The position numbers and the translations under genes are program-made. Below, in pieces: positions 1 through 64,000 of a stretch of 64,000 bases of DNA (the stretch's first letter is position 1; every line of letters starts with the position of its first letter). The DNA is from Streptomyces sp. NBC_01217 (GTDB taxonomy: Bacteria > Actinomycetota > Actinomycetes > Streptomycetales > Streptomycetaceae), in assembly GCF_035994185.1 (NCBI RefSeq), contig NZ_CP108538.1, forward strand, positions 2,542,001 to 2,606,000, written 5' to 3'. The notes under the pieces are model-generated. The model searched no databases and was not told where the DNA came from. It worked only from the letters and a program-made list of their open reading frames with translations.

Positions 1-2305
1 AGGAGGCGCCCTCGTCGAGCTTGATCCAGGCGAAGGCGCCGTAGGCGTCGCGCCCGGTGAAGTCGGCCGACGCGCCGCCCGCCTTGAGCTGCCAGCCGTC
101 GTAGTCGCCGTCCGCGCGCTTGTAGTGGACGACGGCGTAGTCGCGCTGGACGGCGACGGGCTTGGCGTCCGCCGGGGCCTGTCCCGCGGTCGTCGAGGCG
201 AGGGCGCTGGCGGTGCGTCCAATGCGGTCTACTACAACGGCCTTGTACCGCAGTGGTGTTCCGGCCGCGACCTTGCCGTCCAGGTGCTGGGTGACCTTGT
301 AGGGGGCGTGGTCGGCGCTGCCGAGTGTGACCCACTTGCCGTTGCCGGTCTGGGCGGCGAAGACGACCCGGTCGAGGGACCCGCCGTCGACGTCCGCGGA
401 GATCTCGACGGTGCCGGTGGCCCCGGCGGCGGGTGCCGTCAGCGCAATTGAGGGCTTGGCCACGGGGTCGCCCATCGCCTTCTCGGCGCGCAGCACGAGG
501 CTGGAGAGGGCGGGGACGGTGACGGTGATCCTCTTGTCGGCGCCACTGCGGACGGTGGCCGAACCGCCGTAGACCGTACGGAAGTCCATGCCCTGCGAGG
601 CAGTCGGGAGCTCGACCGTCCTGGCCTCGTTCCCGCTGTTCGTGGCGACGACGTACTCGTTCGGCCGCTTGGGGTCCGTACGGGAGAACGCGTAGACGGG
701 CCCTTCCGCGTACCGCTCGGTCTGGACGCCGTCGCGCAGGGCCGGGTTCTTCCTGGTCAGCTCGGAGAGCGCGGCGATGTTCCGGTACAGCGGGTGGCTT
801 GTGTCGTAGGCGTCCGAGGCGTGCGTACGGTCGGTGCCCAGCTGATCGTCGTCGAGGTAGTCGGCGGTCTTCGAGGCGAACATGGTCTGGCGGGCGTCCT
901 TGTCGCCGCCCGCGCCGGTGAAGCCCTGCTCGTCGCCGTAGTAGACGACGGGGTTTCCGCGGCTGAGGAACATCAGCTCGTTGGCGAGCCGTGCGCGCTT
1001 GACGAGTTCCGCGTCGTCGGCCTCCGGGTTGTCCTGCTTCAGGAACGCGCCGATGCGGCCCATGTCGTGGTTGCCGAGGAAGGTGACCTGCTCGTAGGCG
1101 TTGGCCTTGTCGGTGGTGTACCGGTAGTCGTCACCGAACACCGCGGCGAGCTTCGAGGCCGGGGCGCCCTGCGAGGCGTACTGGCGTGCCGCTTCCTGGA
1201 ACGGGAAGTCGAGCGTCGCGTCGAGCCGCCCCCGGGTCACGTAGGGCGAGGTGATGGCGGTGTCGGCGGAGTAGACCTCGCCGAACATGAAGAAGTTCTT
1301 GCGCCCGCGCTCGGCGGCGTAGGCGTCCAGCGCCGTCGCCCACTGGGTCCAGAAGTCCATGTCGACGTGTTTGACGGTGTCGATCCGGAAGCCGTCGATA
1401 TCGAAGTCGCGGACCCACTTCTCGTAGATCTCCTCCATGCCGGAGACGACCTCGGGCCGTTCGGTCCACAGGTCGTCGAGCCCGGAGAAGTCGCCGTAGG
1501 TGGTGGACTCGCCGGCGTACGTCGAGTCACCGCGGTTGTGGTACATCGTCGGGTCGTTGAGCCAGGCCGGAACCTTCTCCCCGGTGTTCTTCGGTGTGTA
1601 CGGGAAGGAGTCCGTGTCGACCTTCGCCAGGCCCTTGCTGTCGTCGAACGGGCGGCCGTCCCGGTCGAGGTACGGGTAGGCGCCCTTCGGCCTGTACCCG
1701 TACTTCTTCTCCGCGTAGTCGACGGTGTCCGCGGTGTGGTTGGTGATGACGTCGAAGAAGACCTTCATGCCCTTGCCATGGGCCTTGTCGATCAGTTTCG
1801 ACAGGTCGGCGTTGGTGCCGAAGTGCGGGTCGACCTGGGTGAAGTCGGTGATCCAGTAGCCGTGGTACCCGGCCGATGCGTCCTTGCCGGTGCCCTGCAC
1901 GGGGCGGTTCTTGAAGATCGGTGCGAGCCAGATGGCGGTGGTGCCGAGGCCCTTGATGTAGTCGAGCCGCTCGGTCAGGCCCTTGAGGTCGCCGCCCTGG
2001 TAGAAGCCCTTGTCCGTGGGGTCGTAGCCGGTCTCCAGGCGCGAACCGGTCAGCCCGCCGCGGTTGTTGGAGGTGTCGCCGTCTGCGAACCGGTCCGGCA
2101 TCACGAAGTAGAACTGCTCGCGGGTGTCGTCGTGCCGGGCGGGTGCGGCGGCGAGCGCGGCGTCGGACGGGGGCGCGGGCGAAGCGGCCGCCGTCGCGGC
2201 GAGCGGCTGCACCAGGGCCGCGGCGAGGGCGGCGGCGGTGACGGCCGCGACCCTTCGGACGTGCGGGGTACGGCGCGTACGGGGCGCCGGCCATCTCGGT
2301 ATCAC
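1..2305 (-). CDS. pulA: Secreted alpha-amylase/pullulanase fusion, N-terminal part (runs off the window)
   Basis: Glycoside hydrolase family 13 enzyme that would cleave extracellular starch and pullulan. The GTG start precedes an Arg-rich n-region and Ala-rich hydrophobic core typical of a Sec/Tat signal peptide. All four GH13 regions are visible: DVITNHT, GFRIDTVKH (nucleophile Asp), FMFGEVY (acid/base Glu) and FLGNHD. After the first catalytic domain and a beta-rich linker the frame enters a YAVVHYKRADGDYDGW segment, which is the start of a pullulanase-associated CBM41-type module. The gene is therefore probably the Streptomyces amylase-dextrinase fusion of about 1800 residues, of which about 768 are visible. 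The 3' end is missing. Maltose-operon neighbours and upstream CTTGCTG repeats suggest MalR/Reg1 control. Confidence 0.88.
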   Translation of the reverse strand, partial: MIPRWPAPRTRRTPHVRRVAAVTAAALAAALVQPLAATAAASPAPPSDAALAAAPARHDDTREQFYFVMPDRFADGDTSNNRGGLTGSRLETGYDPTDKGFYQGGDLKGLTERLDYIKGLGTTAIWLAPIFKNRPVQGTGKDASAGYHGYWITDFTQVDPHFGTNADLSKLIDKAHGKGMKVFFDVITNHTADTVDYAEKKYGYRPKGAYPYLDRDGRPFDDSKGLAKVDTDSFPYTPKNTGEKVPAWLNDPTMYHNRGDSTYAGESTTYGDFSGLDDLWTERPEVVSGMEEIYEKWVRDFDIDGFRIDTVKHVDMDFWTQWATALDAYAAERGRKNFFMFGEVYSADTAITSPYVTRGRLDATLDFPFQEAARQYASQGAPASKLAAVFGDDYRYTTDKANAYEQVTFLGNHDMGRIGAFLKQDNPEADDAELVKRARLANELMFLSRGNPVVYYGDEQGFTGAGGDKDARQTMFASKTADYLDDDQLGTDRTHASDAYDTSHPLYRNIAALSELTRKNPALRDGVQTERYAEGPVYAFSRTDPKRPNEYVVATNSGNEARTVELPTASQGMDFRTVYGGSATVRSGADKRITVTVPALSSLVLRAEKAMGDPVAKPSIALTAPAAGATGTVEISADVDGGSLDRVVFAAQTGNGKWVTLGSADHAPYKVTQHLDGKVAAGTPLRYKAVVVDRIGRTASALASTTAGQAPADAKPVAVQRDYAVVHYKRADGDYDGWQLKAGGASADFTGRDAYGAFAWIKLDEGAS

Positions 2306-2405
2306 AGGCGTGAACTCCTTGCGCTTGCGGCTCTCTTGGCCCGGCCCACAACCGCGGCACGGCTCCGGTGCCGGGCGCCCGCGTGACCGTATCGCTGCCA
2401 AAAGG

Positions 2406-2444
2406 TTTACAGCAAGAGTCGTGAAAGAAGCAGCAAGAAATTTC
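2406..2444 (-). promoter_or_regulatory. Putative MalR/Reg1 operator upstream of the amylase-pullulanase gene
   Basis: Read on the minus strand, two CTTGCTG direct repeats lie 21 nt apart, two helical turns, about 100-135 nt upstream of the GTG start. The same CTTGCTGC/TTGCAG words recur before the alpha-amylase and malE genes. Direct repeats of this type are known operators for Reg1/MalR in Streptomyces amylase genes. Binding here is inferred. Confidence 0.6.
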
Positions 2445-2462
2445 AGTGCCCACCGGCAAGCA

Positions 2463-2497
2463 GAGCGCCGCCGGACCCCGATGGGATCCGGCGGCGC
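2463..2497 (-). terminator. GC-rich hairpin after the LppU-like gene
   Basis: Inverted repeat with arms GCGCCGCCGGA and TCCGGCGGCGC around a short GATGGG-containing loop. It lies 30 nt beyond the stop of the upstream gene on the same strand and lacks a U tract, as is common for Streptomyces terminators. Confidence 0.65.
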
Positions 2498-2526
2498 TAC
2501 CGCGTGCTCAAGCCCTCAACGGGGCG

Positions 2527-3162
2527 TCAGACGGCCTTCCCCCCGCAGATCACGTCGTACGGGCGGCCGATCGCCATCGTCAGCCGGAGGGGGTCCGTGG
2601 TGCCCTTCGGACACTCGCTCTCCTCCTTGACCAGGCCGAGGACCTTGTAGTCGCTACCGCCCGCCCCGGAGCAGGCGATCTCCTTGGCCTGGTCCGTGAT
2701 GCAGTCGCCCGTCACCAGCTGACCGCCGCCCGCGCCCGCGTCACCGGGGTGGTCGCCGGACAGGTTGCGGCCGCAGACGGTGCTGGTGGGGATGCCCCCG
2801 CTCTTGGACGAGCCGTAGGTGACGGACACCTTGATGATCAGGTCCGTGCCCGCGGGGCACTGGATGGAGTCCGGCAGGATCCCGGCGCTCATTATCTTGA
2901 GCGCCTTGAAGGTGGCCTTGGAGTCGTCGCAGTCGTACGCGTTGTAACTGTCCGACGAGGCCTCCGGGTCCGGGCCGCCGCAGTCGCCGACCTCCCAGGA
3001 GCCCGACTTCGTGCCCGAGCCCGCCGAGGGCGACTTGTCGTCGTCATCGCCGAACACCTTCCAGGCGCCGAACGCGACGACCAGAACCACCACCACGGTC
3101 AGCAGGGACCGCAGGCATCCCGCCGCCGCTCCCCTGGCTCCTCCAGCATTACCCGATGACAT
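2527..3162 (-). CDS. Membrane-anchored extracytoplasmic protein, LppU-like
   Basis: 211-residue protein of unknown function. The chosen ATG follows GGGGAGACACTC, a good ribosome-binding site; a longer reading frame upstream has none. Residues 18-38 form one transmembrane helix (SLLTVVVVLVVAFGAWKVF), followed by an acidic Asp/Ser/Gly linker and a Cys-containing outer domain. Its C-terminal motif DYKVLGLVKEESECPKG resembles LppU/SCO3897-type lipoprotein families, which have no established role. Four or more Cys residues in the outer domain suggest disulfides. It is transcribed alone between two amylase genes and has no obvious part in starch use. Confidence 0.72.
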   Translation of the reverse strand: MSSGNAGGARGAAAGCLRSLLTVVVVLVVAFGAWKVFGDDDDKSPSAGSGTKSGSWEVGDCGGPDPEASSDSYNAYDCDDSKATFKALKIMSAGILPDSIQCPAGTDLIIKVSVTYGSSKSGGIPTSTVCGRNLSGDHPGDAGAGGGQLVTGDCITDQAKEIACSGAGGSDYKVLGLVKEESECPKGTTDPLRLTMAIGRPYDVICGGKAV

Positions 3163-3311
3163 GAGTGTCTCCCCCTGCGGCGCAGACGAACGGATCGGCG
3201 CGCGAACGGGAGCGCGCCGCCCCTCCTCATCCGGCATGGCCGGCCTTTACCCCGGCTTTAAGTTACACGCCGGATGAGGCCGCCCCGACGGCTGAATGTC
3301 ACAGTCCGGAA

Positions 3312-4694
3312 TCAGCAGGAGGTCTTGCCCGCGTAGATCGCCAGGGCGGTGTTCGCGCCCAGGGTCGCGGTGAGTTGGCCGCTGGAGTTCACGGTCACCG
3401 ACGTGTTGTTCTGCACGTTGCAGTACGTGCCCGCGGGCAGCGACGTCTGGTACGTGCGGCTCAGCGAGAAGGACTCGTGATTGATGGCGACGTAGCCCTT
3501 GCTCCCCCGGCCGAAGGCGATGGCCTGGTAGCCGTTGTCCCACCAGTTCGTCACCGACTGGCCCCGGGTCGCGTTGCGGAAGGCGACCATCGACCTGATC
3601 TCCGGCCAGGCGTGCTGGCACTTCCACCCGTCCTGCCAGCAGGCGGCCACCGTCCCGCCGTTGGGCGGTCCCGCGTCCACGTCCGACCACTCGTAGCCGG
3701 AGTTGATGTCCGGGGCGCCGTACGGGTACGCCAGCATGAAGACGTTGGCCAGGGTGTAGGCGGCGCCGTTCTTGTAGTTGAGGGTGGTGCCGCCCCGCTC
3801 GGTGTCGTGGTTGTCGACGAAGACGCCGGCCTTCGAGCTGCTCAGATAGCCCCAGCTCTCACCGAAGTTGCTCAGATAGGCGAGGCGTTCGTTGGTGAAG
3901 ACCCGCTTGAGGTCATAGGCGTAGCGGAACTCCTGGACGTCGCCGTTGCCGGTGTACTCGGTGGGCTGGACGGCCTCTCCGCTGCCGTAGATGACCTCCT
4001 GCTTCCAGTAGACGCCGGGGTTGCGCAGCCGCGACTTGATGTTGGCGAGGTCGGCCGCGGGCATGTGCTTGGCGGCGTCGACACGGAAGCCGTCGACGCC
4101 GAGGGAGAGCAGGTCGTCGAGGTAGGCGGCGATCCTGCCGCGGACGTAGTCCTCACCGGTGTCCAGATCGGCGAGGCCGACGAGTTCGCAGTTCTGGACG
4201 TTGGCCCGGTCCTGGTAGTTGCTGATCTGCGCGGTGCAGTCGTTCATGTCGGCCGCGGAGTACACGCCGGGGTAGTTGTACTTGGTGTACGAGGAGCCGC
4301 CGGTGCCGGTGCCCGATCCGGCCGACATGTGGTTGATGACGGAGTCGGCGACGACCTTGACGCCCGCGCTGTGACAGGTGCCGACCATGGCGGCGAAGGA
4401 GGCTCGGTCGCCGAGCCGTCCGGCGATCTTGTAGCTGACCGGCTGGTACGAGGTCCACCACTGCCCGCCCTGGATGTGTTCCTGGGGCGGCGAGACCTGT
4501 ACGTATCCGTAGCCGGCCGGGCCGAGGGAGTCCGTGCAGGCCCTGGCCACGGAGTCGAACTTCCACTCGAAGAGAACGGCGGTGACGTCCTTGACGCCCG
4601 GCGGGGACGCCTGGGCGGTCGTGGCGGGGGCCACGAGGGCGGCGGCGGCTCCTGCTATCAGGGCGAGCGCTGCAGACAGTGCTCTGCGTGCCAT
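3312..4694 (-). CDS. aml: Secreted alpha-amylase (GH13)
   Basis: 460-residue secreted endo-amylase that would hydrolyse alpha-1,4 links in starch. Residues 1-29 are a signal peptide ending ...TTAQAS. The four GH13 regions are DSVINH (residues 117-122), GFRVDAAKH (nucleophile Asp206), QEVIYG (acid/base Glu233) and FVDNHD (Asp297). The last 90 residues form the usual beta-sandwich C domain, and several Cys pairs fit an exported actinobacterial amylase. No starch-binding module is fused. AGGAGGAAAC just before ATG is a strong ribosome-binding site. The long upstream region carries two clusters of CTTGCTGC-type repeats, so induction by maltodextrins through MalR/Reg1 is likely. Confidence 0.93.
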
Positions 4695-4778
4695 GTTTCC
4701 TCCTGCTGTGGGGGGAAATGCGGGTGACGGTGCAGCCTCATGTGGCAACGCGCCCTGCCCTCAAGGCTCCTGAAGGTT

Positions 4779-4920
4779 CTTGCTGCAAGAATGCAGACCT
4801 TGCTGCAGCGCAGACCGTACGAGCCCGCCAGGCCTCGGTCAACCCTTTGGACATCACCCGCTCACATCCATGAAATACAGCAGTTTTCTTCCTGCAAGGC
4901 CTTACGCAAGACATTGCAGC
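4779..4920 (-). promoter_or_regulatory. Putative MalR/Reg1 operators upstream of the alpha-amylase gene
   Basis: Two clusters are visible. The first has CTTGCTGC repeated 20 nt apart, around 4779 and 4799. The second contains CCTGCAAGG, ACGCAAGAC and TTGCAGC between 4888 and 4920. These match the words before malE and before the amylase-pullulanase gene. The first cluster lies about 85-110 nt upstream of the amylase ATG. Confidence 0.62.
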
Positions 4921-5012
4921 ACTGTTAAGTTTCTCCCGACTCCGGTCCGGTCGGCCGGGGGTCCGGTGACCCCGGGCCCCACGCGCCCGGCCGGCCGGGC
5001 CGGTCACGGACA

Positions 5013-5077
5013 AGAGGGGCACCCGGAGTCATCCACTCCCCGCCGGCCCATTCAGGGCCGACTCCCGGTGCCCCTCC
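5013..5077 (-). terminator. Long hairpin downstream of the second LacI gene
   Basis: Near-perfect arms AGGGGCACCCGGAGTC and GACTCCCGGTGCCCCT, one mismatch, flank a loop that itself contains the GGCCC...GGGCC stem. It directly follows the LacI gene stop and separates that gene from the amylase promoter region. Confidence 0.6.
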
Positions 5078-5096
5078 TGTACGCCCGGAGACCTGC

Positions 5097-6302
5097 TCAG
5101 GTACGGACCGCGGCGGTTGACCCCCGTACCACCAGCTCCGGCTGGAACACGTACTCCGTACGCTGCACGGGACTGCCGCCGATCTCCTCCAGCAGGGCGC
5201 TGACCGCGGCCGCCGCCATCGCCTGCACGGGCTGGCGCACCGTCGTCAGCGGCGGATCGGTGAACGCGATCAGCTGCGAGTCGTCGAAGCCCACCACCGA
5301 CAGGTCGCGCGGCACATCGAGCCCGCGCTCCCGGGCCGCACGCACCACGCCCAGCGCCATCAGGTCGCTGCCGCAGACGATGCCCGTGCACCCCCGGTCG
5401 AGCAGGGCAGCGGCCGCGACCTGGCCGCCCTCGACGCTGAACAGCGTGGAACGGACGAGGAGTTCGGCCTCGGCGCGGTCCATGCCCAGCAGGTTCACTG
5501 CGGCCTCGACGAAGCCCTCCCGCTTGCGGCGGGCCGGCACATAGCGCTGCGGTCCGATGGCCAGGCCGACCCTGCGGTGGCCGAGATCGGCGAGGTGTCC
5601 GACGGCCATCCGTGCGGCGGCGGAGTCGTCGGGCGAGACGAACGGGGCGCTGATCCGCTCGTTGTAGCCGTTGATCAGGACGAACGGCACGCCGCGTTCG
5701 GTGAGCGCGGCGTAGCGGGCCGGGTCGGCCGACATGTCGGCGTGCAGCCCGGAGAGGAAGACGATCCCGCCGACGCCCCGTTCGACGAGCTGCTCGACGA
5801 GTTCGTCCTCGGTGGCACCGCCGGGCAGCTGGGTGCAGAGCACCGGGGTGTAGCCGTGCCCGGCCAGCACCTGCTCGACGGACTGCGCGAACGCCGGGAA
5901 GATCGGGTTGGTGAGCTCGGGCGTCACCAGTCCGATCAGCCCGGCGCTGCGCCGCCGCAGCCGTACGGGGCGTTCGTAGCCGAGGATGTCCAGCGCGGCG
6001 AGCACCCGCTGACGCGTGGAGTCCGCGACGCCCGGTTTCCCGTTGAGCACCCGGCTGACGGTCGCCTCGCTGACCGCTGCCTGGCCGGCGATGTCCGAGA
6101 GCCTCGGCGCACCGCCGGTCCCAGGGCCTGTCTTTCGGATCTTGCCGGGCTCGCGGGGGCCGACACGCGCATCTGCGGCGTTGTCGTCGGTCGCCGACGC
6201 TCCGCGTGGGCTCCCTCCTCCGCCTTGCAGCTGCACGCGTCGGCCCCCGCTCCCTGATCCGGCCTGATCCGAAAGAGAGGCCCTGGGCAGGGGGACGGTC
6301 AC
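5097..6302 (-). CDS. LacI-family regulator with an in-frame transposable-element insertion near its N-terminus
   Basis: Sugar-responsive repressor paralogous to MalR at 11.6 kb. The helix-turn-helix (RLSDIAGQAAVSEATVSRVL, from about residue 67) and periplasmic-binding-type effector domain are intact. The start is the GTG overlapping the alpha-glucosidase stop as GTGA, which gives 401 residues, about 50 more than MalR. Residues 7-60 are encoded by the 168-bp inverted-repeat element described separately. Removing that element restores a protein starting MTVPLPGTGGAPRLSDIAG, of normal LacI length. An internal GTG inside the element is an alternative start. It is the last gene of the mal transcription unit and probably regulates alpha-glucosidase or amylase genes; effector and operator are inferred. 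Confidence 0.85.
   Translation of the reverse strand: MTVPLPRASLSDQAGSGSGGRRVQLQGGGGSPRGASATDDNAADARVGPREPGKIRKTGPGTGGAPRLSDIAGQAAVSEATVSRVLNGKPGVADSTRQRVLAALDILGYERPVRLRRRSAGLIGLVTPELTNPIFPAFAQSVEQVLAGHGYTPVLCTQLPGGATEDELVEQLVERGVGGIVFLSGLHADMSADPARYAALTERGVPFVLINGYNERISAPFVSPDDSAAARMAVGHLADLGHRRVGLAIGPQRYVPARRKREGFVEAAVNLLGMDRAEAELLVRSTLFSVEGGQVAAAALLDRGCTGIVCGSDLMALGVVRAARERGLDVPRDLSVVGFDDSQLIAFTDPPLTTVRQPVQAMAAAAVSALLEEIGGSPVQRTEYVFQPELVVRGSTAAVRT
6120..6287. mobile_element. 168-bp MITE-like inverted-repeat element
   Basis: Terminal inverted repeats of 22 bp with one mismatch: the left end begins CCCAGGGCCTGTCTTTCGG and the right end is its complement with CTCTTT. It contains no transposase. 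I recall related GGCCTGTCTTTCGGATC-ended elements in many copies in Streptomyces genomes, so it is probably mobilised in trans. It is inserted in codon 6 or 7 of the LacI gene, and the net gain is a multiple of three, so the reading frame stays open. Confidence 0.75.
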
Positions 6303-7972
6303 ACCGTCCACCACACCGTGGTGTCCGCGGGCAGCTCGACCTCGGCGCCGTCGGTGACGACCGGGGCGCTGGACAGCAGGACGGTGCCGCACACGGGGAT
6401 GCGTACCGGACGGGCTGTCGTGTTGACGGTGCAGACGAAGCCGGGTCGGGCGAAGATCAGCAGGCCGTCGGGGGCCTGGAGCCACTCCACCTCGGACCCG
6501 GCGCCGAGCCCGGGGTGCACCCGGCGGGCGGCGATCGCGGCCCGGTACAGCTCCAGCGTGGAGTCCGCGTCGCCGGTCTGCGCCTCGACGCTCAGCCCGC
6601 CCCAGCTGTCGGGCTGGGGCAGCCAGCTGCCGCCGCTGCCGAAGCCGTACGAGCTGCCGTCGCGGGTCCACGGGATCGGCACCCGGCAGCCGTCGCGGAA
6701 GCCGTCCTGGCCCTCCGCGCGGAAGAACGACGGGTCCTGGCGGGCCTCGTCGGGCAGGTCGGTGACATCGGGCAGGCCGAGTTCCTCGCCCTGGTAGACG
6801 TACGCGGAGCCGGGCAGGGCCAGCATCAGCAGGGTGGCGGCGCGGGCCCGGCGCAGGCCCAGTTCGCGGTCGCCGGCGGTGCGGATCTGGGTGCCGAGGC
6901 CGGGCGGGTTGGCGAACCGGGTGGCGTGCCGGGTCACGTCGTGGTTGGAGAGCACCCAGGTGGTGGGGGCGCCGACCGGACGCATCGCGTCGAGCGAGGT
7001 GTCGATGACCTTGCGCAGCTCGGCGGCGTCCCAGGCGGTGGAGAGGTACTGGAAGTTGAACGCCTGGTGCATCTCGTCGGGGCGCACGTAGTTGGCGGTG
7101 CGCTCGACGGTGGGGGTCCAGGCCTCGGCGACGGCGATGCGCTCGCCGGGGTACTCGTCGAGGATGATGCGCCAGGAGCGGTAGATCTCGTGGACCCCGT
7201 CCTGGTCGAAGAACGGCATGACATCGTTTCCGAGCAGCTTGAGCTGGTCGTGGGTGCCGAGGTCGGGCAGGCCCGCGGCCTTGACGAGGCCGTGGGCGAC
7301 GTCGACCCGGAAGCCGTCGACGCCCATGTCGAGCCAGAAGCGCAGGATCGAGCGGAACTCGTCGGCGACGGCCGGGTGTTCCCAGTTGAAGTCGGGCTGC
7401 TCGGGCGCGAAGAGGTGGAGGTACCAGTCGCCCGGGGTGCCGTCCGGGTCGGTGGTCCGGGTCCAGGCGGGGCCGCCGAAGATGGACTCCCAGTCGTTGG
7501 GCGGGAGTTCGCCGTCCGCGCCCTTGCCGGGGCGGAAGTGGTAGCGCTCGCGCAGCGCGGAGCCGGGGCCCTCGGCGAGGGCGCGCTTGAACCACTCGTG
7601 CTGGTCGGAGGAGTGGTTGGGCACCAGGTCGACGATGATCCGCAGGCCCAGGTCGTGGGCGTCCCTGATCAGCGAGTCGGCGTCCAGCAGGGTGCCGAAC
7701 ATCGGGTCGATGGCGCGGTAGTCGGCCACGTCGTAGCCCGCGTCAGCCTGCGGGGACGCGTAGAACGGGCTGAGCCAGACCGCGTCGACACCGAGGTCCT
7801 TGAGGTACGGAAGTCTGCCGCGTACGCCTGCCAGATCGCCCATGCCGTCGCCGTTGCCGTCGGCGAAGCTCCGTGGATAGACCTGGTAGATCACCGCGTC
7901 CTGCCACCAGCCGCTCTGGTGGGCCGGAGCGCCGGACGTGCCGGTGGAGGGGGCAGCGAGGTGCTGGGTCAT
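6299..7972 (-). CDS. aglA: Cytoplasmic alpha-glucosidase (GH13)
   Basis: 557-residue enzyme expected to release glucose from imported maltose and maltodextrins. It has no signal peptide, which fits a cytoplasmic role after ABC import. GH13 regions: DLVPNH (115-120), GFRVDVAHG (nucleophile Asp224), AVAEAW (acid/base Glu283) and VLSNHD (Asp345). The oligo-1,6-glucosidase/alpha-glucosidase subfamily is suggested by QVYPRSFADGNGDGMGDL near the N-terminus. It lies 100 nt after malG on the same strand with a hairpin between, and its TGA overlaps the GTG of the downstream LacI gene, so the two are probably translationally coupled. Substrate range between alpha-1,4 and alpha-1,6 links cannot be read from sequence. 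Confidence 0.9.
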   Translation of the reverse strand: MTQHLAAPSTGTSGAPAHQSGWWQDAVIYQVYPRSFADGNGDGMGDLAGVRGRLPYLKDLGVDAVWLSPFYASPQADAGYDVADYRAIDPMFGTLLDADSLIRDAHDLGLRIIVDLVPNHSSDQHEWFKRALAEGPGSALRERYHFRPGKGADGELPPNDWESIFGGPAWTRTTDPDGTPGDWYLHLFAPEQPDFNWEHPAVADEFRSILRFWLDMGVDGFRVDVAHGLVKAAGLPDLGTHDQLKLLGNDVMPFFDQDGVHEIYRSWRIILDEYPGERIAVAEAWTPTVERTANYVRPDEMHQAFNFQYLSTAWDAAELRKVIDTSLDAMRPVGAPTTWVLSNHDVTRHATRFANPPGLGTQIRTAGDRELGLRRARAATLLMLALPGSAYVYQGEELGLPDVTDLPDEARQDPSFFRAEGQDGFRDGCRVPIPWTRDGSSYGFGSGGSWLPQPDSWGGLSVEAQTGDADSTLELYRAAIAARRVHPGLGAGSEVEWLQAPDGLLIFARPGFVCTVNTTARPVRIPVCGTVLLSSAPVVTDGAEVELPADTTVWWTV

Positions 7973-7999
7973 GTCGTCCCTGAGGTGTCTGGGTGGGAA

Positions 8000-8034
8000 G
8001 CGTCGCCGGGACCGGGTCGGGATACCGGCGACGC
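8000..8034 (-). terminator. Intra-operon stem-loop between malG and aglA
   Basis: Perfect 10-bp arms GCGTCGCCGG and CCGGCGACGC with a 15-nt loop, in the malG-aglA gap. It may act as a partial terminator or as a 3' stabiliser of the malEFG message, allowing lower aglA expression. Confidence 0.5.
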
Positions 8035-8073
8035 CGTGACTTGGTGCGTGCGGGTCGTGCGGGGCGTGCTGGG

Positions 8074-8973
8074 TCAGCCCTTGACGGCTCCGGCGGACAT
8101 GCCGGTGACCAGGTGGCGCTGGGCGAAGAGGAAGACCAGGGCCGCGGGTATCGCGATGAGCACGGACGCGGCGGTCATCGGCCCCCACTGGGCCCCGTAC
8201 TGGTTGACGAACTTCTGCAGTCCGCCGGCGAGCGTGAGGTTCTCGTCGCCGACCATGAAGGCGGAGGCGTACGCCACTTCGCCCCAGGCGGTGATGAAGG
8301 AGTAGAACGCGGTGACGGCGAGGCCCGGCTTGGCGAGCGGCAGGATCAGCCGCCAGAACGTGCCGAACGGGGTGAGGCCGTCGACCTGCCCCGACTCGTC
8401 GATCTCGCGCGGAATGGTGTCGAAGAAGCCCTTCATCATCCAGGCGCAGAACGGCACCGCGATGGTGAGGTAGGTGATGACGAGGCCGGCGGGCTGGTTG
8501 AGCAGGCCCAGGCTCGACATGATGTTGTAGATCGGCACGATGAGGACGGCGACCGGGAACATCTGGGTGATCAGCAGCGTCCACATCAGCCCGCGCTTGC
8601 CGGGGAAGCGGAAGCGGCTGACGGCGTAGCCGGTGGTGGCGGAGACGAAGACGCCGAGGACGGTGGTGAGCCCGGCGATGACCAGCGAGTTGCCGAACCA
8701 GGTCAGGAACTCGGTGTCCTTGATCAGGTGGGTGTAGTTCTCGAAGGTCGTGTCCCTGAAGAAGTCCGTCGTCGTCGCGTACGCGGCGGGCTTCAGCGAG
8801 GTCAGCAGGACCCACAGCACGGGGAACACGGCGATCACGGACGCCACGATCAGCGTGAGGTGCAGTCCGACGGAGGCGAGCGGCGAGCGTTCGCCGCGCC
8901 GCCGGACCTTGCGGGCCGAGTGGCGCGCGGCAGGGGCGGCGCGCCGTGCGGTGGGTGCGGGGGCGGTGGTCAC
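8074..8973 (-). CDS. malG: Maltose/maltodextrin ABC transporter permease MalG
   Basis: 299-residue inner-membrane permease of the carbohydrate-uptake CUT1 family. About six transmembrane helices are visible, the first at LHLTLIVASVIAVFPVLWVLL. The EAA loop that contacts the ATPase reads EIDESGQVDGLTPFGTFWRLILPLAKPG-like, at about residues 190-217. The GTG start overlaps the malF stop (GTGA) and is preceded by GGGAG. No MalK ATPase gene is in the operon; Streptomyces CUT1 systems normally use the shared MsiK ATPase encoded elsewhere, so that is the likely partner. Confidence 0.93.
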   Translation of the reverse strand: MTTAPAPTARRAAPAARHSARKVRRRGERSPLASVGLHLTLIVASVIAVFPVLWVLLTSLKPAAYATTTDFFRDTTFENYTHLIKDTEFLTWFGNSLVIAGLTTVLGVFVSATTGYAVSRFRFPGKRGLMWTLLITQMFPVAVLIVPIYNIMSSLGLLNQPAGLVITYLTIAVPFCAWMMKGFFDTIPREIDESGQVDGLTPFGTFWRLILPLAKPGLAVTAFYSFITAWGEVAYASAFMVGDENLTLAGGLQKFVNQYGAQWGPMTAASVLIAIPAALVFLFAQRHLVTGMSAGAVKG

Positions 8974-9983
8974 CAGTTATCTCCCTGCGTGCGGAGGACT
9001 CGCCGGTAGACCGCGGCGAAGAGCATCAGGAGGACGAGGATCAGCACGCCCCAGGTGGAGGACTGCGCGAAGTCGCGCGGGCTGATCTCGAAGGAGAACT
9101 TGTACGCCTGGGTGACCAGGATCTGGGTGGCCTCACCCGGTCCGCCGCGGGTCAGCAGGAAGATCACCGGGAACATGTTGAACGTCCAGATGGTCGACAG
9201 CAGGATCACGGTGGTGGAGACCGGCCGGAGCCCGGGCAGCGTGATGTGGCGGAACCGCTGCCAGGCGGTGGCACCGTCCATCTCGGCGGCCTCGTACTGC
9301 TCGCTGGGGATGGACTGCAGACCGCCGAGCAGGGCGACCATCATGAAGGGCACGCCGAGCCACACATTGACGGCGATGACGGAGAACTTCGCCCAGGTGG
9401 GGTCGTTGAGCCACGGGATGCCGTCGATGCCGGAGCCGGAGAGGATCTTGTTGAGCAGCCCGCGGTCCTCGTTGTAGAGGAAGCGCCAGGCGAAGACGGA
9501 GACGAAGCCGGGGATGGCCCAGGGCAGGATCAGCGCCATCCGGTAGGCGGAGCGGCCGGCGATCCGCCGGTTGAGGATGTTGGCCAGGGCCATGCCGAGG
9601 ACGAACGTGATGCTCACGCAGGAGACTGTCCACACCAGGGTCCACCCGAGCGTGCCGAGGAACTGGTCACCCGTGAGCGCGTCGGCGTAGTTGTCCAGGC
9701 CGACGAACTTGTACGTCGCGGGCATGTGATTGACGCCGATGGACCGTTCGACGTTGCGCTCATTGGCGTCGGTCAGCGACAGATAGATGCCGCGGACCAG
9801 CGGGTAGCCGATGATCACGCCGATCACGGCGACGACCGGGGCGACCATGGTCCAGGCGTACCAGTGCGTCGACAGGGCCCGCCGGAGCCTGCTCGGTGGT
9901 GGGGTACCAGTACCGCGGCTCCGGCCGCGGGCGACATCGTCGCCCGCGGCCGTTGCCACCGACTGGCTGGTGTGGACAGCCAT
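8970..9983 (-). CDS. malF: Maltose/maltodextrin ABC transporter permease MalF
   Basis: 337-residue CUT1 permease, partner of MalG. The ATG was chosen over an upstream in-frame start because it follows an AAGGCAGG element and leaves a 22-nt gap to malE. A Ser/Thr/Arg-rich cytosolic tail of about 45 residues precedes the first membrane helix (WTMVAPVVAVIGVIIGYPL). The EAA loop is EQYEAAEMDGATAWQRFRHI, near residues 224-243, with the expected Gly. The large periplasmic loop of E. coli MalF is absent, as is usual in Gram-positives. Confidence 0.93.
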   Translation of the reverse strand: MAVHTSQSVATAAGDDVARGRSRGTGTPPPSRLRRALSTHWYAWTMVAPVVAVIGVIIGYPLVRGIYLSLTDANERNVERSIGVNHMPATYKFVGLDNYADALTGDQFLGTLGWTLVWTVSCVSITFVLGMALANILNRRIAGRSAYRMALILPWAIPGFVSVFAWRFLYNEDRGLLNKILSGSGIDGIPWLNDPTWAKFSVIAVNVWLGVPFMMVALLGGLQSIPSEQYEAAEMDGATAWQRFRHITLPGLRPVSTTVILLSTIWTFNMFPVIFLLTRGGPGEATQILVTQAYKFSFEISPRDFAQSSTWGVLILVLLMLFAAVYRRVLRTQGDNW

Positions 9984-10005
9984 CAGTCGGCCTGCCTTTC
10001 TCTGG

Positions 10006-11280
10006 CTACTTCCAGCCCTTGAGGAGCTTGCGGTAGGAGTCACCGGTGGTCTTGGCGGCCTTCTCCGGCGTGGTCTGGCCGGTCAGGACCTTGGTGTACT
10101 CGGTGACGAGCGGGGCGAAGAGGCTGCCGGTCTCCGGGATCCAGGGGCGCTCGACGGCGGTCTCGACGACCGGCTTGAAGAAGCCGACGATCTCGTTGTC
10201 GACGACGGCTTCCTCCGAGTAGGCGGAGGTACGGGTCGGCAGGAGGTTCAGCTCCTTGGTGACCTGGGCCTGGGTCTTCGTGGACGTCATGTAGTCGACG
10301 AAGGCGTAGGAGGCGTCGAGGTTCTTGGAGCCCGCGTAGACGGCCAGGTTGTGACCGCCCTGCGGGGCGCCCTGCGCGGCGGAGCCGGCCGGGACCGGGG
10401 CGACGCCCAGGTTGGCCTTGTCCTTGAACTCCGCGCCGGCGTAGGTGTCGGCGACGGCCCACGGGCCGTTGATGATCATGGCGACCTTGCCGTCCTTGAA
10501 GGACGACTGCATGTTCTCCCAGCCGTCCGTCGCGTCGGTCTTGGCCGCACCGGAGTCGACGAGGTCCTTGACGACCTTCATCGCCTTGACGCCCTCGGGG
10601 TTGTCGACGGTGACGGACTTGGTGGACGCGTCGACGAGGTCGCCGCCCTCGCCGTACAGGAAGGACAGGAACCAGTACGCGTCGTCGCCGCGCAGGTAGA
10701 GGCCGGTCTTGCCGGTCTTGTCCTTGATCTTCTTGGAGACCGTCTTCAGCTCGTCGACGGTCGTGGGGACCTCGACACCGGCCTCCTTGAAGATCTTCTT
10801 GTTGTAGAAGATGCCCATGGAGTCGATGACCTGCGGCACCGCGTACGTCTTGCCGTTGTACTTGGTGGAGGCGGCGGCCTGCTTGAGGAAGTCGTCCGCC
10901 TTCTGCAGGGCGGGGGTGCCGTCCAGCGGGGCCAGGTAGCCGAGGTCCGCGAACTCGGGGGTCCAGGCGACCTCGGAGCGGATCACGTCGGGAGCGCCGG
11001 AGCCGGACTGGGCAGCGTTCTTGAACTTGTTCTGCGCCTCGCCGAAGGGCACGTTGACGTACTTGACGTCGACCTTCGGGTGCTGCTTCTCGAAGTCTTC
11101 GGCAATCTTCTTGAAGACCTTGTCCTCGCTGCCCACGGTGGAGGTGTCCCACCACGTAACGGTCCCGGAGAGCTCGCCCGAGCTCTTGCTCGTGCCGTCG
11201 GACTTGCTGTCGCTGCCGCAGGCGGTCGCCGCAAGCGCCAGGGCCGCGACCAGGGCGGTGGCCGTTATGCCACGTCGCAT
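10006..11280 (-). CDS. malE: Maltose/maltodextrin-binding lipoprotein MalE
   Basis: 424-residue extracellular solute-binding protein, first gene of the malEFG unit. The signal peptide ends in a lipobox LAATAC, so Cys21 is the lipidated residue and the protein is anchored outside the membrane. Family 1 solute-binding features follow: GTVTWWDTS, PDVIRSEVAWTPEFADLGYLAPL and AVPQVIDSMGIFYNK. Strong ribosome-binding site GAAGGAG lies before the ATG. Ligand specificity for maltose rather than another alpha-glucoside is inferred from neighbouring glucosidase, amylases and MalR. Confidence 0.94.
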   Translation of the reverse strand: MRRGITATALVAALALAATACGSDSKSDGTSKSSGELSGTVTWWDTSTVGSEDKVFKKIAEDFEKQHPKVDVKYVNVPFGEAQNKFKNAAQSGSGAPDVIRSEVAWTPEFADLGYLAPLDGTPALQKADDFLKQAAASTKYNGKTYAVPQVIDSMGIFYNKKIFKEAGVEVPTTVDELKTVSKKIKDKTGKTGLYLRGDDAYWFLSFLYGEGGDLVDASTKSVTVDNPEGVKAMKVVKDLVDSGAAKTDATDGWENMQSSFKDGKVAMIINGPWAVADTYAGAEFKDKANLGVAPVPAGSAAQGAPQGGHNLAVYAGSKNLDASYAFVDYMTSTKTQAQVTKELNLLPTRTSAYSEEAVVDNEIVGFFKPVVETAVERPWIPETGSLFAPLVTEYTKVLTGQTTPEKAAKTTGDSYRKLLKGWK

Positions 11281-11359
11281 CTGAACTCCTTCAACTGCCG
11301 TACCGCTCCATCGCGGCGCCGGGTCGACGGTGAACGTAACAAGGATGAAAGAACACCGA

Positions 11360-11553
11360 AAGAGTTTGCGGAAGATTTCTGCAAGCTCCGGCGATCGTTA
11401 CATTCGCGTGTCCTCACGGTTGCCGTCAAGCCTCTTGACGCGAGCCGCCGATCCCTGTCAGCGGCAGGCCACAGCCTGCTTACCCGTAGTGCGACGATCC
11501 GACTGCGGTCCGCAATCCGGGCCCGCAAGACCTTGCAAGATGTTGCTGCAAGG
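11360..11553. promoter_or_regulatory. malE-malR divergent control region with MalR-type operators
   Basis: The 358-nt gap between divergent malE and malR holds two repeat clusters. One (11364-11384) reads TTGCGGAAGATTTCTGCAAG. The other (11525-11553) contains GCAAGACCTTGCAAGAT followed by GTTGCTGCAAGG. These resemble the repeats before both amylase genes. A TACAGT hexamer ends 9 nt before the malR ATG, so malR may be transcribed with almost no leader. Autorepression plus repression of malE is the natural reading. Confidence 0.65.
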
Positions 11554-11638
11554 CCGTCCCGGAGCACTCCATCGGTACGGTCGTCCGATTACTGCGGATG
11601 GTGGGCAATCCGACATACGCCCGGTACAGTCCACTTCC

Positions 11639-12703
11639 ATGACCGCACGGCTTGCCGATATCGCAATTCAGGCGGGGGTCAGCGAAGCGACGGTCAGCCG
11701 TGTACTGAACGGCAAGCCCGGTGTTGCAGCGGCCACCCGTGAATCCGTTCTCGCCGCGCTCGACGTCCTCGGCTACGAACGGCCCGTACGGCTGCGCAGG
11801 CGCAGCGCGGGGCTGGTCGGGCTGATCACGCCCGAGCTGGAGAACCCCATCTTTCCCGCGCTGGCCCAGGTCATCGGCCAGGCGCTGACCCGGCAGGGCT
11901 ACACCCCGGTGCTGGCGACCCAGACCCCCGGCGGCTCCACCGAGGACGAGCTGACCGAGATGCTGGTCGACCGCGGCGTCTCGGGCATCATCTTCGTCTC
12001 CGGGCTGCACGCCGACACCTCGGCCGATATGCAGCGCTACGAGCAACTGCGCGCCCAGGGCGTTCCGTTCGTCCTGGTCAATGGCTTCTCGCCCAAGGTG
12101 CAGGCACCGTTCATCTCGCCGGACGACCGGGCCGCGATGCGGCTCGCGGTGACGCACCTCGTGTCGCTGGGCCATCAGCGGATCGGCCTGGCCGTCGGGC
12201 CGAAGCGGTTCGTGCCGGTCCTGCGCAAGATCGAGGGCTTCCGTTCGATTGTGCAGGAGCAGTTGCACCTCGCCCCGGACGAGGTGGAGGAGCTGATCCA
12301 GCACTCGCTGTACACCCTGGAGGGCGGGCAGGCCGCCGCATCGGCGCTGATCGAGCGGGGGTGCACGGCGGTGGTGTGCGCGAGCGACATGATGGCGCTC
12401 GGTGCGATCCGGGCCGCGCGCCGGCTGTCGATGGAGGTGCCGCGCGATCTGTCGGTGGTCGGTTTCGACGACTCGCCGCTCATAGCGTTCACCGATCCGC
12501 CGCTGACCACGATCCGCCAGCCGGTCACGGCCATGGGCCAGGCCGCCGTGCGCACCCTCCTTGAGGAGATCGGCGGCACGCCCGCTCCGCACAGCGAGTT
12601 CGTCTTCATGCCCGAGCTGGTCGTTCGAGGTTCAACGGCCGCGGGCCCCGGGCCCTCACCGGCCTCCGCCGGAACGGTTCCAGGATCGCACGCCCGCTCC
12701 TAG
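11639..12703 (+). CDS. malR: MalR, LacI-family repressor of maltose genes
   Basis: 354-residue regulator divergent from malE. Residues 4-25 are the LacI helix-turn-helix (ADIAIQAGVSEATVSRVLNG), followed by the hinge and an effector-binding domain of the periplasmic-binding fold with the conserved VVGFDDSPLIAFTDPPLTTIRQP segment. It closely resembles the regulator at 5.1 kb, so the pair arose by duplication and may share operators. The C-terminus has an extra Pro/Ala-rich tail of about 25 residues. By homology to S. coelicolor MalR and S. lividans Reg1 it represses maltose and amylase genes and releases DNA with maltodextrin. Confidence 0.9.
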   Translation: MTARLADIAIQAGVSEATVSRVLNGKPGVAAATRESVLAALDVLGYERPVRLRRRSAGLVGLITPELENPIFPALAQVIGQALTRQGYTPVLATQTPGGSTEDELTEMLVDRGVSGIIFVSGLHADTSADMQRYEQLRAQGVPFVLVNGFSPKVQAPFISPDDRAAMRLAVTHLVSLGHQRIGLAVGPKRFVPVLRKIEGFRSIVQEQLHLAPDEVEELIQHSLYTLEGGQAAASALIERGCTAVVCASDMMALGAIRAARRLSMEVPRDLSVVGFDDSPLIAFTDPPLTTIRQPVTAMGQAAVRTLLEEIGGTPAPHSEFVFMPELVVRGSTAAGPGPSPASAGTVPGSHARS

Positions 12704-12790
12704 GATGCAGTCCCGGCAGGCAGATGTGCGGCACCAACCCGATCGGAGGATGATCGGGCAGGGGAAACATTTCTGGCAGACTCTGTGCCT

Positions 12791-13765
12791 ATGGGTGAAT
12801 TGAGCGTGACACCACAGGAAGGCCGGCCGCGGGCCACCCCGTCACCCATCGTGGACGAGGCGGCCCCCGCGGCGAACGCGGCGCAGGACGCCGGGCGGCG
12901 CGACAGCGGCCCGGCCCGGCTGCGTTCCCTGCGCTCCCGGCGTTCCCCCCGCAGGCCACGCGTCTGGTTCGAAATCCTTCTGGTCGCGGCCAGTTACTGG
13001 GTGTACTCGCTGGTGCGCAACGCCGTCCCGGAGCAGAAGGCCGAGGCGCTGCGCAACGCCGACTGGATCTGGTCGGTCGAGACCCATCTGGGCATCGCCG
13101 TGGAGCGGACGGTCAACCACGCGGTGAATTCCGTGACATGGCTGATCGTGTCGATGAACTACTACTACGCGACACTGCACTTCATCGTCACCGTCTGCGT
13201 CCTGGTGTGGCTGTTCCACCGTCACCCCGGCCGTTACTCGGCGGCCCGTCTGGCCCTGTTCGCGACCACGGCCGTGGCGCTGCTCGGCTACTACCTGTAT
13301 CCGCTCGCGCCGCCGCGCCTGATGAACGGCGGCCGCTTCATCGACACCGTCCTGGTCCATCAGACCTGGGGTTCGATGGCCTCGGGCAACTTCAAGAACA
13401 TGTCGAACCAGTACGCGGCGATGCCCTCGATGCACATCGGCTGGTCGCTCTGGTGCGGCCTGACCATCTTCGCGCTGGCCCACGCCCCCTGGGCGCGCAT
13501 CCTGGGCCTGCTCTATCCGGCGGTCACCCTGCTCGTGATCGTGTCGACCGCCAACCACTTCTGGCTGGACGCACTGGGCGGCATGACGTGTCTGGCCTTC
13601 GGCTACGCGGTCTCGTACGCGTGGTACGGCTCGCTGCCGCACCACCTCCCGAAGCGGGTGGCGCGGCCGAACAGGCCCGCCGCGGGCGCCCACCCCCACC
13701 TCACCCCCGATGCACCACCCGCCCCCCACACACCGGGCCCCGCACCGGCGTCTGCCCGGCGGTGA
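12791..13765 (+). CDS. PAP2-superfamily membrane phosphatase/phosphotransferase
   Basis: 324-residue integral membrane protein with a charged N-terminal tail of about 55 residues and about six transmembrane helices. The PAP2 signature appears as PSMHIGW (catalytic His in the SMH motif) and STANHFWLDALGG (second catalytic His and Asp). The spacing and the loop YPLAPPRLM resemble the AUR1/inositol-phosphoceramide-synthase-like branch, which acts on lipid phosphates at the outer membrane face. Substrate is unknown. An in-frame GTG two codons upstream is an alternative start; neither start has a clear ribosome-binding site. The Pro/Ala-rich C-terminus is probably disordered. Confidence 0.82.
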   Translation: MGELSVTPQEGRPRATPSPIVDEAAPAANAAQDAGRRDSGPARLRSLRSRRSPRRPRVWFEILLVAASYWVYSLVRNAVPEQKAEALRNADWIWSVETHLGIAVERTVNHAVNSVTWLIVSMNYYYATLHFIVTVCVLVWLFHRHPGRYSAARLALFATTAVALLGYYLYPLAPPRLMNGGRFIDTVLVHQTWGSMASGNFKNMSNQYAAMPSMHIGWSLWCGLTIFALAHAPWARILGLLYPAVTLLVIVSTANHFWLDALGGMTCLAFGYAVSYAWYGSLPHHLPKRVARPNRPAAGAHPHLTPDAPPAPHTPGPAPASARR

Positions 13766-13859
13766 CCGGCTCGGTGCCGTACACCCACGGCAGCCGGACC
13801 ACTTCCCGAGCGGGGTCCGGAGCTGAGCCCCGGAAAAGCCCCGCGCCGTAGCGGACCCC

Positions 13860-16850
13860 TCACGCCCCGTAGAACCGCTCCTCCACCACCGCCCGCGCCC
13901 GCCGGGTGATCCGCCGGTAGTCGTCCAGCATGTCCCCGACGTGCCCCGGCTCGTACCCCAAGTACCGCCCCACCGCGGTGAGTTCACGCGGCCCCGAGGG
14001 AAACGTGTCGCCCGGCCGGCCCCGTACCAGCATCACCGCGTTGCGGACCCGCGTCGCCAGCACCCATGCCTCGTCCAGGGTCTGCGCGTCCTCGGCCGGG
14101 ATCAGCTCCGCCGCGCACGCCGCGGCCAGCGCCTCGCGGGTGCGGGTCGTGCGCAGGCCCGGCTCCGCCCAGCCGTACTGCATCTGCATCAGCTGGACCG
14201 TCCACTCGACATCGCTCAGCCCGCCGCGCCCCAGTTTGGTGTGGAGCGTGGGGTCCGCGCCGCGCGGCAGCCGTTCGGACTCCATCCGGGCCTTCAGTCG
14301 GCGGATCTCGCGGACCGCGTCCTCCCCGAGGCCCTCCATCGGATAGCGCAGCCGGTCGATCAGCTCGATGAATTCGCGTCCGAGTTCCTCGTCGCCCGCC
14401 ATCGGCTCGGCGCGCAGCAGCGCCTGGCTCTCCCAGACCAGCGACCAGCGCCGGTAGTAGGCCTCGTACGAGCCCAGCGTACGCACCAGCGGACCGCTCT
14501 TGCCCTCCGGCCGAAGATCCGCGTCGATGATCAACGGCGGGTCGGCTGTGGGTAGTTGGAGCAGTCTCCGCATCTCGGAGACCACCTGGTTCGCGGCCCG
14601 GGCCGCCTCCTGCTCGTCGACGCCCTCGCGCGGCGAGTGGACGAACAGCACATCGGCGTCGGAGCCGTATCCGAGCTCGTGCCCGCCGAAACGGCCCATG
14701 CCGATGACCGCGAACCGGGTGGGGAGGGTGTCCCCCCACTGTTCGCGTACGGCGGCGCGCAGGGCGCCCGCGATCGTGACGGCGTTCAGATCGGTGACCG
14801 CGTTGCCGACCCGGTCGACGAGCGCCCCGTGGTCCTTCTCGGCGGGGCTCTCCTCCGTGCCGTACGAGCCGATGAGGTCCGCAGCCGTGGTCCGGAACAG
14901 TTCGCGCCTGCGCACCCCGCGCACCACGGCGACGGCGGATTCGGCATTCTCCGCGCGCCCCACCGCGGCCAGCACCTCCTGCTCCAGGTGCTCGCGCCTG
15001 CGCGGCTTCAGCCCCTGCGGGTCGCCGAGGATCGCCACCGCCTCGGGGGCCCGCAGCAGCAGGTCGGGGGCGAGCCGGCCCGCCGAGAGGACCCGGGCGA
15101 GGTTCTCCGCCGCCGCGCCCTCGTCGCGCAGCAGCCGCAGGTACCAGGGGGTCTTGCCGAGGGCGTCGGACACCTTGCGAAAGCCGAGCAGCCCGGCGTC
15201 CGGATCAGCGGAGTCCGCGAACCAGCCGAGCAGCACCGGCAGCAGGGTCCGCTGAATGGCGGCCTTGCGGGACACCCCGGACGACAGCGCCTCCAGGTGC
15301 CGGAGCGCGTCGGCCGGGTCCGCGTAGCCGAGCGCTTCGAGCCGGTGCTTGGCCGCCTTCGCGCTGAGCCGGGACTCGCCGGGCGCGAGCTGGGCGACGG
15401 CGTCCAGCAGCGGCCGGTAGAACAGCTTCTCGTGCAGCCGCCGCACCACGGACGCGTGCCGCTTCCACGCCTGGTTGAGCTCGGTGATCGGGTCGGTACG
15501 CATCCCGAGGGAGCGTCCGAGCCGCCGCAGGTCCGGTTCGTCCTCGGGGACCAGATGGGTGCGGCGCAGCCGGTAGAGCTGGATGCGGTGCTCCATGGCG
15601 CGCAGGAAGCGGTAGGCGTCGTCCAGCTGGGCGGCGTCCACCCGTCCCACGTAGCCGCCCGCGGCGAGCGCCCGCAGGGCCTCCAGGGTGGTGCCGCTGC
15701 GCAGGGTGGTGTCGCTGCGGCCGTGCACCAGCTGGAGCAGCTGTACGGCGAATTCGACGTCCCGCAGCCCGCCGGGGCCGAGCTTGATCTCGCGGTCGAC
15801 GCGGTCGGCGGGGATGTTGTCGACGACGCGGCGGCGCATCTTCTGTACGTCGGCGACGAAGTTCTCCCGGTCCGCCGCCTGCCATACGAGCGGGGACACG
15901 GCCTCGACGTACTCCGCGCCCAGTTCGGGGTCACCGGCCACCGGGCGGGCCTTGAGGAGCGCCTGGAACTCCCAGGTCTTGGCCCAGCGCTGGTAGTACG
16001 CGAGATGCGAGGTCAGCGTGCGGACGAGGGGCCCGTTGCGGCCCTCGGGGCGCAGGTTGGCGTCGACGGGCCAGATGGTGCCCTCGACGGTCGTGTCGGA
16101 GCAGATCCGCATCATGTGCGCGGCCAGCCGGGTGGCGGCCTGTACGGCCGAGCTCTCCTCGGCGCCGTCGACCGGTTCCGCGACGAAGATGACGTCGACG
16201 TCGGAGACGTAGTTCAGCTCGTGCCCGCCGCACTTGCCCATCGCGATGACGGCGAGCCGGCACCGGGCGGCGTCGGAGGGTGCGGCCGTACGGGCGATGG
16301 CGAGCGCCGCCCGCAGGGTCGCCGTGGCCAGATCGGCCAGCTCGGCGGCGGCCTCGGCGACGTCCGTCGTACCGCACACATCGCGGGCCGCTATGGCCAG
16401 CAGGCACCGGCGGTAGGCGACGCGCAGCGAGTCCTGGTCGTCGGCCCCGGCGAGCCCCTGCTCGAACTCGGCGACCCCGGGGTGCAGATCGGTGGCCTCG
16501 TAGGTGACGAGCGCGTGCCAGTCGTGGGGGTGGCGGGCGAGGTGGTCGCCGAGCGCCTCGGACGCGCCGAGCACCCCGAGCAGCCGGTCCCGCAGTGGTT
16601 TGGCGGTGACGAGGGTGTCCAGCAGGACCTGCCGCTCGTCCGGCGCCTCGGCCTCGACCAGCCGGACCACTCCGCGCAGCGCCAGATCGGGATCGGCGGT
16701 GGCCCCGAGCGCGTCGAGGAGCACCGGGTCGGTGCGCACGGACGACAGTTCGGGCAGGTCGAGAAGACGCTCGGCGGCGGATGGATCGGTGAAACCGTGC
16801 CGCAGCAGTCGGGTGAACGTACTGCTCCTGCGCCCCGGCACCGTCGCCAT
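13860..16850 (-). CDS. glnE: Glutamine synthetase adenylyltransferase/adenylyl-removing enzyme GlnE
   Basis: 996-residue bifunctional enzyme that adenylylates and deadenylylates glutamine synthetase I according to nitrogen status. Two nucleotidyltransferase domains are present: the N-terminal adenylyl-removing site with GKCGGHELNYVSDVDVIFV, and the C-terminal adenylyltransferase site with GMGRFGGHELGYGSDADVLF. Each retains the GG...D-x-D metal-binding motif. Helical GlnD-UR-UTase domains follow each. Length is normal for actinobacterial GlnE. It is convergent with the PAP2 gene and near a glnA2-type gene, as in other streptomycetes; that glutamine synthetase lacks an adenylylation Tyr, so the target must be elsewhere. 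Confidence 0.96.
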   Translation of the reverse strand: MATVPGRRSSTFTRLLRHGFTDPSAAERLLDLPELSSVRTDPVLLDALGATADPDLALRGVVRLVEAEAPDERQVLLDTLVTAKPLRDRLLGVLGASEALGDHLARHPHDWHALVTYEATDLHPGVAEFEQGLAGADDQDSLRVAYRRCLLAIAARDVCGTTDVAEAAAELADLATATLRAALAIARTAAPSDAARCRLAVIAMGKCGGHELNYVSDVDVIFVAEPVDGAEESSAVQAATRLAAHMMRICSDTTVEGTIWPVDANLRPEGRNGPLVRTLTSHLAYYQRWAKTWEFQALLKARPVAGDPELGAEYVEAVSPLVWQAADRENFVADVQKMRRRVVDNIPADRVDREIKLGPGGLRDVEFAVQLLQLVHGRSDTTLRSGTTLEALRALAAGGYVGRVDAAQLDDAYRFLRAMEHRIQLYRLRRTHLVPEDEPDLRRLGRSLGMRTDPITELNQAWKRHASVVRRLHEKLFYRPLLDAVAQLAPGESRLSAKAAKHRLEALGYADPADALRHLEALSSGVSRKAAIQRTLLPVLLGWFADSADPDAGLLGFRKVSDALGKTPWYLRLLRDEGAAAENLARVLSAGRLAPDLLLRAPEAVAILGDPQGLKPRRREHLEQEVLAAVGRAENAESAVAVVRGVRRRELFRTTAADLIGSYGTEESPAEKDHGALVDRVGNAVTDLNAVTIAGALRAAVREQWGDTLPTRFAVIGMGRFGGHELGYGSDADVLFVHSPREGVDEQEAARAANQVVSEMRRLLQLPTADPPLIIDADLRPEGKSGPLVRTLGSYEAYYRRWSLVWESQALLRAEPMAGDEELGREFIELIDRLRYPMEGLGEDAVREIRRLKARMESERLPRGADPTLHTKLGRGGLSDVEWTVQLMQMQYGWAEPGLRTTRTREALAAACAAELIPAEDAQTLDEAWVLATRVRNAVMLVRGRPGDTFPSGPRELTAVGRYLGYEPGHVGDMLDDYRRITRRARAVVEERFYGA

Positions 16851-16985
16851 TCCGTGCTCTCCTGCTCGCCGCCCACAACACCATCCAGCGTTCCGAGCCT
16901 AGCCCCGCACCGATGAATTCGTAGCGGGTGCGCGGTCCGCACTTCGCAGGCACGATCGCTTCAAGGACCCGACCGGGAGGCCCGC

Positions 16986-17498
16986 ATGTCCGGATTCGAA
17001 CCCTTCGCCGAGCTGGATACCCGCTACAGCGACGAGAGCGCGACGGCCCGCCCGTGGTCGGCGGCTGCGGACCTGCTGACCACGGCGGAGCTGTACTGGC
17101 TGAGCACGGTGCGCCCGGACGGCCGCCCGCACGTCACCCCGCTGATCGGGGTGTGGGCGGACGGCGCACTGCACTTCTGCACCGACGCGTCCGAACGCAA
17201 GGCCCTGAACCTGGCCACCAACCCGGAAGTGGTACTGACCACCGGCAACAACACCTTGTCCGAGGGTCTCGACGTGATGGTCGAGGGCCCGGCGGAGCGG
17301 GTGCGGGACGAGGACCGGCTGCGCAGGCTGGCCGCGGCCTGGGAGTCGAAGTACGGCCCCGACTGGCACTTCGACGTGCGTGACGGCGCGTTCCTGAACG
17401 GGGGCCGCACGGCGTTGGTGTTCGAGGTGCTGCCGCGCACGGTCTTCGGCTTCGGCAAGGGCGCCCCGTACAGCCAGACGCGGTGGCGGTTCAGCTGA
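16986..17498 (+). CDS. Pyridoxamine 5'-phosphate oxidase-like flavin/F420 family protein
   Basis: 170-residue split-barrel protein. LSTVRPDGRPHVTPLIGVWADGALHFCTDASERKALNLATNP is typical of PNPOx-like FMN- or F420-binding proteins. The C-terminal part TVFGFGKGAPYSQTRWRF matches the subgroup common in actinobacteria. The reaction is unknown; relatives reduce flavins, F420 substrates or bind haem. It is transcribed divergently from glnE, and its 3' end converges with the methyltransferase gene. Confidence 0.82.
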   Translation: MSGFEPFAELDTRYSDESATARPWSAAADLLTTAELYWLSTVRPDGRPHVTPLIGVWADGALHFCTDASERKALNLATNPEVVLTTGNNTLSEGLDVMVEGPAERVRDEDRLRRLAAAWESKYGPDWHFDVRDGAFLNGGRTALVFEVLPRTVFGFGKGAPYSQTRWRFS

Positions 17499-17524
17499 GC
17501 GGTGGGGAAGGGCGGTGGGACGGC

Positions 17525-18334
17525 TCAGTCCCCGGAGGAGTCCGGATCGTCCGGCCGGGTCGCGATGACGACGGTCGCGTACAGCTCGTCGGAGGTGACG
17601 ACGCGCGGGATCAGGCCGCTGCGGGCGACGGTCTCCTCGGCCCGGGCCGCCTGCCGCTCGCTCGTCTCGACGAGCAGGTGCCCGCCCGGCGCCAGCCAGC
17701 GCGGCGCCTCGGCGGTGACCCGCCGCAGGACGTCGAGGCCGTCCCTGCCCCCGTCGAGCGCGACGCGCGGCTCGTGGATGCGGGCTTCCGGGGGCAGCAG
17801 CTCGACGTCCTCGGTCGGTACGTACGGCACATTGGCGAGCAGGATCTCCACCCGGCCGCGCAGCGAGGCGGGCAGCGGTTCGAAGAGGTCGCCCTCGTAG
17901 ACCCGGCCCGCGTCGCCGACGTTGCGGCGGGCGCACCGTACGGCCGCGGGTTCGACATCGGCGGCGTGCAGTTCGATCCGGTCCAGCGTCGCGGCGAGCG
18001 CGGTGCCGAGGGCTCCCGTACCGCAGCAGAGGTCGACGACGACGGCCCCGGGCCCGGCGAGGGCGGCGGCCTGCCGGACCAGGAACTCGGTGCGGCGGCG
18101 GGGTACGAAGACGCCGGGGTCAACGGCGATCCGGAGACCGCTGAACTCGGCCCAGCCGAGGACGTGTTCCAGGGGGAGGCCGGTGGCCCGCCGTTCGACC
18201 ATGGCCGCGAGTCCGGCGGGGTCGGCGGCCGTGGAGACGATCAGCTCCGCCTCGTCCTCGGCGAATACGCAGCCGGCGGCGCGGAGTGTGGTGACGATGG
18301 AGGAAAGGGCGAGCGGTGAAACGGAAACCGACAT
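17525..18334 (-). CDS. PrmC/HemK-related N5-glutamine methyltransferase
   Basis: 269-residue class I SAM-dependent methyltransferase. SAM motif I is VVDLCCGTGALGTAL at about residues 102-116. The substrate motif that in PrmC is NPPY reads NVPYVPT, a known variant of the PrmC-related family, so the Asn and Tyr that grip the target Gln amide are kept. The N-terminal domain lacks close similarity to the release-factor-binding part of PrmC, so the substrate may not be RF1/RF2. The true prmC of Streptomyces normally sits beside prfA, so this is a paralogue. Start chosen at the ATG after a GAAAGGCT element. Confidence 0.82.
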   Translation of the reverse strand: MSVSVSPLALSSIVTTLRAAGCVFAEDEAELIVSTAADPAGLAAMVERRATGLPLEHVLGWAEFSGLRIAVDPGVFVPRRRTEFLVRQAAALAGPGAVVVDLCCGTGALGTALAATLDRIELHAADVEPAAVRCARRNVGDAGRVYEGDLFEPLPASLRGRVEILLANVPYVPTEDVELLPPEARIHEPRVALDGGRDGLDVLRRVTAEAPRWLAPGGHLLVETSERQAARAEETVARSGLIPRVVTSDELYATVVIATRPDDPDSSGD

Positions 18335-18378
18335 GAAGCGGAGCCTTTCGGAAAAGCCGATGGGCGCTCCGCGGTCGA

Positions 18379-18480
18379 TTATGTCGGGTCGACCACGCGA
18401 TCCTGAGGGGTGAGCACCCAGCCTGATACAGCGGTAATGGGTCTCACCTCCTTGGTCGGTCCCGGGTGGGGATGGGTCAC
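18379..18480 (-). CDS. Tiny ORF (33 aa) with strong ribosome-binding site
   Basis: GTG start 5 nt after GGAGGAGG, overlapping the stop of the preceding small ORF as GTGA. The product reads MTHPHPGPTKEVRPITAVSG then WVLTPQDRVVDPT, and matches no family I recognise. A second strong Shine-Dalgarno (AAGGAGGTGAG) lies inside it, and GGTGAG pairs with downstream CTCACC, so the region could instead be a folded leader for the methyltransferase gene 45 nt downstream. Coding status is uncertain. Confidence 0.3.
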   Translation of the reverse strand: MTHPHPGPTKEVRPITAVSGWVLTPQDRVVDPT

Positions 18481-18616
18481 AGTACCTCCTCCGTGCGCAC
18501 GGCCACCACCGTGGCCGTGGCACACCGATCACGGCGATGCCCGCCGCGATCAGGAGGATGGTGCCGACGAGATCCTGGACGAGACGGGCTGCCGTTCTGA
18601 CCGGCAGCCCCGACAC
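18477..18616 (-). pseudogene. Remnant of a small membrane-protein gene, one-base frameshift
   Basis: A GTG-started frame encodes a single hydrophobic helix, LVGTILLIAAGIAVIGV. One inserted base after that Val codon would restore ATATVVAVRTEEVL and a TGA that overlaps the next tiny ORF in the usual GTGA way. This suggests a roughly 46-residue one-helix membrane protein with a single-base deletion, or a sequencing error. No family recognised. Confidence 0.3.
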
Positions 18617-18657
18617 GCGTGACGTCCGGCGGACTCGGCTCGCGAAGACCCGTTGTG

Positions 18658-18996
18658 TCAGGGAGCGATCGTGAGGTGGCTGATCAGCCCCTTGTCGAGG
18701 GTGAAGCGGTAGTGCAGGTCGACGGTGCCGCCGGGGAAGTTGCCTTCGAGGCGCTGGGTGACGGTGTAGTGGTCCGGGCTGTCGTACGCCGCCCCGATGG
18801 GCGTGGTGGTGTAGGTGTACTCGGACGCGGCGTGGTTCATCCACTGCTCGATGGCCGGGATGCCCTCGTAGGTACGGCCGTCGTCGACGACCGTCGCATC
18901 CGGCGTCAGCGCGGCCGAGGCCGCGGAGGTGTCGCGCTCGTCGTGCGCCTTCAGATAGCGCTTGATGACGTCGGGGAGGTCGGTGGTGTCGGTCAT
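18658..18996 (-). CDS. SnoaL/NTF2-like fold protein
   Basis: 112-residue protein of the SnoaL-like cone fold, recognisable from the N-terminal helix DLPDVIKRYLKAHDERDTSA, then DATVVDDGRTYEGIPAIEQW and C-terminal strands VDLHYRFTLDKGLISHLTI. Members act as small isomerases, cyclases or binding proteins; function here is not predictable. It lies 20 nt downstream of the SDR gene on the same strand, with GAGGAAG before its ATG, so the two form an operon divergent from the HxlR regulator. Confidence 0.82.
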   Translation of the reverse strand: MTDTTDLPDVIKRYLKAHDERDTSAASAALTPDATVVDDGRTYEGIPAIEQWMNHAASEYTYTTTPIGAAYDSPDHYTVTQRLEGNFPGGTVDLHYRFTLDKGLISHLTIAP

Positions 18997-19016
18997 GGCT
19001 TCCTCGCTGTTGGTTG

Positions 19017-19805
19017 TCAGAGGGTGGGGACGGTGCCGCCGTCGATGACGTGCTCGGCACCGACGATGGCGGAGGCCCGGTCGGAGACGAGGAAGGCGAC
19101 GAGTTCGGCGACTTCCTCGGGCCTGTCGGGGCGCCCGAGCGGAATGCCGCCGAGGGAGTCCATGAGGGACGCCAGGGCGGATTCGCGGTCGCCGGTCTGC
19201 TCGGCGATACGGTCGATGAGTGCGTCGGCCGCGGTGGTCTGGATGAACCCGGGAGAGACGGTGTTCACGCGCACACCGTGCGGTGCCGCCTGGTTCGCCA
19301 GGCCTTTGCTGTAGGCGCTCAGGGCGGCCTTGGCGGAGGCGTAGGCCAGAGTGCCGTTCCACAGCGGCATGCGCCGCTGGATCGAGGAGACGTGGACCAC
19401 CGCGCCCCGCCGCTGTTCGATCATGCCCGGGATCAGGGCGCGGTCCAGGCGGACGGCGGCGAGCAGGTTGTGGCTGAGTTCCTGCTGCCAGACCTCCTCG
19501 GACATCGCCTCGAAGCCGCCGGCGGGCGCGGCCGAGCCGCCGAGCGCGTGGACCAGGATGTCGGTGCCGCCCAGCCGCCTCCGCGTCTCCCGCGAGACGT
19601 GCTCGGCGCCTTCCGGCGTACTCAGGTCGGCGCCGACGAAGTCCTCCTCGGGGACGTCCGAGGGCCTGGAACGGGCGGCGACCAGCACGGTCGCACCGTC
19701 CTCCCGCAGCCGGGCCGCGATCGCCGCCCCTGTGCCCTTGGTACCGCCGGTGACCAGGGCACGACGGCCGGAGAGAGAGTCATTACTGCTGGCAGACAAG
19801 GCCAT
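19017..19805 (-). CDS. Short-chain dehydrogenase/reductase
   Basis: 262-residue SDR oxidoreductase. The NAD(P)-binding motif TGGTKGTG lies at about residues 18-25, catalytic Ser in VSSIQ and YASAK supplies Tyr and Lys. VNTVSPGFI after the active site is canonical for the classical SDR class. Substrate unknown. It is the first gene of a two-gene unit with the SnoaL-like gene and is divergent from the HxlR regulator across an 87-nt region rich in repeats, so the regulator probably controls it, perhaps in response to an aldehyde or quinone as is usual for HxlR proteins. Confidence 0.88.
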
Positions 19806-19816
19806 CCACTCCTCAA

Positions 19817-19875
19817 TTACTGCATCACTGCATTACTGCTAAAATAGAAGCTAGCAACTTTCACTTTAGCAGTAA
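19817..19875. promoter_or_regulatory. Putative HxlR operator between the SDR and regulator genes
   Basis: A perfect 11-bp inverted repeat, TTACTGCTAAA (19833-19843) and TTTAGCAGTAA (19865-19875), is preceded by a further TTACTGCA copy and CACTGCA. The region is strikingly AT-rich for this genome. It covers most of the divergent intergenic gap, as expected for a regulator controlling both its own and the SDR promoter. Confidence 0.65.
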
Positions 19876-19892
19876 CTCAGGAGGGTGCCGCG

Positions 19893-20426
19893 ATGGCAAG
19901 CCGGATCAGGCTGGAGGACCGTGAGTGCCCGTTGTCGACCACGGTGCAGCACGTCGGGGAGTGGTGGACGCTGCTGATCCTCCACGACGCCTTCGACGGC
20001 TACACACGCTTCGACCAGTTCCAGCAGAGCCTCTCCATCTCCACCAGCATGCTCACCACCCGGCTGAAGACCCTGGTGGCCGACGGCCTTCTGGAGCGGC
20101 GCCCCTACCGGACCGGTCCGGTGCGTCATGAGTACGTGCTGACCGAGCGCGGCCGCTCCCTGCGGCCCGTGGTCGTCGCCCTGGCCGCCTGGGGCAATCA
20201 GCACCTCGCGCCGGAGGACCGCGCCATGATCCTGGTCGACGCCCACACCGGTGAGGAGGCCGAACCCGTCGTGGTGGACGCGCACACCGGGCAGAAGCTG
20301 GACGACAGCGAGGCCTTCGTCTTCACCGCGGGTCCGGCCGCGAGCGAGGCGATGCGCGCCCGCTACACCGAACTGGAACGACAGCGGCAGCGGCACACCC
20401 CTGCCGGGGAGACACCTGCGCGGTAG
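19893..20426 (+). CDS. HxlR-family transcriptional regulator
   Basis: 177-residue winged-helix regulator. The HxlR domain is residues 10-110, with the N-terminal CPLSTTVQHVGEWWTLLIL segment carrying the Cys common in redox- or aldehyde-sensing members, then the recognition helix in STSMLTTRLKTLVADGLL. An extra C-terminal stretch of about 65 residues, EEAEPVVVDAHTGQKL and on, is typical of longer actinobacterial members. GGAGGGTGCCGCG precedes the ATG. It probably represses the divergent SDR-SnoaL operon. Confidence 0.9.
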   Translation: MASRIRLEDRECPLSTTVQHVGEWWTLLILHDAFDGYTRFDQFQQSLSISTSMLTTRLKTLVADGLLERRPYRTGPVRHEYVLTERGRSLRPVVVALAAWGNQHLAPEDRAMILVDAHTGEEAEPVVVDAHTGQKLDDSEAFVFTAGPAASEAMRARYTELERQRQRHTPAGETPAR

Positions 20427-20442
20427 GGGGCGCGGCGCGGCC

Positions 20443-20461
20443 AGATGATCGATTCCAAGGG
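20443..20461. repeat. Left copy of a 19-bp inverted repeat
   Basis: AGATGATCGATTCCAAGGG occurs here and, exactly reversed and complemented, at 24611-24629. The pair brackets about 4.2 kb of accessory genes and IS remnants. An exact 19-bp match within 4 kb is not expected by chance. Confidence 0.8.
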
Positions 20462-20503
20462 ATGTCGGTGACTGTGTACTGAGGTCCCGCTGGTTCGAGG
20501 TGG

Positions 20504-20593
20504 TCAGGCTGGTCCGTAGCCGGCGCTGCCGGCCTCGGTGATCAGTGCCCAGTACCGGTCGCCGTGGGACCAGTGCCACCACTCGGTGGGGTA
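20504..20593 (-). pseudogene. 3' stump of a VanX/M15-type D-Ala-D-Ala peptidase gene
   Basis: The frame encodes YPTEWWHWSHGDRYWALITE and ends EAGSAGYGPA-stop. The (N)YPTEWWHWSxGDRYWA block is the zinc-ligand/active-site C-terminal signature of VanX-type D-alanyl-D-alanine dipeptidases. Only about 30 codons remain; the upstream 85% is replaced at about 20594 by insertion-sequence DNA. It is not functional. Confidence 0.8.
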
Positions 20594-21017
20594 CGGGCAG
20601 CAAGCACCACGTCATTGTCGACGTCCACGGCATGCCCCTGGCCGCCACCGTGACCGGTGGCAGCCGCAATGACGTCACCCAACGCCTGCCCCTGATCCAC
20701 GCCGAACCGCCCATCCGCGGCAAGCGCGGACGACCCCGTCAGCGCCCCGACGCCCTCTGCGCCGACCGCGGTTACGACCACAACGTCTACCGCCGCCAGG
20801 TCCGTGAGCTGGGCATCCGCCCGCTCATCGCCCGGCGCGGCACCGGCCACGGAAGCGGCCTGGGCAAGAACCGCTGGGTCAACGAATCGGCCTTCGCACT
20901 TCTGCGCTGGTTCTGCCGACTGCGTATCCGCTGGAAGATCCGCGCCGACACCCACCAGGCTTCCTGACCCTCGGCTGCGCAATCATCTGCTGGCGGCGCC
21001 TCAAAAAACAGTGCTGA
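20594..21017 (+). pseudogene. IS5-family transposase, C-terminal half with frameshift
   Basis: The frame shows GSKHHVIVDVHGMPLAATVT, DRGYDHNVYRR and GSGLGKNRWVNE, the C-terminal half of an IS5-group DDE transposase with the second Asp and the Glu retained. The N-terminal half is missing; the fragment begins at the junction with the vanX-type stump. A one-base deletion near 20961 shifts the end: the alternative frame gives FLTLGCAIICWRRLKKQC-stop. The element is dead. Confidence 0.8.
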
Positions 21018-21026
21018 TCCGATCCC

Positions 21027-22004
21027 TCAGCCGGAACCGGCGACCAGCGCCTCGCCGAGCGGGGTGCGCCGGTAGAGCACCGACCGTCCGGACCGGGCGC
21101 GGACGAGCAGCCCCGCGCCTCGCAGGATGGCGAGGTGGTCTCCTACCGCGCCGGGTGCCATGGCGAGGCTTCGGGCGAGGTGGCTGGTACTGGCCGGGGC
21201 GTCCAGCGCCAACAGCAGCCGGGCTCGGGCCCGGCCGACCAGAGCGGTCAGCGCGTCCGGTTGGGGGACGCTCTCCTGTTCGCCCCACAGGGCCGCGGTG
21301 CCGCGGGCACGGTAGACCAAGGTCCTGGGCCAGGGGTCTTCCATGTGGGCGGCGATATGCCCGACGATGGCCGAAGGGATCAGCAGGAGCCCGTCGCCGG
21401 CGAGGCGGACTGTTCCGCCTCGGAAGAAGCCGATCTCGATACCGCCGGCGCGCCAGGCGACGCCCGGGTGCAGGCTCTCGATGGTCGCGGCCCATCCGTG
21501 TTCGCCGATCACACCCACCCGGTGCACGACATCGCGCTCACAGATCGCACGCAGTTGCGGCCAGTCCGCGGCGAGCAGCTCGTGCCACGCCTGGTCCATC
21601 ACCTCGGCGATCCTGGAGACGGCGTCCGCCGAGTCCAGCACTGCGCGTACGCGGGGATCACGGGCGGACGGGCCGGTCGCGGTGGCGGCGAATTCGTGGC
21701 GGGCCGCCTCCAGCGGTGTGGCCCGGATCACGGCCAGGTCGTCAGCCCAGGTCTGGTTGAGGCCGCGCGGGGGCGGGGCGACGAAGTTCGGTCCGCCTTG
21801 CGGGGCCTGCAGCGCGAGGGCGGCGTCCAGTTCGGTCTCGCGGCGAAGCCGTTCAAAGACCGGCAGGAGCCGGGCGGCCCAGGCTCGCGGCAGCGGCTGG
21901 CCTTGGCCGGCGAGCGAGCGCAGCAGCAAACAGAGGTCCAGTGCGGGCGACAGCGCGAAGCGGCTGCGCAGCAGGTCCTCGACGGAGACTTCGAAGCGCA
22001 GCAC
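21027..22004 (-). CDS. ArsR-like winged-helix regulator (DUF5937-type)
   Basis: 325-residue regulator. The N-terminal 230 residues match the actinobacterial DUF5937 type (MLRFEVSVEDLLRSRFALSPALDLCLLLR). The C-terminal 70 residues form an ArsR-like winged helix, TSHLARSLAMAPGAVGDHLAILRGAGLLVRARSGRSVLYR. Known members are small-molecule-responsive repressors of adjacent efflux genes. It is divergent from an MFS transporter gene with a 90-nt gap, the standard repressor/exporter layout, so control of that exporter is the likely role. Ligand unknown. Confidence 0.85.
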   Translation of the reverse strand: MLRFEVSVEDLLRSRFALSPALDLCLLLRSLAGQGQPLPRAWAARLLPVFERLRRETELDAALALQAPQGGPNFVAPPPRGLNQTWADDLAVIRATPLEAARHEFAATATGPSARDPRVRAVLDSADAVSRIAEVMDQAWHELLAADWPQLRAICERDVVHRVGVIGEHGWAATIESLHPGVAWRAGGIEIGFFRGGTVRLAGDGLLLIPSAIVGHIAAHMEDPWPRTLVYRARGTAALWGEQESVPQPDALTALVGRARARLLLALDAPASTSHLARSLAMAPGAVGDHLAILRGAGLLVRARSGRSVLYRRTPLGEALVAGSG

Positions 22005-22093
22005 CCGGCGATGCTACCGCTGCACGTCTGTTCCGATTCGTCCAGCGACGAATCATTGGTGAGTGACGTGGGCGCACGCCGAGGCTGGGCGCC

Positions 22094-23410
22094 ATGACCT
22101 CAACCGCCGGACCCGCACAGGGCAACCACCGTGCCACCTACCGGGAGGTGCTGGCCGAACCGCGATTCCGGCTGCTCTTCTCGACCCGCACCGTCGCGAT
22201 CACCGCGGGCTCGCTGCGGATCACCACGTTCTCGGTGCTGGTCTTCGCGACCACCGGTTCCGCACTGTTGAGCGCACTGGCCTTCGGCATCGGCTTTCTC
22301 CCGCAGTTGTTCGGCTCGCTGTTGCTGGGCTCACTGGCCGACCAACTGCCGCCCCGCGCGCTCATCGCCGGCGGCTACGCCTTGGAGTGCGCCGCCGCCC
22401 TGCTGCTCGCCCTGGTGCGGATGCCGATCGCGGTAAGCCTCGGTGTCGTGGCGCTGGTCGCCCTCGCCACACCGGTGTTCGGCGGCGCGTCGAGTCGGCT
22501 GGTCGCGCAGTGGCTAAAGGGCGACGCCTATGTACTGGGCCGTTCACTGAACAACATCGCCTCCTCTGGCGCGCAATTGTTCGGTCTGGCGCTGGGAGGT
22601 GCGGCCGTCGCGGTACTCGGCCCGCACCGGGCACTCGCGGTGAGCGCCGCCCTCTACCTCGGCTGCGCGCTCGCTATCCGCATCCGGCTACCCCGGCTGG
22701 AACCGGGAGAGTTCGGCGGCACACCCGGCAGCGCTCGGGGCGATGGCGGGGCCGTCCGGGCAAGCCTGCACGGTGCCGGCCTGCTGCTGCGCGGACACAC
22801 GGTACGACGACTGATGCTGGCCCAGTGGCTACCGCCCGCGTTCGTAGCGGGCGCGGAAGGCCTGATCGTCGCCTACGCGGGAGGACGCCACTTCGCGCCC
22901 GGCTGGTACGCGGTGCTGATGGGCTGTCTGCCGGTCGGCATGCTCGTCGGTGACCTGCTGGTGGGTCGACTGCTGCGGCCACCCACCCGGGAGCGACTGG
23001 TAGTCCCGTTGATTGCGCTGATGGGACTGCCGCTGGTCGGCTTCGCTGCCGAGCCCGGAGTGGGCGTCTCGTCCTGTCTGCTGCTGCTCTGCGGATTCGG
23101 ATTCGCCTACGGTCTCGGCCTGCAACGGCCGTTCCTGGACGCCCTGCCGCAGGATGGCCAGGGCCAGGCCTTCGGCCTGCTCGGCTCCGGCAGCATGACG
23201 CTTCAGGGAGTCGGGCCGGCCTGCTTCGGCTCGGTGGCCGCAGGCATCGGAACAGGCGGCGCAATCGCCCTGGCAGGCGGCGCGGCGGCGCTTACCGCCG
23301 GCTGGATTCTCACCTGGCACCCGCTCACCTCCCCGGTCCCCGTCCCGAACTACTCAACGGGATCAGAGAACGGCACCGAACAGCATGCGTGTAGTTCTCC
23401 TGCGCAGTAA
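22094..23410 (+). CDS. MFS transporter, 12-helix drug-efflux type
   Basis: 438-residue major facilitator protein with about 12 hydrophobic segments. The N-terminal YREVLAEPRFRLLFSTRTVAI and the loop LLGSLADQLPPRALIAGGYAL after helix 2 mark the macrolide-efflux/enterobactin-exporter-like group. The ATG lies 90 nt from the divergent ArsR-like regulator gene. A putative exporter whose substrate cannot be read from sequence. Its coding composition resembles neighbouring genes, although it sits between insertion-sequence remnants. Confidence 0.88.
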   Translation: MTSTAGPAQGNHRATYREVLAEPRFRLLFSTRTVAITAGSLRITTFSVLVFATTGSALLSALAFGIGFLPQLFGSLLLGSLADQLPPRALIAGGYALECAAALLLALVRMPIAVSLGVVALVALATPVFGGASSRLVAQWLKGDAYVLGRSLNNIASSGAQLFGLALGGAAVAVLGPHRALAVSAALYLGCALAIRIRLPRLEPGEFGGTPGSARGDGGAVRASLHGAGLLLRGHTVRRLMLAQWLPPAFVAGAEGLIVAYAGGRHFAPGWYAVLMGCLPVGMLVGDLLVGRLLRPPTRERLVVPLIALMGLPLVGFAAEPGVGVSSCLLLLCGFGFAYGLGLQRPFLDALPQDGQGQAFGLLGSGSMTLQGVGPACFGSVAAGIGTGGAIALAGGAAALTAGWILTWHPLTSPVPVPNYSTGSENGTEQHACSSPAQ

Positions 23411-23444
23411 CCGTCGCAGGTCGAGTCGGCCGCGAGCCGTCACG

Positions 23445-23470
23445 CACCCCACCCCCACCCCCACCCCCAC
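23445..23470. repeat. Short CCCCAC tandem repeat
   Basis: Four consecutive CACCCC units in the gap after the MFS gene. It is a simple-sequence run without visible function. Confidence 0.7.
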
Positions 23471-23599
23471 GTCTCTCTGACAGACAGCCAATCCCGGTAG
23501 CTCATTGTGTAAGGAGTCCTAAGCCTCGGCTCTGCCGGCCGTTGCGGACCACGTACGGGATCTTGAGACCACGAACAGCCCATGGAAGGTTCATGCCGC

Positions 23600-24184
23600 A
23601 TGATCGATGAATTCGCGAAAGACAACCTGCACGGGAGACTGCGGCGGGACCGCGAGGCTCTGCTCTGGAAACTCGACGGCTTGTCCGAATACGACGCCCG
23701 CCGACCTTTGACAGTAACCGGGACCAACCTCCTCGGCCTGGTCAAACACGTGGCCACCGTCGAGGCCAGGTACTTCGGCGAGGTCTTCGACCGCCCTTCC
23801 CCGGAACCGCTGTCCCGGTGGCAGGACTCCGACGACAGCGATCAGTGGGCAACCGAGGACGAGACCCGCGATCAGATCATCGGGTTCTACCGACGCACGT
23901 GGGAACACTCGGACGCTACGATCAACGAGCTTCCCCTCGACGCCCCCGGCCACGTGCCGTGGTGGCCGGAGCCTCATCCCAACACGAACCTGTTCGCCGT
24001 CATGACCCATGTCCTCAGCGAGACCGTCCGGCATACCGGGCACGCCGATATCCTGCGCGAAGGCCTCGACGGCCGGACCGGGATGCGCCCCGAACACGAG
24101 AAGCCGATCGACGAGGAAGCCCGTGCCGCCTACTGCGCGAAGATCGAGCAGGCCGCCAGGTCGGCCGCACCAATCAAGGCTTAG
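23600..24184 (+). CDS. DinB-like/DUF664 four-helix protein
   Basis: 194-residue protein of the DinB/YfiT-like metalloenzyme fold. Metal-ligand positions are visible as LVKHVATVEARYFGEVF and, near the C-terminus, LSETVRHTGHADILREGLDG. Members include mycothiol-dependent enzymes and proteins of unknown activity; GHADILRE is typical of the actinobacterial DUF664 branch. The second ATG was chosen because GGAAGG lies upstream; an ATG six codons earlier is possible. Its stop abuts the terminal repeat of a small insertion-sequence remnant, so its 3' end may have been trimmed or replaced. Confidence 0.82.
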   Translation: MIDEFAKDNLHGRLRRDREALLWKLDGLSEYDARRPLTVTGTNLLGLVKHVATVEARYFGEVFDRPSPEPLSRWQDSDDSDQWATEDETRDQIIGFYRRTWEHSDATINELPLDAPGHVPWWPEPHPNTNLFAVMTHVLSETVRHTGHADILREGLDGRTGMRPEHEKPIDEEARAAYCAKIEQAARSAAPIKA

Positions 24185-24605
24185 AGGTTGTCTCACGTGA
24201 CTTGATGTTCGTGCGGCATGATGCCGGTCGTGGGTGCTGTACACGACAGCCTCGCCCTCAACCCGCCCATCCGCGGCATACCCGCCGTCCGGTCCCGCCG
24301 GGGACTGCGGCGGCGCCGACCCGTCAAACTCCACGCGGACAAGGCGCACTTCTCCGCCGAACACCTGGCCTGGCTGCGCGAGCGCGGTCTCGTCGCGCGC
24401 ATCGCGCGGCCCGGCATCGAGTCCGGCGAACGCCTCGGTCGGCACCGCTGGAAGATCGAACGGTCGATCGCCCGGCTCTTCGGCTACCGCCGCCTCACCC
24501 GTCCGATACGAACGAAAGGGCTCGCACTTCCTCGCCCTCCTCGGCCTGGCCGCCGCCCTGACCTGCTACAAGAAGCTCGCGAAACTTGCCACGTGAGACA
24601 CCCTC
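24184..24605 (+). mobile_element. Internally deleted IS5-type element with terminal inverted repeats
   Basis: Ends match as inverted repeats: left GAGGTTGTCTCACGTG and right, reversed, GAGGGTGTCTCACGTG, one mismatch in 16. At about 420 bp it is half the length of a full IS of this type and carries only the 3' half of a transposase gene. Confidence 0.78.
24224..24596 (+). pseudogene. IS5/IS427-type transposase remnant, 5'-deleted and frameshifted
   Basis: Recognisable blocks are PIRGIPAVRSRRGLRRRRP, LHADKAH (second catalytic Asp) and GRHRWKIERSIARLFGYRRLT (catalytic Glu). After RRLT a frameshift near 24500 is needed to continue VRYERKGSHFLALLGLAAAL then TCYKKLAKLAT-stop. The N-terminal catalytic Asp region is deleted. 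Confidence 0.8.
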
Positions 24606-24610
24606 CAAAC

Positions 24611-24629
24611 CCCTTGGAATCGATCATCT
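24611..24629. repeat. Right copy of the 19-bp inverted repeat
   Basis: CCCTTGGAATCGATCATCT, the exact complement of 20443-20461. It lies 6 bp beyond the end of the small IS remnant and overlaps the stop codon of a candidate small membrane ORF on the minus strand. Confidence 0.8.
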
Positions 24630-24744
24630 AGCGGGAGAAGACGTCCACGAGGAGTGCGCCGACGATCCACAGAGGGATCGCGAGAGCGACGAGCAGCCCG
24701 GCCAGACAGCCGAACGTCGTCAGTCGGGCACTGGCTTCTCGCGT
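24628..24744 (-). other. Candidate 38-aa membrane peptide lacking a normal start codon
   Basis: A frame reads REASARLTTFGC then LAGLLVALAIPLWIVGALLV and ends DVFSR-TAG, a clear single transmembrane helix. It is preceded by AGGAGAGCGACGACC, a good ribosome-binding site at proper distance, but the first codon there is ACG, not ATG. Either a start codon mutated by one base or a decayed gene. No homologue recognised. Confidence 0.3.
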
Positions 24745-24972
24745 GGTCGTCGCTCTCCTGCATGCCGGTATTCAACCGGCTCCCATCCCCTGCCGCTACC
24801 CTGCCCGCTGCCTCGATCACACCCCTGACCTGCGCGGGGTGGGGGCGGAGACCTGCCTCCGGCGCGGGAATGAGCGGATGAACGGACCTCCCAAGCCGAC
24901 CGCGGCCCCGAGCCGGGATCTGGAGCTCGGACAAGTCGATCCCGGCCCACCGGCCGCTGTCGATATCGACCT
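24745..24972. other. Non-coding gap before the cyclo-ligase gene end
   Basis: No convincing gene. A minus-strand frame opening with TTG at the cyclo-ligase stop is free of stops, but its Arg/Pro/Gly-rich product looks like a GC-rich chance frame. No terminator with clear arms was seen. Confidence 0.4.
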
Positions 24973-25701
24973 TCAACCGGCGAAGTGCCGTGCCGCAAGA
25001 GCTGGGATGGCAGCGATCTTCTCTGCGGTGAGGTCGTCCCAGCAGATGCCGGAGGGCCGATGGGGAGTCGGACAGACGATGGTTTCCTCGGACGTCACGA
25101 TCAGGTCCACACTCACGTCGTGCTTCGTCGTGGGGATGGGGATGTCGGTGATCTGGAGCGGGTGAACCGTAGTGATGACCAGGGTCTCCGGGGTGACGAG
25201 GCCTGCCTCGGTGAGCAACGCGAACTCGATGTCGGAGTAGCCCGCGCCCTTGCCGACGCGGGCGCCGTCGCGGTTGACGGCGACGCTGCCGAGGATGATC
25301 AGGTCCAGCGGGCGGAGGGCATCGACCTCGACGGTGGGGGCGATGGCAGCCGCGGTGCGGCTGGCTGCTGCCTCAGCGGGCGGAACGGTGAGAGCAGCCG
25401 GATCCAAGAGGTAAAAGGGCTTGAGGGTGGCGAGTTTCGGCACGGCCATGTAGACGGTTTTCCCCTCCTCCAGTGCGCGTGCCCGTACCGGGATCTGGGC
25501 CTTGTCGGGAACGGCCTTGATGACGCTTGCTTCCTGCCAGGAAGGGAGGCCGGCGAGGCGCTCCGCAGCCTCCTCGGCGCCCCTGAAGTTCGGGATGCGG
25601 CCGTGGACGGAGGCGTCGTGGACTGCGTCGGCGGCCGTGAGGGCATCCCATACTCGGGTGCGTACGGCCTGCTTGGCCTGGTCCAGCGAGTTGGCTGCCA
25701 C
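24973..25701 (-). CDS. 5-formyltetrahydrofolate cyclo-ligase-family protein
   Basis: 242-residue member of the 5-FTHF cyclo-ligase (methenyl-THF synthetase) family. Conserved elements are the N-terminal KQAVRTRVWDAL, then PVRARALEEGKTVYMAVPKL and the nucleotide/folate loop GARVGKGAGYSDIEFALL. The family converts 5-formyl-THF to 5,10-methenyl-THF with ATP, but this branch (compare human MTHFSD) is divergent, so activity is not certain. The C-terminal half VDLIVTSEETIVCPTPHRPSGICWDDL is well kept. It lies 21 nt downstream of the XRE regulator gene on the same strand and is probably cotranscribed with it. Confidence 0.85.
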   Translation of the reverse strand: MAANSLDQAKQAVRTRVWDALTAADAVHDASVHGRIPNFRGAEEAAERLAGLPSWQEASVIKAVPDKAQIPVRARALEEGKTVYMAVPKLATLKPFYLLDPAALTVPPAEAAASRTAAAIAPTVEVDALRPLDLIILGSVAVNRDGARVGKGAGYSDIEFALLTEAGLVTPETLVITTVHPLQITDIPIPTTKHDVSVDLIVTSEETIVCPTPHRPSGICWDDLTAEKIAAIPALAARHFAG

Positions 25702-25722
25702 CGGTGTTGCTCCTTGCTGTCT

Positions 25723-26889
25723 CTACGCTGCGGTCATCAGGGCCAGCAGGCGATCGTGGACCTCTGCGACAAGGGGTTCCTGTCGCCAGGGGCGCAGTTC
25801 GCGGGCGGCTCCGAAGACGATGTTCATACCTCCGCCGCCGCGCGTGGTCTCCAATTCGGCAATGGCCTCGGTGAGGCTGGCCACTGCGGCTTCGACCTCG
25901 CGTTGGCGGATGTGGGCGAGCGTAAGGTTCCCCAGCACGATCGCGCGTGACTTTCGCCTGTCCCGCAGCTTTTTGGCCGTGCTGGTCAGCAGGGTCTCGG
26001 CACGTCGGTGGTCTCCGAGGGAGAGATAACAGGAGCCGGCAAGGCGGCCGAACTGCGTCGGGGAGACGAGATCGGCCGCGGCGTCGCTTCCGTCTGCGCG
26101 GCCGAGTTGGCGTTCGGCGCGCGCGAGAGCACGTTCGCAGTCAGTGGTGGATCGCAGCATTGCGTGGGCCTCCGCGACGTGCAGGAGAGCCAGTCCGGAC
26201 AGAGCGGGGCTCGTCGGTGCGGCCGTTTCTGCTGCTCGACCGGCGAGCGCCAGGCCGACATGGGCGTCGCGGGCTCCGTACAGCGCGACGTAGCAGGTGC
26301 GCAGCAGGGCACGGGCTTCGAGCGTCGCGTCGCGCAGGTGGCGTGCGAGGCCCGCACTCTGCTCGTAGTAGGTCTTCGCAGTGGTGTGATCACGGCGCTG
26401 GGACGCGTCCCAGACGAGCTGACCCATCAGGGCGCAGGCCTCGGCATGCAGAACGTGGAGTTCCCTTTGGACACGTCCGCGCCCGGCGCCTGCGGCGACG
26501 TGGGCGATGCGGTTCAGTTGCCCCGCTGCCTCGGCGATGAGACTTGCGGAGGGCACGCGGTCGTAACGGTCCGCACAGTCGTCCAAGTGGGCGCGGAGTG
26601 TCGCGACGGCGGGGAGATCCACACGGCCTGGATGCAGCATCGCGTGGTCGAGGAAGTCCTGACCGTCGAGGTCGCCTGGCGACTTGGCAGTCAGCAGATC
26701 GTTCAGGCCCTCGGCGTCGACGCGGAGCAGGCGGGCGAGGCGGGGGCGCATCCACGGTTGTGGCGCCGTGCGGCCGGATTCCCAGCGGGTGACGGTGGAA
26801 CGGTCCACCTGCATATGTTCGGCGAGGGTCTCTTGGGTGAGGCCGACAGTACGGCGGCGCGCTGCCGGCCCGTTGCGATGATGCGCCAT
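25723..26889 (-). CDS. XRE-family regulator with TPR-like helical domain
   Basis: 388-residue regulator. Residues 10-65 are a Cro/C1-type helix-turn-helix (LTQETLAEHMQVDRSTVTRW, then ESGRTAPQPWMRPRLARLL). The rest is an all-helical TPR-like sensor of about 300 residues, as in large Streptomyces regulators that bind peptides or partner proteins. It is divergent from the ATPase gene that begins the peptide operon, across a 180-nt gap, and cotranscribed with the cyclo-ligase gene. Regulators of this type paired with small ATPase proteins are frequent beside Streptomyces peptide and development loci; control of the neighbouring operon is inferred. Confidence 0.88.
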   Translation of the reverse strand: MAHHRNGPAARRRTVGLTQETLAEHMQVDRSTVTRWESGRTAPQPWMRPRLARLLRVDAEGLNDLLTAKSPGDLDGQDFLDHAMLHPGRVDLPAVATLRAHLDDCADRYDRVPSASLIAEAAGQLNRIAHVAAGAGRGRVQRELHVLHAEACALMGQLVWDASQRRDHTTAKTYYEQSAGLARHLRDATLEARALLRTCYVALYGARDAHVGLALAGRAAETAAPTSPALSGLALLHVAEAHAMLRSTTDCERALARAERQLGRADGSDAAADLVSPTQFGRLAGSCYLSLGDHRRAETLLTSTAKKLRDRRKSRAIVLGNLTLAHIRQREVEAAVASLTEAIAELETTRGGGGMNIVFGAARELRPWRQEPLVAEVHDRLLALMTAA

Positions 26890-27069
26890 GGTGTCGGATC
26901 CCCCGGTTTCCCTTGTTCTGCACCGGACTTGCGACAGCGTGAGGTCCGAGGCGAGGCGCGGGTGTGACTCACGGATGCCGCATTGGTGCGTCCATTGTGC
27001 TCTGGGCGAGCCCTGCTTCGGGCGGTTGTGTGGAACTCCGACGCACGCAGCCAGGAAGGTTCGCCCTCC

Positions 27070-27603
27070 ATGCCGTACCGAACACCCGCCCTGAAGTCGT
27101 CAGTTCTCCGTGTCCCTTCGGACACCGCCGCTGTACCTGAGGCCCGTCGCCGGGTCGTGGCGGTCGTCCGCGGTTGGTGCCTGCCACTCGCGGAGGACAC
27201 CGTCGCGACGCTGGAGCTGCTCGCCGGTGAGGTCATCGCGAATGCGGTGCTGCACACACGGGAGAGCTGCCGGGTGACGGTGACCTGGGACGGCACCCGC
27301 GTCCGGCTGGAAGCCGAGGACGCGGTTCGGCGGCCCCTCCCGCTGCCCACATCGGCCCCGCCGGACGAAGAGGGCGGGCGAGGCCTGCAACTGGTCGCCG
27401 GCCTCGCGCAGGCTTGGGGATCCCGGCCGACGGCGTACGGGAAGTCGGTGTGGTTCGAGGTCGGCGACCCATCGTCTTCCTCGGCCCGAACGTCGCACAA
27501 CGACCACGGAGTCGAGCGCCGGTTCGAAGCCGCACACCAGTGGCTTCCTGGCGCCGGCCCGGTATGCAAGGCGCTCACCGGCTTCCTCCCCCAGACCGCC
27601 TGA
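27070..27603 (+). CDS. Anti-sigma-like ATP-binding protein (HATPase_c)
   Basis: 177-residue GHKL-type ATPase of the SpoIIAB/RsbW-like class so abundant in Streptomyces. N-box ELLAGEVIANAVLHT at about residues 56-70 and the lid/G2 region DEEGGRGLQLVAGLAQAWG at about 98-116 are visible; the G1 motif is degenerate (LEAEDAVRRPLP). The chosen ATG follows AGGAAGG; an upstream in-frame start lacks a site. It might bind a sigma or anti-anti-sigma factor, or serve the peptide locus. About 136 nt separate it from the peptide gene, so the operon downstream may have its own promoter. Confidence 0.85.
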   Translation: MPYRTPALKSSVLRVPSDTAAVPEARRRVVAVVRGWCLPLAEDTVATLELLAGEVIANAVLHTRESCRVTVTWDGTRVRLEAEDAVRRPLPLPTSAPPDEEGGRGLQLVAGLAQAWGSRPTAYGKSVWFEVGDPSSSSARTSHNDHGVERRFEAAHQWLPGAGPVCKALTGFLPQTA

Positions 27604-27739
27604 CTTCGGCACGAGTAAGCACTGAAGTCAGGCAATGGCGCTTCTCGCTGGGCCGATACGGCCTCCCAACAGCGGGACGCGCTGCCTCCAGGAAACGAGC
27701 GACCGGCTCGCTTCCACCCAAACAGAAAGAGAGACAGTC

Positions 27740-27883
27740 ATGTCCGAGCATGTCGTCACCGCCACCAGCGGTGAGAAGAGCGACGGTCTGCGGGTCGCCC
27801 GTCGCCGGATCGCCACCGCCCGTTCGCGGGCCGAGCAGCCCTCGGACGGCGGTTCTACCGGCCGTTCCGACGGCAACGACTGA
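27740..27883 (+). CDS. 47-aa Arg-rich peptide, candidate modification substrate or RiPP precursor
   Basis: Small protein starting MSEHVVTATSGEKSDGLRVA, with a central basic cluster (RVARRRIATARSRAEQ, seven Arg within 15 residues) and a Gly/Ser/Asp-rich tail ending GRSDGND. It has no Cys, no signal peptide and no hydrophobic helix. GAGAG lies upstream of the ATG and codon use is normal for the host. It is followed after 15 nt by a JmjC-type oxygenase gene, then a reductase and a phosphotransferase. Oxygenases of that fold hydroxylate Arg or His in ribosomal proteins, so the basic cluster is an attractive substrate. That role is my inference; no known precursor family is recognised. Confidence 0.65.
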   Translation: MSEHVVTATSGEKSDGLRVARRRIATARSRAEQPSDGGSTGRSDGND

Positions 27884-27898
27884 GAAGGGCCGCAACCG

Positions 27899-29083
27899 AT
27901 GACCACCGTCGTACCTCCGGTGGTCGCGCACCTGGGCGAGGACTTCCTCGCCCAGGTGTACGGCCGCACCTACCGCCACTTCCCGGGCGAGCCCGACCGC
28001 TTCGGCGGGCTCATCGGCTGGAGTGGCCTCAACGCCCTGCTCACCCACCACCGCCTCGAACCGCCCCGCCTGCGACTGTCCATCGACGGCGAAGCACTGC
28101 CACACCACGCCTACACCGTGCCTGTCACCACGCGGCGCAGCACTGTGTGGCACCGGCTCAAGCCCGCTGAGTTGCACCGACACCTCATCGAGGGCGCCAC
28201 CCTCGTCATTGACGCCATCGACGAACTGCACCCGGGCGTCGGCCGCCTCGCCCGGGAGCTGGAGCGACACCTGCGTACCGGTATCCAGGTCAATGCCTAC
28301 GCCTCCTGGACCCCCGAAGAGGGCTTTGGAGTCCACTGGGACGACCACGACGTGCTGGTCCTCCAGATCGACGGCGCCAAACGATGGCGCATCTACGGAC
28401 CCACGAGGCAAGCACCGCTCCACCGTGACACCGACGTGCCCGAACCGCCGCCGAACGAGCCGCTCGTCGAACTGGTCCTGCACGCGGGGGACATGCTCTA
28501 CCTGCCGCGCGGTTGGTGGCACGCCGTCGCCGCCTCGGAAGGCGTTCACTCCCTGCACCTCACGTGCGGCATGCAGACGACAACCGGCGCCGACCTGCTC
28601 CAGTGGCTGTCCGAGGACCTGCGCCGGGAGACACTCGTCCGAAGCGACCTGCCCCGCTTCGGCACCGAGGAGGAGAAGGCGGACTTCGTACGGTCGTTGA
28701 GCGATCTCGTTGTGAAGGAGTTCGGCGACAGCCATCTCATCGATCGCTACCTCGCCATGCGGGACGCGACCGAGCGAGCCAGGCTCACCCCATCCCTGCC
28801 GTATGTGGAGGGCGTACCGCCCGATCCCGCCCTCATGGTGCGGTTGGTGACCGCGCGGGCCCACCTGCGCACCGACAGCGAAGGCCAGTCGATCCTGGCG
28901 GCGGGTGGTGAGGAGTGGACCTTCGCCGCCCAGGCCGCGCCCCTGCTCGCCCTTCTCACAGAAGGCGGCGGGCACCGCTTGGACGCCCTCGCCGAAGTTG
29001 CCGGCATCAGCGTCGGTCAGGCCGCCCTCCTGGCGAGTGAGCTGGTCGACGGCGAGGTAGCGGCCGTGGATGTGGCCGGGTGA
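27899..29083 (+). CDS. JmjC/ribosomal-oxygenase-like (ROX) Fe(II)/2-oxoglutarate hydroxylase
   Basis: 394-residue protein with the architecture of YcfD/MINA53/NO66 ribosomal oxygenases. The JmjC core shows GVHWDDHDVLVLQIDGAKRW, with His146-x-Asp148 as iron ligands, and HAGDMLYLPRGWWHAV, with His208 as the third. The Lys/Trp after the first ligand match the ROX family. The C-terminal third resembles the dimerisation plus winged-helix part (GHRLDALAEVAGISVGQAALLASELV). Known relatives hydroxylate Arg (YcfD on L16) or His in ribosomal proteins. Its position 15 nt after an Arg-rich peptide gene and overlap with an aldo/keto reductase gene suggest a peptide substrate. Confidence 0.88.
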   Translation: MTTVVPPVVAHLGEDFLAQVYGRTYRHFPGEPDRFGGLIGWSGLNALLTHHRLEPPRLRLSIDGEALPHHAYTVPVTTRRSTVWHRLKPAELHRHLIEGATLVIDAIDELHPGVGRLARELERHLRTGIQVNAYASWTPEEGFGVHWDDHDVLVLQIDGAKRWRIYGPTRQAPLHRDTDVPEPPPNEPLVELVLHAGDMLYLPRGWWHAVAASEGVHSLHLTCGMQTTTGADLLQWLSEDLRRETLVRSDLPRFGTEEEKADFVRSLSDLVVKEFGDSHLIDRYLAMRDATERARLTPSLPYVEGVPPDPALMVRLVTARAHLRTDSEGQSILAAGGEEWTFAAQAAPLLALLTEGGGHRLDALAEVAGISVGQAALLASELVDGEVAAVDVAG

Positions 29084-29979
29084 ACGCGACGCTTGCTGCC
29101 GGTACCTATCGCTGCCGTGACATCGCCGGTGCTGTCTCCGCCGCGCTGGATGCCGGAGTCGAGTGGATCGACACGGCGCCGAACTACGCAAACGGCACGG
29201 CTGAGACTCGGTTGCGTCCGGTGCTCGCCGCTCGTCCGGGGCTCGGGGTGTCGACGAAGGTCGGCTTCGTGCCGCGCAGGGACTGGGAGGAGGCGGCGGC
29301 TGCCGGGGTTCTGCCGGGCAGCGGGGCCGACCGAGGACACTGTCTCAGCCGCTCGTACGTCGCCTGGCAGCTGGCTCGCAGCCGCATCCGTCTCGGTCGT
29401 GCCCCCGAGTTGGTCTTCGTACACAACCCTGAACACGCGGCCGTGGGGCGGGATTCGGTGCTGAGCGCTCTGACGGAGGTGTTCGGGGAACTGGAGTGCG
29501 CGGTGGACGCGGGCCTGACCAGCGGCTATGGGGTGGCCACCTGGACCGGGTTGTCGAGCGGTCTGCTGACCGTCTCCGATCTCACCGCTCTGGCGCAAAG
29601 GGCGGGCGGCCCCAGGCACCACTTCAAAGCTCTTCAGCTCCCGGTCTCCCTGGTCCACCTCGCCGGGGTGGCGGAGGCGCTCGATGGTGGCGGTCCCCTG
29701 CACGATGCGCGGGAGGCGGGCCTTCACGTGTTCGCCTCCGCACCGCTCGGAGGTGGTGACCTGCCTCGCCTCATGACACCCGAACTGGTCCAACTGATCG
29801 CGCCCTCCGCCTCAGCAGCTCAAGCCGCACTGATGGTCGCCCTCTCGGCTCCTGGGGTGTCACGCGTCCTGCTTTCGGCAAGCACTCGGGCACACTGGGC
29901 CGACGCTGAGAGTGCCGCCGCATGGGCACCCCTGCCGCACGAGCACCTGCGAAGGGCCATCGATGTTCTCGGAACCTGA
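29080..29979 (+). CDS. Aldo/keto reductase
   Basis: 299-residue NADPH-dependent oxidoreductase. The catalytic tetrad is readable as Asp31 and Tyr36 (IDTAPNYANG), Lys60 (VSTKVG) and His115 (VFVHNPEH). The C-terminal NADPH-binding strand VSRVLLSASTRAHW is near residue 277. The GTG start overlaps the oxygenase stop as GTGA, giving tight coupling. An aldehyde or ketone formed after hydroxylation of a peptide side chain would be a natural substrate, but this is inference; it may act on a small molecule. Confidence 0.86.
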   Translation: MNATLAAGTYRCRDIAGAVSAALDAGVEWIDTAPNYANGTAETRLRPVLAARPGLGVSTKVGFVPRRDWEEAAAAGVLPGSGADRGHCLSRSYVAWQLARSRIRLGRAPELVFVHNPEHAAVGRDSVLSALTEVFGELECAVDAGLTSGYGVATWTGLSSGLLTVSDLTALAQRAGGPRHHFKALQLPVSLVHLAGVAEALDGGGPLHDAREAGLHVFASAPLGGGDLPRLMTPELVQLIAPSASAAQAALMVALSAPGVSRVLLSASTRAHWADAESAAAWAPLPHEHLRRAIDVLGT

Positions 29980-30850
29980 CGATCCGGAGGTCGTCGCCCG
30001 CATGCGCACGGCCCACGCCGTGGCGGGCGGCGCCATCGGAGCGGTGCCCGAAGCCGGGGCCGTCGGCTCCCCGCGCGAAGCATGGGGGTGGCGTGGCCGC
30101 ACCTTGGGCAGGCCCGTCGCCGGACCGTACGGGCCGGGGTGGACGCGAGTCGTCCACAGCCCAGCCGACAAGGCTGGCGGGAAGCTGTGGACAGGCCCGG
30201 AGGACGCCGAACGGGCTCTGTCCCCGGAGATGCCCCGCCCGCACCTGCACCTCGTGCGGCAATGGACGGAAGACCGCGACGCGTACCGGGCGGAGCTGTA
30301 CGACCGCGTCGACACCGGGGCCGTCTCCTCCACCCCTGTCCTCGTGAAAGCGGCCGACCTCCCTGCTGCCTGGTGGAAGGAGTTGCGCAACGCCCTCGTG
30401 GGACTCACCCGTGTACGGACCAACCGTGTGGCCGTCCGCCAGGCATACCTGGACCGGGCCATGCCCACGTACCTGTCTTTCCTCGACGTACCGGTACCGA
30501 CGGTCCCGCCCGCCTGGTCCACGGCCCACGGAGACCTCCACTGGGCCAACCTCACCGCCCCGGACCTGTGCATCCTCGACTGGGAGGGCTGGGGCCTGGC
30601 CCCGGTGGGCTACGACGCCGCCCTGCTCCACGCATACAGCCTGAGCGTGCCCGAGACGGCCGAGCAGGTCCGCCGGGAGCTGTCGAACGTGCTCGACAGC
30701 GATGCCGGACGCTTCGCCGAACTGGTGGTCATCACAGAACTGCTGCAGAGCGCGCAGCGCGGAGACAACACCGAACTGGTCCCCGCGCTGCGCCAACGGG
30801 CCAAGGAGATCGCCCACCGGAGGCCGGCCGACAAGCCGACCGGTCGCTGA
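29963..30850 (+). CDS. APH/choline-kinase-like phosphotransferase
   Basis: 295-residue protein with a kinase-like C-lobe: HGDLHWANL at residues 189-197 (catalytic Asp191, Asn196) and ILDWEGWG (metal-binding Asp206). The N-lobe is present but divergent; VHSPADKAGGKLWTG may hold the ATP-binding Lys. Family members phosphorylate aminoglycosides, homoserine, choline or other small alcohols. The ATG overlaps the end of the reductase gene by 17 nt and follows GAAGGG. A hydroxylated product of the upstream oxygenase would be a fitting phospho-acceptor, or the gene may give self-protection; both are inferences. Confidence 0.82.
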   Translation: MFSEPDDPEVVARMRTAHAVAGGAIGAVPEAGAVGSPREAWGWRGRTLGRPVAGPYGPGWTRVVHSPADKAGGKLWTGPEDAERALSPEMPRPHLHLVRQWTEDRDAYRAELYDRVDTGAVSSTPVLVKAADLPAAWWKELRNALVGLTRVRTNRVAVRQAYLDRAMPTYLSFLDVPVPTVPPAWSTAHGDLHWANLTAPDLCILDWEGWGLAPVGYDAALLHAYSLSVPETAEQVRRELSNVLDSDAGRFAELVVITELLQSAQRGDNTELVPALRQRAKEIAHRRPADKPTGR

Positions 30851-31041
30851 GCCCATATGGCTCGTATTCACACCTCGGGGCTGCGCCCTTCTCATCCCGA
30901 ACAGCCATCGACAGCATGAACGAGACCGCCGACTCACCACCGGACGGCCGCACGGACAGCCCATCAATCTCGTCACCACCGTGCAGATACCTACACGGTA
31001 AGAATCTCGCTACACCACCGAGCCACCGCCCACAGCGGCGG

Positions 31042-31203
31042 CTAGAAACTGTCCAGCACGTTCGCGACGAGGTTCGTCACTCCGTACTTCACGTGGTGCC
31101 AGCGGTTGCAGTACCGCTTCGGCCGCCACCAACTGCGTTGCTTGATCGGCCGTTTGCACCACTTGCACGGCTTCAGGCGCAGCTTGACGTCCAATCCCCC
31201 CAT
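31042..31203 (-). CDS. 53-aa basic protein with CxxC zinc-ribbon half-site
   Basis: Product begins MGGLDVKLRLKPCKWCKRPI and continues through SWWRPKRYCNRWHHVKYG to VLDSF. CKWC, a later Cys and a His pair at WHH give a plausible CxxC...CxxxH metal site, and 16 of 53 residues are Lys, Arg or His, suggesting nucleic-acid binding. Start chosen at the only ATG; GGAGG lies 17 nt upstream, which is distant. It sits downstream of glnA2 on the same strand, beyond a terminator hairpin. Function unknown. Confidence 0.65.
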   Translation of the reverse strand: MGGLDVKLRLKPCKWCKRPIKQRSWWRPKRYCNRWHHVKYGVTNLVANVLDSF

Positions 31204-31285
31204 GCCGCGACTTTAGCGGCCTCCGGTGGAGGAACTCCTTGGGTTCGCCGTCGCCCACGCCCGGGCCCGGCGAGCCGGACGGGCT

Positions 31286-31316
31286 CCGGGCCGGAGGCGC
31301 ACCGCCTCCGGCCCGG
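31286..31316 (-). terminator. Strong hairpin downstream of glnA2
   Basis: Perfect 13-bp arms CCGGGCCGGAGGC and GCCTCCGGCCCGG with a 5-nt loop, 38 nt after the glnA2 stop. Confidence 0.8.
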
Positions 31317-31353
31317 ATCGTCACTGCGTCGCCGCGAGGCGGCTGAACTGTGC

Positions 31354-32715
31354 CTACAGCACCGGCAGCAGGTTCTTCAGCTCGAAGGCGGTGACCTCGC
31401 TGCGGTACTCCTCCCACTCCTGCTTCTTGTTGCGCAGGAAGAAGTCGAAGACGTGCTCGCCGAGCGTCTCGGCGACCAGTTCGCTCTTCTCCATCAGCGA
31501 GATCGCCTCGCCCAGGTTCTGCGGCAGCGGCTCGATGCCCATCGCTCGGCGCTCGGCGTCGGACAGTGCCCAGACGTCGTCGTCGGCGCCGGCCGGGAGC
31601 TCGTAGCCCTCCTCTATGCCCTTGAGGCCCGCGGCGAGAAGCACCGCGTACGTCAGGTAGGGGTTGGCGCCGGAGTCGATGGAGCGGACCTCGACGCGGG
31701 CGGAGCCGGTCTTGCCGGGCTTGTACATCGGGACGCGGATGAGCGCGGAGCGGTTGTTGTGGCCCCAGCAGATGTACGAGGGGGCCTCGCCGCCGGCGCC
31801 CGCGGCGCGGGAGGAGCCGCCCCAGATGCGCTTGTAGGAGTTGACCCACTGGTTCGTCACGGCGGAGATCTCCGCGGCGTGCTTGAGCAGGCCCGCGATG
31901 AAGGAGCGGCCGACCTTGGACAGCTGGTACTCGGCGCCCGACTCGTAGAAGGCGTTGCGGTCGCCCTCGAAGAGGGAGAGGTGGGTGTGCATGCCCGAGC
32001 CGGGGTACTCGGAGAACGGCTTCGGCATGAACGTCGCCTGCACGCCCTGCTCCAGCGCGACCTGCTTCATCACCAGCCGGAAGGTCATGATGTTGTCGGC
32101 GGTGGAGAGCGCGTCCGCGTACCGCAGGTCGATCTCCTGCTGGCCGGGGGCGCCCTCGTGGTGGCTGAACTCGACCGAGATGCCCATGGATTCGAGCATG
32201 GTGATCGCCTGGCGGCGGAAGTCCATGCCGACGTTCTGCGGGGTGTGGTCGAAGTAGCCGGAGCTGTCCGCCGGGGTGGGGCGGCTGCCGTCGACCGGCT
32301 TGTCCTTCAGCAGGAAGAACTCGATCTCCGGGTGGGTGTAGAAGGTGAAGCCCAGGTCGGAGGTCTTGGCGAGGATGCGCTTGAGGACATAGCGCGGGTC
32401 CGCGAAGGAGGGCGAGCCGTCGGGCATCAGGATGTCGCAGAACATCCGGGCCGTACCGGGGGCCTCCGCGCGCCACGGCAGGATCTGGAACGTGCCCGGG
32501 TCCGGCTTGGCGATCATGTCGGACTCGTACACCCGGGCGAAGCCCTCGATGGCCGAGCCGTCGAAGCCGATGCCCTCGTCGAACGCCTGCTCCAGCTCGG
32601 CAGGGGCCACGGCAACGGACTTGAGGTAGCCGAGGACATCGGTGAACCACAGCCGTACGAAGCGGATGTCGCGCTCCTCAAGCGTCCTGAGGACGAATTC
32701 CTGCTGCTTGTCCAT
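31354..32715 (-). CDS. glnA2: Glutamine synthetase-like enzyme GlnA2 (gamma-glutamylpolyamine synthetase type)
   Basis: 453-residue GSI-fold ligase. Active-site blocks include FYTHPEIEFFLL, HHEGAPGQQEID, GSGMHTHLSL and NNRSALIRVP. The C-terminal loop that carries the adenylylated Tyr in true GSI-beta enzymes reads DDDVWALSDAERR, without Tyr, so GlnE cannot modify it in the usual way. Its neighbourhood (glnE and nadE) matches S. coelicolor SCO2241, reported as GlnA2, a gamma-glutamylpolyamine synthetase used in polyamine catabolism. Substrate assignment therefore rests on synteny and known family work, not on residues I can verify. It is divergent from the DUF3105 gene. Confidence 0.88.
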   Translation of the reverse strand: MDKQQEFVLRTLEERDIRFVRLWFTDVLGYLKSVAVAPAELEQAFDEGIGFDGSAIEGFARVYESDMIAKPDPGTFQILPWRAEAPGTARMFCDILMPDGSPSFADPRYVLKRILAKTSDLGFTFYTHPEIEFFLLKDKPVDGSRPTPADSSGYFDHTPQNVGMDFRRQAITMLESMGISVEFSHHEGAPGQQEIDLRYADALSTADNIMTFRLVMKQVALEQGVQATFMPKPFSEYPGSGMHTHLSLFEGDRNAFYESGAEYQLSKVGRSFIAGLLKHAAEISAVTNQWVNSYKRIWGGSSRAAGAGGEAPSYICWGHNNRSALIRVPMYKPGKTGSARVEVRSIDSGANPYLTYAVLLAAGLKGIEEGYELPAGADDDVWALSDAERRAMGIEPLPQNLGEAISLMEKSELVAETLGEHVFDFFLRNKKQEWEEYRSEVTAFELKNLLPVL

Positions 32716-32961
32716 AGCCACATCCTTGCAGTTCAGACGGTCCGTGCACCACCGCCCGGGGTAGGGGAGAAGCTCCAGTATCACGACCCGGGATTTCACC
32801 CAGATTACGCACACGACGTGAGATGGAGCACCCGGCCACCCACTACGATCGGCGCCCATGGTGCACACGGGGCGGAGCGGTCTCGCAACTGTCCGGTACG
32901 CACCGTTTTCACCGACCTGTTTCTTGTCCCTCCCCGCCCCTTCGCAGAAGGACCTGACGAC

Positions 32962-33639
32962 ATGAGCTTCGACCGCAGGACCCGCATAGAGCAGATGCGC
33001 AACGCCGACCGTGCGCGGGACCGCCGCAACCGTGTCCTGGCCATAAGCCTGAGCGTCCTCGTCGTCGCGGGCCTGGTCGGTTTCGGCTCGTACCTGGTGC
33101 TGGACAAGTCCGAGGCGTCGGCGAAGGAGAAGGCCGTTCGGGCGCAGGACGCCAAGGCGTCCGCGGCGGAGCAGAAGAAGCTGGCCGCCGAGCCGATCGA
33201 GGGGCTGAAGACGTGGGACGCGAAGAAGCTGACCCGCAACCACGTCACCGAGACCGTCACGTACCCGATGAAGCCCCCGGTCGGCGGTGACCACAGCCCC
33301 GTCTGGATGAACTGCGACGGCGAGGTATACAAAAAGGCGGTCCCCGACATGAGCGCCGTGCACTCGCTGGAGCACGGATCGGTGTGGGTGACGTACACGG
33401 ACAAGGCCTCGGACGCCGATGTGGCGAAGCTCGCCGAACGGGTCGGCAGGACGCCGTACTCGCTGATGAGCCCGTACGAGGGCCAGGCCGGGACGATCAT
33501 GCTGAGCGCCTGGGGCAACCAGGTGACGGTGGACGGCGCCGATGACCGGCGGGTCGACCAGTTCTTCGCCAAGTTCGTCCAGGGGGCGCAGACGCCCGAG
33601 CCCGGTGCGGCGTGCACGGGCGGGCTGGGGGCCCAGTGA
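32962..33639 (+). CDS. DUF3105 membrane-anchored extracytoplasmic protein
   Basis: 225-residue protein. A basic N-terminal tail (RRTRIEQMRNADRARDRRNR) precedes one transmembrane helix, about residues 27-47, a Lys/Ala-rich stalk and a DUF3105 domain with the signature PPVGGDHSPVWMNCDGEVY and AVHSLEHGSVWVTY. Conserved His and Cys in these motifs suggest metal binding. AAGGA precedes the ATG. Its stop overlaps the start of the DUF305 gene. The pair is common in actinobacteria, often near copper genes, but function is not established. Confidence 0.88.
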   Translation: MSFDRRTRIEQMRNADRARDRRNRVLAISLSVLVVAGLVGFGSYLVLDKSEASAKEKAVRAQDAKASAAEQKKLAAEPIEGLKTWDAKKLTRNHVTETVTYPMKPPVGGDHSPVWMNCDGEVYKKAVPDMSAVHSLEHGSVWVTYTDKASDADVAKLAERVGRTPYSLMSPYEGQAGTIMLSAWGNQVTVDGADDRRVDQFFAKFVQGAQTPEPGAACTGGLGAQ

Positions 33640-34394
33640 CCGCGGTGGACCGCGACCGGCGCGTCCGGTGGGTGGCGGGCTCCGCCGTCGCACTCGCGCT
33701 GCTGTTCGCGGGGGTGGCGACCGTCGCCTCCGCACGGGACGACGGCCCAGACCACGCCGCGGACCATGCGGCCGCGGCCGCCCCGCGCACGCCCGCGGTG
33801 GACTCGGCGGACGCGGGTTTCGCCCGCGACATGGCGGTCCACCATCAGCAGGCCGTGGAGATGTCCTTCATCGTGCGTGACCGTACGCGGGACGAGGACG
33901 TGCGCCGTCTCGCGTACGACATCGCCAACACGCAGGCCAACCAGCGGGGCATGTTGCTCGGCTGGCTGGACCTGTGGGAGCTGCCGAAGGCGGCCGCCGG
34001 TCAGGAGCCGATGGGCTGGATGACGGCGGCCGGGCACGAGGGACACACGATGGAGGGCATGGAGGGCATGGAGGGCACGGATGGCATGGCCGGGATGGAG
34101 GACGGCACGGGGACCGGTTACCGGGCCCATGACGGTTCCCTCATGCCCGGTATGGCCACCAGGACCGAGCTGAACCGGCTCCGGGGTATGAGCGGCCAAC
34201 AGGCCGAGATCCTGTACCTCCAGCTGATGACCGACCATCACAAGGGCGGCGTCGACATGGCCCGCGGCTGCGCCCGGCTGTGCACGGTGAAGGTGGAGAA
34301 GCGGCTGGCCCAGGGGATGGTCGAGGCCCAGCGGTCCGAGCTGGACATGATGGCCCGGATGCTGGCGGCGCGAGGGGCGAAGCCCCGGTCCTGA
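33636..34394 (+). CDS. DUF305 ferritin-like secreted/anchored protein with Met/His-rich insert
   Basis: 252-residue protein. The GTG start overlaps the upstream stop (GTGA). A signal-anchor helix near residues 12-28 is followed by a DUF305 four-helix domain with the two HH motifs FARDMAVHHQQAVEM and LMTDHHKGGVDMA. Between the halves lies an unusual low-complexity stretch, HEGHTMEGMEGMEGTDGMAG and on, rich in Met, His, Glu and Gly; the DNA repeats ATGGAGGGC. Met- and His-rich segments often bind copper, and a multicopper oxidase gene lies 1 kb downstream. Copper or metal handling outside the membrane is inferred. Confidence 0.86.
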   Translation: MTAVDRDRRVRWVAGSAVALALLFAGVATVASARDDGPDHAADHAAAAAPRTPAVDSADAGFARDMAVHHQQAVEMSFIVRDRTRDEDVRRLAYDIANTQANQRGMLLGWLDLWELPKAAAGQEPMGWMTAAGHEGHTMEGMEGMEGTDGMAGMEDGTGTGYRAHDGSLMPGMATRTELNRLRGMSGQQAEILYLQLMTDHHKGGVDMARGCARLCTVKVEKRLAQGMVEAQRSELDMMARMLAARGAKPRS

Positions 34395-34519
34395 AAGATT
34401 CCCTCCGAGCCACATATGCACCCGAACGGGTGATAGCGGTCGCGTGCTCCGTACGGGCCCATGACGATGGGTTCACTCGGGCCGTACGGCATGCCCACCG
34501 GCACGCAGGAGGAATCCTC

Positions 34520-34945
34520 ATGACCACCGCCAAGGACATCATGCACACCGGGGCCACCTGGATCCCCGCGCACGAGACACTCGACCGCGCCGCGCAGCTG
34601 ATGCGTGACCACAAAGTGGGCGCGCTGCCCATTTCGGCCAACGGCGAAGAGGACCGGATGATCGGCATCCTCACGGACCGCGACATCGTGGTCGGCTGTG
34701 TGGCGATGGGACACGATCCCTCGAAGATGACCGCGGGTGACCTCGCCCACGGCACCCCTCGCTGGATCGACTCGAAGGCGGGCGTGGAGATGGTTCTGGA
34801 GGAGATGCAGACCCATCGGATCCGCCGGCTGCCGGTGGTCGAGAACAAGAAGCTGATCGGCATGATCAGCGAGGCCGATCTGGCGCAGCACCTCTCCGAC
34901 GAGCAGCTCGCCGGCTGGATGGAGAAGGTCTACGCCCGCAGCTGA
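34520..34945 (+). CDS. Tandem CBS-domain protein
   Basis: 141-residue cytosolic protein of two CBS domains (Bateman module): MTTAKDIMHTGATWIPAHET then GILTDRDIVV, and MTAGDLAHGTPRWIDSKAGV then IRRLPVVENKKLIGMISEAD. Such stand-alone modules bind adenine nucleotides and often respond to stress. AGGAGGAATCCTC before the ATG is a near-perfect ribosome-binding site, implying high expression. It is a monocistronic gene followed by a strong hairpin. Confidence 0.9.
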   Translation: MTTAKDIMHTGATWIPAHETLDRAAQLMRDHKVGALPISANGEEDRMIGILTDRDIVVGCVAMGHDPSKMTAGDLAHGTPRWIDSKAGVEMVLEEMQTHRIRRLPVVENKKLIGMISEADLAQHLSDEQLAGWMEKVYARS

Positions 34946-34970
34946 CCGGCTTTCGAACACACAGCTCGAT

Positions 34971-35007
34971 GGCCCGGTGCCCCTCACCCGTGTGGGGGCA
35001 CCGGGCC
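34971..35007 (+). terminator. Strong hairpin after the CBS gene
   Basis: Perfect 13-bp arms GGCCCGGTGCCCC and GGGGCACCGGGCC with an 11-nt loop, 26 nt after the stop. Confidence 0.82.
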
Positions 35008-35097
35008 GCTGTGCGTTCGCGCGCCCTCGGGCCCGGCATCACTGTGGCGATACGTTTCCGCGCGCGATGCATACGGGGCGGGGGTAGGGTGTTCGAC

Positions 35098-35268
35098 ATG
35101 ACCCTGAGTGGATGTGCGACATACGGACAGTTGTTGCCGTTCGGTGCGCTGCTCATCGCGATCGCTCACCTCTTCGGGGGAGCCGTGGCGCGGGTGTCGC
35201 CGGTCGTGGGACCGGCTGCCCGGACGAGCCTGCCGCATCCCGCTTCGTTGTCGGTGCTGTGCATATAG
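35098..35268 (+). CDS. Possible leaderless 56-aa small membrane protein
   Basis: Frame starts MTLSGCATYGQLLPFGALLI and includes AIAHLFGGAVARV, a possible membrane segment. TAGGGT lies 8 nt before the ATG, so a leaderless transcript is possible; no ribosome-binding site is seen. It ends 63 nt before the multicopper oxidase start. Third-position GC is only moderate and no family is recognised, so this may be a chance frame. Confidence 0.25.
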   Translation: MTLSGCATYGQLLPFGALLIAIAHLFGGAVARVSPVVGPAARTSLPHPASLSVLCI

Positions 35269-35331
35269 GAGGGGTGTCTCCCCCTCCCCCAGCAGACCGA
35301 ATACCGACGACACCCCGAGGTGCTCTCCGTC

Positions 35332-37023
35332 ATGCGCACTCCACCCACCCGACGCGCCGTGCTCGGCGCTGCTGTCGCCACTGCCGGTACGGCGGTCCTG
35401 GCCGGCTGCTCCGGCGAATCCGACTCGGGCACCAGTGGCACGAAATCCGCCGGTGCGAGCGCCGGCGGCACGAGCCACGGCGGTGCGAACCACGGGGCCG
35501 CCCCCCGCGGGAAGCTCAAGGGCGAGTACGTCTCCCCCGACGGGGCGGAGGTCGCCGCCGCCGAGGCCGGACGCGGCTCCGGACCCGTACGGAAGATCGA
35601 CCTCACCGCCACTCCGTCCCGCCTCGATCTGGGCGGCGGGCTCGTCGTCGGCTCCTGGGCGTACGAGGCCCGGCTGCCCGGCAAGGAGATCCGGGTCACG
35701 GTCGGCGACACCCTGGCGCTCACCCTCGCCAATCACCTTCCGGAGGCGACCAGCCTGCACTGGCACGGGCTCAATGTGCGCAACGACATGGACGGCGTTC
35801 CCGACCTGACCCAGGCGCCGATCAAGGCGGGTGCGGAATTCGCGTACCGCTTCAAGGTGCCGCATCCGGGAACGTACTGGTTCCATCCGCACACGGGCGT
35901 CCAGCAGGACCGCGGTCTGTACGCACCGCTGATCGTCGACGACCCGAAGGAGCCCCTCAAGTACGACAAGGAGTGGGTCGTCGTCCTCGACGACTGGGTC
36001 GACGGGGTGGACGGCTCCACTCCGGACGGGGTGCTCTACGAGCTCAGCGGGGGCAGGGGCGGCATGAACCACGGCGGGTCGGACCATGCCGGGCACGGAG
36101 GCTCCCCCAACAATTCCGCGAAGTCCCCCAAGTCCGCCAAGGGGCGCTCCGGTCCCTCGCGGATGACGAAGGATTCCTTCAGCGAACTGCTCGACAGTCA
36201 CGGGGGCGATGTCGCCTACCCGTACTACCTGATCAACGGCCGCACCGCGAAGGACCCCAGCTCCTTCACCGCCAAGCCCGGCGACCGGATCCGGCTGCGC
36301 ATCATCAACGCGGGCGGCGACACCGCTTTCCGCGTCGCGCTCGGCGGCCACCGGATGACGATCACGCACACCGACGGCTACCCGGTCCGCCACACCACGA
36401 CGGATGCCCTGCTGCTGGGCATGGGCGAGCGGTACGACGTGGTGGTCACCGCCGGGGACGGGGTGTTCCCACTGACCGCGCTCGCCGAGGGCAAGCGGGC
36501 ATCGGCGCTGGCCCTGCTGCGCACCGGACAGGGCGCGGCGCCCACCGCCTCCGTACGGCCGAAGGAGCTGGACGGTGAGCTGGTGGAGGCGGACGAGCTG
36601 TCGCCGGACGAATCCGTGGCGCTGTCCGTCCGCGAGCCCGACCGGACCCTGCGGTTCAAGATGACCGGCAACATGGGCGCGTACAACTGGGCCTTCGACC
36701 ACAAGCCGTACGAGGCCGGCCAGCGCCATCCGGTCAAGGCGGGCGAGCGGGTCAGGCTGGAGTTCTTCAACACCACGGAGATGTGGCATCCCATCCATCT
36801 GCACGGACACGCGTTCGGGCTGGTGGGTGCGGCGGGGCCGGAACACCGGGCCTCGCACCGGCGCCAGCCCGCATGGGCGCGCAAGGACACCGCGATCGTC
36901 CGGCCGAACCACTCGATCGCCGTGGAGTTCGACGCGGACAACCCGGGGCTGTGGATGCTCCACTGCCACAACATCTACCACTCGGACGTGGGCATGATGA
37001 CGGTTCTCGGCTACCGCCGCTGA
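35332..37023 (+). CDS. Multicopper oxidase, Tat-exported lipoprotein
   Basis: 563-residue laccase/CueO-like oxidase. The signal peptide has a twin-Arg (PTRRAVLGAAV) and a lipobox LAGC, indicating Tat export and lipid anchoring. All copper sites are readable: LHWHGLNV and FHPHTG for the trinuclear centre, then HPIHLHGHAFGL and MLHCHNIYHSDVGMM for the remaining trinuclear and type 1 ligands. Two Gly/His/Met-rich loops are present, one after the signal (SHGGANHGAAPRG) and one mid-protein (GGMNHGGSDHAGHGG), which may collect copper. A GTG four codons upstream is an alternative start. Likely roles are cuprous oxidation or phenol oxidation outside the membrane. Confidence 0.92.
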   Translation: MRTPPTRRAVLGAAVATAGTAVLAGCSGESDSGTSGTKSAGASAGGTSHGGANHGAAPRGKLKGEYVSPDGAEVAAAEAGRGSGPVRKIDLTATPSRLDLGGGLVVGSWAYEARLPGKEIRVTVGDTLALTLANHLPEATSLHWHGLNVRNDMDGVPDLTQAPIKAGAEFAYRFKVPHPGTYWFHPHTGVQQDRGLYAPLIVDDPKEPLKYDKEWVVVLDDWVDGVDGSTPDGVLYELSGGRGGMNHGGSDHAGHGGSPNNSAKSPKSAKGRSGPSRMTKDSFSELLDSHGGDVAYPYYLINGRTAKDPSSFTAKPGDRIRLRIINAGGDTAFRVALGGHRMTITHTDGYPVRHTTTDALLLGMGERYDVVVTAGDGVFPLTALAEGKRASALALLRTGQGAAPTASVRPKELDGELVEADELSPDESVALSVREPDRTLRFKMTGNMGAYNWAFDHKPYEAGQRHPVKAGERVRLEFFNTTEMWHPIHLHGHAFGLVGAAGPEHRASHRRQPAWARKDTAIVRPNHSIAVEFDADNPGLWMLHCHNIYHSDVGMMTVLGYRR

Positions 37024-37141
37024 CCCGTTCCTGGCGGGCGACCGCGAACAGGCGGCCGTGAGCGGGCGACTGTGACACGGGCAACTGTGATCCCGGACGC
37101 CCGCCAGGACATCGCGTCAGTCAGACGATTACACTGGGCGC

Positions 37142-38896
37142 GTGCCTCAACTACGCCTCGCACTGAATCAGATCGACTCGACCGTCGGTGATCTCTCCGG
37201 CAACGCCGAGGCGATCGTCCACTGGACCCGGCATTCCGCCGAGCAGGGCGCCCATCTGGTGGCGTTCCCCGAGATGATGCTGACCGGCTACCCCGTCGAG
37301 GACCTGGCCCTGCGGCCGTCCTTCGTCGAGGCCTCGCGCCGGGCACTGCGTGCGCTCGCCGCCCGTCTCGACGCGGAGGGCCTCGGGGAGCTGCCGGTCG
37401 TCGTCGGTTACCTCGACCGTTCCGACACGGCCCAGCCGCGCTACGGGCAGCCCGCCGGCTCGCCGCAGAACGCCGCCGCGGTGCTGCACCGCGGGCAGGT
37501 CGCGCTGAGCTTCGCCAAGCACCACCTCCCCAACTACGGCGTCTTCGACGAGTTCCGGTACTTCGTGCCGGGCGACTCGATGCCGGTCGTGCGGATCCAC
37601 GGCGTCGATGTGGCGCTCGCGATCTGCGAGGACCTCTGGCAGGACGGCGGCCGGGTGCCCGCCGCGCGGGCCGCCGACGCGGGGCTGCTGCTGTCGATCA
37701 ACGCCTCACCGTACGAGCGGGACAAGGACGACACCCGGCTGGAACTGGTCCGCAAGCGGGCCCAGGAGGCCGGCTGCACCACCGCGTATCTGGCGATGAT
37801 CGGCGGCCAGGACGAGCTGGTCTTCGACGGCGACTCGATCGTCGTCGACCGCAACGGCGATGTGATCGCCCGTGCCCCACAGTTCGCCGAGGGCTGTGTC
37901 GTCCTCGACCTGGATCTGCCGGCCGCCACGGCCGAAGCGCCGTCCGGTGTCGTGAACGACGGTCTGCGGATCGACCGCGTGGTGCTCTCCGAGGAGCCCC
38001 TCCCGGCGTACGGGGCGGAGCTGACCGGAGGGTACGCGGAGCGGCTCGACGACGACGAGGAGCTGTACTCGGCACTCGTCGTGGGGCTGCGCGCGTACGC
38101 CGCGAAGAACGGGTTCAGCAGTGTGCTGATCGGGCTCTCCGGCGGGATCGACTCCGCGCTGGTCGCGGCCATCGCCTGCGACGCGCTGGGCGCGCAGAAC
38201 GTGTACGGCATCTCGATGCCGTCGAAGTACTCCTCGGACCACTCCAAGGGCGACGCGGCCGAGCTGGCCCGCCGTACCGGGCTGAACTTCCGCACCGTAC
38301 CGATCGAGCCGATGTTCGACGCGTACATGAGCTCGCTGGGTCTCACCGGCCTCGCCGAGGAGAACCTGCAGTCCCGGCTGCGCGGCACGATGCTGATGGC
38401 CGTCTCCAACCAGGAGGGCCAGATCGTCCTCGCGCCGGGCAACAAGTCCGAGCTGGCGGTCGGCTACTCCACGCTGTACGGCGACTCGGTCGGGGCGTAC
38501 GGCCCGATCAAGGACGTCTACAAGACGTCGGTCTTCCGCCTCGCGCAGTGGCGCAACCGCGCCGCCGAGGAGCGCGGGCAGACCCCGCCGATCCCGGAGG
38601 CCTCCATCACCAAGCCGCCCAGCGCCGAACTGCGCCCGGGCCAGGTCGACACGGACTCGCTGCCCGACTACGACGTACTGGACCGGATCCTGGAGCTGTA
38701 CGTGGACCGCGACCAGGGCCTGGCCGAGATCGTCGCGGCCGGATTCGACGAGGCGCTGGTGACGAAGACGCTGCGGATGGTGGACACGGCGGAGTACAAG
38801 CGCCGGCAGTACCCGCCGGGCACGAAGATCTCCCCGAAGGGCTTCGGCAAGGACCGCCGCCTCCCGATCACCAACCGGTGGCGCGAGTCGCGGTGA
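37142..38896 (+). CDS. nadE: Glutamine-dependent NAD+ synthetase
   Basis: 584-residue enzyme making NAD+ from deamido-NAD+, ATP and glutamine. The N-terminal nitrilase-type glutaminase domain shows FPEMMLTGY (Glu44), KHHLPNY (Lys) and LAICEDLW (Cys). The C-terminal synthetase domain has the pyrophosphatase loop GLSGGIDSALVAAIACDALG and NKSELAVGYSTLYGDSVGAY. The GTG start is preceded by TACACT at just the spacing expected if transcription began at the start codon, so the message may be leaderless. Convergent with the MFS gene, with a shared hairpin. Confidence 0.96.
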   Translation: MPQLRLALNQIDSTVGDLSGNAEAIVHWTRHSAEQGAHLVAFPEMMLTGYPVEDLALRPSFVEASRRALRALAARLDAEGLGELPVVVGYLDRSDTAQPRYGQPAGSPQNAAAVLHRGQVALSFAKHHLPNYGVFDEFRYFVPGDSMPVVRIHGVDVALAICEDLWQDGGRVPAARAADAGLLLSINASPYERDKDDTRLELVRKRAQEAGCTTAYLAMIGGQDELVFDGDSIVVDRNGDVIARAPQFAEGCVVLDLDLPAATAEAPSGVVNDGLRIDRVVLSEEPLPAYGAELTGGYAERLDDDEELYSALVVGLRAYAAKNGFSSVLIGLSGGIDSALVAAIACDALGAQNVYGISMPSKYSSDHSKGDAAELARRTGLNFRTVPIEPMFDAYMSSLGLTGLAEENLQSRLRGTMLMAVSNQEGQIVLAPGNKSELAVGYSTLYGDSVGAYGPIKDVYKTSVFRLAQWRNRAAEERGQTPPIPEASITKPPSAELRPGQVDTDSLPDYDVLDRILELYVDRDQGLAEIVAAGFDEALVTKTLRMVDTAEYKRRQYPPGTKISPKGFGKDRRLPITNRWRESR

Positions 38897-38921
38897 GCGG
38901 GGCGCATTGAGCGGGGCCGAT

Positions 38922-38955
38922 CGCCGGACAGGCTTGAAAACAAGCCCGTCCGGCG
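38922..38955. terminator. Bidirectional hairpin between nadE and the MFS gene
   Basis: Arms CGCCGGACAGGCTTG and CAAGCCCGTCCGGCG with one mismatch around an AAAA loop, between convergent gene ends. Confidence 0.8.
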
Positions 38956-38995
38956 GTTGAGGGCAAGCGCGCCCGGAGGGTGCGCGGCCCCCGCG

Positions 38996-40225
38996 TCAGT
39001 GCGCGTCCACCCCGGCCTCACTCCGCGCTGTCCGCGCATCCGCACCCGCATCCGCGCTCGCGACGATCCGCGACGCACCCCCGCGCTCCCGGTCCAGCAC
39101 ACCCGCTGTGACCGCCACCGCCAGGCCCACGACCGCGAGGGCCGCGCCGACCAGGGCCGGGGACGTCCAGCCCCAGCCCGCCGCGATCGCCGCGCCGCCC
39201 AGCCATGCGCCGCCCGCGTTGGCGAGGTTGAACGCGGAGTGGTTGGAGGCGGACGCCAGGGTCGGGGCGTCCTTGGCCTTGTTCATGACCAGCATCTGCA
39301 ACGGCGTGGTCGTCATGAAGCCGATCCCGCCGAGCAGCACCACCATCAACAGCGCCGCCCACTGCACATGCACGGCGAACGGAAAGACGGCCAGGACGAC
39401 GGCGAGCGCGCCGAGCGATCCGTACAGCGTCGGGCGCAGCGCCCGGTCCGTGAGCGGGCCCGCAGCGAGGGCGCCCAGCGTCATGCCGATGCCGAAGAGC
39501 GCGAGCACCAGCGTCACCGAGGACTCGCCGAAGCCCATCACCTCGGTCGTCATGGCCGAGAGGTAGGAGTAGACGGCGAAGACCCCGGCGAAGCCGAGGA
39601 CGGCGGTGAGCAGGCCGAGCAGCACCTGCCGGTTGCCGAGGGCGCGCAGTTCGCGGCCCAGGCCCTGGTGGGCGTCGACGGGTACGTACGGTACGAGCCG
39701 GGCGAGCGCCGCCATCGCGCAGAGTCCGATCGCCGCGACGACCATGAACGTGGCCCGCCAGCCGAGGTGCTGGCCGAGCAGGGTGGCCGCCGGGACGCCG
39801 ACGATGTTGGCGACGGTGAGGCCGAGGAACATGGTCGCCACCGCCCGGGCCCGGCGCCCCTCGGAGACCAGCTGGGCGGCGACGACCGCGCCGACGCCGA
39901 AGAACGCCCCGTGCGGCAGCCCGGCGAGGAACCGCCCGGCGAGCAGCCAGCCGAAGCCGGGCGCGAACGCGGAGGCGAGGTTGCCGACCGTGAAGAGGGC
40001 CATCAGCAGCAGGAGCATCCGCTTGCGCGGGACCCGGGAGCCGACGGCGGTGAGCAGCGGGGCCCCGATGACGACGCCGAGCGCGTACGCCGAGACGAGG
40101 TAGCCGGCGGTGGGTACGGAGGTGCCGAGGTCGTCCGCGACATTGGGCAGCAGGCCCATCATCACGAACTCCGTGGTACCGATGCCGAAGGCGCTCACAG
40201 CGAGTGCGAGCAGGGCCAGGGGCAT
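38996..40225 (-). CDS. MFS transporter, AraJ/YdhP-like
   Basis: 409-residue major facilitator protein with 12 predicted helices. The N-terminal LALAVSAFGIGTTEFVMMGLLPNVADDL is diagnostic of the AraJ/YdhP/purine-efflux branch, and the loop LTAVGSRVPRKRMLLLLMAL is the usual motif A region. Start set at the ATG with GAAAGG upstream rather than 17 codons earlier. The C-terminus has an Ala/Asp-rich tail of about 30 residues. Probable exporter of small metabolites or drugs; substrate unknown. Confidence 0.9.
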   Translation of the reverse strand: MPLALLALAVSAFGIGTTEFVMMGLLPNVADDLGTSVPTAGYLVSAYALGVVIGAPLLTAVGSRVPRKRMLLLLMALFTVGNLASAFAPGFGWLLAGRFLAGLPHGAFFGVGAVVAAQLVSEGRRARAVATMFLGLTVANIVGVPAATLLGQHLGWRATFMVVAAIGLCAMAALARLVPYVPVDAHQGLGRELRALGNRQVLLGLLTAVLGFAGVFAVYSYLSAMTTEVMGFGESSVTLVLALFGIGMTLGALAAGPLTDRALRPTLYGSLGALAVVLAVFPFAVHVQWAALLMVVLLGGIGFMTTTPLQMLVMNKAKDAPTLASASNHSAFNLANAGGAWLGGAAIAAGWGWTSPALVGAALAVVGLAVAVTAGVLDRERGGASRIVASADAGADARTARSEAGVDAH

Positions 40226-40419
40226 GGTGAAGAACCTTTCACGGGTGGGGGCGGGGAGTACAGCAGCCGGACCCATGGGTGGGACGGCAGCGGAAGAAGG
40301 TGAGGGTGCGTCGGCTTCGTTGCCACGCAGGTTAAGTATGCTTCCGGAACAAATTGTCGCAGATGCTTTGTGCCCGTAGATGAACGGGCTGTTGCGCCGG
40401 AGTGCGATGCGGTCGGCGA

Positions 40420-40695
40420 TCAGGAGCCGGCCGGAAAATACCCCAGCCCAGTCCTTGGCTGGATCTGGAGTCTTTGCTGGGCGCGTATCTGGTCAGCGCG
40501 TTTCAGGTTCCGCTGGTGTCCGTGATTGTGCGGGGAATCCGTGGGTGCTGCCGTGTCTTCGCCGGTGACGCAGACGGCCTCGAAGGTGGACAGCGCCATG
40601 GGGTCTACGGCGGTGGTCACGTGGTATTCGCGAAAGCGGTATCGCCTGCGGACGGCGTTGCGAACCGACGTGGTGGCGTTCGCGGAGTCAGGCAT
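40420..40695 (-). CDS. DUF7848-like small protein, possibly truncated
   Basis: 91-residue product. The first half, VRRRYRFREYHVTTAVDPMA then LSTFEAVCVTGED, resembles small Streptomyces proteins of the DUF7848 type that accompany XRE regulators. The expected Cys-rich continuation after CVTGE is replaced by unrelated residues (TAAPTDSPHNHGHQRNLKRA), so the 3' half may be frameshifted or rearranged. The ATG overlaps the upstream gene by 8 nt, indicating coupling. Confidence 0.5.
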   Translation of the reverse strand: MPDSANATTSVRNAVRRRYRFREYHVTTAVDPMALSTFEAVCVTGEDTAAPTDSPHNHGHQRNLKRADQIRAQQRLQIQPRTGLGYFPAGS

Positions 40696-41089
40696 TCTCG
40701 GTCGCCTCCTTCTGCGGGGCCGGGATGCGCGCTCCGCGCGAGTCCGCGACCCTGAGCGCGTCCGTCAGGGCTTCGGTCAGCCAGCGGGCCAGCCAACGAT
40801 ACTCAGTGGCCGACAGCGCCCGCGTTTTGGGAGCCAGGGCCTCTCGGGCGTGCTCCAGCAGTCTTTCCCCCATGCTGAGCTGTACCGCTTCAATGCTGTC
40901 GGCGAGTGTGGAGAGGTACCCCCTGCCGTCGGTGCTCAGGTGACAGGGGTTTCCGTCCGGCGTGGTCCACGGGAGTAAGCGGGGCCCCGCGACGCCCGTT
41001 GCCGCGTCGTACAGCTCCCTGCGCCGCATGCGGTCCGCGTCGCGGGACACGGCGACCGTAGATGACTGACTGGTCGTCACTCCATGCAA
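40688..41089 (-). CDS. Hypothetical protein of an XRE-linked accessory cluster
   Basis: 133-residue soluble protein, predicted mostly helical after an N-terminal region (LLPWTTPDGNPCHLSTDGRG). An internal ATG at MRRRELYDAATGV is an alternative start. No family I can name. It lies just downstream of the disrupted TPR-type XRE regulator gene on the same strand and overlaps the DUF7848-like gene; such trios resemble whiJ-type accessory clusters of Streptomyces. Confidence 0.55.
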   Translation of the reverse strand: MHGVTTSQSSTVAVSRDADRMRRRELYDAATGVAGPRLLPWTTPDGNPCHLSTDGRGYLSTLADSIEAVQLSMGERLLEHAREALAPKTRALSATEYRWLARWLTEALTDALRVADSRGARIPAPQKEATENA

Positions 41090-41142
41090 GCAACAGGGCA
41101 GTTTGCAGCACTGGGTCTGCGAACTACTACGCCGCGTGGCGG

Positions 41143-41601
41143 CTATCCGACAACGTTGAGGTAGGCGGCCAGGTCCCGCATCTCGCCCGTCAAGGTGCGC
41201 TTCCGCTTACTCAAGATCTCCTGCATGGTCTCGGCGGCCATGTTCTGGTGCCTCAGCCACTCGGGGGCGATGTCTCGGACACAGGTCAGTTCATCGATCG
41301 CCGCCGACAGGTCCCCGGTGCGGGTGTGGGCCCGCGCGATGTCGAGGGTGAAGCGGTTCCCGTCGTTCGGGCTGGGCATGCCCAAGCGCTTCCACGCCTT
41401 CGGTGACAGCGCCTCCTCTTCCTCTGCCTTGCGCAGCACCGTACGGGCGTCCCCGATGACCATGGAGTCTTCGAGTGCCTTCATGGCAACGGTGGCGGGT
41501 CCGAAGACGTGCCAGTACCGAGAGATGTTGCGGTGCGCCGTGCCGACGGCGGTTGCCGCCACCCGCGCCGCCTTGCGGTACTCCTTGGCCTCGTCCGGGG
41601 G
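41143..41601 (-). pseudogene. 3' part of an XRE/TPR regulator gene interrupted by IS110
   Basis: Encodes PPDEAKEYRKAARVAATAVG through HRNISRYWHVFGPATVAMKA to LAAYLNVVG-stop, a TPR-like C-terminal sensor. The frame continues directly from the fragment at 43142-43576 if the intervening element is removed: RNNP joins PDEAKEY with no base lost. See that fragment and the IS110 entry. Confidence 0.8.
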
Positions 41602-41664
41602 GTGCCTCTATGTGTTTCGTCAAGGCGCCCGTGGTGGGTTTGGGGTAGTTCGGTGTTGCTGGGG

Positions 41665-42882
41665 TCACGCGGCGAGCTCAACGTCTTTCGGCGCCCGAGT
41701 CTCGTAGAAGGTGCCGTCGCGGAGCATGGCGAACAGGACGCTGATGCGTTGGCGGGCGAGGCGGAGGAGGGCTTGGGTGTGGGTCTTGCCGCGGGCGCGT
41801 TGCTTGTCGTAGTAGGCGCGGGAGGCGGGGTCGGCGTTCATACAGGCGAAGGCAGAGAGGAACATGGCGCGTTTGAGCTGCCGGTTTCCGCCTCGGGGGG
41901 CGTGTTCGCCGTGGATAGAGGTGCCCGACTGCTTTGTCGTGGGCGCGAGACCGGCGTAGGAGGCCAGGTGGGCGGCGGTGGGGAAGCTGGAGCCATCGCC
42001 GACGGTGACCAGCAGGACGGCGGCGGTCCTGACGCCGACGCCGGGCATCGAGGTCAGGACCTGGGAAAGAGGGTGGGCCTCCAGCAGGGCGTTGATCTGG
42101 GCTTCCATTGCCCGGCGTTGGGTGTGGACGGCGGCCAGGGACGCGGCGAGAGAGGGGATAACGATGTCGAGGGTGCCGGCGCCCGGGACCACAACGGTTT
42201 GCTCGTCGAGCGCGTCGAAGACCTCGTCGATCAGCCGCTGGGCCATGCGTGGGGCCTTGGGCCGGATCAGTTCGACGAGCCTGCGGCGGCCGGCTTTGCG
42301 CAGGGCGGACGGGGAGCCGTAGCGCTCCAGCAGCCAGGTCACAGCCTGGTGGTCCAGACGTGGCCCGAGGACGCGTTCCAGGGAGGGGTGGAACTGGGTG
42401 AGCAGGCCGCGTATCCGGTTGGAGGTGCGGGTGGCCTCTGCGGCGAGGTCCTGGTCGAAGCCGACGAGGACGGTGAGCTCGGCGGTGATCTCGTCGGTGA
42501 GTTCGAGCGAGCGCAGGGTGTGCGGCATGGTGCGGGCCGCGTCCGCGATCACCGCGGCGTCCTTGGCATCGGTCTTGGCCTCGCCGGGGTAGAGGTCGGC
42601 GATCCGGCGCATGGCCAGGCCGGGCAGGTAGGCGACGCGGCAGCCGGCGTCGCGGGCGACGGTCAGCGGGAGGGCACCGATGGAGGCGGGCTGGTCCACG
42701 ATGACCAGGACGGTGCCGAACTTCGCGGCAAGTTTGTCGAACACGGCCCGCAGCTTCGGTTCGCTGTTGGGCAGCGGCTTGTCGAAGACCTTCTTGCCGG
42801 CCGGGGTGAGTCCGTGGCCGTGGTGAGCGGACTTGCCGACGTCCAGGCCGAGGAACACGCCCACGTCTTCGATCTCGAACAT
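41665..42882 (-). CDS. IS110-family transposase (DEDD recombinase)
   Basis: 405-residue recombinase. The RuvC-like DEDD domain is N-terminal (GVFLGLDVGKSAHHGHGLTP, with Asp in LGLDVGK; later GEAKTDAKDAAVIADAAR). The C-terminal Transposase_20 domain holds the SMPGVGVRTAAVLLVTVGDG block and the Ser-containing ASYAGLAPTTKQSGTS. Length is full and no frameshift is seen, so it may still be active. ATG chosen at MFEIEDVG; an upstream in-frame ATG lies 33 codons earlier in the non-coding end and is unlikely. Confidence 0.92.
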   Translation of the reverse strand: MFEIEDVGVFLGLDVGKSAHHGHGLTPAGKKVFDKPLPNSEPKLRAVFDKLAAKFGTVLVIVDQPASIGALPLTVARDAGCRVAYLPGLAMRRIADLYPGEAKTDAKDAAVIADAARTMPHTLRSLELTDEITAELTVLVGFDQDLAAEATRTSNRIRGLLTQFHPSLERVLGPRLDHQAVTWLLERYGSPSALRKAGRRRLVELIRPKAPRMAQRLIDEVFDALDEQTVVVPGAGTLDIVIPSLAASLAAVHTQRRAMEAQINALLEAHPLSQVLTSMPGVGVRTAAVLLVTVGDGSSFPTAAHLASYAGLAPTTKQSGTSIHGEHAPRGGNRQLKRAMFLSAFACMNADPASRAYYDKQRARGKTHTQALLRLARQRISVLFAMLRDGTFYETRAPKDVELAA

Positions 42883-43141
42883 CGCACCCTTCCAGGGGTG
42901 TTGACGGTGCCGGCCTCGGCTCGGGTGTCGTGCTCGCGCATCCACGTTATGCAGACCTGCCGCCCGCGAACTGCCCGGCATTGCGCCGGACCGGACGGTG
43001 GCCGGACCTCTGATCAGCGTCTCCGACGAACACCCCCGGACCCGGCGACACCACCCCCCAGGTCATGCCTTCGACAGGGGGCAACAGTCATACCGGGCCC
43101 GGAGGCCAGCGGCCCCGTTGCAGGACCGCGAAAAAGATAAC
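42883..43141 (-). ncRNA. Candidate bridge RNA region of the IS110 element
   Basis: IS110-group elements are known to encode a structured bridge RNA in the non-coding left end upstream of the recombinase, with loops that pair with target and donor DNA. Here the left end is about 260 nt and gene-free, consistent with that. I did not fold it; loop positions are unknown. Inferred from family knowledge and length only. Confidence 0.35.
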
Positions 43142-43576
43142 GGGGTTGTTCCGCGCGGCTGCGGCGGCGGCCTCCATCGCCAGACCGCCCCACACCGCGA
43201 GTTGGTCCGGCTCAGCCCCGGTGATCTTCGGCTCTACCGCGTCCATGCTCTCGGCAGCGATCCGTTCCGCCTCGTCCAACCGGCCCTGCCGAATCAGCAG
43301 CCAGCACATGCTGCCGACGCCCGAGCCTGCCGCGAGCATGTCCCCGCTCCACTTGGCGTCCGCGATGGCGCCGCGCAAGGCCTCATACGCAATGTCGTAT
43401 TGCCGGACCTGGGTGAGGTACGTACCGGCCAGACGCAGCGCCTCGGCACGGGCCAGCAGGGCTTGCCCGTGCTCGTCTCCGCTTTCGTAGTACGCCACGG
43501 CCAGAGAGGCATCGCGCAGCAGGCCCGGCAGTTGAGCGGCGACGCTCCCAAGTTTTAGTACAGCAATTTGATCACC
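43142..43576 (-). pseudogene. Middle part of the interrupted XRE/TPR regulator gene, N-terminus lost
   Basis: Encodes GSVAAQLPGLLRDASLAVAY then ESGDEHGQALLARAEALRLA and onward to AAAARNNP at the insertion point. These are TPR-like helices of a Streptomyces XRE regulator. The frame is closed by a TGA just beyond 43576 and no helix-turn-helix is found, so the DNA-binding N-terminus was deleted independently of the IS insertion. The adjoining sequence belongs to a deleted MscS gene, marking a deletion junction near 43580-43640. Confidence 0.75.
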
Positions 43577-43643
43577 TCACGTTGCTTCAGTCACATCAGT
43601 CATCATGACTTCTTTGACGATCTCACTGTCCTCGCCATAGACA

Positions 43644-44128
43644 CTGCTCGGTTTCGGTGCGCGCAATCTGGACACCGATTCCCTCTCCGGTGTCTTCATG
43701 ATCCTGGAGGACCAGTACGGCGTCGGCGACACCGTCGACGCGGGCGTCGCCTCCGGCGAGGTCATCACGGTCCGTGCGGTGATCACCGAGGCCGCGGCGG
43801 CGATGGCCAAGGAGGACCCCTGGAACGAGCGTCTGTGGGGCCCCGTGGAGATCCTGGGCCTGGACTCCGTGCTGCTGGACTCCATGACGGTCCGGGTGAC
43901 CGCGAAGACGATGCCGGGCAAGGCGCTGGGCGTGGAGCGCGAGCTGCGCTGGCGGATCAAGCGGTCCTTCGACGAGGCGGGCATCCGCATCGTCGGCGGC
44001 GTCCCCCTCCAGCCGGAGGAGCCCTCCCCGGCCGACCCGACGGCCGCCCCCTCGGCCTACGCCTCGACGACGTCCCCCAGTCCCTGGCCACGACCCCGGT
44101 CACCCCGCCGCCGAACCTGCCGAAATGA
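43644..44128 (+). pseudogene. MscS-type mechanosensitive channel gene remnant
   Basis: Begins LLGFGARNL and GVFMILEDQYGVGDTVDAG, the conserved pore/beta-domain junction of MscS channels, then jumps from ASGEV to ITVRAVITEAAAAMAKEDPW. The LRDGNGxxWYVRNG segment normally between them is absent, an internal deletion. All N-terminal transmembrane helices are missing. A further frameshift near 44070 is needed to reach SLATTPVTPPPNLPK-stop. Clearly inactive. Confidence 0.8.
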
Positions 44129-44158
44129 CGTTCGACCTCCCGGGGCACTGACCACGCA

Positions 44159-44428
44159 TCAGGAGAACAGACGCACCGTCGTGACAACGAGTGCGCAGCC
44201 GCCCCCGGCGATCAGCACGACGCCGATCAGCCTCTGCTGTGCATAGGAGGACGAGAAGCCCCGGTCCTCACGCCCCCCGAAGCTCTCGTGCCATTTCTTC
44301 GGAATTCCACGAAAATTCGTCGCGACGAAGACACCGACAAGAATCGTGAGAACACCAATCGGGAACATCACCCAGGCAGGCGCGGGTGACCGCGCGGCCG
44401 ATTCGGATATCATGCCGAAGAATTTCAT
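44159..44428 (-). CDS. Small two-helix membrane protein, candidate RHS immunity protein
   Basis: 89-residue protein with two transmembrane helices, WVMFPIGVLTILVGVFVATN and RLIGVVLIAGGGCALVVTTV, joined by a polar loop IPKKWHESFGGREDRGFSSS. AGGGG precedes the ATG. It is the first gene downstream of the giant RHS gene on the same strand, with 190 nt and a hairpin between. In polymorphic toxin loci the immunity gene occupies this place, and a membrane protein would fit a membrane-acting toxin. No known family recognised; the immunity role is inference. Confidence 0.65.
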   Translation of the reverse strand: MKFFGMISESAARSPAPAWVMFPIGVLTILVGVFVATNFRGIPKKWHESFGGREDRGFSSSYAQQRLIGVVLIAGGGCALVVTTVRLFS

Positions 44429-44513
44429 TCGATGACCCCTACCATGTCGACCGCTGGGCACGCCGCCACCCGACCACTTCCACAGCCAAAGATAGCAGCA
44501 GATACCGAGTACG

Positions 44514-44564
44514 CCGACGGCTTCCCCTCACCGGCACATGAACTCTGCGTGAGGAAGCCGTCGG
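44514..44564 (-). terminator. Hairpin downstream of the RHS gene
   Basis: Arms CCGACGGCTTCC...CTCA and TGAGGAAGCCGTCGG, nearly perfect, 57 nt beyond the RHS stop and before the small membrane-protein gene. Confidence 0.7.
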
Positions 44565-44620
44565 TGGCCTGATGAAACGAATGGAGCACGGAACAGCGCT
44601 TTTCCTTTCCGGTGGAGTTT

Positions 44621-47600
44621 CTAGTAGAGCGGAATGGCTATGTTCAAACCGACAAACCACCCTATTCCTGGAGCCGCGGAGCCCCCGTACCAGTAATCAC
44701 CCGTGCTGGATTGCTCCGTGGACCACGTCGGTGCGTTCGGATCCGACCGGGTCCCGATGGTTCCGCACGCACCGGGCCCCAAGCTCGCACAGCCCTGCAC
44801 GCTGAACCAGGACTGATCGCCGCTCTTGGCCGTCGCGGCCCCGCCGGAGACGGCCCTGCCTCCAAATCCGACCGCACCAATGTTGAGATAGCCGTGCCCG
44901 TCGCCGGCCTGTGTCACCCCGACGCAGATCACGAAGCAGTAAGCGGCTCCGCCGAATCCGTGCTCCGCGACCCCTACGGATTTGCCCAGCCAGGGCGGTC
45001 CGATTTCGCCGGACAGATTTCCCTTGTCTCCGCAGCGCGTGGCTTGATGCCCGTAGGACGTGCACCCGTTGAAAACGCCGTTCTCGTCCGTGAACATGTC
45101 CTCCCAGTTTTGTCCCTCGAATGCGAGGTCGATGCACTGCTTCGTCCCCGGGTGCTTGTCGCACTGCGCTTCCAGCTCGTGCCGCGCCTGTGCCACCTTG
45201 AACATTTCGGCGAGCTTCCGGTAGAGGGGGCCAAGGTCCGAGTTCGTCGTGCATGCAGAGGTCTGGTAGCACTGCAGGGCGGTATCGGGTGCAGGGCCGA
45301 GCAGGAGCGGTGGGGTACTGCTGCTGGCAGGGGTCCCGCCCAGCCGCGCTGTGCCGCCCGACCGGCCGCTTCCGCTGCCCCTGTCGCTGTGTGTACTGCC
45401 AGGGAGGGCGCCTCCCTGTCCGTTGGGGTTGCAGCTGGCCGAGTGATTGCCGCCATAGCAGTTGTCGCTTCCCGGAAGATCGCCGCCCTGACCGTTCGGA
45501 TTGCAGCTGGCGGAGTGGTTGCCGCCGTAGCACGCGAGGCCCGTCGGGTCGCTGTTCGTGGCGGGGTTCTGGTTGGCGTAGGTATAGCCGTTGAGCGACT
45601 GGTGCTGTTCGATGCTCAGGACCGGGTCGACGCTGATGAACTGACCGATTCCGGTGTCGTACTCCCGGGCGCCGATGTGTGTGAGCCCCGTGGTGACGTC
45701 AGAGGGCTTACCGAGAAACGCCTTGTCATCGGGCCAGTCAGTCGTCGGCTCGTCGCCCCTGGGTGCCCCGAAGGGAGTGCTGTAGCGCTTCGTCACCGCC
45801 TGTGTGCCGGCCTCGATGGCGAGGCTGGATGTGCCGTGGTGGTCGGCCGCGAGGAAGTTGAGTTTGGTACCTGCGGTTCCGGCAGTAGCTGTTCGGACAG
45901 CGAGGGTCTGGCCGACGGCACTGTAGTAGCGGGTACCGGAAACGACCTTGGTCGCCCCCTTGGTCGTGAGGCGCACCTCCGTCGAACCCAGGTAGAGGAC
46001 CGTGTCACCGTCACCAGCTGCCCTGCGGACCAGGAGTTCGCCGTCGGCGTCGTAAAGGTAGCCGGTGTCGAGAGCCGACTTCGATCCGACCGCGGGTTCA
46101 GTCGTTTTGGTGAGCTTGCCCTCGCTGTCCCAAACCAGGGTCTGGGTGGCCTGGATGCCGGGTCGCGTGGTGGTATGGCCGGTCTCGTCGTAGCTGTAGG
46201 TACTGCTCTTCGCGCCGGTCGTCTTGGTCAGAGGGTGGGGCTGTCCTGTTGCGGTGCCGTACTCGTACGTGGTGGTGGCCGTCGACGTGTTCGCCGAAGT
46301 GGCGTGCGTCGTCTCGGTGTCGCGCTGCCCTGAGGCGGTGTACGTGTAACTGGTCCAGTAGGGCGCGGCGCCGCTGATGTTGGTCGTGGTGCGGCCGGTG
46401 TCGGCGCAGTCCGCGGTCTGCGGGGTCCAGGCTTCGGTGAGGCGCCGGTGGGCGTCGTAGGCAAAGCACTGGTGGTCGGCCTTGCCCGTACCGCCGAGGG
46501 TGGCGTCGTCGAAGATCGACGTCATGTTCCCGGCGTCGTCCTGCGTGTAGTTGAGATCCTGGAGCATGTATGGGTGGGTCTGGTCCGTGACATGGCTCCG
46601 GGTGAGCCGGCCTGTTCCTTGTTCGTAAGTGTTCGTGATGTAGGCGCTCTTGGCCTCGATACCGCCGGTGCCCAGCGCCAGTTGCTGCACCTGGCCGAGG
46701 GCGGAGTAGTCGACATCCTGAAGGTAGCCGGTGGTTCCGGTGACGGAAATCGTCTGGCCGAGACCGTTGTAACGCCGCTCGACAGTCTCCTTGGCCAGCC
46801 CTCCGACCGCGGGCTCGGTGCTGCTCAGCAGTGTTCCGTCGATGCGGTAATAGCTGGAGAAGTCCAGGGTGGTCGGCACGCCGGCCTTCACCAGCGGGTC
46901 GGTGTCCGGGAGTTTGAGCTGAGTGCCGGTGGCGCGGTTGAGGTTGTCGTAGGCGGTGACGGCCTTCGTGTACCGCGCTCCGCTCAGGCCGCCGGCGTAG
47001 CGGGTGGAAGAGCTCAGCTGTCCCTTCGCGATGGTGTCGTAGTCACGGCTGGTCAGCAGGTTGGCGTCGGTCTTCTCGCCCGCCCAGGTGCTGTCGGCGC
47101 GGCCGAGCTGGTCATAGCTGGTCAGAATGGATTCGCCGCGTGAATCCGTCACCTTCACGGCCCGATCGAGGCTGTCGTACTCGGTGAAGCTCCGGCCCAT
47201 GTCCGGGTCGTCCACGCTCACCTGCCGGCCGAAGAGGTCGTAGGTGTAACTCCACTGTGCTCCGTCCTGGGCACTGGTAATCAGGCTCTGCAGGCCGTCC
47301 GGTGTGTAGTCGGTCCTGGTGGAGGTGTACGGGACTCCGAGTGTGCTGCCGAAGCCCGCGTCGTCCGGCATCTGACCGGCGTACTCACGCGTCTCCACCG
47401 CGCGTCCACGTGGGTCGGTGATGGTGCGGGTCGCGGTTCCGCCGTTCACCGCGGTGTTGGCCGTCGAATCCCCGGTGTAACTCGTGGTGGTGGACCACTT
47501 TTTGACGCCGAAGACGTAGAGAGTGTTTGTCGTCGGTCGTCCGGCGCCATCGAACACCGTCTCGTTCTGCGTGGGCGCCTCACCGTATTCTGCGCGGGTG

Positions 47601-50600
47601 TAGGTGCCTTGCGGCGTGGTCGTGTTGTCGAAGATGTCGGCGTAGGTTTCGTACGCCAGGCCGCGGCTGTCGTAGCGGGTGTCAGTCAGCAGTTGACCGC
47701 CGAGCGGGGTCGGGGATTGGGTCTGCAGGGGTCTCAGCAGCGCGTCGTACACCGTGTAGCTGGTGTTGTATGTTTCGCCGTCGGCCTTGAGGGTCGATGT
47801 CGCCACCGAGGACGGTTTGGTCCTGTTCAGGTGATAGGTGAAAGTGGAATTGGGGCTCTGGCTGCCACGGATGCGGTTGGGTGCCCAGACGTCCGTCAGC
47901 CGCCCCAGTGCGTCGTACGCCTGCTCCGTCTTGTACAGGTTGGCGTCATAGGTGCGCTCGGGAAGTCCTCGGCGCGCATCAAGGAAGCCAACAACCGTGT
48001 GGCCCTTGGCATTGGTGAGGACCGTCTTGGTCAGCGGACCCGAATCCGCGGGGGTGTAGGCGGTGTCGGACACGTTGTTCTGGACGTCGGTGATGGTCCT
48101 CGGCCGCCCGAGGGTGTCATAGGTCGTCGCGGCGATCCTCTGCCAGCCGGTGGGATTGCGCTCACCGCCGCTCTCCATGGCCGGGTACCCGGTGGCGCGG
48201 CCTGTCCAGTTGATGGCCCCCTTGGCCGGCTTCTGGTCCGGAGTCCAGCCGGTTACGGTAGCGGTGTCGTAGACCGTGGCGGTGTCGGACAGCACGTCAC
48301 CACGGGTATCACTGTTCGTGGGAAGGCTGAGGGCGGCTTCGGTGACCGAGCAGGTCTTCGCTACCGTGCGGGTACGGGAAACGAGGCCGGTCAGCCCGGC
48401 CGCGTCGTTTCGGGCGTACCAGTAACGCGTGCAGGTCTCGTCACCGGACTTGGCCATGTCTCCGTAGTCGGAGGTGGCCTTGGTCATGCCGTAGTCGTCG
48501 AAGGAACTGGCGGTGCCCGTGGAGCGCCAGGTCTTCGGCACGGTGAGATAGGTGTAGTTCGTCGACGCCGCAGTACGGACGTAGCGCGCCACGTGGTCGC
48601 CCGCGCCCGGTACGGTCTGGCGGGCGGTCTCCTTCGACCACGGGATGTTCATGGTGGCCGAAATGGGAGCGGCACCGTCGTACGTGACGCTCTGTCGCAG
48701 CTGGCCCGCGTACTGGTCGGTGTCCTTGAGATCCGGGATGCCGAGCGCCGGAGTGGTCAGGGCAGGGACGGTGGCGGCACGGGTGGTGCCGTCCTTCTTC
48801 TTGTCCCCGTCCATGCCTTGCAGGTACACGGGAACCGTCTTGGAGCGCGTGGTATCCCTCGCCCCGCTGTAGACGGTGACCTGACGGTAGCCGCGCCAGT
48901 CGGACCAGGTCCGCTCGTCCTTGGGCGTGAACGGCTCGTCGCTGTAATGCCAGGCGGCACCGCTGTACGCGTACTCGTTCTCCACCGTGTCGTTCTGACC
49001 CGCGGGATCGGAGACGGTGACGGCCAGGACCCGGTACTTCTGGAACCAGTCGACCGACGCCTCCGAGGCGCCGTTGATGTTCCAGTACTGCGGGTAGCAG
49101 GAGCGGGTGTTGGAGTCCTGATCCGCCCCGATGACCTCGCTGCGCGCGCATTCGGGGCTCGACAGCGTCACCGTAGTGATCGCGCCGGTCTCGGAGGTGA
49201 TGCTCGATATACGTGGCCTGGTCAGGGGCAGGATGTCGTCGGTGGCATCCACCCGGTTCGGCCGCATCTGGTACGTGAAGGACACGGGATCGAGCGCGAT
49301 GGCGGCGCCGGTCAGGCCAGTGCGCTTGATCGACTTCAGGGTCAGGACCTGATCGGATGTGTCCCCGATGTCCCCGCCATCCAGGTACTGCTGGGTGAAA
49401 TCCCAGGAGTCCACCGGCTCGTACTTACTCGCAGCGGCCGACCAGGAGAAGGTACTGACCCCGGTCAGCCGCTTGCGAGAGAAGAACGAAGGGGCCTCCG
49501 CCCGGCAGTCGTCGGCGTCCTCGGCGCAGATGGAGTCGAAGGGCACGTCCGGCCAGTTGTCGGAGGTGTCCTTGTTCAGGCTGGAGCAGTCCGATGCGGT
49601 GCAGCGCTCCGCGTAGTCGAGGGTGACCTTGGCATCCGCGTCATCGGTGAACAGTGCGCCCTCGCGCAGTCCGTACTTGATCTCCTTCAGGTAACCGCCG
49701 CGGATATAGGGCGTATCGGCCTTGGTCGCTGTGCTCTTCTGGTAGTAGTTCGCTTCCTTGGAGTACCAGTACGTCGCGGCATTGCCGTAAGTGTCGACCG
49801 TGTAATCCAGGTTCCACCGCCATGCCTGTGTGACCGAACGGTTCTCGAACGAGCTCCCCTTGTCGTAGCCGGGCTCCCCGCTGTCGTCACCGTACACGGG
49901 CACAGTCCAGGTGGAGTTGGTGCGCTCGGTACTCTCGCGGTCGAGTTTGTCGAGGCCGAACACGTACTTCGTGCCGTCTCCCTTGACGACGGTCCAATGC
50001 TCACCGTCGTCGTCCTCGTTGTCCGCGCCTGTTGACCGTGTGACCTGTGAGGCGTCATCTCCTTCGAGCCTCCACTTGCCGGACGCGTCGTCCTTGACCA
50101 GGCGGGACGCGATGCCGTTCAGCACCAACCGTGCGTTGTCGTACTTCCAGCACTGCTCGAAGACATCGTCGTGCCCGTCGTCGTCACAACTGCCGTAACT
50201 GCGCTCGACGTACGACTCGGTCATCGAGAAGCCTTCACCGACCGAGGTGCCCTGGTTGTTCGTCGTCGCCGTTCGCCCGTCAATGCCCCCCGTGTCGTAG
50301 GAGAGTGCCAAGGACGGAGTGGGGCCGGCGGCTGCGGGCGGCAGAGTGAATCCGTAGGACCAGCTAAAGGAACCTGAACTCGCGCCCGCCTGCCACGAGG
50401 AGGACTCCGACAGTCCGGTGGCGCTGTAGTCGCCGCTGCCCTTGGCGGACTCACCGGCGCCAGCCGCCGTCGCTGTGAGCGCGAGAACCTGCGTGCCTGC
50501 GGCGGCCTGGTCGGGCTGTACCGCAGTCTTGGCAGAACTCCCGGTGAGGAGGATCTGAGCGGTGACCGTGCGCTTCTTCACGTTGTTCTGCGAATCTAGC

Positions 50601-51241
50601 GGGGTCTGCGTACGGCACTTCTGCTTCTCCGGCGTGGTCAGCGCACAGTCCGGCAGCTGCACCAGGCGCAGCCTCCCTGACCAACCGCCGCCGACCGCGG
50701 AGGCGAAGGAGCTGTAATCGACGCTCACTTCGGCCCGGCCCTGTCGGTCCGCTTCGGCGGTGAGGACCACACCCGTGATCCCGAGCCTGCCAGTGGTCTT
50801 CCGGTCCAGAGTGGTCACCTTGACGTCGGTGATACCCGGGGCACTGCCCTTCGCGCGGGAAGGGACGACTGTCAGCGGGAGGCCGCCGGGCTTCGCCTCG
50901 GCCTGGTCGGCGGGTTCGAGCGTGACCTTCGCGGTGCCGGGACCGGGCCAGGTGACCCGTTGTTCTTTCCTGGCCCTCTTCGCCTGCGCGGCGTTGGCCT
51001 CGCGATCCCTGGTCACGCGGGCTCGGGCCGCCTTCGCACCCAGGCCGGTGACCTTGTCGACCTTGCTGACTCTCTGCTCGGGCAGGTCCGGACGTCCCAG
51101 GCCGCCCGACTGTGCCACGGCCACCGGAGTCAGGCCCAGGGGCACCGCCAGTGCCAGGGCCAGGGAGGCCATCAGAAGACGGCTCTCCGGGCGTCGAACT
51201 ACCCTCAGCCACCTACGTGACGTGCCTATGCCAAGCGCCAT
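44621..51241 (-). CDS. Giant secreted RHS/YD-repeat protein with distinct C-terminal domain
   Basis: 2206 residues. The N-terminus has a long basic signal peptide ending near PVAVAQS. Then come a beta-rich region with DTGGIDGRTATTNNQGTSVG (SpvB/TcdB-like), many YD repeats, and an RHS-associated core (LTHIGAREYDTGIGQFISVD then NGYTYANQNPATNSDPTGL). After DPTGL the last 304 residues differ in character: two copies of a 24-residue Gly/Asn/Cys unit, a Ser/Thr/Pro linker, a Cys-rich helical segment and a Gly-rich beta-like end (GYLNIGAVGFGGRAVSGGAA). In RHS proteins this position carries the toxin. No known nuclease, ADP-ribosyltransferase or deaminase motif was recognised. Upstream is a LamG/DNRLRE gene, the usual partner. 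Confidence 0.9.
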   Translation of the reverse strand: MALGIGTSRRWLRVVRRPESRLLMASLALALAVPLGLTPVAVAQSGGLGRPDLPEQRVSKVDKVTGLGAKAARARVTRDREANAAQAKRARKEQRVTWPGPGTAKVTLEPADQAEAKPGGLPLTVVPSRAKGSAPGITDVKVTTLDRKTTGRLGITGVVLTAEADRQGRAEVSVDYSSFASAVGGGWSGRLRLVQLPDCALTTPEKQKCRTQTPLDSQNNVKKRTVTAQILLTGSSAKTAVQPDQAAAGTQVLALTATAAGAGESAKGSGDYSATGLSESSSWQAGASSGSFSWSYGFTLPPAAAGPTPSLALSYDTGGIDGRTATTNNQGTSVGEGFSMTESYVERSYGSCDDDGHDDVFEQCWKYDNARLVLNGIASRLVKDDASGKWRLEGDDASQVTRSTGADNEDDDGEHWTVVKGDGTKYVFGLDKLDRESTERTNSTWTVPVYGDDSGEPGYDKGSSFENRSVTQAWRWNLDYTVDTYGNAATYWYSKEANYYQKSTATKADTPYIRGGYLKEIKYGLREGALFTDDADAKVTLDYAERCTASDCSSLNKDTSDNWPDVPFDSICAEDADDCRAEAPSFFSRKRLTGVSTFSWSAAASKYEPVDSWDFTQQYLDGGDIGDTSDQVLTLKSIKRTGLTGAAIALDPVSFTYQMRPNRVDATDDILPLTRPRISSITSETGAITTVTLSSPECARSEVIGADQDSNTRSCYPQYWNINGASEASVDWFQKYRVLAVTVSDPAGQNDTVENEYAYSGAAWHYSDEPFTPKDERTWSDWRGYRQVTVYSGARDTTRSKTVPVYLQGMDGDKKKDGTTRAATVPALTTPALGIPDLKDTDQYAGQLRQSVTYDGAAPISATMNIPWSKETARQTVPGAGDHVARYVRTAASTNYTYLTVPKTWRSTGTASSFDDYGMTKATSDYGDMAKSGDETCTRYWYARNDAAGLTGLVSRTRTVAKTCSVTEAALSLPTNSDTRGDVLSDTATVYDTATVTGWTPDQKPAKGAINWTGRATGYPAMESGGERNPTGWQRIAATTYDTLGRPRTITDVQNNVSDTAYTPADSGPLTKTVLTNAKGHTVVGFLDARRGLPERTYDANLYKTEQAYDALGRLTDVWAPNRIRGSQSPNSTFTYHLNRTKPSSVATSTLKADGETYNTSYTVYDALLRPLQTQSPTPLGGQLLTDTRYDSRGLAYETYADIFDNTTTPQGTYTRAEYGEAPTQNETVFDGAGRPTTNTLYVFGVKKWSTTTSYTGDSTANTAVNGGTATRTITDPRGRAVETREYAGQMPDDAGFGSTLGVPYTSTRTDYTPDGLQSLITSAQDGAQWSYTYDLFGRQVSVDDPDMGRSFTEYDSLDRAVKVTDSRGESILTSYDQLGRADSTWAGEKTDANLLTSRDYDTIAKGQLSSSTRYAGGLSGARYTKAVTAYDNLNRATGTQLKLPDTDPLVKAGVPTTLDFSSYYRIDGTLLSSTEPAVGGLAKETVERRYNGLGQTISVTGTTGYLQDVDYSALGQVQQLALGTGGIEAKSAYITNTYEQGTGRLTRSHVTDQTHPYMLQDLNYTQDDAGNMTSIFDDATLGGTGKADHQCFAYDAHRRLTEAWTPQTADCADTGRTTTNISGAAPYWTSYTYTASGQRDTETTHATSANTSTATTTYEYGTATGQPHPLTKTTGAKSSTYSYDETGHTTTRPGIQATQTLVWDSEGKLTKTTEPAVGSKSALDTGYLYDADGELLVRRAAGDGDTVLYLGSTEVRLTTKGATKVVSGTRYYSAVGQTLAVRTATAGTAGTKLNFLAADHHGTSSLAIEAGTQAVTKRYSTPFGAPRGDEPTTDWPDDKAFLGKPSDVTTGLTHIGAREYDTGIGQFISVDPVLSIEQHQSLNGYTYANQNPATNSDPTGLACYGGNHSASCNPNGQGGDLPGSDNCYGGNHSASCNPNGQGGALPGSTHSDRGSGSGRSGGTARLGGTPASSSTPPLLLGPAPDTALQCYQTSACTTNSDLGPLYRKLAEMFKVAQARHELEAQCDKHPGTKQCIDLAFEGQNWEDMFTDENGVFNGCTSYGHQATRCGDKGNLSGEIGPPWLGKSVGVAEHGFGGAAYCFVICVGVTQAGDGHGYLNIGAVGFGGRAVSGGAATAKSGDQSWFSVQGCASLGPGACGTIGTRSDPNAPTWSTEQSSTGDYWYGGSAAPGIGWFVGLNIAIPLY
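45398..45532 (-). repeat. Two tandem copies of a CYGGNHSASCNPNGQGG coding unit
   Basis: The protein unit CYGGNHSASCNPNGQGG followed by (D/A)LPGS occurs twice in a row, directly after the RHS core DPTGL boundary. The two DNA copies differ at several third positions, so the duplication is not recent. Confidence 0.8.
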
Positions 51242-51327
51242 GATCGTCTGTCCCCACCCGAGAGAGTCATGTCTGAGAAGAGGTCGGTCAACGCGGCATT
51301 TCCTCAAGGAATGGCCGCCGGGAGCCG

Positions 51328-51364
51328 GGCCGGGACGGCACGGCATCGTCGTGCCGTCCCGGCC
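51328..51364 (-). terminator. Strong hairpin between the LamG pseudogene and the RHS gene
   Basis: Perfect 15-bp arms GGCCGGGACGGCACG and CGTGCCGTCCCGGCC with a 7-nt loop, 6 nt after the LamG-gene stop. It separates the two genes transcriptionally, leaving about 85 nt for an RHS promoter. Confidence 0.82.
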
Positions 51365-51369
51365 TCCCG

Positions 51370-54300
51370 CTAATCGCCCGTCAGGTCCTCGGCCTGTTCC
51401 TGACTCGCTATCGCTCCGGCCCAGACTCGGACTTCGGCGATGCGGCTGGGCAGGAAGTACTTCCACGTCCCGCCGTTGAACCCCTTGCCGATGGCGAACT
51501 GGCCCAAGCCGGCCTTTGCCGTGAACGTCTTCGGCTCGCCGTTGAGTACGTAGCCCACCCGAAGCGAAACCGTCGCGTCCTGGGCGTCGAAGATGCCGGT
51601 CAGACGCACGGGTGAGTCGATCGCCGCTTCCTCGTCCGACACCACCGAGGTTGACGTGCCGTCCACGTTCAGCCGCCCGAAGCGCCAGAACCCAACCGGC
51701 ACGAGCCTCTCCTCAAGAGTCTCCTCGTCCAGCACAGTTTTATGGTCCGTGACCTCGAACCACAGCCCCCATGCGGAACCGTCGACCGTCCTCTGACCAA
51801 GAACCTGTCCGACGTATCCCACCGGCTTCGCGGCAAGCTTCGCCTCGTCCAGCGACACCAAGGTGGTCACCGTGAACGAACCCGTGTCGTCCACCAACGG
51901 GGCCGCCGCCGTGGCCGCATCGTCCACACCATCGAGAACCAGTTCCTCACCATCCAGCGATGCCCCACCGGTCAGCGTCAGGTCATGCCCGTAACCGGAG
52001 GTCGTGTCACCGATCGTGGAACCGCTGCCGAACGACGGCAGCCAGTCCGCGACGAGTTCCGTGGCCGCATAGCCGGTAGCCGTCAGCAGCCTCGCATCCT
52101 CGGCAATCTCCGCGTCGCTCAGCTTCCGCTGCCAGGCGGCAACCTCGTCGATCGAGCCGTTGAAGGGCCAGTACCGCTGCCCCGCCCACAGATACCGGCC
52201 TATGTTGAACGACCCGGTCGAGGGCCACGACCCTGGCACCGACTGCGTGCCCTGCAGCACACCATTCACATAGAGGCGCAGCTCCTGAGTGGCCGGATCG
52301 TAACTGCCCGCCAGATGCGTCCACGCCCCCACCGAGGCGGGAACCCTGCCTCGCACGCCGTAATACGCCGTCCCGGTGTCCTCGTCCTTCTCCTTGACGC
52401 CGAACACCCAGCTGTCGTACGCCGTTTCGTACCACAGGACGAACGCACTGTAATTGGCACCGTCCTGAGACAGCACAATCGCGTCCTGCGCCTTGCTGTT
52501 CAGCCGCGCCCACGCCGAGACCGTGTAGGCGGAACGGGTCTCCAGAACCGGTCCATCGGTCGCGGCATACGCACCCGTGCCATCCAGCGAAAGCCCCATG
52601 TCAGTCACCGGTTCCGCCAACGGCTGCCCCTGGGCATCGTGGGTGATCAGCCCGCGGCGTCCACGGTCGTCACGAATCGCGCCGGCACCGAGTGTCGCGT
52701 CATGGCGCTCGGCGCCACCGGCTGTGGCCGAGTCGACGGCCACACCGTTGGCCTCGTCGAAGTGTCAGCGGCCCACCGGGCCCTCACCCGCCGCGACCAG
52801 GAAGTCCACCACATTTTCGGCGCCCCATCGGCCCACGTTGTCCTTGGCCTGCACGTACAACCGGTGCGTTCCGGACCGCTCAGGCGTGATGTCACGCGTC
52901 ACTGTCGAGCCGGAGCCAGCAGGCTGCCACGCATCGGTAAGACTCAGCCGGTACTGATAGGCGACGTTGTTGGTGTCACCGGTGGCCGGAGCGAAGGTGA
53001 ACTTACCGGCAACGCCAGGGCCGCCGCCTGGAATGCAGGCGTTGGGCCAGCACTCGCTGTACGTGGTGTTGATAGTAATTTGCGGCGCCTTGGGTGCAGT
53101 CGGGTCGACCTTGAAGTAGCACGGTGTGGTGTAGCCGGTGTTGAGCCGGTTCGAGCCGTCCTCGTAGTACGACATCGTCAGCGCCTTCAACCGGTACTGC
53201 ACGCCCTCTTGCAGCATCGGCAGGCTTCTGGACTGTTTAACCAGATTGCCCACATAGCCGGAAGTGGGGCCGTCGAGATCCGTATGCGCCGTCACCCACG
53301 CCGAGCCGTCCCACTTGTCCGTCCGCCAACGAATCCGCAGGTTGGCTCCCGACTCACCGCCCGTGGCCGTCTTCGGCTCCCCCGTGACGAGCGGCGTCGG
53401 ATCACTCACCACAGTCGGGGCCGCGGAGTTCGTCGAGCAGACATAGCCCGATCCCGCGACCAGACCAACCTCGATAGGCAGTGCTGGAAGGGCAACGTAC
53501 TTCACTGAGAGGACCGCATCGTTCTTGAACCGCTTCCACGCCGCGGTGTCACCCTCGTCATGAGCCTTGAGCATCAACGTCAGCCGCGAGAACTTACCCG
53601 CGGCGAAATCACGGACCGTCGGCGTCAGATTCTCATTCGTCTCGTCCGCGCTGTCCCTGAACTCGATGGGCGCGTCAGGCGAATCCGGATCACACAGCGA
53701 TCCCCGACCGGCGGACACATTCCGGTCCACCATCAGGTCCAGATCCTTCGGCCTGGACGACCACGTGGTGGACGACGAGATGTTGTTCGTACGGACCAGG
53801 TCCACCCACCGCGGATCGCACTGGAACGCCCACGGCTCCGTCACCCGGAACGTCACGTCCAGCACCTGCTTGCCCTTCAGACTCGCCGGGGAGAACTCGA
53901 AATACAGCCGCTGCACGTACCCCGGCCCGCAGTAATACCCGTTCCAGGTACCGCACTTACCGACGCCCTTGCCCTTGCCGTCGTCATCGTTGCCCCACCC
54001 ATAGGACTCATACCCGTCCGACCGCAGCAGGGTCCGCTCCGACTCCCCCCACGTCACCGTCGGATCGATGAACAGCGGAAACGCCGTCTCGTCCGTCTTC
54101 GCCAGCATCTCCGCGTCCGGCACTACCGCCAACGCGTCATCGGCCACCTGTACATCGATCCGAGCAATGTTGTCGCCCTGCCCCGGCTCAAGTCCTGAAC
54201 CCGAAGCGCCCGTCTCCGACACGTCGCTGTTCCTGCTCAACCCCTCGACGACAGCCGTCGGTACGGCGCCACTCTTCAGCGATTCGGGCTGCTCGGTGGC

Positions 54301-55065
54301 CGCCGCGCCCGCCGAGTCCCACATCCGGGCTGGCGGCGCACGGAAGACCGTCTGTCCGTTTTCGTCCACCGCGGCGAGATTCCCGGCAGCACCCGTGCGG
54401 ACCTCAAGTCCTCTCGTCTTCAGCCCGAACGACAGCTTCTTCAGCTCCGGGGCCGAGGCTGCCTCGGGTGTCCTGACCACCAGCACCTGCTGGAAGCTCT
54501 CGGCTGTCGCCGTGACCATCAGGTCCACGTCTGGCAGCACATCGCCGTAGACCGCGCTCGGGCCGTCGATCCGAGGCGCGGGAAGTTTCGTCGGCCAGGC
54601 CAGCTCAAGGGACCGCCCCCGCTCGGACAGCTTCACAAGCGAGTCGTCACCGCCACCGGAGAACACCATGTCCACTGCGGCAGCCTTCGGACCGACGGAC
54701 CCATCCGGGCGACGCTCCAGTGTGGCATCCGGCGCCTGCCAGTCGCCCTCGCCCTTGGCCACTCTGACGGGAACGACGGACTACTCAAGGGTGAACGTGA
54801 ATCCATCGGGATTCGCGAACACCGTCGTTCGCTCCGAACGCTCCCCGAGCACCTCCACACGGCTGCCCGAGGCCTTCGCCTCCGCCAGGGCCCGGCCGCC
54901 TTCGCTCAGATCAGCGGAGTCCATCGCAGCGGTGACCGCGTGGCTCTCCGGCACCGGCAACACAAGCAGCGACAATGCGGCGGCCATTGCCAGGCCGCCC
55001 ATACGCCGTCTTCGGGCATGCCGAAATCCTGCACCGAACTCCACAAGTCCCCACCCCAGAGTCAC
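51370..55065 (-). pseudogene. Secreted DNRLRE/LamG-domain protein gene with two in-frame stop codons
   Basis: One continuous frame of about 1230 codons is interrupted by TAG at 54781-54783 (in TLE-stop-SVVPVRVAKGEGDW) and TGA at 52765-52767 (in GPVGR-stop-HFDEANGV). No frameshift is needed, and homologous proteins have W at the second site in the (R)WHFDE motif, so single-base CAG-to-TAG and TGG-to-TGA changes are the simplest explanation. Domains in order: signal peptide, beta-rich region, DNRLRE domain (RLYFEFSPASLKGKQVLDVTFRV), fibronectin-like segment and two LamG jellyrolls (MGLSLDGTGAYAATD; LVLDGVDDAATAAAP). It precedes the RHS gene as in intact loci. Pseudogene is the simplest reading; sequencing error or readthrough cannot be excluded. 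Confidence 0.82.
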
Positions 55066-55563
55066 ACGGCCATTACAAGCAGAGACGGAGTCAACGCCAC
55101 CTCAACCCTGAGCGTCAACAGGGACATCCCATGAATACACAGTCAAGAAGGGCCTTGAACCGGGGAATTGACCCGCATGCCTGGAATGGCCTCAGCTCTC
55201 AAAGCGAGCCACCCTTTACCATGCGTAAGCACCCCTCCGGCGTCGGCCGAGCGCGGCCACATGACCAAGGTGCCCAATTCCACCGACTCTCCGGCAGCAA
55301 GCGGAACAGGGCCAACCGGTTTGGATGCAGCCAGTTAGCCCTTCTCCACGCCAGCACTCAAGTGATGTAAATCACATACCCGTGGGAGTGAGGTACCCGC
55401 CGCCAAACGCCGCAATCCACCCCACTCGCTACATATAGACGTTACGTCGTGCGGTAGGCAGCCCGCACAGTCCGTGCGGTGCTCTGGACGCATCACCGGC
55501 GACATACCACATGGTCTGATCCCGGAGACGCCCCAAGTCCGCTGGTCGCCTGCCGTCCACCGG
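55066..55563. other. 500-nt non-coding region upstream of the LamG/RHS locus
   Basis: No gene is supported. The region is less GC-rich than its surroundings and presumably contains the promoter of the LamG gene. The only structured site noticed is the GTGA-N6-TCAC palindrome listed separately. Confidence 0.6.
55363..55376. promoter_or_regulatory. CRP-like palindrome GTGATGTAAATCAC
   Basis: GTGA and TCAC half-sites are spaced by 6 nt, as in CRP-family consensus TGTGA-N6-TCACA; the right flank adds the A. It lies about 300 nt upstream of the LamG gene start and 190 nt beyond the 3' end of the nuclease-fold gene. Function is inferred from pattern alone. Confidence 0.4.
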
Positions 55564-56604
55564 TCAGAGTTCGACGCGGGCGGCGATCGGGAGGTGGTCG
55601 CTGTCCGTGGCCGGAAGCGTCCAGGACGACAGTGGTTCGACGCCCTTCACCATGATCTGGTCGATCCGGGCCATCGGGAACGAGGCCGGCCAGCTGAAGC
55701 CGAAGCCGTTGCCCGCCGCGCCCTGGGTGGACCTCATCTGGGAGGTGACCTCGTTGAGCGAGCGGTCGTTCATCGTGCCGTTGAGGTCGCCGAGCAGGAT
55801 CACCTTGCCGAGCCGTTCGTCGGCGATGGCCTCGCCGAGTGCGTCCGCGCTGTTGTCGCGCTGGTTGGCGGTGAATCCGGCGTGCAGCTTGACCCGTACG
55901 GACGGCAGATGGGCCACATAGACGGCGACCTCGCCCTTGGGCGTCGTCACCGTGGAACGCATGGCCCGGGTCCAGCCCATCTTGATGTCGACCGGCCGGG
56001 TGCCGCTCATCGGGTACTTGCTCCACAGCCCGACGGTCCCCTGGACCGAGTGGTACGGGAAGCGGTCGGCGAGCGCCGCCTCGTACGCCGGGACCTGGTC
56101 GCCGGGCAGTTCCTGCAGGGCGATGATGTCGGCGCCGGAGCCCGCGACCTGCCCGGCGGTACCCGCGGGATCGGGGTTGTCGGCGTTGACGTTGTGGGTG
56201 GCCACCGTGAGGTCGCCGCCGCTGCCCGACTTGTCGGAGAGCAGCAGCCCGCCGAAGAGATTGAGCCAGACCGCGACCGGCAGCAGCAGGGCGATCAGCG
56301 CGGTCGCCGAGCGGCGCACCAGGCCCAGGACCAGCAGCAGCGGGATGAACACGCCGATCCACGGCAGGAACGTCTCGGTGAGGCTGCCCAGGTTGCCGAT
56401 GGTGTTCGGGATCTCGGCGTGGAAGACCATCACGAGCGTGAGCAGGACCGCGCAGACGGCGAGCACGATTCCGCGTCGCCAGATGCCCCTGTCGTCTGTC
56501 CAGCGGGCCCATCTGTCGCGCAGGCCCCGGAAGCGGGATCCGGCCCCGGTGCGCTGCGGCTCCGCACGGTCGTTCCCGGTGTCCGCTCCGTACGCCTGCA
56601 CCAT
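55564..56604 (-). CDS. Membrane-anchored endonuclease/exonuclease/phosphatase-family protein
   Basis: 346-residue protein. Residues 45-120 hold about three transmembrane helices (GIVLAVCAVLLTLVMVF, FIPLLLVLGLV, ALIALLLPVAVWLNLF). The C-terminal domain is EEP fold: VATHNVNADNPD, IALQELPGDQVPAYEAAL, VILLGDLNGTMND and the terminal ATDSDHLPIAARVEL with the catalytic Asp-His. The catalytic domain probably faces outside. Such proteins hydrolyse phosphodiesters in lipids or nucleic acids; substrate unknown. Start selected at MVQAYG; earlier in-frame starts lack ribosome-binding sites. Confidence 0.86.
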   Translation of the reverse strand: MVQAYGADTGNDRAEPQRTGAGSRFRGLRDRWARWTDDRGIWRRGIVLAVCAVLLTLVMVFHAEIPNTIGNLGSLTETFLPWIGVFIPLLLVLGLVRRSATALIALLLPVAVWLNLFGGLLLSDKSGSGGDLTVATHNVNADNPDPAGTAGQVAGSGADIIALQELPGDQVPAYEAALADRFPYHSVQGTVGLWSKYPMSGTRPVDIKMGWTRAMRSTVTTPKGEVAVYVAHLPSVRVKLHAGFTANQRDNSADALGEAIADERLGKVILLGDLNGTMNDRSLNEVTSQMRSTQGAAGNGFGFSWPASFPMARIDQIMVKGVEPLSSWTLPATDSDHLPIAARVEL

Positions 56605-56807
56605 CGCGCTGTCCTCACTGCCTTGCCGTGCATGTCGCCGCGCCCTCGACCCTAGGCGATGGGCGGCGTGTTTCCTGCCGTCCACGACGGCCGTACTGCC
56701 ACGAGGACGAAAGGCGGGACGCGATGGGTTCCGGCCGGGAGAGTTCTGTGGGGGCTTGTGACAGAACGATCACATATTCGGGCGGCTCGGTGCGGTTACG
56801 GCTCGCG

Positions 56808-57458
56808 TCAGCCGTCCGTGGCGGGGCGGGGGGCGAGGCCCTCGGTCAGGACCCTGATGATGCTGTCGGCGAGATCCTCGGGAAGCGGCGCGTCGGGCCG
56901 GTGAATGGTGCGTACGAGCATGGGGCCCAGGAACAGGTCGTCCATCAGCTCCACGTCCAGGTCCCCGCGGAGTTCGCCCGCGTCCACCGCCCGCTGCACG
57001 GCGGCCAGCATGGCGGCGCGGCGCGGCGCTATGACGGTGCAGTGGTACTCGGACCACAGCTTGGGGTGGCTCTTCATCTGCGCGAAGACGTTGTGGAGGA
57101 GGACGGAGGAGCGCTGGGCGAGGCCGCGCCTGCGCAGTGACTCCAGCAGCAGCCGCAGGTCGGCGAGTCCGGCGGTGCCGGAGACGGTGGCTTCCGGGGG
57201 TTCGATGTCGCGCAGGACGTCGACGAAGAGCTCTTCCTTGCCGCTCCACCGCCGGTAGATGGTCGCCTTGCCGACGCCCGCGGTACGGGCTATCCGTTCG
57301 ATGGACAGGCCTGCGAGGGGCTCACCGGCCTCCAGCAGTTCGACGACGGCGTTCAGGATCGCCCGCTCGGCCGCCGCGCTGCGTGGCCGGCCCCTTCGCG
57401 GTTCCGGATCCTCCCGGACCGGACCGCCGCCGCCCGGCACCTCTGCCTCTGCCTGCAC
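56808..57458 (-). CDS. TetR-family regulator of the adjacent MFS exporter
   Basis: 216-residue repressor. The N-terminal helix-turn-helix is SIERIARTAGVGKATIYRRWSGKEELFVDVL, about residues 52-82, with an Arg-rich arm before it. The C-terminal TetR_C-type ligand domain is helical. It lies downstream of the DHA2 exporter gene on the same strand, beyond a hairpin, and a perfect palindrome before the exporter gene is the probable operator. GTG start; no strong ribosome-binding site. Confidence 0.88.
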   Translation of the reverse strand: MQAEAEVPGGGGPVREDPEPRRGRPRSAAAERAILNAVVELLEAGEPLAGLSIERIARTAGVGKATIYRRWSGKEELFVDVLRDIEPPEATVSGTAGLADLRLLLESLRRRGLAQRSSVLLHNVFAQMKSHPKLWSEYHCTVIAPRRAAMLAAVQRAVDAGELRGDLDVELMDDLFLGPMLVRTIHRPDAPLPEDLADSIIRVLTEGLAPRPATDG

Positions 57459-57530
57459 CTGAATCCACCTCTCGCCGCACCGTTCGCCGCTTCGATTCTC
57501 GCCGACAGTTGCGGTGCCTCTGTGAGTCGC

Positions 57531-57567
57531 CCCCCGGATTCCGGCGGGTCCGTCCGGAACCCGGGGG
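57531..57567 (-). terminator. Hairpin between the MFS exporter and tetR genes
   Basis: Arms CCCCCGG(A)TTCCGG and CCGGAA(C)CCGGGGG around a short loop, 26 nt after the exporter stop. Confidence 0.68.
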
Positions 57568-57592
57568 CGGCGTTCTCAGCTTTCCGGGGACG

Positions 57593-59206
57593 TCACCGGC
57601 CCGCCCCGGCACGTACCGGCCGTTCCTCCTCGCCCGAGCCGCCGGACTCCGGTCCGGCGGGCGTCCTCCCCGGCAGGAACATCGCGACCACGAGGGCGCC
57701 CACCAGCGCGATGGTCGCCGAACCGACGGCGGTGACATGCATCGCCTTCAGGAACGCGTCGTTCGCCGCGGCGATCAGCGGAGCCCCCTCCGCGCCCAGC
57801 TTGTCCGCGATGCCGAGCGTCGCCTCGATCGACTCCCCCGCCGCCTCCCTCGCACCGGCCGGAAGCGCGCCGAGGTGCCCCTCGATGGCGCCGCGGTAGA
57901 CGGTGGACAGGACCGAGCCGAGCACGGCTATCCCGAGCGCCCCGCCGACCTGCCGGAACGTGTTGTTGACGGCCGATCCGGAACCGGCCTTCTCCCTGGG
58001 CAGCGCCTGCATCACGGAGACCGTGACCGGCGTCATCACATGCGCCATGCCCGTGCCCTGGACGAAGAAGAGCACACACAGCACCCAGACCGGTGTGGTC
58101 GCGTCGAACAGCGCGAACGCCGCGAGGCCGAGCGCGACCAGCAGCATGCCGACGGTGCAGACCATGCGGGCGCCGAACCGGTCGACGACCAGCCGGGCGC
58201 GCGGCGCGAAGATCATCTGGGCGACGGCCAGCGGCAGGATCAGCAGACCGGCCTGCAGCGCGCTCCAGCCGCGCACGCTCTGCATGTAGAAGGCGGAGAA
58301 GAAGGTCACGCCCATCAGCGCGAAGAAGACCAGTGCTATGGCGGCGACGGCCGCGGAGAACGACGGATCCTTGAAGTACGAGACGTCGATGGCCGGGTGG
58401 CCGGTGCGCTTCTCGTGCAGGACGAACACGACCAGGACGATCAGACCGCCGACGATCGAGAGGAGCACGACGGGGTCGGCGAAGTCGGCGAGCTGGCCGC
58501 CGCGGATGATGCCGTACACCAGCAGGACCAGGCCGACGACGGACAGCAGCACGCCGACCGGGTCCGTCCGGCCCGGGTTCGGGTCCTTGGAGTCCGGCAC
58601 CAGCAGGACCATCGCGATCAGCGCGACGATCACCACGGGCACATTGACCAGGAAGATCGAGCCCCACCAGAAGTGTTCGAGCAGCAGTCCGCCGGTGATC
58701 GGGCCGATCGCGATGGCGAGGCCGACGCTGCCTGCCCAGATGCCGATGGCCTTGGGCTGCTCGTCGCGCTCGAAGACGTTCATCAGGACGGCGAGCGTGG
58801 ACGGCATGACGAACGCGGCACCGAAGCCCATCACGGCACGCCAGGTGATCAGCTCGCCGGGCGAGCCGGACATGGCGGCGAAGGCGGAACCGACGCCGAA
58901 GAGGAGGATGCCGAAGAGCAGCACCTTCTTTCGGCCGATGCGGTCACCGAGCAGGCCCGCGGTGAACAGGAGTCCGGCGAAGACGAGCGTGTAGGCGTTG
59001 ATCGCCCACTCCAGCTCGCTCTGGGTGGCACCGAGGCCGGTGGGTGCGGGACTGGCGATGGTCTTGACCGCGACGTTCAGGATCGAGTTGTCCAGCACCA
59101 CGATGAGCAGGCTGAACATCAGAACGACGAGGATCGCCCAGCGGCGGCGGTGGACCGCTTCGGGAACCTGGGGCAGGGCGGCACGGGCGCCCGACGGTAT
59201 GGACAT
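57593..59206 (-). CDS. DHA2 (EmrB/QacA) family MFS drug exporter
   Basis: 537-residue proton-driven exporter with 14 predicted helices. Diagnostic segments: [15 protein letters not shown] in helix 1 (motif D1), [20 protein letters not shown] (motif A) and [23 protein letters not shown] (motif C). The C-terminus is Glu/Gly-rich. The promoter region contains TATAAT overlapping a 21-bp palindrome, so expression is probably repressed by the neighbouring TetR protein and induced by its ligand, likely also the transported drug. Confidence 0.92.
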
Positions 59207-59228
59207 GCCAGGACCCTAATACGATTTC

Positions 59229-59254
59229 AATACGAGACCGTCTCGTATTATAAA
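59229..59254 (-). promoter_or_regulatory. TetR operator overlapping the exporter -10 box
   Basis: Perfect 21-bp palindrome with half-sites AATACGAGAC and GTCTCGTATT around one central base. On the minus strand a consensus TATAAT -10 box overlaps its end, and the exporter ATG lies about 25 nt downstream. Repression by occlusion of RNA polymerase is the expected mode. Confidence 0.8.
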
Positions 59255-59410
59255 GTTTTTACCGCCGGGCGCCTCCCGGGGGACATGCGCGGACGCCATC
59301 CCGGGGCACGTGTGCGGGCCCACTTCCCGCGGACGGCCGGGGGATGCAACCATGGAACCGGTCCGGGGACGCCGTCAGGGCGCCTCGAGATGACGAAGGA
59401 GCCGTTGGCA

Positions 59411-60298
59411 ATGTCGCTTCAGGCTGCGCAGAGCAAATCCGCCGCATCCCCCGCGGGAGCCCCCACCGACAGCAGCAAGGCGCTGTACGGAGGCAAGAGC
59501 ACCCGCCGCATCTCCATCCATGACATCGCCGCCGCCACCGAGCGCGGCGAGAAGTGGCCCATGCTCACCGCCTACGACGCGATGACCGCGTCCGTCTTCG
59601 ACGAGGCCGGCATCCCGGTCATGCTCGTCGGCGACTCCATGGGCAACTGCCATCTCGGTTACGAGACCACCGTGCCCGTCACGATGGACGAGATGACCAT
59701 CCTTTCCGCCGCTGTCGTACGGGGCACCAGGCGCGCCCTGATCGTCGCCGACCTGCCCTTCGGGGCGTACCAGGAAGGGCCCGTCCAGGCCCTGCGCAAC
59801 GCCACCCGGCTGATCAAGGACGCCGGGGTCGGTGCGGTCAAGCTGGAGGGCGGTGAGCGCAGCCACGAGCAGATCCGGCTGCTGGTCGACGCCGGTATCC
59901 CGGTCATGGCCCACATCGGTCTGACCCCGCAGTCCGTCAACGCCATGGGCTACCGGGTGCAGGGCCGCGGCGAGGAGGCCGCCCAGCAGCTGCTGCGCGA
60001 CGCCAAGGCCGTGCAGGACGCGGGCGCGTTCGCCGTCGTCCTGGAGCTCGTACCGGCCGAGCTGGCCGCCGAGGTCACCCGCACCCTGCACATCCCGACC
60101 ATCGGCATCGGCGCCGGTTCCGACACGGACGCCCAGGTGCTGGTCTACACCGACATGGTCGGGCTGACCGGCGGCAAGGTGCCGCGCTTCACCAAGCAGT
60201 ACGCGAACCTGCGCAAGGTGCTCGGTGACGCGGCCAAGGAGTTCGCCGAGGAGGTCGTGTCAGGCGCCTTCCCGGCCCCGGAGCACACCTTCCACTAG
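59411..60298 (+). CDS. panB: 3-methyl-2-oxobutanoate hydroxymethyltransferase
   Basis: 295-residue enzyme making ketopantoate from alpha-ketoisovalerate and methylene-THF, the first step of pantothenate synthesis. Conserved blocks are MLTAYDAMTASVFDEAGIPV then MLVGDSMGN, LIVADLPFGAYQ, VKLEGGE and IGIGAGSDTDAQVLVYTDMVGL, covering the Mg and substrate residues. A Ser/Ala-rich N-terminal tail of about 30 residues is usual in Streptomyces. AAGGAG supports the ATG at MSLQAAQ; another in-frame ATG lies seven codons earlier. Confidence 0.95.
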   Translation: MSLQAAQSKSAASPAGAPTDSSKALYGGKSTRRISIHDIAAATERGEKWPMLTAYDAMTASVFDEAGIPVMLVGDSMGNCHLGYETTVPVTMDEMTILSAAVVRGTRRALIVADLPFGAYQEGPVQALRNATRLIKDAGVGAVKLEGGERSHEQIRLLVDAGIPVMAHIGLTPQSVNAMGYRVQGRGEEAAQQLLRDAKAVQDAGAFAVVLELVPAELAAEVTRTLHIPTIGIGAGSDTDAQVLVYTDMVGLTGGKVPRFTKQYANLRKVLGDAAKEFAEEVVSGAFPAPEHTFH

Positions 60299-60313
60299 TC
60301 CGGACAGTTCAGA

Positions 60314-60343
60314 CCCGGGCCTGACCGGCAGAGAAGGCCCGGG
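60314..60343 (+). terminator. Hairpin after panB
   Basis: Perfect 9-bp arms CCCGGGCCT and AGGCCCGGG with a 12-nt loop, 16 nt after the stop. Confidence 0.7.
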
Positions 60344-60364
60344 CACGGACCACCACCGGCACCA

Positions 60365-60403
60365 CCGACAGCCCGCCGACATCCCCCATCGGCGGGCTGT
60401 CGG
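60365..60403 (+). terminator. Second, stronger hairpin after panB
   Basis: Perfect 15-bp arms CCGACAGCCCGCCGA and TCGGCGGGCTGTCGG with a 9-nt loop. With the preceding hairpin it makes a tandem terminator isolating panB from the ABC exporter genes. Confidence 0.82.
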
Positions 60404-60448
60404 CCTGCTGTCGGTGGATTGTCGGTGGCGCCTGGTGTCATAGTGGGC

Positions 60449-61462
60449 ATGACGCGAATCGACAAGAACCCCAGGAGCGGCCCCAACGCCGTCGAGGTCC
60501 GGGGACTGGTCAAGCACTACGGCGAGACCAAGGCTCTGGACGGCGTGGACCTCGATGTCCGCGAGGGCACCGTGCTCGGTGTGCTCGGCCCCAACGGAGC
60601 CGGCAAGACCACGCTCGTACGCTGCCTCTCCACCCTGATCGTCCCCGACGCCGGACACGCCGTCGTGGCGGGTTACGACGTGGTGAAGCAGCCCCGGCAG
60701 CTGCGCCGCACCATCGGCCTGACCGGGCAGTACGCCTCGGTCGACGAGAAGCTCTCCGGCTGGGAGAACCTCTACATGATCGGGCGGCTGCTCGATCTGC
60801 CCCGCAAGAAGGCTCGGTCCCGCGCCGACGAGCTGCTGGAGCGGTTCTCGCTCACGGACGCGGCCAAGCGTGCCGCGATGGACTACTCCGGCGGCATGCG
60901 GCGCCGGCTCGACCTGGCCGCCTCCATGATCGGCAGCCCGGCCGTCCTGTATCTGGACGAGCCGACGACGGGGCTCGACCCCCGTACCCGTAACGAGGTC
61001 TGGGACGAGGTGCAGCGGATGGTCGCGGAGGGGGCGACCGTCCTGCTCACCACCCAGTACATGGAAGAGGCCGAGCAGCTCGCCAATGAGCTGACCGTCA
61101 TCGACAAGGGCAGGATCATCGCCCGCGGCGGCGTCGACGAGCTCAAGGCGAAGGTCGGCGGCCGCACCCTGCAGATCCGGCCCTCGCTCCCCGCCGAACT
61201 GCCCGCGATGGCGCAGGCGATCAGAGAAGCCGGTCTCGACGGGGTCGCGGGCGCGCAGGCCGTCCCGGACGAGGGACTGCTGTACGTACCGATCCTCAGC
61301 GACGAGCAGCTGACCGCCGTCATCGGCCTGCTCGGTACCCGGGGCTTCTCGCTGGCGCATGTCGCCACCGCGCTGCCCAGCCTGGACGAGGTCTTCCTCG
61401 CCATCACCGGCGAGAAGAGCACTTCCGCCACCGACACGATCCCCGAGGAGGTCGCGGCATGA
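60449..61462 (+). CDS. DrrA-like ABC exporter ATP-binding protein
   Basis: 337-residue ATPase subunit. Walker A GPNGAGKTT at about residues 49-57, signature DYSGGMRRRLDLA, Walker B AVLYLDEPTTGLDPRTR and the switch His replaced by Gln in LLTTQYMEE, as is typical of DrrA-type daunorubicin-resistance ATPases. An extra C-terminal domain of about 100 residues is characteristic of that group. CATAGT lies a few nt upstream, so the transcript may have a very short leader. Its stop overlaps the permease start (ATGA). Exports an unknown hydrophobic compound or lipid. Confidence 0.92.
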   Translation: MTRIDKNPRSGPNAVEVRGLVKHYGETKALDGVDLDVREGTVLGVLGPNGAGKTTLVRCLSTLIVPDAGHAVVAGYDVVKQPRQLRRTIGLTGQYASVDEKLSGWENLYMIGRLLDLPRKKARSRADELLERFSLTDAAKRAAMDYSGGMRRRLDLAASMIGSPAVLYLDEPTTGLDPRTRNEVWDEVQRMVAEGATVLLTTQYMEEAEQLANELTVIDKGRIIARGGVDELKAKVGGRTLQIRPSLPAELPAMAQAIREAGLDGVAGAQAVPDEGLLYVPILSDEQLTAVIGLLGTRGFSLAHVATALPSLDEVFLAITGEKSTSATDTIPEEVAA

Positions 61463-62307
61463 GCACGACGACCCTGAAGCCCGCCCCCGCCGCGCCCGCC
61501 CGGGTGAAGCCGGTCCACGACGAGGGCCGGATCGGACTGCGCAGCAATCTGCGGCACATCGGTGCGCTGGTGCGGCGCAATCTGCTCCAGATCAAGAAGG
61601 ATCCGGAGTCGATGTTCGACGCGCTCCTGATGCCGATCATCTTCACGCTGCTGTTCGTGTACGTGTTCGGCGGCTCGGTCGGCGGCAGCATGGGCGGCGG
61701 CCGGCAGGAGTATCTGAACTATCTGATCCCCGGTCTGATGGCGATGATGGGCATGAACATCGCCATGGCGGTCGGCACCGGCGTCAACGACGACTTCCGC
61801 AAGGGCGTCATGGACCGGTTCCGGACGATGCCGATCGCCCGCTCCTCGGTGCTCATCGCCAAGATCGTCGTCGAGCTCGGCCGGATGATGGTCGCCACCC
61901 TGATCCTGCTGGCCATGGGATTCGCGCTCGGCATGGAGCTGCAGACCTCGGTTCTCGGGCTGATCGAGGCGGTCGCGCTGTCGGCGGTGTTCGGTGCCGC
62001 CATCATGTGGATCTTCATCCTGCTCGGACTGACCATGAAGACGGCCCAGGCGGTTCAGGGAATGGGGATGCTCGTGCTGATGCCGCTCCAGTTCGGCTCC
62101 TCGATCTTCGCCCCGACCAAGACGATGCCCGGCTGGCTCCAGTCGTTCACCGAGTACAACCCGCTCTCCAATCTGGCGGACGCGGCGCGCGGGCTGATGA
62201 TGGGCGGACCGATCGCCCACTCGGTGTGGGTGACGCTCGGCTGGGCCGCGGTGCTGACCGCGGTGATGGCGCCTCTCGCGGTCGCCAAGTTCCGCAAGAA
62301 GTCCTGA
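61459..62307 (+). CDS. DrrB-like ABC-2 permease
   Basis: 282-residue membrane subunit, translationally coupled to the ATPase. Six helices are visible; LMPIIFTLLFVYVFGGSVGG and YLIPGLMAMMGMNIAMAVG are typical of ABC-2 type DrrB proteins, as is VNDDFRKGVMDRFRTMPIAR, the cytosolic coupling loop. The C-terminal FTEYNPLSNLADAARGLMMG is diagnostic. Forms a two-subunit exporter with the upstream ATPase. Confidence 0.93.
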   Translation: MSTTTLKPAPAAPARVKPVHDEGRIGLRSNLRHIGALVRRNLLQIKKDPESMFDALLMPIIFTLLFVYVFGGSVGGSMGGGRQEYLNYLIPGLMAMMGMNIAMAVGTGVNDDFRKGVMDRFRTMPIARSSVLIAKIVVELGRMMVATLILLAMGFALGMELQTSVLGLIEAVALSAVFGAAIMWIFILLGLTMKTAQAVQGMGMLVLMPLQFGSSIFAPTKTMPGWLQSFTEYNPLSNLADAARGLMMGGPIAHSVWVTLGWAAVLTAVMAPLAVAKFRKKS

Positions 62308-62341
62308 CCACCGGCCCGGCCGGGGACCGGACCCGGCGATC

Positions 62342-64000
62342 TCAGTCCCGGTGCGCGTCGACGAGGGCGGTGGCCTCCTCCAGGGAGAGGCCGCCGCCCT
62401 CGGCGTACGCGGCGTCGTAGGCGGCCCGGCCGAGGACGGCGACGGCCAGTTCCTCCGCCTGCGCGTAGTCCTGCCGCTCCATCGACGTCTGCACATGGCC
62501 CTTGGGCAGCAGCCCCTTGCCGGCCCCCAGCAGCCGGGCCGCGAGCACGGCCCGCCGCTCGCCGCCGAGCCCGCCCAACGCCCGTGCGATGGTGACGAGA
62601 TGGATGACGGACATCTGCGGCGCCACCATCTGCGACAGCCGGTCGCGGGAGAGGGTCAGCGCCTCCAGGCCGCGGGGCAGGGCATCGGCGTACAGCCCGT
62701 CCTGGTTGTCCAGCCAGGCCAGTCCGCCCAGCACGAACCCCTCGAAGATCGCCACCGTCCGGGAGCTGAACTCCTCGCGCAGCGCCGTCAGCTGTTCGCG
62801 CGCCTCGCCCGTACGACCGCTGCGGCCCAGCCACATGGCGAGAAAGAGCTGGGCTGCGGGCATCGCCTCGTGTCCGGCCTGACGCCCCTCGGCGAGCACC
62901 TCGCGCAGGATCGCCTCGCCCTCCGCGCCACGGCCCAGTTCACTGAGAACGGACGCGTATCTGGTGCGCAGGACCGATACCTGGGACTGGGCACCGAGCT
63001 TCTCCGCATAGCCGATGGCGGCCTGGTAGTCCTCGGCCGCGCAGGTGTAAGCGCCCCGCCTCTCGTTGGCCTCGCCCCGGGAGGAGAGCGATTCGGCGGC
63101 GCCCCAGTCGTCGCCGAGCCGGCTGAAGATCTCCAGGCTCTCGTCGGCGTCCGTCTGCGCCTCGCCCGCCCATTCGGGCCGGTTGGCCAGCACATTGGCC
63201 CGCATCTGGAGGGCCGCGGCCAGCTCCCACTCGTATCCGAACTCCCTGCTGGCACGGACCGTTTCGTTCAGCAGCTCGCGCAGGTCGCTCGCGTCCCCGG
63301 TGAGCATGACCGCGAAGAACCAGAGCGACGCCGGGGTGCGGCAGGTCTGCGGCTGGCCCGGCCGGTAGGTGCGCGCGACGACGCGCAGCCGGGCCATGCT
63401 CCGCTCGTCGGCCCACTCGTCCTTGGCGTGGTCCATGCTGGCCAGCTGGATCAGGGCCACCTGGCGGCGGGCCTCCTGGAGCAGTTCGGGCCTCATGGGC
63501 GGCGGTGCGTCGGTGCAGCGTTCGAAGAGGTCGGGCGCGGGCTCGGCGGGCGGGGCGAAGGGGTCGGGGCCCAGTGCCGCGGTCGCGTCGGCCCACTGCC
63601 GCGCGTCGGCCCGCAGATCGCGCATCTGCCAGTACCAGCACAGCGAGAGCACCATGCAGAGCGCCTCCTGCTCGTCGCGGGCGGCGACGGCGCGGCGCAG
63701 GGCGGTGCGCAGATTCTCGTACTCGCGCTGGAGGAGTTCGATGACGGACCGCTGTCCGGCGCCGCGGAGTCCGGGCTCCGCGGCGCGGGCCAGCTCCCGG
63801 AAGTACACCAGGTGGTGCCGTTCCACGGTGTCCCGTTCCCCTGCCCCGTCGAGCCGTTCGGCGGCGTACTCACCGACGGTCTCCAGCAGCCGGTAGCGCA
63901 TCTCGCCGTCGTCGGCGGGCGTGGCGACGACGAGGGACTTGTCGACGAGCGAGCCGAGCACCCCGGCGACCTCGCGCGCGTCCTGCGGCCCGTCCGCGCA
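62342..64000 (-). CDS. Large AfsR/BTAD-type regulator, C-terminal NB-ARC/TPR part (runs off the window)
   Basis: About 553 residues visible; the 5' end lies outside. The first visible part, VLGSLVDKSLVVATPADDGE then MRYRLLETVGEYAAERL, is the winged-helix end of an NB-ARC/AAA-type ATPase domain, and the rest is a superhelix of TPR-like repeats. That order is found in AfsR/SARP-like and related Streptomyces regulators, whose DNA-binding domain may be N-terminal. It is convergent with the ABC exporter genes. Target genes cannot be inferred. Confidence 0.82.
   Translation of the reverse strand, partial: CADGPQDAREVAGVLGSLVDKSLVVATPADDGEMRYRLLETVGEYAAERLDGAGERDTVERHHLVYFRELARAAEPGLRGAGQRSVIELLQREYENLRTALRRAVAARDEQEALCMVLSLCWYWQMRDLRADARQWADATAALGPDPFAPPAEPAPDLFERCTDAPPPMRPELLQEARRQVALIQLASMDHAKDEWADERSMARLRVVARTYRPGQPQTCRTPASLWFFAVMLTGDASDLRELLNETVRASREFGYEWELAAALQMRANVLANRPEWAGEAQTDADESLEIFSRLGDDWGAAESLSSRGEANERRGAYTCAAEDYQAAIGYAEKLGAQSQVSVLRTRYASVLSELGRGAEGEAILREVLAEGRQAGHEAMPAAQLFLAMWLGRSGRTGEAREQLTALREEFSSRTVAIFEGFVLGGLAWLDNQDGLYADALPRGLEALTLSRDRLSQMVAPQMSVIHLVTIARALGGLGGERRAVLAARLLGAGKGLLPKGHVQTSMERQDYAQAEELAVAVLGRAAYDAAYAEGGGLSLEEATALVDAHRD

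Follow-up and report, generated by a model that had tools for sequence, protein, structure and literature searches.

A putative ribosomal peptide pathway pairing a JmjC oxygenase with an aldo/keto reductase and an APH-like kinase in Streptomyces and relatives

Organization of the locus

The window, meaning the whole stretch of 64,000 nucleotides of Streptomyces sp. NBC_01217 that was analysed, carries four closely packed genes encoding a small Arg-rich peptide, a JmjC oxygenase, an aldo/keto reductase (AKR) and an APH-like kinase (Table 1). The stop codon of the peptide gene is separated from the JmjC gene by 15 nt, the GTG start of the AKR gene overlaps the JmjC stop, and the start of the kinase gene overlaps the AKR gene, as the original prediction had described with coordinates that agree with ours. 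Comparison of 110 loci bears out its reading of the four genes as a single conserved operon. Among the flanking genes, the NsdA-family XRE/TPR regulator adjoins the cassette in close relatives, and the HATPase_c_2 gene is found near the cassette in close relatives without being a constant member. A promoter scan around the cassette found no promoter-like site, a terminator scan of the same region gave one terminator-like site against a shuffle mean of 1.0, and Rfam and tRNA searches of the window returned none.

Table 1. Features of the cassette and its immediate neighbours (positions in the window)
Feature	Position	Strand	Basis
XRE/TPR regulator (NsdA family), divergent neighbour	25723..26889	-	Family matches
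HATPase_c_2 (anti-sigma-like) gene, upstream neighbour	27070..27603	+	ATG 27070 as probable start; frame open from 26983
Precursor-like peptide gene, 47 aa	27740-27883	+	Conserved ORF with homologues upstream of JmjC genes
Putative leader recognition motif GLRVARRRIATARSR, residues 16-30	27785..27829	+	Conserved G-L, A-A and R columns; predicted strand 18-23
Core SDGGSTGRSDGND, residues 35-47, putative site of modification	27842..27880	+	Conservation, motif scan
JmjC oxygenase of the ROX type, Fe(II)/2-oxoglutarate-dependent, 394 aa; winged helix at the C terminus	27899-29083	+	PF08007
Oxygenase C-terminal winged helix, predicted leader-binding (RRE-like) domain	28823..29077	+	AlphaFold2 model
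Aldo/keto reductase (AKR), 299 aa, tetrad D31 Y36 K60 H115	29080-29979	+	PF00248
APH-like kinase, 295 aa from ATG 29963 (alternative start GTG 29912)	29963-30850	+	PF01636

The peptide and its conserved core

The 47-residue ORF is a real gene. A homologous small ORF lies directly 5′ of the JmjC gene in 107 of 110 JmjC loci, the window's own locus counted, and these loci also encode an AKR (96/110), an APH-like protein (107/110) or both (95/110). Conversely, 47 of the 49 peptide matches in 392 genomes of the same genus are directly upstream of a JmjC match, the remaining two being an orphan (G308) and a peptide beside an interrupted oxygenase (G306). The gene thus behaves as a short precursor that adjoins its enzyme and is conserved together with it, as is expected of RiPP systems. 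The original prediction had proposed a search for the small ORF upstream of orthologous oxygenases and had named its absence there as the refuting outcome; the search was run and that outcome was absent. Because peptide and oxygenase are tied together in both directions, the peptide is very probably the substrate of the oxygenase, as had been suggested. About 49 of the 392 genomes (roughly one in eight, counted by eye) have matches of at least 44% identity over a long stretch, a patchy distribution within the genus.

A protein database search recovered 36 matches to the peptide including itself, with E values from 4.5e-21 (its own) to 2.6e-8. When the core motif was sought in all six frames of 80 named GTDB loci (1.14 Mb), 76 occurrences were found, one in each of 76 loci; 75 of these fall inside the peptide ORF, and one (L106) is at the same place in a frame-broken remnant. 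Neither Pfam nor NCBIfam holds a family model that matches the window peptide, and six of its relatives matched no NCBIfam model and three of these six no Pfam model. The possibility of a chance ORF or uORF was rejected in view of the database matches, the conserved position, the two-way linkage and selection on the core.

Conservation is strictest in the C-terminal core, SDGGSTG[RKV][STG]DxND, rather than in the Arg cluster. The Asp, Asn and Gly of this core are the most conserved letters of the peptide, the invariance of core Asp and Asn being partly built in since the peptides were selected with a motif. Among eight close sequences, residues 34-47 show zero nonsynonymous changes, which indicates purifying selection on the core. 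The 13-residue cores are devoid of Phe and Tyr, and the window peptide contains no Cys. Most RiPP cores vary, unlike the nearly invariant core of this family.

The peptide gene is indeed Arg-rich, yet the seven Arg are not confined to 15 residues as had been stated: six occupy residues 18-30, and the seventh, R42, belongs to the core. The number of Arg ranges from 1 to 9 per trimmed distinct peptide and the cluster itself varies, as in the Nocardiopsis version AVEDIAAVRSRAEQ. The Arg-rich stretch forms part of a leader motif, GLxVAxxxIxxARxR, in which two positions are conserved nearly as well as the core residues (84 of 86 trimmed distinct clade-A peptides at the R28 column, 78 of 86 at the R30 column). 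The proposal that Arg is the target of the oxygenase accordingly loses ground, since the cluster varies, the core is stricter and the Arg stretch lies within a leader motif; the cluster as a conserved target was dropped as the main reading and retained as a rival. Arg hydroxylation is less favoured than hydroxylation of Asp or Asn in the core.

Enzymes, related clades and neighbouring genes

The oxygenase matches PF08007 (E 3.6e-30), and its H146, D148 and H208 are invariant in 110 aligned sequences, in agreement with the triad predicted earlier. It possesses all features of the ROX type, namely the PF08007 domain, the HxD...H triad, a helical region and a C-terminal winged helix, and it matches NO66, MINA53 and YcfD over the whole protein, winged helix included, at 15-22% identity to solved structures. 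The winged helix consists in the model of strands followed by three helices (model residues 365-445). In an AlphaFold2 model of peptide and oxygenase joined in cis, with the peptide present in 24 of 62 alignment rows, leader residues 18-23 form a beta strand of modest confidence (pLDDT 64-66) that is lost when the winged helix is deleted, and the core is unplaced (pLDDT under 50). The model output comes without contacts; because the strand disappears on deletion, the leader is predicted to dock on the winged helix of the oxygenase.

The AKR protein matches PF00248 (E 2e-14), and the D-Y-K-H tetrad noted originally is invariant in 96 aligned sequences, as is characteristic of the superfamily. 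The kinase matches PF01636 (E 2.5e-5) with 24.6 bits, only just above the cut-off of 23.2. Its HGDLHWAN and DWE motifs, which correspond to the HGDxxxxN and D.E motifs of APH-like kinases, are conserved; H206, D208 and D223 (numbered from GTG 29912) are invariant, and N213 and E225 at least 95% conserved, in 84 sequences, a subset of the 107 loci with an APH hit filtered by length and stop codons. Against PDB sequences, phmmer gave none at E 0.001 for the AKR and one chance-level hit (E 0.12) for the kinase.

The AKR gene is absent from one nested clade, in which the APH gene is retained. Gly occupies position 5 as well as position 9 in ten cores, all of them from AKR-less loci, and all 86 AKR-bearing 13-residue cores have Ser or Thr at position 5 or 9. 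Since these AKR-less loci group in one clade, the pattern counts as one event; the underlying tree was built quickly, and some of the outside rows carry long-branch warnings. Two further AKR-less loci, with odd-length oxygenase frames (L092 and L097), have Ser, against a strict rule, and two others (L099 and L106) lack an intact peptide.

Related oxygenases are accompanied by other peptides. In clade B (24 loci) the peptide differs; an AKR is encoded in 23 loci and an APH in 21, and in 18 of these 21 the kinase gene has the opposite orientation. A further Asp-rich peptide characterizes clade C (13 loci), where all 10 enlarged loci have a prolyl oligopeptidase-like gene upstream. By hhalign, the leader of clade B resembles that of clade A (probability 87 local, 42 global), the leaders of B and C are weakly alike (38 local, 1.4 global), and homology between A and C is unsupported (about 1). 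The three clades have three types of Asp-rich core: SDGGSTGxSDxND, SD..GSSGD..GGDGN and GGDSDGTDSSSDFI. Ten (L111-L118, L128 and L130) of the 40 JmjC loci added beyond the first set yielded no convincing peptide; none was found at the AKR-less clade-A locus L126, and none that convinces at L155, L162, L176 and L177.

A crude gene picker, which missed the AKR too, found no constant protease or exporter family near clade A, and no receptor or exporter was seen as a constant neighbour. A FhuF-match gene family, with a Pfam assignment in one member, lies downstream in 10 of 10 clade-C loci. An iron-box-like site with 15 or 16 of 19 letters of the consensus is present in the same number; in the clade-C loci inspected by eye it lies by the FhuF gene and not by the peptide. 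These loci are a single family, so that their synteny is not independent. No iron-box-like site was detected in the window or in eight enlarged clade-B loci, and clade A has matches of only 13 of 19 letters, in 9 of 110 loci.

Proposed pathway and comparison with known systems

The cassette looks like an undescribed kind of putative ribosomal peptide pathway of Streptomyces and its relatives. We lean, somewhat more than evenly, towards a leader-guided, RiPP-like cassette in which the oxygenase would hydroxylate Asp or Asn of the core and the kinase and reductase would act afterwards. The computed support is the conservation, the two-way linkage, the catalytic residues, the ROX architecture and the three clades with different peptides. 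Here the 47-residue peptide would be the precursor, and its N-terminal half with GLxVAxxxIxxARxR would bind the winged helix fused to the oxygenase much as a leader binds an RRE, presenting the core SDGGSTGRSDGND to the Fe(II)/2-oxoglutarate site. There at least one of the invariant residues D36, D44, N46 and D47 would most likely be beta-hydroxylated. The APH-like kinase would then most likely phosphorylate the peptide, either at the new hydroxyl or at Ser/Thr, and the AKR would perform a further redox step, for which a Ser or Thr at position 5 or 9 of the core may be needed. Leader removal and a role for the product are presumed parts of the scheme. The earlier suggestion of a RiPP-like system devoid of radical SAM or cyclodehydratase enzymes is still the best reading.

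Several alternatives have to be weighed against core hydroxylation. The oxygenase could instead hydroxylate leader Arg (R28 or R30), with the AKR and the kinase processing hydroxy-Arg, which seems unlikely. Both columns are highly conserved in clade A, Arg occurs at a similar place in the displayed peptide rows of clades B and C, and YcfD, which hydroxylates Arg of ribosomal protein L16, is among the structural matches. BipG and PbsQ, in the accessible portions of their accounts, act on Orn (PMC12707348, PMC12257519). Yet R28 and R30 lie in the leader motif beside the segment predicted as a winged-helix-dependent strand, the other Arg vary in number, and it is the core, not the leader, that is without nonsynonymous change among close relatives. 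Slightly less likely still is a self-protective kinase, an APH-like protein that, instead of helping to make an antibiotic from the peptide, would inactivate that antibiotic or a related toxin in the producer. PF01636 includes antibiotic kinases, and the clade-B kinase gene is mostly a separate unit on the other strand; in clade A, however, the APH hit is almost constant and is kept when the AKR is absent, and the window kinase gene overlaps the AKR gene, an arrangement equally compatible with a biosynthetic step.

A metal-binding product, in which core beta-hydroxyaspartates would bind Fe(III) or another metal and the kinase would add a phosphate ligand or mask, is improbable. It draws on the three invariant Asp of the clade-A core, the Asp-rich cores of B and C, and the FhuF-match gene and iron-box-like site of clade C. 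Against it stand the near-absence of such sites from the window and clades A and B, the position of the clade-C site in one syntenic family, and the fact that no constant receptor or exporter was seen near clade A. A conventional ROX role for the oxygenase, with ribosomal proteins as substrates and the small ORF serving regulation or translation coupling, is highly improbable. The full ROX architecture and the tight spacing of the ORF would suit this, but the core is conserved at the amino-acid level across genera, the two genes are linked in both directions, distinct conserved peptides accompany clades B and C, and the distribution is patchy.

Core hydroxylation can be extended to a bolder and doubtful reading, in which winged-helix ROX oxygenases would define an undescribed RiPP class acting on at least three Asp-rich precursor families, a dedicated kinase would phosphorylate the hydroxylated Asp/Asn, and the AKR would alter core Ser/Thr, giving a phospho-hydroxyaspartate peptide that is possibly a metallophore. 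If true, it suggests that the ROX winged helix and the RiPP RRE share a use or an origin. As a putative system for peptide modification, the cassette is compact, widespread and open to direct tests, and it sets a JmjC oxygenase next to an AKR and an APH-like kinase. It provides a test case for whether the ROX winged helix serves to bind leaders, and it points towards ribosomal natural products still undescribed in genera that are well studied.

The original prediction did not recognize this combination as a named class, and no description of a JmjC-AKR-APH peptide cassette was found in the partly accessible literature searched, most subscription journals lying outside the search. The oxygenase of the cassette shares with NO66, MINA53 and YcfD the ROX architecture including the winged helix, and differs from them in being operon-linked to its own small peptide and patchy within a genus. 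Class V lanthipeptide cores contain Cys and Ser/Thr; the window peptide has no Cys, Pfam finds no HopA1 among the cassette enzymes, and the constant partners here are instead the JmjC protein and the AKR. The likeness is that a RiPP pathway step is attributed to a PF01636 protein, sprPT, there with the HopA1-type sprH3, as the accessible part of the account describes (PMC7794033).

BipG and PbsQ are proven JmjC-type or cupin-like RiPP hydroxylases with Orn as target, and with the predicted BpmG they resemble the window system in that a JmjC-type oxygenase is encoded with the precursor it hydroxylates (PMC12707348, PMC12257519, as far as accessible). The biphenomycin-type clusters, in the same portions, also encode an MNIO, a B12 radical SAM enzyme, an arginase and others, and have an aromatic Phe-Arg-Phe core, whereas the window cassette has an AKR and an APH kinase and an Asp/Gly/Ser core free of Phe and Tyr; its enzymes are JmjC, AKR and APH, with no other general neighbour recovered by the crude gene picker. 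RRE-like folds fused to PF08007 JmjC domains are described from fish and algae, and the closest bacterial JmjC homologues of these proteins occur in RiPP-like contexts (PMC12710340). The combination of PF08007 with an RRE-like domain is thus shared; the available part of that account treats the fish and algal proteins, without precursor sequences, clades, an AKR or a kinase.

Calcium-dependent antibiotics are nonribosomal, unlike the presumed product of the window cassette. They are modified by AsnO/HasP, and their hydroxylase comes from another family. They contain hydroxy- and phospho-asparagine according to the accessible part of PMC12473245, and the two systems may follow a common logic, that is, to hydroxylate Asn and then to phosphorylate it.

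The four-gene cassette and its surroundings

The four cassette genes, those of a 47-aa peptide, a ROX-type JmjC oxygenase, an aldo/keto reductase (AKR) and an APH-like kinase, are tightly packed in a single orientation within a genome of 9.03 Mb. Their coordinates and motifs as originally predicted were correct on recheck, save that the Arg-rich stretch of the peptide holds six Arg and not seven. Upstream of the cassette lie genes for an XRE regulator, a HATPase and a 5-FTHF cyclo-ligase-like protein, and downstream is a glutamine synthetase gene. Two 10-base arms (GCCTGACTTC at 27598-27607; 27624-27633) form an inverted repeat, 27598-27633, that overlaps the HATPase gene at its end and precedes the peptide gene; it is a candidate operator or terminator. 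The nearest named loci, from Streptomyces, encode oxygenases with 82-85% identity to that of the window.

Genes of the cassette, in window coordinates
Feature	Position	Strand
Small ORF, 47 aa	27740-27883	+
JmjC_2/PF08007 protein	27899-29083	+
Aldo/keto reductase	29080-29979	+
APH-like kinase	29963 or 29912 to 30850	+

Conservation of the peptide and its partners

The main set of 110 JmjC loci had two sources. A search of 392 same-genus genomes, in which 150 genomes gave a match at E 1e-20, supplied 30 loci (the window's own included). The other 80 were the best among 100 named GTDB loci, and their record titles include Streptomyces, Kitasatospora, Streptacidiphilus, Actinomadura, Spirillospora, Actinocorallia and Nocardiopsis. 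Some of the 110 share a strain or come from nearly identical strains, so not all are independent. The original prediction had staked itself on conservation of the small ORF upstream of orthologous oxygenases, and an ORF directly upstream with a C-terminus fitting the core motif was seen in 107 of the 110. It was not found upstream in L099, L106 and L108, the first two of which retain peptide remnants. Conversely, searching the 392 same-genus genomes with the peptide produced 49 matches, spread over 46 genomes; 47 of these matches lie no more than about 210 nt upstream of a same-strand JmjC match (coordinates compared by eye). In genome G306 the oxygenase is interrupted and its first part directly follows the peptide, and in G308 no oxygenase lies within the 6.5 kb examined; the peptide relative there (L200, 2057-2197, 53% identity) may be a relic or stand-alone. 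The protein database held 36 matches including the peptide's own, all unnamed, 'hypothetical' or 'uncharacterized'. Independent support for the peptide comes from the 107 loci, the tblastn hits and the database matches, because the motif used to pick peptides itself holds some of the conserved letters.

Among eight close peptide sequences no nonsynonymous change falls in residues 34-47 (pS 0.106, pN 0), while pN is 0.107 in residues 1-33. Distinct peptides numbered 88 with up to 34 residues kept before the core and 86 with a shorter trim. In clade A, the clade of the window-type oxygenases, alignment of the 86 shows a leader motif with G in 71, L in 85, A in 81, A in 78, R in 84 and R in 78; in the core, D, D, N and D are present in 86/86, and S and one G in 85. 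Cores are of 13 residues in 79 of the 88 and of 12 in nine. The residue after the third core Gly is Arg in 45, Lys in 20 and Val in 14 of the 79 distinct 13-residue cores, so a core Arg is not required.

The oxygenase iron ligands (110 aligned sequences), the AKR tetrad (96) and the kinase motifs (84) are conserved. AKR is found in 96/110 loci, APH in 107/110 and both in 95/110. In ten AKR-less loci, core positions 5 and 9 are both Gly. Since the nine AKR-less rows included in the oxygenase tree form one nested clade (SH-aLRT 99; a quick tree of 91 rows), AKR was probably lost once. With a crude gene picker no further general neighbour family emerged in the 80 named loci (JmjC 76, APH 62, the next only 14); AKR was not recovered as a family of its own, and thus the picker misses real genes.

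Related oxygenases with other peptides

Forty extra loci (L111-L150) were picked from weaker matches of the 392-genome oxygenase search. Clade B comprises 24 of them (L121, L122, L124, L127, L129, L131-L135, L137-L150) and has a different peptide, for example GLLVAVEELTAVHDRYDSLRSDNAGSSGDAPWPGGDGN, with a leader related to that of clade A (probability: local 87, global 42). A clade-B oxygenase is matched at E 1e-60 or better by 47/392 genomes. AKR accompanies 23/24 and APH 21/24 (three loci being covered by stretches too short to tell), with APH on the opposite strand in 18 of the 21. L126 is an AKR-less clade-A locus in which the peptide was not detected, L119 has a doubtful peptide, and no convincing peptide was found at L111-L118, L128 and L130. 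Short peptides of other kinds (FPEVEV...DFTQMFGDS; GLLRKVEKVQQAREQ) occur upstream of JmjC relatives at L120, L123, L136 and L125, where AKR or APH hits are absent; in L125 an iron-box-like site, agreeing with the consensus at 16 of 19 letters, lies at 385.

An oxygenase search over 394 genomes of the class, 100 of which matched at E 1e-25, added L151-L177. The core is present in ten of the eleven clade-A loci L151-L161, L155 being the exception, and no peptide was found in L162, L176 and L177. Clade C consists of thirteen loci (L163-L175) in one other family, with the peptide ...EVEVEDLAEVTSRDITAGGDSDGTDSSSDFI; neither AKR nor APH was detected within the stretches searched. All ten enlarged loci have a prolyl oligopeptidase-like gene upstream, a FhuF-like gene downstream (by Pfam assignment in one member) and iron-box-like sites. 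The clade-C peptide is a candidate ribosomal metallophore. Across L163-L175 and L182-L191 this oxygenase clade has the peptide ...TAGGDSDGTDSSSDFI, the upstream prolyl oligopeptidase-like gene and, close by, a FhuF-like gene that has an iron-box-like site.

Proposed pathway and known systems

The reading that fits most of these observations is one in which the leader would guide the oxygenase to hydroxylate Asp/Asn of the core, after which kinase and AKR steps would follow. Asp/Asn is favoured as the target because it is conserved, because three clades have Asp-rich cores, and because JmjC-like hydroxylases are known to act on Asn, Asp, His, Lys and Arg (PMC7524897).

No model in Pfam or NCBIfam covers the window peptide or the relatives tested, and a description of the cassette was not found in literature coverage that excludes most subscription journals. 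JmjC-RRE RiPP enzymes are, as a general idea, already published, since PMC12710340 places bacterial JmjC homologues of RRE-fused proteins in RiPP-like contexts. BipG and PbsQ are JmjC-type proteins that modify RiPP precursors on Orn (PMC12707348, PMC12257519). Calcium-dependent antibiotics contain hydroxy- and phospho-Asn (PMC12473245), a likeness to the cassette by analogy and not by homology.
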